Virus record (IMG/VR): IMGVR_UViG_3300046171_000159
Coordinates: 1-28,401 of that record
DNA: 28,401 nt
Direction: 5' to 3' (one strand)
DNA from: a virus
The notes below the pieces were generated by a model. That model was given only the letters and a program-made list of their open reading frames with translations, was not told the origin of the DNA and ran no database searches. Position numbers and translations under genes: made by a program. Below, piece after piece: positions 1-28,401 of the stretch (the stretch's first letter is position 1; each line of letters starts with the position of its first letter).

Positions 1-1
1 G

Positions 2-1384
2 TTTGTTGAACCACCAGAACCTGGTGATAGTTCAAAAGTGCTATTCTATAAGGGTAGTGGAGATGTTGATGTTGTATTCACTGATGTTCTGGAGACAGTT
101 AAAACTGGTGATACATTAGATATCAACAATAATCCAGAACAGGGACAGGGAACTGGATTGGATGAAGATGTGAGAACTGTTGTTGGTATTAATACTATTG
201 ATAGTGTTCAAACCACCACCTATAGTGGTCCTGGTGTTACTAATGATACAACTCTCAGTAGACCTCTGACGTGGTGTAAGCAACAGGTCGATAAGATCAT
301 TAATGGACAAGAAATAGGTAAGGATAGAGTTGAATATGAACCTCTGATTTATCCAACTTCTTATCTGATTCAACCAATCAGTTTGGCTTCAACAATTGTT
401 TATGTTGATAGTGTAAGACCTCTCTTTGACACTTATACTGAGTCAGGTGATAGAGATTTCCAGAACAAGATCAAGATCTTATCTCAAGATACTTTAGTTT
501 CAGCATCTGCTACAGCTATTGTTTCTGATCTTGGAACTGTTTCTATTAATGTAACTAACGTTGGTTCTGGATACACTGTGGCTCCAACACTGAGTATCGC
601 TAATCCTTCTGATGGAACAAGAGCAGCAGGAACACTCACATTGTCAGGTGGTGGTGTTGGTGTTGTAACTATTACCAACCCCGGAACTGGTTATACAAAT
701 ACCAATCCTCCTGTAGTTCTCATCTCTGAGCCAACTATCGTAAGAGAAGAGATTGGTGTTGATGATTATAGTGGTGATTATGGTATTTTAGTTGGATTTG
801 GTCTATCAACTGTATCTGGTGGAAATGAAATAATTCTTGATTTCTATATTCCCACTGATTCGTTTATGAGAGATAGTGAGTATGTTGGAACTGGTATTAC
901 CGTTAGTGGTATTGGAACTGGTGATTACTTCTCAGTATTCAGTTCAAATGTTGACACAAATGAAACTATTGATTCTAAATCAAATGATGGAACCCCGATA
1001 GGAGTTACTACATCATTCATCGATTGTGTGTATCAAGTTAAGAGCACCTACATCCTTGAGAAGAATGTTGTCGGTGTTGGTACTACCACTGTAAGAAGGG
1101 TATTTACTAATGTTGGCAATATCTCAACTGAATCATTCTCCTCCTCTTTGATTACCTTCGATTCATCTACATTTACCTTTGATACTAGAACCTTTACCGT
1201 ATACGCAGGTGGAATTAGTTCTGCTTCTAATATGGGTAGATTTAGTTGGGGTAAGATTCAACTCGAAGGAAGAACATCACCACAAGAATTTAATTTCTAT
1301 GGTAACAATGGAATCATTGGAATTTCTTCTTCTGGTCTTCTGTCTAGATTTGAACCTTTGAAATACAGGGATTATACATCATAA
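2..1384 (+). CDS. Virion structural protein, C-terminal part (gp7-position baseplate-associated protein)
   Basis: This gene is cut by the left edge: the frame is open from base 2 with no start or stop before the first internal start-like GTG at 38, so about 460 C-terminal residues are seen. The product is rich in Gly, Thr, Ser and Val. Two beta-type repeats of the form V-x-I-T-N-x-G-x-GYT-x-x-P lie at about 535-730. The C-terminus (FSWGKI, then FEPLKYRDY) resembles the ends of large structural proteins in cyanophages, as I recall them. It lies two genes upstream of gp8, where T4 carries gp7, so a baseplate-wedge role is plausible by position. No direct similarity to T4 gp7 can be seen, so a peripheral baseplate or fibre protein is equally possible. 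A late-promoter box begins at its stop codon. Confidence 0.7.
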   Translation, partial: FVEPPEPGDSSKVLFYKGSGDVDVVFTDVLETVKTGDTLDINNNPEQGQGTGLDEDVRTVVGINTIDSVQTTTYSGPGVTNDTTLSRPLTWCKQQVDKIINGQEIGKDRVEYEPLIYPTSYLIQPISLASTIVYVDSVRPLFDTYTESGDRDFQNKIKILSQDTLVSASATAIVSDLGTVSINVTNVGSGYTVAPTLSIANPSDGTRAAGTLTLSGGGVGVVTITNPGTGYTNTNPPVVLISEPTIVREEIGVDDYSGDYGILVGFGLSTVSGGNEIILDFYIPTDSFMRDSEYVGTGITVSGIGTGDYFSVFSSNVDTNETIDSKSNDGTPIGVTTSFIDCVYQVKSTYILEKNVVGVGTTTVRRVFTNVGNISTESFSSSLITFDSSTFTFDTRTFTVYAGGISSASNMGRFSWGKIQLEGRTSPQEFNFYGNNGIIGISSSGLLSRFEPLKYRDYTS

Positions 1385-1390
1385 TAAATA
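1383..1390 (+). promoter_or_regulatory. T4-type late promoter box AATAAATA
   Basis: AATAAATA fits the NATAAATA late-promoter consensus of T4-like cyanophages (T4: TATAAATA). It sits 21 bases before the ATG of the LamG-type gene and overlaps the TAA of the preceding gene. Confidence 0.6.
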
Positions 1391-1411
1391 CTTTTACCAA
1401 ATAGAACTACC

Positions 1412-3523
1412 ATGGCCAAGTTAGGAATAAGTACTGGTTCTTCGCCTAATGATGGAACAGGTGACAGTCTAATTGATGGTGCCGTTAAGGCAAATTCAAA
1501 TTTTACTGAGATTTATACTGCTATTGGCGATGGAACAACACTTGCAATTCCAGTTACTAGTGTTACAGCTGGAACTGGTATTAATTTAAGTGGATCGACT
1601 GGTAGTGTAACTATTACCAACACTGGTATCGCTAATACTAATAATTTGAGAACTGATTTCTTAGAAGTAAGTGGAATTTCTACACTTACTGGAGTTCTTA
1701 ATGCCAATGGTGGAGTTGTCGGAAATGTAACTGGATCATCAAGTCAAGTTACAGTGTCTGATGAGTCTAGTGATACAACATGTTTCCCACTATTCGCAAC
1801 TGCTGCTACTGGTAATTTGCCACCTAAGAGTGGTAGTAATCTAACATTCAATTCTTCAACCGGATCATTAACTGCAACACAATTCGTAGGTGGTGGTGCT
1901 GGTGTTACTGGCATTTCAACTCTCAACATCACCAATTATGGTGTTGGGTTAGGTGGCGGTGGAGGAGGATCTGATACTCTTGCATCTGTAACTGCTAGAG
2001 GTGCTACTACTTCTGATCTAATTGTTGCTAATGGTAACATTCAGGTAGGGGCGGCGCTGAATCTACAATATTCAGGTAATACTTCAACAATATTACATAA
2101 TAATCTCAATGGATCGTTTGATATTCAAAGTGTTAGTGGTATCAATCTTAAACCTGGACCTAGTAATGTACTTGTCTATGATACTAATGATGTATTGAGA
2201 TTTAAAACAACAACTGAAGGTGCTAACATTTATGGTAATCTCAGTGTTGGTATTGGGTCAACTGAAGTAACCAATACACCATCTCTAACACTATCCCATA
2301 ATAATCCAACAGTTGCTGGTACAGCAGGAACCACTGGTCAAGTCAAACAAATTGGTGGTCAACCATATTACTATGATGGAACTACTTGGAGAGCACTATT
2401 CCTTGTAGGTGCTGCATCTACTGTCAATCAGGCAGATAGTGATTGGGATAATACGATGATTCGTATGAATTTTGATCAGGCAACTATTGGTGATGTAACT
2501 AACTTAAAGATGGGAGAACCCCGACTACTAGTCAGATTGATTTAGTTTCATCACCGCTAAAATATGGAACAAAAACTGCAAGATTTCAAGTCAATAATAG
2601 TGGTATAAACTTCACACAGAATAATTCAGGATCTACATATTATCCTTTTGAGGGTGCTTGGACACTTGAAGGATGGTTCTACTTTTAATTCTTCTGCACT
2701 TCCAACAGAAACTAATATTACCAATTCTCCGATATTATTTTCAAATTATCATCCAAATACTGGTGTCAGTAATAACTGGAGAATTGGATACTACTATAGT
2801 GGTAGTAGCACTACTTACAACTTCTATTGGCATAATAGAAATAGTTCCGCCTACTGGAGCTAGTAGTGCTGGAAATAGTGCTAGTGGATTTTTATTAGAT
2901 CAAAGAGCCAGTTCGACGTTTCGCTGATAATGCATGGCACCATGTCGCCTATTGTAAGAGAACCTGGTAATGGTTCGATTCACTACTATTTTGATGGCAC
3001 TGAATCTACTAGAACTAGTAGTGATCAATTAATTGATAATGAGATTAATGATCAAACAAATCAATCTTTTGTGGTTGGTTACTATGCTGTAAGTGGAGAT
3101 TCTGGTCAATTTGAAGGTAATATTGATGATATTAGAGTTTCTAAATCAGCAAGATATACAGCCAATTTCACTCCACCGGCTTCAGCTCTTCCAATTACTG
3201 GTTCTACAACAACAGTTTATGAACCAGCTGATAGTAAGGTAGGTGAGATTTCTCTTGGTGGTTCACCGGCATGGACTGGAACTCCTGGAGTTACTGCTTC
3301 ACAAATAGCTGCTGGTCAATACAGAGCAACATTTGCTACCGCATATTCCAACGCCACAGATTATGTTATACAAACCAGTATGAATGATTATACACCTGCA
3401 ACAACTCCTGTTGGTATTGGTGTTAGTAGATTTACTACACACGCAGATTTCTTTGTAAAAAGAGTGAGTGATGGTGCCAATATCGATACAGGTAGTTTGG
3501 CAATTGATCTCTTCAAAAAGTAA
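1412..3523 (+). CDS. Fibre-like virion structural protein with a LamG/concanavalin-like domain; frame broken five times
   Basis: Start ATG at 1412, 21 bases after a late box. The first 378 residues are intact in one frame: an N-terminus typical of marine phage fibre proteins (GISTGSSPNDGTGDSL), then Gly/Thr-rich beta repeats. From 2520 the reading jumps frame near 2519-2522 (C run short by one), 2683-2686 (extra T), 2850-2851 (extra C), 2919-2921 (extra T) and 2963-2964 (extra C). Joining the pieces gives about 702 aa ending at 3523. The joined part holds a LamG-like carbohydrate-binding fold: GAWTLEGWFYF at the start, the hallmark DNAWHHVAYCK, and IDDIRVSKSARYT near the end (roughly residues 410-580). 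A role in the tail fibre or baseplate periphery with sugar binding is inferred. The breaks are most likely sequence errors, since no stop occurs within the corrected frame; a real pseudogene is the alternative. Confidence 0.75.
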
Positions 3524-3534
3524 TCTTTTTCCAC

Positions 3535-3542
3535 GATAAATA
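3535..3542 (+). promoter_or_regulatory. Late promoter box GATAAATA before gp8
   Basis: GATAAATA lies in the intergenic gap after the LamG gene, 18 bases before the gp8 ATG, the usual place for a T4-type late promoter. Confidence 0.65.
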
Positions 3543-3560
3543 ACAAAAAGTCCTCCCAAA

Positions 3561-5117
3561 ATGGCTGCAATAATTACTGATCAACTTCGTATCTTAAATG
3601 CGAAGAATTTTGTAGCTGGTGTTCAGACCAGCTCTAATTCTTACTACGCGTTTATTGGACTTCCTAACCCAGAAGATTATCAATCTGATTGGGATACTAG
3701 TCCCCCTGCTCCGAAGGATAGTTTGGATCAGGCTAATGATTATTGGGACACAATGTTGGCGATGAAGAAGATCAACTCTTCTGATGTCAGTCAAGTTGTG
3801 AGAAAAATTCAGTGGGCTTCAGGTATCACTTATGATATGTGGAGAAGTGATATCACTCGTAATAACCCATCACAACCATCGGGTTCGTTTGATATCTACT
3901 CAGCAAACTACTATGTTATGAACTCTGACTTTAGAGTTTATATCTGTTTGTATAATAACGCCACTCCAGAAAATAACTTTGTGGGTGGACCTTCATTAGA
4001 TGAACCAACATTCACCGATCTGGAACCTAGGGAGGCAGGTAACAGTGGTGATGGTTATATCTGGAAGTATCTGTATACAATCAAACCAAGCCAAGCTATT
4101 AAGTTTGATTCGACTAATTATATTCCTGTTCCCAATAACTGGGAAACAAACACAGATGATACACCTGTAAGACAAAACGCAGCATCAAGTGGTCAACTCA
4201 AAATTGTAACGATTAAAAATCGTGGTGTTGGTATGGGAACTGCCAACTCAACATACACAAGAGTTCCAATTCTTGGTGATGGATTCGGTGCAGAAGCAAC
4301 TATTGTTATCAATAATGATTCTAAAGTTGAAACTATCACTGTATCGAAAGGTGGAGAAGGATATTCGTATGGAACTGTTGATCTTATAGCAGGCAATGTT
4401 CCTACTGGAACAACTTCACCAATATTCAATGTTATTGTCCCTCCAGCAGGTGGTCATGGGTCTGACATCTATCGTGAGTTAGGTGCATACAATGTACTCA
4501 CATATGCTAGATTTGAGAATGATACTGAGAACCCTGATTTTATCACAGGTAACCAGTTTGCTCGTGTTGGAATGATTGAGAACCCAACATCATATAACTC
4601 ATCTTCAATCCTAACACTTGATAAGGCTAGTGCACTTTATGCTGTAAGACTTACTGGTATTGGGTATAGTTCGGCTGTATTTACAGCTGATTCTACTATT
4701 ACACAAACTGTTGGACTTGGATCTACAGCTGTTGGTAGAGTTGTGTCATATGATCAAGTCACTGGTGTTTTGAAGTATTGGCAGGATAGAACAAACTCAG
4801 GTTTTAGTTCTGATGGTACTCTTGATGCATCTCCAGTCTATGGATTTAGATCAAACAAATTTACCTCTAACATCACTGGTGGTGGTAGTGTCACTATTAG
4901 TGGTGGTTCAGTCAGTTTGGGTATTAACACCGCATTCCAAGGTGTCTCAACGGTTCTAAATAGTCGTACCTACTATCTGGGTCAGAATTTCGTAAATGGG
5001 TTAGCAAATCCAGAGAGTCAAAAGTTCTCAGGTGACATCATTTACGTTGACAACAGACCTTCAGTTACGAGGTCTTCATCACAGAAAGAAGACGTTAAAA
5101 TTATCTTGCAGTTCTAA
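3561..5117 (+). CDS. 8: Baseplate wedge protein gp8
   Basis: The product is 518 aa and intact; the ATG follows a late promoter box and no clear Shine-Dalgarno is present. It is homologous to T4 gp8, which forms a dimer joining the baseplate wedge arms. Shared signatures visible by eye: the N-terminal pattern with PPAPKDS followed by YWDTM (T4 PPYPTDS, then DMWTHM), GDGYIWKYLYTI (T4 GDGYVWEYLFEI), and the C-terminal FSGDIIYVDNRP and VKIILQF (T4 SGEMIYMENRP and INILFTF). It is far longer than T4 gp8 (334 aa). The extra length lies between about residues 215 and 480 and contains Gly-rich beta segments such as VSKGGEGYSYGTVDLI. Next gene starts 6 bases downstream, so the two are probably co-transcribed. 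Confidence 0.93.
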   Translation: MAAIITDQLRILNAKNFVAGVQTSSNSYYAFIGLPNPEDYQSDWDTSPPAPKDSLDQANDYWDTMLAMKKINSSDVSQVVRKIQWASGITYDMWRSDITRNNPSQPSGSFDIYSANYYVMNSDFRVYICLYNNATPENNFVGGPSLDEPTFTDLEPREAGNSGDGYIWKYLYTIKPSQAIKFDSTNYIPVPNNWETNTDDTPVRQNAASSGQLKIVTIKNRGVGMGTANSTYTRVPILGDGFGAEATIVINNDSKVETITVSKGGEGYSYGTVDLIAGNVPTGTTSPIFNVIVPPAGGHGSDIYRELGAYNVLTYARFENDTENPDFITGNQFARVGMIENPTSYNSSSILTLDKASALYAVRLTGIGYSSAVFTADSTITQTVGLGSTAVGRVVSYDQVTGVLKYWQDRTNSGFSSDGTLDASPVYGFRSNKFTSNITGGGSVTISGGSVSLGINTAFQGVSTVLNSRTYYLGQNFVNGLANPESQKFSGDIIYVDNRPSVTRSSSQKEDVKIILQF

Positions 5118-5123
5118 GAAATC

Positions 5124-8100
5124 ATGCCCCAGGAAACTAATCTTAATGTAGCTCCTTATTTTGACGACTTTGATCCGCAAAGTAACTACTATAAGGTTCT
5201 ATTCAAACCAGCATACCCAGTTCAAGCTAGAGAACTAAACAATCTTCAATCGATTCTTCAGAATCAGGTTGAGGATATGGGTCAGCACTTCTTTAAGGAA
5301 GGTGCTAAAGTTATTCCAGGTCAATTAACATACCTGAGTAATTATTATGCTATTCAGATTGAACCTGAGTATCTTGGTGTTCCTGTTGCATTGTATCTCG
5401 ACCAACTGATTGGTAAGTTGATTGTTGGACAACAGTCGGGTGTGACTGGAAGAGTAAGTTCATATATTACAAACGAACAATCGGAGAGAGGAAACTATAC
5501 TCTCTATGTTGACTACTTTGAGTCATCAACAACTGATGCTGCTACACAAACATTCTTTGATGATGAGGTTCTTCTCACCACAGAGAATATTACTGTTTGC
5601 AACTACCTTTATCGGGGCTAATGAAGGTTTTGCTAAGGCACTGACTACAAATGCTAGTGCAACTGGTAGTGCATTTGCACTGAGTAATGGTGTATATTTC
5701 TTAAGAGGGACATTTTGTTGATGTATCTGATCAGATTCTGATTCTTGATCAGTATAACAATAGACCAACTTATAGAATTGGTCTAAGTGTTAATGAGAGT
5801 ATTGTATCTTCTGATGAAGATCCTACACTTACAGATAACGCTCAAGGATTTAATAATTATACAGCACCTGGTGCTGATAGATTTAAGATTTCTGCAACTT
5901 TATCCAAAAAAGGATCTGATGATTATGATGATCAGAACTTTGTTCAATTGGCAGAAGTTCAGAATGGCATTCTGAGAGAAATTAATAGTGGAACAGATTA
6001 CAATATCCTAGGTGATGAATTAGCTAGAAGAACATTTGATGAGTCTGGTCATTATTATGTTCGTGACTTCCTTACTACCGTTCACGACAGTTTGAATAAT
6101 GGATATGGAAATAGAGGTATCTACAACTCTAATCAGGTAACACTTCAGGGAAATACTCCTAGTGATGATCTTGGTATCTACAAGATTTCTCCAGGTAAGG
6201 CTTATGTCAGAGGATATGAGGTAGAAGTTAGAGGACCAACTTTCCTTGATTTTGAGAAACCAAGAACTACCAAGCTCAGAGAAGGTAGTTCGATTCAATT
6301 CTCCTTTGGTCCATCATTCCAAGTCAATAGAGCCTTTGGTTCTCCTGTTCTTGGATTTGATACCTGACAATGTTATCAGTCTCAGAGATACTAGAGTTGG
6401 AGATGACCCCACGGTTACTCCTGGTAAAGAAATTGGTGTCGCTAGATTCTACGATGCAGCTCTAGAATCTGGTTCATATGACAATGTATATCCTAATACT
6501 AATAGATGGGATGTATCCCTGTTTGATTTGCAAGTCTACACTGAATTAGAACTCAATGAGGCTGCAACTTTAACCACTCCAACCTTTATTGAAGGTAAGT
6601 CTAGTGGTGCAACAGCTTATTTGAGACATCCCCATTAGTGCTGGAACAGCTCTTACCGCATATTGTGTTCAGGGTGACTTCTTCACTGGTGAAAAACTAG
6701 AATTTAATGGTGTTTCTGATAATTCCTAGAAGCAGCAGTAGGTGTTCATAACTTTGAAATCTCTGATGTTCAGTCACTTTATACACTTGTAGGTGCTGCT
6801 GGTACATATACAGCTGACATTATCCCTCAGGTAACTGAAGTAATTGGTATTGCATCAATTACAGCTCACCATAGTGGTATTTCGACCATAAATTCACCAG
6901 GAACAGCATGGCCTGGTATTGTTACTACTGGAAATCTTGTTCAGTTCTCTATTCCAACTAATGATTTTCCAAGTTTGGCTAGAGTTACACAGGTAAATAC
7001 CAATTCCATCCAAGTTAGTGGTGTTACTACTATTACGGCTTACCGTGAGGGTGGTCTTCCTACTACTTTGACTGACAGTCAGTGACTTCTCAGTTGTTAA
7101 GAGCTAGTCTTCAGAGAACAAGTGGAGGCAATTCAGCTGATAATGAGTCACTTTACAGCTTGATGCCCGATCTAAACATTGAATCCACTAATTTAGATAA
7201 CGCAAACCTCGTTATTAGAAAGGGATTTAGTGTAAATATCACAAATAACTCAACTGGAGCTATTGCGGCTGGTCCAAATGAAGTATTCTTACCTTTCGAT
7301 GAAGAAAGATATACTTTAGTTCGTTCTGATGGTTCTATTGAAGTATTGACACAGGACAGATTCGTATTTGCTTCCGGTTCTACTCAACTTACGATTAATG
7401 GTCTGGGTTCTAACAATACTGGAGCTCAACTAACAGCTACTTTGAGAAAAGCGAAGGTAAAGGCAAAGGTAAAATCTAAAAAAGAAGCTCAATCTGTAGT
7501 TATTTCAAGATCTAATGATAGTAGCTCTGGAACTACAGTAAATACTCTTAACGATGGACTAACTTTTGGCAACTTCCCATTTGGAACTAGAGTTCAAGAC
7601 TCTATCATCTCTTTGGGTGTTCCAGATGCTATGATACTTTATGGTGTGTTTGAATCACTGGACGGAAATGATCCACAAGCACCAAGTATGACAACCTGCG
7701 TCACTTGATGGTCCAAATAATACAACAAATGACCTTATTATTGGTGAAGAGCTTGTTGGTAGTATTAGTGGAGCTAGAGCTAAGTATATTACTAAGAAAT
7801 CCGATACAAGTATTAACTTTATCTACGAAAATACCTCAAAATTTGAGACTGGAGAAGTTATTAGCTTTATTGACTCTGGTGTGAGTGCTATTGTTGCAGA
7901 TTTGGCTCTGAACAGCACAAATGTTACCAAAAACTTCAAATTCCAAAGTGGACAGAGGAGTACAATTTATGATTTCTCAAGAATCGTAAGAAAAGAAGAA
8001 AGTGCAGTTCCTACAAGAAGATTAAGAGCATATTATCTCTCAGCTGAGTATGATCCATCAGACACTGGTGATATTACTCTGGTTGACTCATATAATTCAT

Positions 8101-11100
8101 TTAATTATGGTAATGAAATCACATCATTCCAAGGTGAGAGAACAACAGACATGATTGATGCCAGACCAAGAGTATCTAAAGACTCTAGTGGTGTTGGTGG
8201 AAGATCTCCTCTAGAATTCTATGGTAGAAACTTCAATGGTGGACAACATAGTTCAACTAATGTGATTGCTTCTGATGAATCTATTTCTCTTGATTATAAC
8301 TTCTACTTGGGCAGAATCGATAGAGTTTATCTTGATAAAGATGGTAAGTTGACCATCAAGAAAGGAGCTCCTGCTGAAAATCCATCACCTCCTGATGAAG
8401 TATCAGGTGCGATGAACTTGTCTAATGTTTATCTTTCTCCATATCTTTACTCACCCTCAGATTCAAGAACTACATTCATTCAACACAAGAGATATCAAAT
8501 GTCTGATATCGCTAAGATTGAGATGAGGGTTAAAAACCTTGAATATTACACTTCACTGAATCAACTGGAAAGTGCAACTATTAACCAGTTTGTTCCAGAT
8601 GCTAATGGTTTGAACAGATTTAAGTCTGGTGTATTTGTCGATAACTTCACAAGTCTTGAAGCTCAAGATACTACAGTTGGTGTTAGAAATAGTGTTGATA
8701 GAAAGAATAAGATTCTTAGACCTTCTCACTTTACCACAGCTCTTAATCTAGAACTTGGTAACACTACAATCGCTGGTATTGGTACAACCAATGCACCAAA
8801 TCAGGATGTTAGATTTGCTGATATTCTTGGAACGAATGTCAAGAGATCTGGTCAGATGATCACTCTCGACTACACTGAAACTTCTTGGTTGAGACAACCT
8901 TTTGCTACTAGAGTTGAAAGTGTTACTCCTTTCTTGGTTAAGTTCTGGGAAGGTTCATTGAAGTTTGAACCTGATGTTGATGTCTGGATTGATGTTAACA
9001 GAATGGAACTTCGTGATGTTCTTCAAGAAGGTTCATTCTTGGGTGTGGCTGAATCACTTGGAGCTGAAGTCACAACACATGCTGATGGTTCAAGATCTGG
9101 TCTTTCTCCAGTTATCTGGCAGTCATGGGAAACCATGGGTGTTGATGTAAGTTTTGATCTGGGTTCTTCACAATCCACAGAAACATCTACTTCTAACAGA
9201 CGAGGAACGGCAGATGAATTCAGATCTATGTTTAAGGGTGGCAACCGAAGAGCAGCAAATAGACAGATGGAGAGAAGAGGTGGTAGAGTTCCTAGAGGTT
9301 TCAAAGTAGAAGAAGAAAGCTCTACAACTACAACTACAATCACTGGTACAGTTGGTGTTGATTTAAGTCAACAGAGGAAGGGTAAACAACATACTGTTAA
9401 TGAACAGATTGATACTGAATCACTTGGTGATCGTATCGTATCTCGTGAAGTTATTCAGTTCATGAGAGCTCGTAATATTGAGTTTACATCTACTAGATTG
9501 AAACCTTTCACTGAAGTATATCCGTTCTTTGATAATGTAGATGTCGCAAGATTCTGTATGCCTAAGTTGGTAGAGATTGAAATGATCTCTGGAACTTTCC
9601 AGGTAGAAGAAGCAGTTGCCGGTATTATGCCATCTGAAGAGAATACTGAGGATGATGAAGAGTCTACAAGAGCAGCAATCGTAGCAAGAGTTGCTACTAC
9701 AAATCATAAGTATGGTCCATACAATAGACCGACTGATATCTTTGAAAGAAACCCATATAATAGAAATGAGAGAATTCCTGAAACATATTCTGAAACTTCT
9801 ACAGTTCTGAATATTGATACTTTCAGTTTGGCTGATGATGCAAATCCCGAGTTTGCAGGATTTGTCGCTCCTAACATGATTCTGAGAGGAGCCAATAGTA
9901 ATGCTGAAGCTAGAGTTACTGCAGTTAGATTGATTGGTGATCGTTTGGGAACACTGATTGGTAACTTCAGAGTTCCAGCTTCTAGTGATCCATCTAACCC
10001 AATCTTTGAAACTGGTAGATCCAGGTTAAGACTGAGTAGTTCACCTATTGATAGTCGTGTTCCTGGTGTCATCACAACCGCAGCAGAAGAGATCTTCTAC
10101 TCACAAGGTGATATGGACAATACTCAGGAAGTTACACTTTCTCTGAGAAATGCTAGAGTTGAAACTGACGATAGTTTCCTCGAAACTAGAACTATTGGTG
10201 ATTCTGCTACTGCATCTACATCATTTACCACTGGTGGAGGTCAGACTGGTGAAAGTAGATTGACTGGTGAGTATACTGACCCTCTTGCACAATCCTTCAT
10301 TGTTGATGATACAAGCGGTGTTTATCTGACTAGTATGGATATCTACTTTGAGAGAGTCCCAACAGATGATAATACTCCTGTTACTGTTCAAATCCGAGAA
10401 GTTGAACTTGGTACTCCTTCTCAAAGAATCTTGGCATACTCTGAGGTATCTAAAGGTCCAGAAGAAATTACAGTATCTAATGACGCTAGTGTTGCCACTA
10501 AGTTCACATTTGAATCTCCTGTTTATCTGAATGGACAGAGAGAATATGCAATGATCATTCTTTCTAACTCCACAGAATACGCTGTATGGATCTCTAGACT
10601 CGGTGAGTCTGATGTATCTACACTCGGCAGAGAAGAAGGACAAGTCCTTGTTTCTACACAGAGACTTCTGGGTTCATTGTATAAGTCACAGAACGCTTCG
10701 GTATGGACTCCTTCACAGTATGAAGATCTTACCTTCAACCTCTTTAGAGCTGACTTTGTTCCTAATGGTTCTGTTCAGTTCTTCAACCCACCATCTCCAG
10801 ACGAGTACTCGGTAATGAGACCTAATCCACTCACGATGGTTTCAAACACCGTCAGAGTTGGACTGGGAACTACTGTTACAGATACTGGTATTGCCGATGG
10901 TAACTTGATTACACAGGTTGGTAGTGAGGCCAGTGGTAGATTTGTTGGGTTAGCTGGTTCAGTTACTAGTACACTAACACTCACCAATGTTGGTACTGGT
11001 TTTACACCCTCCTCTGGTAGTCACTATACCTTTACTGGTATAGCACTTACTAGTTTGACCGGTAATGGTATTAACGCAACCGCAGACATTACGATTCAAA

Positions 11101-12743
11101 ATGGTGTAGCTATTGGAGCTACCATTGTTAATGGTGGTAAAGGATATGCACTTGGTGATATTCTACAACCTATCAGTATTGGCAATCTGTCACTTGGTGA
11201 AGGTATGAAACTTTCTGTAAGTGATATTTACGGAGAGAATGAGTTAGTCATTGAGGGTGTTCAGGGCACGTTCTCCACAGGAGCATCCAATACTCTTCTT
11301 TACACTAACAACAGTGGTGTTACTACAGCTCTCAATCATCCTGGAGTTGTCAATCCAGTATCACCTATCAGAGAAGTTAGTGATGGTCTCCACTTTGATG
11401 TATTCCACAGAAACCACGGGATGCACGCAACTGGAAATGTTGTAACTCTAAGTGGAATGAACACGAAGACACAACCAACTACACTAACTGCTGAGTATCC
11501 ACTCACAGCTACTACGGCTATCTCAATTGCTAGTTCTATCTCCCCAACCAACTTCGGTGAGTTTGAGGGTATTGGAGTTGGGGCAACTAATCCTGGATAC
11601 GTGAAGATTGGTAGTGAGGTTATCAAGTATACTGGAGTGGTTGGAAACACCCTCACAGGTATCACTAGAGGTATTGATACCACACAGGTTGGTAGACACA
11701 CTGTAAACAACCTTGTTTATAAGTATGAACTCAATGGTGTATCACTGAGAAGAATCAACAGAACTCACAACCTCAACGAAACTACCAATAACGAAAGAAT
11801 CACTCTTGACACCTATCCTGTTAAGATTGATATGAGTGATGTCAACGTTGGAGTAGATCGTAGTGGAAGTGGATTGAAAAAACTCTTCTTCAATGAAACT
11901 ATTGAAGGTGGTGGACCTAGAGGAAAGGCAACATACAATGTTCCTTTCGAGATGATTATTCCTCAGATCAATACCATGGAACCAACAGGTACCAATATTG
12001 CACCTTCTGTTAGAACTACTAGTGGAACAAGTGCATCTGGTAGTGAACCATCATTCGTTGATAAAGGATTTGAGGAAGTTTCACTGAGACAGGAAAACTT
12101 CTTCCCAGAACCAAGAATTGTGGCTTCTGGTGTTAATGAAAATCTTTATCTGGATGAACTTCCTGGTAATAAGTCATTCACAATGAACTTGGATCTGATC
12201 ACTGATGATACAAGAATTTCACCAGCTGTTGATCTTAATCAAGCTTCTGTCATCTTTACTACAAACAGAATTGATGAACCTGTTTCAGATTATTCTACTG
12301 ATCCTAGAGTCAATACCACAAAGAATGATCCTAATAGATTCTTCTATGTGACTAAGAATGTGGCTCTTGAAAATCCAGCATCGGCTTTACAAATCTTCCT
12401 GGATGGATATGTTCCACAAGGTGCAGATTTAAGATGTTTCTATTCTTTGAATCAAGATGGACCTGTTGATGATGTAATCTTTGTTCCTTTCCCTGGTTTT
12501 GGAAACTTTAATCCAAATGGAACTATTCTAAGTCAAGGAAATAGTAATGGATCTCCCGATCTAGATGTACCTAAAGTTGATGTCTTCACACCTAAACCTA
12601 ATCTGAATCAATACAGAGAATACAAGTTTAGTGTAGATCAACTACCAGCTTTCAAGTCATTTAGAATTAAGGTAATTGGTTCTTCTACGAATCAGGCAAC
12701 TGTTCCAATGATTAGAAACTTCAGAGCGATTTCACTAGCATAA
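5124..12743 (+). CDS. Giant DUF4815-type virion structural protein (about 2,538 aa), N-terminal third broken by seven frameshifts
   Basis: Start ATG at 5124. The N-terminus (NVAPYFDDFDP, then KPAYPVQARELNNLQSIL) is typical of the DUF4815 family of phage tail/baseplate structural proteins. The frame is broken near 5596-5598 (extra T), 5707-5716 (extra G or T), 6363-6364 (extra C), 6630-6633 (extra C), 6725-6726 (one C missing), 7082 (one G missing) and 7695-7696 (extra C), then stays open to 12743. The net shift is +3, so the end is in phase with the start. Between breaks there are no stops, and the protein continues sensibly, for example RGTFVDVSDQ, DTDNVISLRD and TLTDSQVTSQLL. It fills the slot of T4 gp9-gp12 and wac, so a baseplate or fibre-attachment role is likely. 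The breaks are best read as sequence errors. Its TAA overlaps the next ATG. Confidence 0.85.
7697..12743 (+). other. Uninterrupted C-terminal two-thirds of the DUF4815-type protein
   Basis: From about 7697 the frame is open to the stop at 12743, about 1,680 residues. Segments in order: continuation of the DUF4815 core with conserved-looking SREVIQFMRARNIEF and LKPFTEVYPFFDNVDV (about 9440-9540), preceded by a low-complexity SSTTTTTITGT stretch; a beta-rich region with LAQSFIVDDTSGVYLTSMDI (about 10285); Gly-rich repeats near 10970-11170; an RGxD module at about 11509-11735 (GYVKIGSEVIKYTG, then GNTLTGITRGIDTT), which also occurs in gp15; and a C-terminal domain ending VPMIRNFRAISLA. An annotation pipeline would probably call this piece as a separate gene from the internal GTG at 7881, which is not a credible true start. 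Confidence 0.8.
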
Positions 12744-12964
12744 TGAGTAAGATTCCGGTCAAAGATCATAGAAATCTGTATCGCGATGGTTCTTCAACGG
12801 CCATCGTGAATACAGATAGTGTAGGATATCAAGCCTATGTTGCGAACAGAGAGAAACTTCTCACTGATAAACAGAGAATTGATAACCTAGAAACTAAAGT
12901 AGAAGAGATCAAAGGTGATCTCACAGATATTAAGAATCTACTGGTTCAACTAGTAGATAAATAG
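12743..12964 (+). CDS. Small coiled-coil protein of unknown function
   Basis: This 73 aa protein starts with an ATG that shares its A with the TAA stop of the giant upstream gene (TAATG), suggesting translational coupling. The N-terminal half carries VKDHRNLYRD and VNTDSVGYQAYVANRE. The C-terminal half is a predicted coiled coil (RIDNLETKVEEIKGDLTDIK, with leucine/isoleucine heptads). Similar short proteins occur at this place in other marine T4-like phages, as I recall, but no function is known to me. An oligomerising scaffold or small virion component is possible. Its TAG stop overlaps the late promoter of gp13. Confidence 0.8.
   Translation: MSKIPVKDHRNLYRDGSSTAIVNTDSVGYQAYVANREKLLTDKQRIDNLETKVEEIKGDLTDIKNLLVQLVDK
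12956..12963 (+). promoter_or_regulatory. Late promoter box GATAAATA before gp13
   Basis: GATAAATA lies 20 bases upstream of the gp13 ATG and is formed by the last codons (GAT AAA TAG) of the upstream small gene, so stop codon and promoter share bases. Confidence 0.65.
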
Positions 12965-12983
12965 AAAAAAAGTTGTTTAAATA

Positions 12984-13832
12984 ATGGCTCAACCTACTAA
13001 TAGACAAGAATTAGTTGACTATTGTCTTAGACAACTTGGTGCTCCTGTATTGGAAGTCAACGTTGCCGAAGAACAAATTGACGATCTAGTTGATGATGCT
13101 ATTCAATACTTTCAAGAAAGACACTTTGATGGTGTAGAGAAAGTATATCTGAAGTATCAGATCACACAAGACGATATTGATAGAGGAAAAGCAAGACCAG
13201 GTGATTCATCGGTAGGAATTGCTTCTACTAGTGCAACTACTAGTATTGTTGGAACTGCTACAACATTTACATACTATGAGAATAGTAACTATCTACAAGT
13301 TCCTTCTAATATTATTGGAGTCAATAAAGTATTCCAATTTAATTCCACCGCAGCTGGATCTGGAATATTCAATGTTAAATATCAGTATATGTTGAGTGGT
13401 GTCAACCTATGGGGTGGTGCTGGATTTGATTTATTGTCATATTCGATGACTATGAGTTATTTGGAGACAATGAACTTTCTTCTCAATACTCATAAACAGA
13501 TTAGATTCAATCAAAGATCTGACAGGATGTACCTAGATGTTGACTGGAACAACCTACAAGTAGACGAGTTCTTGATCATTGAGTGTTATAGAGGACTTGA
13601 TGGAGAAGACTACTCAAGACTCTGGAATGATTCTTTCCTAAAACCATATCTAACTTCACTCATTAAGAGACAGTGGGGTATGAACCTAATCAAGTTCCAA
13701 GGTGTAAAATTACCTGGTGGCATTGAGTTCAATGGTAGACAAATCTATGATGATGCTGAAAAAGAATTAGAGACAATTCGTGAGAGAATGACATATAATT
13801 ATGAAATGCCTCCTATGGATATGATTGGTTGA
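12984..13832 (+). CDS. 13: Neck protein gp13
   Basis: The product is 282 aa, slightly shorter than T4 gp13 (309 aa). The N-terminus (NRQELVDYCLRQLGAPVLEV, then IDDLVDDAIQYFQERHFDG) is the characteristic opening of gp13-like head-completion proteins of T4-like phages. Later conserved-looking segments are LDVDWNNL, DEFLIIECYRGLDGEDYSRLWND and LKPYLTSLIKRQWG. gp13 forms the neck ring below the portal, seals the packaged head and offers the site for tail joining. A Ser/Thr/Gly-rich insert (about residues 74-95) replaces more conserved sequence. Its TGA ends one base before the gp14 ATG, so the pair is probably translated together. Confidence 0.93.
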   Translation: MAQPTNRQELVDYCLRQLGAPVLEVNVAEEQIDDLVDDAIQYFQERHFDGVEKVYLKYQITQDDIDRGKARPGDSSVGIASTSATTSIVGTATTFTYYENSNYLQVPSNIIGVNKVFQFNSTAAGSGIFNVKYQYMLSGVNLWGGAGFDLLSYSMTMSYLETMNFLLNTHKQIRFNQRSDRMYLDVDWNNLQVDEFLIIECYRGLDGEDYSRLWNDSFLKPYLTSLIKRQWGMNLIKFQGVKLPGGIEFNGRQIYDDAEKELETIRERMTYNYEMPPMDMIG

Positions 13833-13833
13833 T

Positions 13834-15261
13834 ATGGCACTTAATCCTTTCTTTTTAAACGGTACAAAGTCAGAGCAAGGTCTTGTACAAAGTCTTATCA
13901 ACGAACAGTTGAGGATGTATGGTGTCGAGTGCTACTACTTGCCTCGTAAATACGTCACAACTAATACAGTAATTAAGGAAGTTATCGAATCTAAGTTCGA
14001 TTCTGCCTATCCCTTAGAGGCATATCTAGATTCTTATGAAGGATTTGGTGGTCAGGGAACACTTTTATCTCGATTTGGTATCGAAGATAAGGACGATTGT
14101 ACTTTAATCATCTCTAGAGAGAGATATGAGAACTATATTTCTCCTTTAATTGAAAATTTACCCAATATTGAGCTCTCTTCACGTCCAAAAGAGGGAGATT
14201 TGATCTATTTTCCTCTTGGAGACCGTATTTTTGAGATAAAATTCGTAGAACATGAGCAACCTTTCTATCAATTAAAGAAAAACTACGTCTATACACTTAC
14301 TTGCGAACTATTCCGTTATGAAGACGAGGTTGTAGACACTGGAATTGGTAAAATTGATGATAATTTGGTAGATTTTGGTTATATTCAGACCCTAAACATG
14401 ATTGGAGCGGCTGTTACAGCTACTGCAACTGCTGGAATTTGTACTTTGGGTGCTGTAAATCTTATCAGTATCTCAAATATGGGTAAAAAATACTCATATA
14501 GACCAGAAATTGGATTCTCTTCCTCACCAGGAACGACCACAGTTGGTATTGCATCCATTACTAATGAGTTTATTCAGTGTGATGGAATGTATGGTGGTAT
14601 GATTGATGCTATCGACCTAGTAAATGCTGGTTGTGGATATACTGTCAAACCTATGGTGAGTATCACTCCAATTGGAAATGATGATGGTAGTAGTGCTACA
14701 GCAACTAGTGGTATCTCAACTAATGGTTCTATTCAGTTTGTAACTATTACAGGTGGTGGTTCAGGTTATACTACAAGTCCAAACTTTACTTTTGTTGTTG
14801 GTGGTGGAAATACTACAGGTGTTAGTACTGGATTTGGTTATGGTGTCATCAATAACGCTGGTGTTGTTACCGCAGGTTACATTAGATATGGTGGTGAAAA
14901 CTACAATCTTACAGGAGTTACAACTATCACTAGTGTAACCATTGACAATCCTGTTGGACTTGGAGCTACTGTTGGTATTGGAACTTTCATCTTCAATGAA
15001 GTTGTTACTGGTGGAACATCAGGAACCACAGCTAGAGTTAACTCTTGGGATGAAACAAGTCTTGAACTTACTATTAAAGTTGTTGACGGAACATTCTCAG
15101 GAAATGAACTCGTTATCGGACAAGAGTCCGGTGCGTGTTATGCACTCAGATCACAGATTGTTGATGACTTAGTTACACCATTTGCAGATAATGATAATAT
15201 CCAAACAGAAGCAAATAAGATACTCGATTTCACTGATAGTAATCCTTTTGGGGATCCTTAA
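13834..15261 (+). CDS. 14: Neck protein gp14
   Basis: Start chosen at ATG 13834 rather than the in-frame TTG at 13825, because the latter lies inside gp13 and the ATG follows the gp13 stop directly; this gives 475 aa. The N-terminal 180 residues match gp14 head-completion/neck proteins (MALNPFFLNGTKSEQGLVQ, LINEQLRMYGVECYYLPRKY, YEGFGGQGTLLSRFGI, GDLIYFPLGDRIFEIKFVEH). T4 gp14 is only 256 aa. Here a long middle extension (about residues 205-420) holds three or four Gly-rich beta repeats such as VTITGGGSGYTTSPNF, before a C-terminal segment ending SNPFGDP. gp14 works with gp13 at the head-tail connector; the extension may decorate the neck (inference). Confidence 0.92.
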   Translation: MALNPFFLNGTKSEQGLVQSLINEQLRMYGVECYYLPRKYVTTNTVIKEVIESKFDSAYPLEAYLDSYEGFGGQGTLLSRFGIEDKDDCTLIISRERYENYISPLIENLPNIELSSRPKEGDLIYFPLGDRIFEIKFVEHEQPFYQLKKNYVYTLTCELFRYEDEVVDTGIGKIDDNLVDFGYIQTLNMIGAAVTATATAGICTLGAVNLISISNMGKKYSYRPEIGFSSSPGTTTVGIASITNEFIQCDGMYGGMIDAIDLVNAGCGYTVKPMVSITPIGNDDGSSATATSGISTNGSIQFVTITGGGSGYTTSPNFTFVVGGGNTTGVSTGFGYGVINNAGVVTAGYIRYGGENYNLTGVTTITSVTIDNPVGLGATVGIGTFIFNEVVTGGTSGTTARVNSWDETSLELTIKVVDGTFSGNELVIGQESGACYALRSQIVDDLVTPFADNDNIQTEANKILDFTDSNPFGDP

Positions 15262-15279
15262 ATATTATCTTGTTAAATA
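15257..15279 (+). promoter_or_regulatory. Possible weak late promoter boxes before gp15
   Basis: Two imperfect late boxes, CTTAAATA (15257-15264) and GTTAAATA (15272-15279), differ from NATAAATA at one position. The second lies 24 bases before the gp15 ATG, in a 42-base intergenic gap. Confidence 0.3.
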
Positions 15280-15303
15280 GTAGTATATCTAAACCACAGG
15301 ACG

Positions 15304-16305
15304 ATGTTTGAGTATTTCTATAATGAGATCCTTAGATCCACAATTATTGGGTTTGGATCACTATTCAACGGTATAGAAGTTCAACACCAGAACGACTCAG
15401 ACCAAGCCGTGAGTGTGATTCAGGTTCCTATTGCATACGGACCTACTCAAAAGTTTCTTGCTCGTATGCAACAAGAAGCTAATCTGAATCGTCCTACTCA
15501 GATTACTCTTCCTCGAATGTCATTTGAGTTTAAATCACTCACTTATGATCCTTCAAGGAAAACAACGAAGAATCAAACATTTGTAACTAGAACACCTGAC
15601 GGTAGTGAGATTAAGAGAGTATATTCTCCTGTCCCTTATAATATGGGATTTGAACTCTCCGTCTATACGAAACTGAACGATGATATGTTACAAATCGTCG
15701 AACAGATTCTTCCATACTTTCAACCACAATACAATCTCTCAATCAAGTTTCTTGGTAATTTGAATGAGATTAGAGATGTTCCTGTTGTCCTTGATAGTGT
15801 GAGTATGGATGATGATTATGAGGGTAACTTTGAAACTCGAAGAGCTTTAGTATACACACTTCAATTCACAGCTAAGACCTATCTGTTTGGTCCTATTGCT
15901 GACGTTTCAGGAGACATTATCAGAAAGGTTACCGTTGGTTATCTTGCTGGTTCCAAGGGTGGTGGAGTTGCAACAAGAGACCTTACATATCAGGTCACAC
16001 CAAGAGCTACTAAAGACTATGACAATAGTTTGATTAGTAACTTGGATGAGGATGTTGATATCTCACAAACAACTATCAAGATCACAAATCCTGGTGGTAT
16101 TACTGAGAACACTTATGTTTATGTTGGTACTGAAGAGATGTTTGTTGAGAAGATTGTTGGTGACAACATGAGAGTTAAGAGAGGTCAGGATAATACCAAG
16201 GCTTCTATTCATGTTCTTGGTACAGATGTTTATAGTATCACCAAGGAAGATAACAAGTTGATTGAATTCGGAGATGACTTCGGATTTAGTGGTAGTGTTT
16301 TTTGA
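15304..16305 (+). CDS. 15: Tail completion / sheath stabiliser gp15
   Basis: The product is 333 aa. Homology to T4 gp15 (272 aa) is plain: MFEYFYNE at the start (T4 MFGYFYN), ITLPRMSFEF (T4 ILPRINLHL), and the nearly identical DDMLQIVEQILPYFQPQYN (T4 DDMFQIVEQILPYFQPHFN). gp15 caps the finished tail as a hexamer and binds the gp13/gp14 neck. Residues about 256-316 (16069-16251) form an extension absent from T4: a small beta module with YVYVGTEEMFVEKI, then RVKRGQDNTKASIH, resembling a module in the giant DUF4815 protein. The gp16 ATG follows 8 bases after the stop. Confidence 0.94.
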   Translation: MFEYFYNEILRSTIIGFGSLFNGIEVQHQNDSDQAVSVIQVPIAYGPTQKFLARMQQEANLNRPTQITLPRMSFEFKSLTYDPSRKTTKNQTFVTRTPDGSEIKRVYSPVPYNMGFELSVYTKLNDDMLQIVEQILPYFQPQYNLSIKFLGNLNEIRDVPVVLDSVSMDDDYEGNFETRRALVYTLQFTAKTYLFGPIADVSGDIIRKVTVGYLAGSKGGGVATRDLTYQVTPRATKDYDNSLISNLDEDVDISQTTIKITNPGGITENTYVYVGTEEMFVEKIVGDNMRVKRGQDNTKASIHVLGTDVYSITKEDNKLIEFGDDFGFSGSVF

Positions 16306-16313
16306 GGTAACCC

Positions 16314-16720
16314 ATGACTAAGTATGAGAAACTTGATGAAGCTTTTGATGTTGAGCCCACAGAAGTAGAAGTAACGGAAAGGAAGATTGAAAGGATCAAA
16401 TCCGGTTCAGAGGATATCAAGAAAGATTACGAATACACCAGGGGTAATCTCTATTCGATCATTGAGAAAGGGCAGGAAGCTATCAATGGCATCCTTGAAC
16501 TGGCTCAAGAGAGTGAGATGCCTCGTGCGTATGAAGTCGCAGGTCAGTTGATTAAGAATGTGGCAGATGCCACAGATAAACTCCTAACACTCCAACAGAA
16601 GTTAAAGATGTTCAGGAAGAGAAAGATACTAAAGGTCCAACCACAGTAAATAACGCATTGTTTGTTGGTTCTACAGCTGAGTTACAGAAACTCTTGAAGA
16701 ACAACACACCAGATAAATAA
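16314..16720 (+). CDS. 16: Terminase small subunit gp16, 3' part shifted by a one-base frame break
   Basis: gp16 regulates DNA packaging by the gp17 motor and recognises or holds the DNA. The first 98 residues read in one frame (MTKYEKLDEAFDVEPTEVEV, YTRGNLYSIIEKGQEAINGI, RAYEVAGQLIKNVADATDKL), a helical core typical of gp16. The raw frame then runs to a stop at 16649 with an implausible basic tail. If the AAA run at 16604-16606 is read as four A's, the protein continues with DVQEEKDTKGPTTVNNALFV and GSTAELQKLLKNNTPDK to TAA at 16718-16720, giving 135 aa. That tail, with NNALFVGSTAELQKLL, is what gp16 of marine phages usually shows. T4 gp16 is 164 aa. A sequence error is likeliest; a -1 ribosomal slip at TTAAAG is possible. 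Confidence 0.85.
16712..16719 (+). promoter_or_regulatory. Late promoter box GATAAATA
   Basis: GATAAATA lies 17 bases before the ATG at 16737 and is built from the last codons of the corrected gp16 (GAT AAA TAA). Confidence 0.6.
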
Positions 16721-16736
16721 CTAAAAAGATAATAAA

Positions 16737-17069
16737 ATGGCTACCCCGTCAGTCAATATTGTTATACCACAAGCTTCTGATTTTAGTTTTACATACATCT
16801 CTAAAAATTCTGATGGAAGTCTGAAGAATTTGAATGGTTTTACTGGAGAGTCAAAGTTGAAGAAACATTCAACTTCTTCAACATCCCATTCCTTTACTGT
16901 TGGTATCAATACCATCACATCTGTGGTATCTCTTGCCATGACTTCTGGTGTATCTGTAAATATTAAATCAGGAAGATATCTTTATGATGTAAGAATCACA
17001 TCAACTGGTGGTTCTGTAGAAAGAATTCTTGAAGGAACGGCAGAAGTCACAGCAGGAATCACTACTTAA
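16737..17069 (+). CDS. Small virion structural protein, possible Ig-like/BppU-like fold
   Basis: This 110 aa protein starts at an ATG 17 bases after a late box; no strong Shine-Dalgarno is visible. The sequence is short beta strands throughout: NIVIPQASDFSFTYISKN at the start, and SGRYLYDVRITSTGGSVERI followed by LEGTAEVTAGIT at the end. The final pattern (tolerated-gradient Tyr-Asp-Val, then a 'G-x-x-x-V-T-x-x-I/V-T' strand) resembles the N-terminal domain of phage baseplate/fibre adaptor proteins such as BppU, a fold-level guess rather than a demonstrated homology. It opens the fibre cassette between gp16 and gp17, so an adaptor for the 1,080 aa fibre encoded next is plausible. Confidence 0.75.
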   Translation: MATPSVNIVIPQASDFSFTYISKNSDGSLKNLNGFTGESKLKKHSTSSTSHSFTVGINTITSVVSLAMTSGVSVNIKSGRYLYDVRITSTGGSVERILEGTAEVTAGITT

Positions 17070-17089
17070 TTTCATCAAGAAGTAGAGGA

Positions 17090-17097
17090 GATAAATA
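17090..17097 (+). promoter_or_regulatory. Late promoter box GATAAATA before the long fibre gene
   Basis: GATAAATA lies in a 69-base intergenic gap, 41 bases upstream of the ATG at 17139, the longest spacing of the set, leaving a longer 5' leader. Confidence 0.6.
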
Positions 17098-17138
17098 GTA
17101 TTTCAGGGAGAGAAATCCCAAAGTATTGTACTAATAGA

Positions 17139-20100
17139 ATGTCTAACGAAGACCTGCCGTCAATAAATGATATAGTAGAAGAGAGCAATTTGCCCTCTTA
17201 CAAAGATTTTATCGAAGTTAAACAGGAAGAGGAACTTCCTTCTGTTGAGGAATATATTGAAGAGAAAGTTGTAGATACTTTAGAAGAAGAAGATATTGAA
17301 ACTGTTTTATCAGAAACTGCTCCAGAGTGGTCGGAATTAGTACGCCTTGTAAATGATGTAAGAAAGGATATACCGGAAATACCGGAGATCAAGTATTATG
17401 ATGAGCAACTAAAAGAATTAAGTGATAAACTATCACAAATTCAAGATTTAAATGAAGATAAACTAACTGAAATTGAATCAAAAATACCTGAGATTCCAGA
17501 GGTCAAGTATTATGATGCAGATATTCAATTCATTTATGATAAGATTGGTCGTATAAAGGAAGAAATCAATTCTCTTCCAGAAGTAAAATATTATGAGAGT
17601 GATCTCAATTCATTAAAATCAAGAATTGAAGAAGTAAATCAAAGTATTCCTACATTTCCTGACTGGGTTCAGGAAGTTCAAGAAGTTCCAGATTTCTCTT
17701 GGATTGGTAAAACTTTCAGTATAATCGATGATGACTTTAATAAGGTTCAAGGACACCTTGATCTTATCAGAGAAAAGATTGACTATCGTGTCAATGAATT
17801 AAACGACACTATTGCAACTAAAGAATTTGAGCTAAAGATAGATGTAAAAGATCTTACTAAGAATTTTGATCAAACGGTTGTAAATCTTGAAGAAACAAAA
17901 GATAAACTCCTTAAGCAAGTTAGAGATGTTTCTACTAGAATTTGGGAACAACATAATGAGTTTAAAGATGATGATAGAAAATTAAAAAAATCTATCATAA
18001 GTGAGCAGAATAAACTAAAACAATCTCTCCAAGAACAGATAAAAGAGATTGACACTCAAAGTGTAAAGGCTGACGAAGCTCTTTTAAAGTTTTTCAATGA
18101 TCTTAATGAAGAAGTAAAATCACTTCCTGAAGTTAAGTATTATGATACTGAAGTATCTAATATTGTAGAAGATATTGATTCTCTAAAAGTCAATATTGAA
18201 GATATTAGAAATATTGTTTCTTTAATCAAAAAAGATCAAAAAGAATTAAAAGAACTAAAGGAAAATTATTTACTAAACGAACCACCAGACGAAAAAGAAA
18301 GTGTTGGTTCTGGTGTTGATCCACTCACTCCGATGGATCAAAAGTTTGCTACTTTAGATGATCTATCAAATCACTATAGAATCTTCATCAATCGTATTCA
18401 AACTCAACTTTCCACAATGGGTGGTGGTGGAGCAGGATTCATTAAGGATCTTGATGATGTAACATTTGATCAAACAACAGGAAATAATAAACTTTTAATT
18501 TACAACTCAGAAATATCTAAGTGGGTTGGAATTGGTAGTGATGAATTCAATGCTGTTGGTGCTGCTGGAACTTGGGGTGTTGATTCTGTTGGAATTCATA
18601 CTGCAAAAGTTGTTGGTATCAATACAACATCTGCAAAGTCTGGTGTTGCTCTTTTTGTTTCTGGCAATATTGAAGCAACTGGAAATGTGACCGTTGGTGG
18701 AACTATCACATATGATGATGTAAGACATGTAGATTCCCTCGGTCTTTCGACATTCAGAAGTGGTCTTGAAGTCAATACAGGAACAGCGACAACCGCACTT
18801 TTAGTTCGTGGTGATGCAAGAATTACCGGTATCCTCACTATTGGTACTGCATCTGTCACTATTGATGGTGACAATAATACCATCACAACTGGAATTGTTA
18901 CCATCACCAATTCAGAAGTTACCATTGGTGATAATGTAAGAATAAATGCCGGTGCAACAGGTATCAACTCTGCACCAAACGTATTCTATGTTGCTAAAGA
19001 TGGTAATGATTCTAATAACGGAACATCTATTGATAATGCTAAATTGACTATCGTTGGTGCAGTTGGTGTTGCACAATCTGGATCTGTTATCAAGGTACTT
19101 TCGGGCAACTATGTTGAGAGTAACCCAATCGTAGTTCCTGCATTTGTAGCGATTGTTGGTGATGATCTGAGAAGTTGTAAGGTATTACCAAATAATGTTA
19201 CACAAGATCTATTCCATGTCAATAAGGGATGTAAGTTGGCAAACATGACCTTCTCTGGTCATACTGCTCCTGCAGCTGCAGTCGCATTCCCGACATCAGG
19301 TGCGACCAATGTTGGTGGCGGAAAGTGGAAAGGTCCATATATCCAAAACTGCACTAGTGACACAACCACTGGAACTGGTATCCTAATTGACGGAGATAAG
19401 GCAGTCAAAACCAAATCGATGAATGTTGATGCATTTACCCAATACAATCAGGGAGGGGTTGGAGTTGCTGTTACCAATGAAGGATACGCTCAGTTAGTTT
19501 CCGTATTCACAATTTGTTGTGATAAAGCAATAACTGTCCACAAAGGTGGTCAAGCTGATGTTGCTAATAGTAATTGTAGTTTTGGAACATTTGGATTAGT
19601 TGCTGATGGTGTGAGTCCTCAACAGTATACTGGTGTTGTGACAAGTTCTGGAGCAGCTGGTCAAGATAATATTGTAATTAACGTTGGTGCTGTCACAACC
19701 AGACCATATGATGGTCAGGTAGTTTACTTTGATCAACTCTATAAGTCTGTAAAATCAATTACAATTACGAATGGTGGAAGTGGATATACATCTACTCCAT
19801 CGGTTACGATTGTATCCCCCACAGGTCCAAATGGAGAGGTAGCTACAGCGTTTGCCACCTTAGAAGGTGGTGTGGTGACTGAGATTACTATTATAAGTAG
19901 TGGAAGTCAATATACAGAAACCCCAGCTGTCACTATCTCTGCTCCTGATTCGGGTACAAATGCTACTGCAACATCAGTTATATCAGATACTTATTTCACG
20001 ATAAATAGCTCGACTCCTATCACCGCTGGTATAACTACATTAACACTTGCTGAAAATCTACTCAACACAGTGGGGGTAGCATCTACGGCATACTTCTTCC

Positions 20101-20381
20101 AACAAAGTAAAATCATCGCTAGTTCTCATACCTTTGAGTATATCGGTTCTGGTAATGACATCACTACGGCAACACCTAAGAGAGGTGGTGTTACGATCCA
20201 AGCAAACGAAGTTGTATCTACAAATGGGGGTAATGTAATCTATACCAGTACTGATCAGTCTGGTAATTTTAGAATTGGTGATGACTTCCAAATCAATCAG
20301 GCAACAGGAACAGTTAGTGGAAGAGCATTCTCCAAGAGTTTGTTCTCAGAAATGACCCCCTTCATTCTAGCACTTAGTTAA
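17139..20381 (+). CDS. Long fibre-like structural protein: coiled-coil shaft, beta repeats, pectate-lyase-like helix
   Basis: This 1,080 aa protein is intact. Residues 1-75 are acidic with LPS(V/I)xxY/I segments. Residues 78-375 form a long charged coiled-coil shaft, punctuated by four copies of a P-E-(I/V)-K-Y-Y-(D/E) motif (about 78-88, 116-126, 146-154, 329-336). A Gly run (MGGGGAGFI) leads to beta repeats like those of marine phage fibres (430-610). Residues about 613-830 look like a right-handed beta helix of the pectate-lyase type (NVFYVAKDGNDSNNGTS, then SGSVIKVLSGNYVESNPI). Two SGYT-type repeats follow (about 868-950). The C-terminus (STDQSGNFRIGDDFQINQAT, then FSKSLFSEMTPFI) matches a recurring cyanophage fibre end, from memory. 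A trimeric adhesin is the likely role. No catalytic residues for lyase activity can be assigned, and binding rather than cleavage is the safer reading. The next ATG follows its stop without a gap. Confidence 0.85.
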   Translation: MSNEDLPSINDIVEESNLPSYKDFIEVKQEEELPSVEEYIEEKVVDTLEEEDIETVLSETAPEWSELVRLVNDVRKDIPEIPEIKYYDEQLKELSDKLSQIQDLNEDKLTEIESKIPEIPEVKYYDADIQFIYDKIGRIKEEINSLPEVKYYESDLNSLKSRIEEVNQSIPTFPDWVQEVQEVPDFSWIGKTFSIIDDDFNKVQGHLDLIREKIDYRVNELNDTIATKEFELKIDVKDLTKNFDQTVVNLEETKDKLLKQVRDVSTRIWEQHNEFKDDDRKLKKSIISEQNKLKQSLQEQIKEIDTQSVKADEALLKFFNDLNEEVKSLPEVKYYDTEVSNIVEDIDSLKVNIEDIRNIVSLIKKDQKELKELKENYLLNEPPDEKESVGSGVDPLTPMDQKFATLDDLSNHYRIFINRIQTQLSTMGGGGAGFIKDLDDVTFDQTTGNNKLLIYNSEISKWVGIGSDEFNAVGAAGTWGVDSVGIHTAKVVGINTTSAKSGVALFVSGNIEATGNVTVGGTITYDDVRHVDSLGLSTFRSGLEVNTGTATTALLVRGDARITGILTIGTASVTIDGDNNTITTGIVTITNSEVTIGDNVRINAGATGINSAPNVFYVAKDGNDSNNGTSIDNAKLTIVGAVGVAQSGSVIKVLSGNYVESNPIVVPAFVAIVGDDLRSCKVLPNNVTQDLFHVNKGCKLANMTFSGHTAPAAAVAFPTSGATNVGGGKWKGPYIQNCTSDTTTGTGILIDGDKAVKTKSMNVDAFTQYNQGGVGVAVTNEGYAQLVSVFTICCDKAITVHKGGQADVANSNCSFGTFGLVADGVSPQQYTGVVTSSGAAGQDNIVINVGAVTTRPYDGQVVYFDQLYKSVKSITITNGGSGYTSTPSVTIVSPTGPNGEVATAFATLEGGVVTEITIISSGSQYTETPAVTISAPDSGTNATATSVISDTYFTINSSTPITAGITTLTLAENLLNTVGVASTAYFFQQSKIIASSHTFEYIGSGNDITTATPKRGGVTIQANEVVSTNGGNVIYTSTDQSGNFRIGDDFQINQATGTVSGRAFSKSLFSEMTPFILALS

Positions 20382-20714
20382 ATGGCACAGTTAGCACTTA
20401 ATAGATTCAAGACAGAAACGATTGTACTGACCACATCTGATCAGACAATCTACACTGCACCGACTGGATATACTGGTATAGTTCTTTATGCACACGTCAC
20501 CAATTATGCCAGTGATGCTACGACTGTGACAATTTCACATGTAAGGAGTTCTACTACAACTGAGATCATCAAAGAAGCTCAGGTACCAGTCAATGATGCC
20601 TATATTCCTCTTGATGGGAAGTTGGTTCTTCAGACTAATGACTCGATTAAGGGAAGTGCTGGTGCTAACAGTACATTAAAAGTTCTTCTCTCAGTATTGG
20701 AGACTGCTAACTAA
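20382..20714 (+). CDS. Small virion structural protein, fibre cassette
   Basis: This 110 aa protein begins directly after the TAA of the fibre gene (TAAATG), indicating coupled translation. It is beta-rich: LNRFKTETIVLTTSDQTIYT, PTGYTGIVLYAHVTNYASDA, TTVTISHV, and LDGKLVLQTNDSIKGSAG, ending LKVLLSVLETAN. This pattern of an eight-stranded small beta protein with 'APxGYTGIVL' is common in marine phage structural loci, but no specific function is known to me. Position directly after the fibre suggests a fibre-tip, decoration or assembly partner. Its own stop overlaps the next ATG. Confidence 0.8.
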   Translation: MAQLALNRFKTETIVLTTSDQTIYTAPTGYTGIVLYAHVTNYASDATTVTISHVRSSTTTEIIKEAQVPVNDAYIPLDGKLVLQTNDSIKGSAGANSTLKVLLSVLETAN

Positions 20715-20890
20715 TGCCAAGACTTATTAGCGAAGTAAATTCTGGTGGTGGCGCTGTTGGTATTTCCAGTGACGGTGTTGATTTAGGTAAAATGAAGACT
20801 TTGGATTATGAAAGTAATAGAATTGAGTTTGACAACACAACAGGTGTAGCCACTGTATTGTCAAACCCTTTGACTATTATTGGACTATAA
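20714..20890 (+). CDS. Very small protein (58 aa), fibre cassette
   Basis: A 58 aa open frame starts with an ATG overlapping the preceding TAA (TAATG) and runs to TAA at 20888-20890. The product starts MPRLISEVNSGGGAVGISSD, continues GVDLGKMKTLDYESNRIEF and ends in SNPLTIIGL. It fills an otherwise empty 198-base gap exactly. The composition matches neighbouring structural proteins (Gly, Ser, Thr, beta-forming). I do not recognise a family. It may be a short fibre-associated or chaperone-like protein; the overlap and lack of gaps make it likely to be a real gene. Its stop codon lies inside the TATAAATA late promoter of the next gene. Confidence 0.7.
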   Translation: MPRLISEVNSGGGAVGISSDGVDLGKMKTLDYESNRIEFDNTTGVATVLSNPLTIIGL

Positions 20891-20893
20891 ATA
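20886..20893 (+). promoter_or_regulatory. Late promoter box TATAAATA (exact T4 consensus)
   Basis: TATAAATA is identical to the T4 late-promoter consensus. It lies 19 bases before the ATG at 20913 and contains the TAA of the upstream 58 aa gene. Confidence 0.7.
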
Positions 20894-20912
20894 ATAAAAA
20901 CTCTTGTGTGTG

Positions 20913-22401
20913 ATGATTAACGAAGAGGGACTTAGGGATTGGTTTGGTAAGTCTAAATCAAAAGATGGAAAACCTGGTTGGGTTCAATCTGATGGTTCCC
21001 CTTGTGCTAATGAACCTGGTGAGAAGGGAACACCCCAAATGTTACTCCTCGGCCAAGAAAGCCAGTATGTCGAAGAAAGAACTTCGATCGGCTGACACAA
21101 GAAAGTCAAGACAAGATCCCGGACAACAACAAAAGTCTGGAGCAGCCAAACCAACCTACGTTTCTACTGACAAACCTAAGAAGAAAATGAAAGAAGAAAC
21201 CATCCTCGAAAAAGATATGATTGATAAGCAAGGTAACGATAAGTTCGATCGACATAAGCGTATGATTCGTCACAAACAGGACAAGTATGGTCGTGCTTCT
21301 GTGATGGATAAAATTAAAACTGGTAAAGATTACAAAGAAGAAACCTTTAACGAAGCAGAAGACAAGAAAACTAAAGGTAGTGGGACTAAAGATGCCTGTT
21401 ATACTAAGGTAAAGTCTCGTTATTCTGTATGGCCTTCAGCTTATGCATCAGGTGCATTGGTGAAGTGTCGTAAGGTTGGTGCAGCTAACTGGGGGAACTC
21501 CACTAAGAAAGAAGAGTTTGAAGGTTTCTATGACCTTCCTGCTTTCACTGAGTCTCAAATTGCAGCTATGAAGTATGCTGGTATTGAGGTAGAAGTTATT
21601 GATGAAGCATGTTGGAAAGGATATGAGAAGAAAGGTATGAAGACTATGTTTGGGAAGAAGTATCCAAACTGTGTCAAGAAAGAAGAAGTAGAAAAAGTAG
21701 ATGAAGCATGTTGGGACACTCACGAACAAAGGGGTATGAAAAAGAAGGGTGGCAAGATGGTCCCCAACTGTGTTCCCAAAGGTTCTATGAAGAAAGAGGA
21801 AGTCACTGGTGGTATTCTGGTTCAAGACGCGGAAGATTTCAAACCCCGTGAGATTGAATCAGTTGATATCATCAAGGCTGACCCCATCAAAGGTGGTCAA
21901 CTCCAAGAATTGGTAAGAACCAAGATTCAAACTGGTAACATGTATCAGGTTATCTTTGGTTGGAGAGGTAGGATGATGATGGTGAAGTTGTTCTTCCCTG
22001 ATGCATCTGTCCCTAACAGACAGAAGGTTGCTGATGCATTGAATAAGATGTATCCTGGTTCTCAGTTGAGATCCTATTCACACTCTATTGTTGATTATGA
22101 TGATCCATATATCAATGTAGGTGAAGAGACTAATTTTAATGAGATTGAAGAGGACATGACTGGTATGTCCCAGAAGTCTGGTGATAAGAGAAGCACTGAT
22201 AGTGGAGCTGGTATGACAGCTAAGGGTGTTGCTAAGTACAACAGACGTACTGGTGGTAATCTGAAAACTGCTGTTACTACTCCTCCTTCTAAACTAAAAC
22301 CTGGTTCAAAAGCCGCAGGACGTAGAAAGAGTTTCTGTGCAAGAAGCAGAAGCTGGACAGGCGAAAGAGGAATAGCTGCACGTCGTCGTTGGAACTGTTA
22401 G
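20913..22401 (+). CDS. Mosaic Lys/Cys-rich protein with several small conserved modules; one frame break
   Basis: Start chosen at ATG 20913. An extra C in the CCCC run at 21033-21036 breaks the frame; when it is removed GEKGTPKCYSSAKKASM reads through, giving 495 aa. Modules in order: residues 6-43 GLRDWFGKSKSKDGKPGWV with two Cys (DUF5872-like, from memory) followed by DPGQQQKSGAAKPTYVSTDK; 157-190 DACYTKVKSRYSVWPSAYAS plus GALVKCRKVGA; 233-253 and 266-286, two CW-x(6)-GMK-x(7)-PNCV repeats; 309-388 a folded central domain with YQVIFGWRGRMMMVKLFF; 433-495 a basic Cys-containing end (RRKSFCARSRSWTGERG, then RRRWNC). These modules recur in marine phages and large algal viruses, as I recall. 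Function is unknown; the high charge suggests nucleic-acid or scaffold binding. It sits directly before gp17, 6 bases away. Confidence 0.8.
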
Positions 22402-22407
22402 TAATTT

Positions 22408-24076
22408 ATGAGTAATGATGTTTATCTTGGTAATCCCCTTCTAAAAAAGGCGAATACACCAATTGAGTTCACACAAGAACAGATTGAAGAGTATATTAAG
22501 TGTAGGGAAGATCCTGTATACTTTGCTCAAAACTATGTGAAGATTGTGACCTTGGATCATGGTCTTCAACCGTTTAAAACTTATGACTTCCAAGAGAAGT
22601 TAATCAATAATTTTCACAATAACAGATTTAATATCTGTAAGATGCCTCGACAGACTGGTAAGTCAACTACCTGTGTGTCGTATCTACTTCACTATGCTAT
22701 TTTTAATAGTAGTGTAAATATTGGTATTCTGGCCTAACAAAGCCACAACTGCTAGGGAACTATTAGCGAGGTTAGCTACTGCATATGAGAACTTACCTAA
22801 GTGGATGCAACAAGGCATTCTGGTCTGGAATAAAGGAAACATCGAACTGGAAAACGGATCAAAAATACTCGCTGCATCAACTTCCGCTTCAGCTGTCCGA
22901 GGAATGTCTTTTAACATTCTTTTTCTGGACGAGTTCGCCTTTGTTCCTAATCACGTTGCTGACGCATTCTTTGCCTCTGTATATCCTACTATCACTTCAG
23001 GTAAATCAACGAAAGTAATTATTGTATCCACCCCACACGGGATGAACCACTTTTACAGATTGTGGATGGATGCAGAGAAACAGAGAAACGAATATATTCC
23101 AACCGATGTTCATTGGTCAGAAGTTCCTGGTAGAGATATTGTATGGAAAGAACAAACTATTGCCAACACATCAGAACAACAATTTAAGATTGAGTTTGAG
23201 TGTGAGTTCCTTGGATCTGTTGACACACTGATTGCACCGAGTAAACTGAAGTCTCTGGTATTTGAGAAGTCTATTCAAAATAATGCTGGTTTAGATGTAT
23301 ACGTTAAACCCGAGGACAAACATGATTACGCGATTACTGTTGACGTTGCACGTGGGGTTGGTAATGACTACAGTGCTTTTGTTGTTGTTGACATAACTAC
23401 GTTCCCTCATAAGGTTGTAGCTAAGTATAGAGACAATACTATCAAACCAATGTTGTTCCCAAGTGTCATCTATGAGGTGGCTAGGAACTATAATCAGGCT
23501 TTCATTCTGTGTGAAGTGAATGATGTTGGAGATCAGGTTGCTTCTATCCTCCAATACGACTTGGAGTATCAGAACCTACTGATGTGTTCTATGAGAGGTA
23601 GAGCAGGTCAGATTGTAGGACAAGGTTTCTCTGGACAGAAGACACAATTGGGTGTTAAGATGTCTAAGACTGTGAAGAAGGTCGGATCACTGAACCTCAA
23701 GACAATGATTGAGGAAGATAAGTTACTCTTCTGTGACTATGATATAATCTCAGAACTTACAACCTTCATCTCTAAATCGAATTCTTTTGAAGCAGAAGAA
23801 GGATGTAATGATGACTTGGCTATGTGTCTGGTCATCTATGCTTGGTTAGTTGCTCAAGACTACTTTAAAGAACTTACAGACCAGGACATTCGTAAAAGAC
23901 TGTATGACGAACAAAAAAATCAAATCGAACAGGACATGGCTCCATTTGGTTTTATCGATGATGGGTTGGATTCTTCTAGCTTTGTAGATAGTGAGGGTGA
24001 TAGATGGTCTGTTGCTAAAAACGATGAGTATGGAACTACTGGTGGTGGTATGGATTATATGTGGAATTCTTGGTAA
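22408..24076 (+). CDS. 17: Terminase large subunit gp17, one frame break
   Basis: gp17 is the ATPase-nuclease that pumps DNA into the prohead. The frame breaks at GGCCTAAC: reading one C fewer at 22733-22734 joins NIGILA to NKATTARELL and gives 555 aa (T4: 610). The ATPase half has an adenine-binding-type segment around FQEKLI, Walker A MPRQTGKSTT (about 79-88), Walker B ILFLDEF with Asp174/Glu175, and the coupling motif VSTPHG (about 206-211). The nuclease half has an RNase H fold with TVDVARGVGNDYSAF (Asp about 312), CEVNDVGDQV, and NDDLAMCLVIYAWL, giving the three acidic positions. Both halves are complete, so the break is very probably a sequence error in a functional gene. No intron or homing endonuclease is present at the break. 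Its TAA overlaps the next ATG. Confidence 0.95.
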
Positions 24077-24300
24077 TGAATATTGATGATCAACTATCAC
24101 TAGGTCCACTATTCCTTACAGATAGGAAATGTAGAACTTGTGGTATAACGAAAAACTTGATTGATGGATTTTATAAGAAAGGAAAAGGAATAAACCCATC
24201 CTCATATTCTTATGAATGCAAATCTTGTTCTATAAAAAGAATTATAAAAAATAGAAGAAAGAGGAATACATCTACAGATTGGTCATATCCTGACTGGTAA
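24076..24300 (+). CDS. Small zinc-ribbon-like protein between gp17 and gp18
   Basis: This 74 aa protein starts at ATG 24076, which shares its A with the gp17 stop (TAATG); the in-frame GTG at 24061 lies within gp17 and is unlikely. Four cysteines in two CxxC pairs (C19-x2-C22 and C48-x2-C51, in KCRTCGITKNLIDGFYKK and YECKSCSIKRIIKNRRKR) form a likely zinc-binding site. A basic helix follows, and the protein ends in DWSYPDW. The layout resembles the zinc-ribbon half of HNH/endonuclease VII-like proteins, but no HNH catalytic histidines are present. Similar genes follow gp17 in other marine T4-like phages, from memory. A nucleic-acid-binding helper of packaging or late transcription is an inference. 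Confidence 0.8.
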   Translation: MNIDDQLSLGPLFLTDRKCRTCGITKNLIDGFYKKGKGINPSSYSYECKSCSIKRIIKNRRKRNTSTDWSYPDW

Positions 24301-24311
24301 ACTTGTTTACC
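24296..24311 (+). terminator. Stem-loop at the end of the zinc-ribbon gene, possible weak terminator
   Basis: GGTAAA-CTTG-TTTACC forms a perfect 6-bp stem with a 4-base loop, containing the stop codon of the preceding gene. It lies ahead of the gp18 late promoter. The following bases (CCACTGTTTCCCC) give only a poor T-tract, so termination would be weak; an RNA end-protecting or processing hairpin is an alternative. Confidence 0.35.
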
Positions 24312-24341
24312 CACTGTTTCCCCATCTAAATCCCTAGTTTT

Positions 24342-24349
24342 CATAAATA
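24342..24349 (+). promoter_or_regulatory. Late promoter box CATAAATA before gp18
   Basis: CATAAATA fits NATAAATA and lies 34 bases before the tail-sheath ATG, just downstream of a stem-loop, so gp18 probably has its own strong late transcript. Confidence 0.65.
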
Positions 24350-24371
24350 TTTTCAGGTATAACTGAGAACT

Positions 24372-24377
24372 AAGGAG
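24372..24377 (+). promoter_or_regulatory. Strong Shine-Dalgarno of gp18
   Basis: AAGGAG, 6 bases before the ATG at 24384, is the best ribosome-binding site in the window, fitting the need for many sheath copies. Confidence 0.75.
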
Positions 24378-24383
24378 AAACAA

Positions 24384-26573
24384 ATGGCTACTCCTCAATT
24401 ATCTCCTGGTGTATTAATCAGGGAAGTTGATCAAACAGTAGGAAGGTCAGAGAACGTTCTCGACAACATCGGAGCAATTGCAGGACCTTTTGCTATCGGT
24501 CCTGTCGATGAAGCGATTACAATCGAGACCGAGCAACAGCTTATCAATACATATGGTAAGCCAATGTCTACTGACAGACAGTATGAGTATTGGATGTCTG
24601 CGAGCTCTTTCCTGAGCTATGGTGGTATTCTGAAAGTAGTAAGAACCGGTGGTGGTTCTTTGAATAACGCCAATGCTGCTGTTGGATCAGCAAGTGCTAC
24701 ACTTAGAATTGACAACTATGATGATTATGAAGAAAATCATCTGAGTGATAATTCTTTCGTATACGCTTCTAAGAATCCCGGTTCATGGGCAGATAATCTT
24801 AAAGTATGTACGATTGATAACGCAGCTGACCAAGTAATTGGAATCAATACTACTAGTCCTCTAGCGGCTGGAGCTATTGTTGGATACGGTATAACAAGTG
24901 CACTTTCTAATGTTGTTATTCCTGGAGCAGGAACAACTACAACATTTAATGGTTACCTGAAAGGTATTATCACTGGTGTTTCTACCGACACAGTTAATGG
25001 AAACTCAACAATTGCTGTTAAGGTTGTATCTCAGGTTTCTTCAGCTGGTACAGAAACCAAACTGAACTATCAACAATCTAACGGAGCTCGTTCGTTTGAA
25101 GCATCTGATGGTATTAAATTTGTAAACAACGTTGGTGTTAATACTGGTAATGCTTCTGTAACAACCGCCGCTTCAGCAGTTGATTGGTATGATCAACAAA
25201 CACTTGGTCTAAGTAACTCTACCGTTTTTTGGAAGTCTATAGCACCTAAACCTGTTGATAATAACTTCTCTTCTTCAAGAAGTGGAAAGAACGATGCTAT
25301 TCACGTTGTAGTTGTTGATGATGATGGTTCAGTGACAGGAGTTCAAGGAAGTGTTCTTGAAAAATTCCTAAGTCTTTCTAAAGCGAAAGACGCAACAGCT
25401 GATGGAGACAATCCTACTAGAACTTACTATAAGGATTTTGTTGCACTAAGCTCCAACTATATCTACGCTGGATATAACACCTCACAGGCAACTGATGGGT
25501 TCCACGGCACTTCACCTTTAGCTAACGGATTCTCAACAGGGTATACGGCAAACACAATTGGTGCAGGTCTTTGGGGACAAGATGCACAAGGAGTTAACTT
25601 CTCCTCTATTGGTAATAAGTCATACTCATTGAGTGGTGGTGTTGATTATCAAGCTGGTGGTGGTATGGCCGCTACACTTGGTGGGCTAAACACTTCTTAC
25701 AATCTCTTTAGTAATAAAGATGAGGTTGCAGTTGATTACCTCATAATGGGTCCAGGTCTCGTCAATGAGTCAGACTCACAAGCCAAAGCAAACCTAATCA
25801 TCTCACTAGCTGAGGGAAGAAAGGATTGTATGGCCGTTGTTTCTCCACATAGATCCAACGTTGTTAGTGTTAACAACTCGGCAACACAAACTGATAACAT
25901 ACTGAGATACTACTCAGCGTTAAGTTCTTCTTCTTACGCTGTATTTGATACTGGTTATAAGTACACCTACGATAGATTCAATAACGAATTCCGTTATATT
26001 CCATGTAACCCAGATGTTGCTGGTTTGATGGTTAGAACTTCTATCGAAGCTTTCCCTTGGTTCTCACCAGCTGGATTGACTAGAGGTGTTCTGAATAACG
26101 CTATCAAGTTGACTTACAATCCATCTAAAGGACAAAGAGATGTTCTTTATGGAGCTAGAATTAATTCTATCGTAAATCAGAGAGGATCTGGTATTCTTCT
26201 GTTTGGAGACAAAACGGCTCTGGGATACACTTCAGCCTTTGATAGAATCAATGTTAGAAGACTGTTCCTCACAGTTGAACAAGCTCTTGAGGGAGCGGCT
26301 AACGCACAACTCTTCCAACTCAACGATTCGATCACAAGGTCTAACTTTGTGAATATTGTTGAACCTTATTTGAGAGATGTTGAGGCTAAGAGAGGTATTT
26401 ACGGTTTTGTAGTTATTTGTGATGACACAAATAACACTCCTGACATCGTTGACAACAATGAGTTTAGAGCTGACATTTACCTGAAACCCACTAAGTCAAT
26501 CAACTACATCACTCTTACATTCGTAGCCACCAGAACTGGTGTTGCGTTTGAAGAAATTGTTGGTACTGTTTGA
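24384..26573 (+). CDS. 18: Tail sheath protein gp18
   Basis: The product is 729 aa and intact (T4 gp18: 659 aa). gp18 forms the contractile sheath around the tail tube. The N-terminus MATPQLSPGVLIREVDQTVG is the classic sheath opening (SPGV-x-x-x-E-x-D), followed by IGAIAGPFAIGPVDEAITI and SFLSYGGILKVVRTGG, the conserved core. The C-terminal part has WFSPAGLTRGVLNNAIKLTY, GARINSIVNQRGSGILLFGD, INVRRLFLTVEQALEGAANA and a final DIYLKPTKSINYITLTFVAT, the typical handshake region by which subunits link. Variable middle domains (about residues 140-330) are Gly/Thr/Val-rich. It has its own late promoter and the strongest Shine-Dalgarno here. gp19 follows after 33 bases. Confidence 0.97.
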   Translation: MATPQLSPGVLIREVDQTVGRSENVLDNIGAIAGPFAIGPVDEAITIETEQQLINTYGKPMSTDRQYEYWMSASSFLSYGGILKVVRTGGGSLNNANAAVGSASATLRIDNYDDYEENHLSDNSFVYASKNPGSWADNLKVCTIDNAADQVIGINTTSPLAAGAIVGYGITSALSNVVIPGAGTTTTFNGYLKGIITGVSTDTVNGNSTIAVKVVSQVSSAGTETKLNYQQSNGARSFEASDGIKFVNNVGVNTGNASVTTAASAVDWYDQQTLGLSNSTVFWKSIAPKPVDNNFSSSRSGKNDAIHVVVVDDDGSVTGVQGSVLEKFLSLSKAKDATADGDNPTRTYYKDFVALSSNYIYAGYNTSQATDGFHGTSPLANGFSTGYTANTIGAGLWGQDAQGVNFSSIGNKSYSLSGGVDYQAGGGMAATLGGLNTSYNLFSNKDEVAVDYLIMGPGLVNESDSQAKANLIISLAEGRKDCMAVVSPHRSNVVSVNNSATQTDNILRYYSALSSSSYAVFDTGYKYTYDRFNNEFRYIPCNPDVAGLMVRTSIEAFPWFSPAGLTRGVLNNAIKLTYNPSKGQRDVLYGARINSIVNQRGSGILLFGDKTALGYTSAFDRINVRRLFLTVEQALEGAANAQLFQLNDSITRSNFVNIVEPYLRDVEAKRGIYGFVVICDDTNNTPDIVDNNEFRADIYLKPTKSINYITLTFVATRTGVAFEEIVGTV

Positions 26574-26591
26574 TCGATACTAACACATTAA

Positions 26592-26597
26592 AGAGGA
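26592..26597 (+). promoter_or_regulatory. Shine-Dalgarno of gp19
   Basis: AGAGGA, 9 bases before the gp19 ATG at 26607, is a good ribosome-binding site; no late box is seen in the gp18-gp19 gap, so gp19 is probably read from the gp18 transcript. Confidence 0.6.
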
Positions 26598-26606
26598 ACC
26601 CTAAAA

Positions 26607-27239
26607 ATGGCACAAACAAAAACACTTTCTAATTTCAAATCCAGGTTAGCGGGCGGTGGCGCCCGTAATAACTTGTTTGAGGTAACTCTTCCTTCATTCC
26701 CCGGAGCCGCTTCGGATTTCTGGGGTGAGGGTGAGAACGAATCAAACACCAAAATGTCCTTCTTGTGTAAGGCAGCTGTACTTCCGGCATCTAATGTTCC
26801 TGAAATTCCAGTTGCTTTTAGAGGAAGAATTTTGAAAGTTGCTGGAGACAGAACTTTCGATCCCTGGACTGTAACTATCATCAATGACGAGGACTTCGGT
26901 CTGAGAACATCATTCGAAGCTTGGATGAACAAGCTTTCTAAACTGAATGATGCAACTGGTGTTACTAACCCCACTTCTTACATGACCAATGCTTATGTTA
27001 AGCAACTTGGTCGTGGTTCAAAAAGATTTTCTGAAGAGAATAGTGGTGGTGAATCATCTGTTCTTAGAACTTATAAGTTCTATGATATCTGGCCTACTAA
27101 TGTATCAGAGATCTCTTTGGGTTATGATCAGTCTGACGCTATCGAAGAGTTTACGGTAACATTCGCTGTTCAATACTTCACTATTGGTGAAGCTGAAGAG
27201 TCTGGATCATCTGATGATCAAGTAGGAACAATCCAGTAA
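26607..27239 (+). CDS. 19: Tail tube protein gp19
   Basis: The product is 210 aa, longer than T4 gp19 (163 aa). gp19 hexamers stack into the inner tube through which DNA passes. The sequence opens LSNFKSRLAGGGARNNLFEV, the usual tube N-terminus of T4-like phages (RxNxFEV), followed by FLCKAAVLPASNVPEIPVAF and RILKVAGDRTFDPWTVTIIN with DEDFGLRTSFEAWMNKL. It ends with SLGYDQSDAIEEFTVTFAVQ, the closing strand of the tube fold. The last 15 residues are acidic and flexible. It lies between gp18 and gp20 as in T4, on the same strand, and shares the gp18 promoter. Confidence 0.95.
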   Translation: MAQTKTLSNFKSRLAGGGARNNLFEVTLPSFPGAASDFWGEGENESNTKMSFLCKAAVLPASNVPEIPVAFRGRILKVAGDRTFDPWTVTIINDEDFGLRTSFEAWMNKLSKLNDATGVTNPTSYMTNAYVKQLGRGSKRFSEENSGGESSVLRTYKFYDIWPTNVSEISLGYDQSDAIEEFTVTFAVQYFTIGEAEESGSSDDQVGTIQ

Positions 27240-27249
27240 GTTTTAGCCT

Positions 27250-27257
27250 GATAAATA
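27250..27257 (+). promoter_or_regulatory. Late promoter box GATAAATA before gp20
   Basis: GATAAATA lies in the 50-base gp19-gp20 gap, 32 bases before the portal ATG. Confidence 0.65.
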
Positions 27258-27289
27258 GATAGAACGGAAGTTTCTAGTTTTATCTAATA

Positions 27290-28401
27290 ATGGCGAGACT
27301 ATTTGGATTCTCAATTGAAGATAACGAGAAAAACCCGCCTGGTGTAATATCTCCGGTCCCACCGAATAAAAACGATGGGCAAGAGAGTTATATCAGTAGC
27401 GGGTTTTTTGGTTCGTATGTAGATATTGAGGGCGTTTATCGTAACGAAAACGAACTTATCAGAAGATACAGGTCTATGGCTTTGTATCCAGAATGTGATA
27501 GTGCAATTGAGGACATTGTAAATGAAGCAATTGTTGCTGATTCAAATGATAGTCCTGTATCAATTGAACTATCAAACTTAAATGCCAGTGATGGTATTAA
27601 AAAGAAACTAAGAGAAGAATTTAAATATATCTTAGAACTTTTAGACTTCGATAAGAAGGCTCATGAGATCTTCCGTAACTGGTATATCGATGGAAGGCTC
27701 TATTACAACAAAGTAATTGACCAGAAAAATCCTCAAGATGGTATTCAAGAACTGAGATATATTGATTCTGCAAAGATGAAGTATGTTCGTCAGGTCAAAA
27801 AAACCAGAAATGATGGATTAGCTAGATCTGAAAGAGATAATCCAACAACATATGATTTTCCAGAACTTGAGGAGTATTTCATCTATACTCCTGGTGGAAA
27901 TAACCAATATGGTTCTTCTCCAGCTAAGGGAATCAAACTAACTAAGGATTCAGTTACATATTGTACCTCTGGATTGGTAGATAGAAACAAGGGATCAACC
28001 CTTTCATGGCTCCACAAATCAATCAAACCACTCAATCAATTGATGATGATTGAGGATAGTTTGGTAATCTATCGTCTTTCGAGAGCACCAGAAAGAAGAA
28101 TCTTCTACATTGACGTTGGTAATCTGCCCAAACAAAAGGCAGAATCATACCTCCGTGATGTAATGCAACGTTATAGAAACAAACTTGTCTATGATGCTAA
28201 CACTGGTGAAATCAGAGATGATAAAAAATTCATGTCAATGATGGAGGACTTCTGGCTTCCTAGACGTGAAGGTGGTCGTGGTACTGAGATTACTACACTT
28301 CCAGGTGGACAAAACCTTGGTGAAATCACTGATATTAACTACTTCCAGAAGAAATTGTACAGGGCATTAAATGTTCCTGAGACAAGACTTCAGGGAGACA
28401 C
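27290..28401 (+). CDS. 20: Portal vertex protein gp20, 3' end cut by the window
   Basis: ATG at 27290 opens a frame that runs uninterrupted to the right edge, giving 370 residues (T4 gp20: 524 aa). gp20 is the dodecameric portal, initiator of prohead assembly and docking site for gp17 and the neck. Visible signatures: MARLFGFSIEDNE, RRYRSMALYPECDSAIEDIV and NEAIV (portal wing), NWYIDGRLYYNKVID, LRYIDSAKMKYVRQVKK, LVIYRLSRAPERRIFYIDVG, LPKQKAESYLRDVMQRYRNK, FWLPRREGGRGTEITTLPGG, and YFQKKLYRALNVPETRL. The last segments are those targeted by the widely used cyanophage portal diversity primers. The frame has no breaks, and the gene would be a good phylogenetic marker for this contig. Confidence 0.97.
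   Translation, partial: MARLFGFSIEDNEKNPPGVISPVPPNKNDGQESYISSGFFGSYVDIEGVYRNENELIRRYRSMALYPECDSAIEDIVNEAIVADSNDSPVSIELSNLNASDGIKKKLREEFKYILELLDFDKKAHEIFRNWYIDGRLYYNKVIDQKNPQDGIQELRYIDSAKMKYVRQVKKTRNDGLARSERDNPTTYDFPELEEYFIYTPGGNNQYGSSPAKGIKLTKDSVTYCTSGLVDRNKGSTLSWLHKSIKPLNQLMMIEDSLVIYRLSRAPERRIFYIDVGNLPKQKAESYLRDVMQRYRNKLVYDANTGEIRDDKKFMSMMEDFWLPRREGGRGTEITTLPGGQNLGEITDINYFQKKLYRALNVPETRLQGD

Follow-up and report, generated by a model that had tools for sequence, protein, structure and literature searches.

A recurrent PE[IV]KYY[DE] motif as a probable joint between coiled-coil segments in the shaft of a cyanophage-type tail fibre

The shaft of a tail-fibre-like protein encoded in a 28,401-base virus record, which is probably a fragment and was analysed over its whole length (hereafter, the window), carries four copies of the seven-residue motif PE[IV]KYY[DE]. 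We propose that this motif serves as a non-helical joint of fixed length, placed where one parallel coiled-coil segment of the shaft gives way to the next, a reading to which we assign a probability of roughly two in three. The fibre seems to consist of short coiled-coil rods and a repeated seven-residue break-and-restart signal, a construction that seems to make fibres of adjustable length.

The open reading frame (ORF) of the fibre (17139..20381, + strand; 1080 residues) lies between the genes of the small terminase (gp16) and the large terminase (gp17). The gene order in the window is neck proteins, tail sheath stabiliser, small terminase, a 110-residue ORF, fibre, large terminase, tail sheath and tail tube; these neighbours are of the T4 type, and the terminase profiles were matched within the window. 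The tail-fibre family phrog_17885 matches the 1080-residue protein with an E-value of 8.5e-146. Its best stretch, residues 722-1079, is the part of the C-terminal half (18432..20378, +) that matches tail-fibre PHROGs, and another of these, phrog_28263, matches the motif region (residues 107-181). The tail-fibre profile matches and the order gp15-gp16-fibre-gp17 are those of a cyanophage (Kyanoviridae) tail fibre. SynMITS9220M01, a cultured phage of Synechococcus, shares this gene order and encodes a full-length fibre homologue at 59.5% identity, and in P-TIM68, S-SM2 and Bellamy the fibre gene also comes after gp16, the order being the same up to the fibre gene. Judging by such relatives, the window probably belongs to a T4-like, marine cyanophage. 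The 110-residue ORF directly 5' of the fibre (16737-17069, +) matches phrog_3304 (L-shaped tail fiber protein assembly; E 5.3e-19) and also phrog_1084, a family of unknown function.

The N-terminal part of the fibre is acidic and contains three LPS-x(4)-[IF] repeats recognisable in the sequence (17154..17261, +; residues 6, 18 and 33), of which L18, P19, S20 and L33, P34, S35 are at least 90% conserved in our fibre alignment A1, described below. This part is a probable virion-attachment tail. Exact matches to PE[IV]KYY[DE] were found at residues 82-88, 120-126, 147-153 and 330-336 (nucleotides 17382-17402, 17496-17516, 17577-17597 and 18126-18146), and a looser pattern applied to all six frames of the whole window detected no match beyond those four copies. 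Given the composition of residues 1-400, 1.2e-5 matches would be expected, for a pattern picked post hoc. The preliminary description, made from the letters of the window, had recognised the same four copies, its ranges for copies 1 and 2 also covering the I-P-E-(I) ahead of the motif; the distances of 28 to 175 residues that it gave were slightly off, since 31, 20 and 176 residues lie between consecutive copies. Any two copies differ synonymously in 1 to 3 of their 7 codons. The repeat is thus not a fresh DNA repeat, and it has been kept at the protein level. The shaft has another conserved non-helical stretch at residues 170-186 (17646..17696, +), as judged by conservation in A1 and by the monomer model. 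This strongly conserved, Trp-containing interruption (A1 consensus IPxFPKWVNEVNEVPDFSWIGKTF) is not of the PE-KYY kind. Residues 394-431 (18318..18431, +) form a conserved collar, DPLTPxDQxFxTxxxLxxHYRxFxxRxQxQLxxxGGGG, which is common to other cyanophage fibres.

We modelled residues 1-431 as a single chain with AlphaFold2, using the 89 rows of A1 (mean pLDDT 68.3, pTM 0.21). From residue 63 onward, the model places helices at residues 63-77, 88-102, 109-114, 126-144, 153-169, 187-328, 336-377 and 406-427. All four motifs are non-helical in it, and the helix resumes at residues 88, 126, 153 and 336, which is P+6, the D/E of the motif. Break 1 (I78-P-E-I-P82-E-I-K-Y-Y-D88; 17370..17402, +) is predicted to be non-helical over residues 78-87, and break 2 (I116-P-E-I-P120-E-V-K-Y-Y-D126; 17484..17516, +) includes residues 116-121 with a pLDDT below 50. 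Break 3 (L146-P147-E-V-K-Y-Y-E153; 17574..17597, +) and break 4 (L329-P330-E-V-K-Y-Y-D336; 18123..18146, +) stand on either side of the long coiled-coil segment of residues 187-328 (17697..18122, +), which is one helix in the monomer model. A second single-chain AlphaFold2 model, of the nine-copy fibre L154 with a three-row alignment, predicted the same alternation at low confidence (mean pLDDT 44.6, pTM 0.16); the helix restarts at P+6 in six of the nine copies and one residue off in the other three. A search of solved structures by phmmer with residues 1-434 gave a best E-value of 0.18. With the A1 profile, 21 sequences of solved structures were retrieved at E<=1 (best 0.0011), but they were coiled coils and chance matches, and none was counted as a homologue.

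In the segments between motifs, hydrophobic residues recur with 3-4-3-4 spacing at positions 10, 13, 17, 20 and 24 (and 27, 31), counted from the P of the motif, and the P of the next motif directly follows a core residue of the preceding segment. We examined segment lengths in 204 ORFs, in which some contigs appear twice (e.g., L006 and L131) and identical segments were counted once. Of the 193 distinct segments no longer than 45 residues, 187 stop at a heptad core position (a or d) after any (I/L)-P-x triplets have been trimmed, with lengths of 20, 24, 27, 31 or 45; untrimmed, 178 of the 193 fall into this core set. Raw spacings of 21, 25, 26, 28 and 29 residues were absent from the 204 ORFs, and among 57 representatives at 70% identity 79 of 85 segments obey the rule. 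Because the core set was fixed after the 27-residue class had been seen, and the segments are related by descent, we place weight on the pattern rather than on binomial p-values. Six segments are exceptions: the first one of the window fibre and a near copy of it, in which the core is shifted by one in a stutter-like manner, and others from L150, L153 and L154. Segments of 50-58 residues (38 of 231) break the single-helix rule as they stand, so that 190 of 231 obey overall; in most of the examples shown, a decayed motif copy lies in the middle of the segment. Copy 4 is preceded by a long interval, of about 180 residues, whose length also changes in steps of 1, 2, 5 and 8, and we therefore claim the spacing rule for short segments only. 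The four predicted breaks and the spacing rule together support the earlier view that the motif interrupts the coiled coil at set points, instead of lying within a continuous helix.

Comparison of relatives at least 55% identical revealed 23 distinct length changes in short intervals (neither length above 60 residues): 14 by 3, 4 or 7 residues, two by 27, and seven by 6, 10, 13, 20, 23, 25 or 30. A change of 3 or 4 corresponds to one core layer, 7 to a heptad, and 3 also to a Pro triplet. In the nine-copy fibre L154, two units constitute a 66-bp tandem duplication with one base different (5553-5684 of the reverse complement), which represents a recent one-unit extension of the shaft. The expectation that spacing changes in whole motif units was thus partly borne out, by this duplication and by the 27-residue steps, whereas the changes are more often of 3 or 4, of 7, or of a Pro triplet of 3.

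Downstream of the motif, the hydrophobic phase is constant. We grouped 458 distinct 24-mers by the segment upstream of the motif (first copy, 20, 24, 27, 31, 50-60, 170-215 and other), and the phase was identical in all eight classes, position 20 being weaker (0.6) in the 170-215 class. The core restarts at motif positions 10, 13, 17, 20 and 24 regardless of upstream length. With the core at fixed motif positions, the register would be reset at every joint, and the length of the shaft could therefore vary by core layers, heptads, Pro triplets or whole units while later segments stay in register. The same core phase in every spacing class also favours the suggestion in the preliminary description that the motif acts as a register signal. 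Within the 458 24-mers, position 7 is D/E in all, position 6 is Y in all, although the pattern also permitted F, and position 9 is D/E/Q in 441; the Y at position 5 was set by the search pattern. Cys occupies position 14 (register e) in 91 of the 458 distinct viral segments, as in EAICEQID, and is possibly an inter-chain contact.

A scan of viral contigs with a DNA pattern of the motif returned at least 120 stretches, with 118 loci new in that scan. Among the matches listed, at least two copies stood in one frame at 110 of the 118 loci by a loose pattern, the other eight carrying one, and the dominant spacings were 20, 24, 27 and 31. The same DNA pattern returned at least 120 stretches from cellular genomes; among those listed, 75 had no in-frame motif, and 45 stop-to-stop frames contained it (13 of them shorter than 100 residues), each with exactly one copy. 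Hydrophobic residues at motif positions 10, 13 and 17 were found in 374 of 385 viral occurrences but in only 3 of the 45 cellular single-copy ORFs, again among the matches listed. Those three are two Kosmotogaceae proteins and L216.

Alignment A1 was assembled from ORFs of 380-520 residues that contain the motif, start near an LPS repeat and reach the GGGG collar. In total, 145 ORFs passed and were reduced to 89 representatives at 88% identity, with the window in place of the near-identical L004. P82, D88, P147, Y152, P330 and Y335 are invariant in all 89 rows, in part because the rows were selected by the motif; in the same motif-selected rows, the mean majority residue reaches 0.89 in motif columns compared with 0.60 in the rest of residues 60-380. 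We also collected relatives blind to the motif. With residues 155-325 as the query (relatives 64-100% identical, partly from the same contigs as the earlier scans), copy 3 was present in 38 of 38 evaluable loci. Copy 4 was strict in 28 of 35 and retained KYY in all 35, the seven others reading PQVKYYE or PEAKYYD. A collar query yielded 587 confirmed stretches, of which we took the best 80, ranked by likeness to a near-identical relative and therefore not a random sample; in all 72 fibres that could be evaluated, the number of strict copies was between one and four, and eight loci were cut off. Both motif-blind sets represent close relatives and overlap with contigs of the earlier scans. Conservation of the motif in relatives, which had been set beforehand as a test, was thus found, and the interpretation given in the preliminary description is partly supported. 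An earlier set of 80 loci was rejected as proof of conservation: among its 68 full-length ORFs, 66 contain the scan's own motif peptide, only five a non-motif one and three both.

Several cultured cyanophages have fibres without the motif. S-B05, S-H68, S-SKS1 and B23 share the collar and have no strict motif in the fibre, and P-TIM68, S-SM2 and Bellamy share only the GGGG end of the collar and lack the motif. S-CAM7 has a fibre with two copies and another collar protein with no copy. The seven motif-free fibres, with the collar or its GGGG end kept, indicate that the motif is dispensable for a fibre, and that the motif-bearing shaft is one type among several fitted to the shared collar. At the post-gp16 locus of P-TIM68 (L450), S-SM2 (L451) and Bellamy (L452), the short N-terminal part of the fibre leads directly into GGGGEVRLEFLDDV; from these fibres, the shaft looks exchangeable. 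Inspection by eye revealed another break-like repeat in the motif-free shafts of B23 (L448), S-SKS1 (L447) and S-B05 (L445), approximately P-x-Y-[KR]-x-[LF]-[IV]-x-[ED]-S-[ED]-[LI]-[KR], with several copies in B23.

The closest parallel to the proposed joint is the beta-layer. According to passages of Hartmann et al. (2016, PMC4786415), beta-layers of alpha/beta coiled coils are known in phage fibres and in TAA stalks; they come after a or d and continue into e-f-g, where g is D/E/Q. The canonical residues described there are D/N/T/S at beta3, K/R at e and a small residue at beta2, and the insertion is 2 or 6 residues. The motif obeys the position rule in 187 of 193 segment ends and in its constant downstream phase, and the rule for g in 441 of 458 cases. 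The canonical residues, however, are absent, with Y at beta3 (position 6) and D/E at e (position 7). The motif layer would be K-Y-Y in place of the small hydrophobic centre of beta-layers, and the joint is longer and contains Pro. Segments ending on d (20 and 27 residues) correspond to a +6 insertion, with 10 residues from d to the next a as in beta-layers, whereas segments ending on a (24 and 31) correspond to +3, with a step of 10 instead of the 9 of the beta-layer nonad rule. As the position rules are obeyed without the canonical residues, we consider that the motif works like a beta-layer joint, and we do not file it as a member. In the joint that we propose, each helix would continue to a complete core layer, with I/L at a or d, and the chain would leave the helix via Pro into an extended (Phi-P-x)n-Phi-P-E-(V/I)-K-Y-Y stretch. 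The three fibre chains would cross there in a beta-layer-like triangular plane, and the next helix would begin at the motif D/E, with its core at 10, 13, 17, 20 and 24. We infer the trimer, the beta-layer-like geometry and the role in register and length.

T4 fibritin is also similar: it too is a T4-like phage fibre whose coiled coil is interrupted at intervals, in fibritin by small loops according to a passage of PMC3797505 and in the window fibre as predicted by the monomer model. Table 2 of PMC4786415 includes a fibritin row, VQALQEAGYIPEAPRD, in which the C-terminal coiled coil runs into GYIPEAPRD. This resembles IPEIPEVKYYD of the window fibre, both having a Pro-rich I-P-E-x-P after a coiled coil. 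Unlike those of fibritin, the breaks in the window share one conserved motif and step length, and the gene and its position are different. No Pfam family match to the fibritin domains (N-terminal neck-binding, C-terminal foldon) was found in the fibre at E-values up to 0.1. The Streptococcus prophage tail-fibre hyaluronidase 2C3F, described in part of PMC4786415 as a coiled coil with several beta-layers, one of them Tyr-centred, is a phage fibre like that of the window, but its KAD and VYT layers stand in a hexad tandem, unlike the PE-KYY joints, which are two to three heptads apart.

In the two Kosmotogaceae motif proteins, an SLH domain is combined with a long coiled coil and a hydrophobic helix at the C-terminus, which is the layout given for Ompalpha in passages of PMC9388160, where two beta-layers are modelled in SlpA. 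SlpA/Ompalpha stalks, as described there, have a long coiled coil as the fibre does, yet they are tethers of the bacterial envelope, the motif occurs in a single copy, and we noticed no homology with the phage fibre. A match to the Kosmotogaceae protein was found in 91 of 103 genomes of the phylum, and we examined 14 homologues. The two starting proteins each have one copy of PEVKYYD, and so do all eight further close orthologues of at least 72% identity (together L453, L454 and L456-L463, from Kosmotogaceae and near relatives); the four more distant homologues lack it. The ten carriers contain beta-layer-like signatures, M[AV]TKxDL in nine and YVTP[DE]QL in all ten. In three distant homologues, the aligned place is beside a K-A-D stretch like the OMP100 beta-layer, in a coiled-coil alignment that is soft. 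These sequences offer a lead that the same joint may occur in a stalk class with modelled beta-layers.

Could the motif instead be a flexible hinge, a loop that lets rigid coiled-coil rods bend during the search for a receptor? The Pro-containing non-helical breaks between rods in the monomer model fit a hinge, and so do the small loops that interrupt the fibritin shaft (PMC3797505, in part). However, flexible loops tolerate changes of length and sequence, and here a step of 10 residues has been kept and P82, D88, P147, Y152, P330 and Y335 are invariant in A1, partly through selection of the rows by the motif. We therefore regard a hinge as unlikely. A binding or processing site appears less probable still. 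In that reading, KYY(D/E) would offer the neck, a chaperone or some other virion protein a surface to dock on and would be repeated for avidity. The strongly kept tyrosines and charged residues would fit such a surface, and the adjoining 110-residue ORF matches a tail fibre assembly PHROG, but this reading leaves unexplained why segments end on the heptad core, why the downstream phase is fixed, and why the motif recurs in bacterial Ompalpha-like stalks.

It is also conceivable that the copies are merely relics of unit duplication, their role limited to a tolerated helix break, although we hold such simple descent to be very improbable. Unit duplication does occur, as the 66-bp duplication of L154 illustrates, and decayed copies exist. 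Against descent alone stand the synonymous differences between the window copies, whose protein sequence has been kept, the higher conservation of motif columns (0.89 versus 0.60 elsewhere in residues 60-380 of the motif-selected A1), and the retention of the motif by motif-blind relatives. The fixed-length joint between coiled-coil segments thus remains the reading that we prefer.

More tentatively, and with somewhat more doubt than belief, we suggest that PE[IV]KYY[DE] defines its own, unnamed class of beta-layer-like joints and acts as a portable code that would end trimeric segments on a or d and restart them in a fixed register. This code would be repeated in cyanophage shafts and perhaps convergent in the Ompalpha-like stalks of Kosmotogaceae. 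Searches for the motif spellings yielded no relevant paper in the literature searched, apart from three chance matches in the field of optics, in agreement with the preliminary description, which knew of no named motif of this form, and the motif is unmentioned in the titles and abstract openings of the papers listed on coiled-coil motifs and structures of cyanophage fibres. The joint would account for a feature of fibres that are common among viral contigs and for which the few annotated records that we saw say only hypothetical protein or tail fibre. It would also be a candidate sequence module for the design of length-adjustable trimeric rods. It would provide a readable rule for building long fibre shafts, which could evolve in length without loss of the coiled-coil register.
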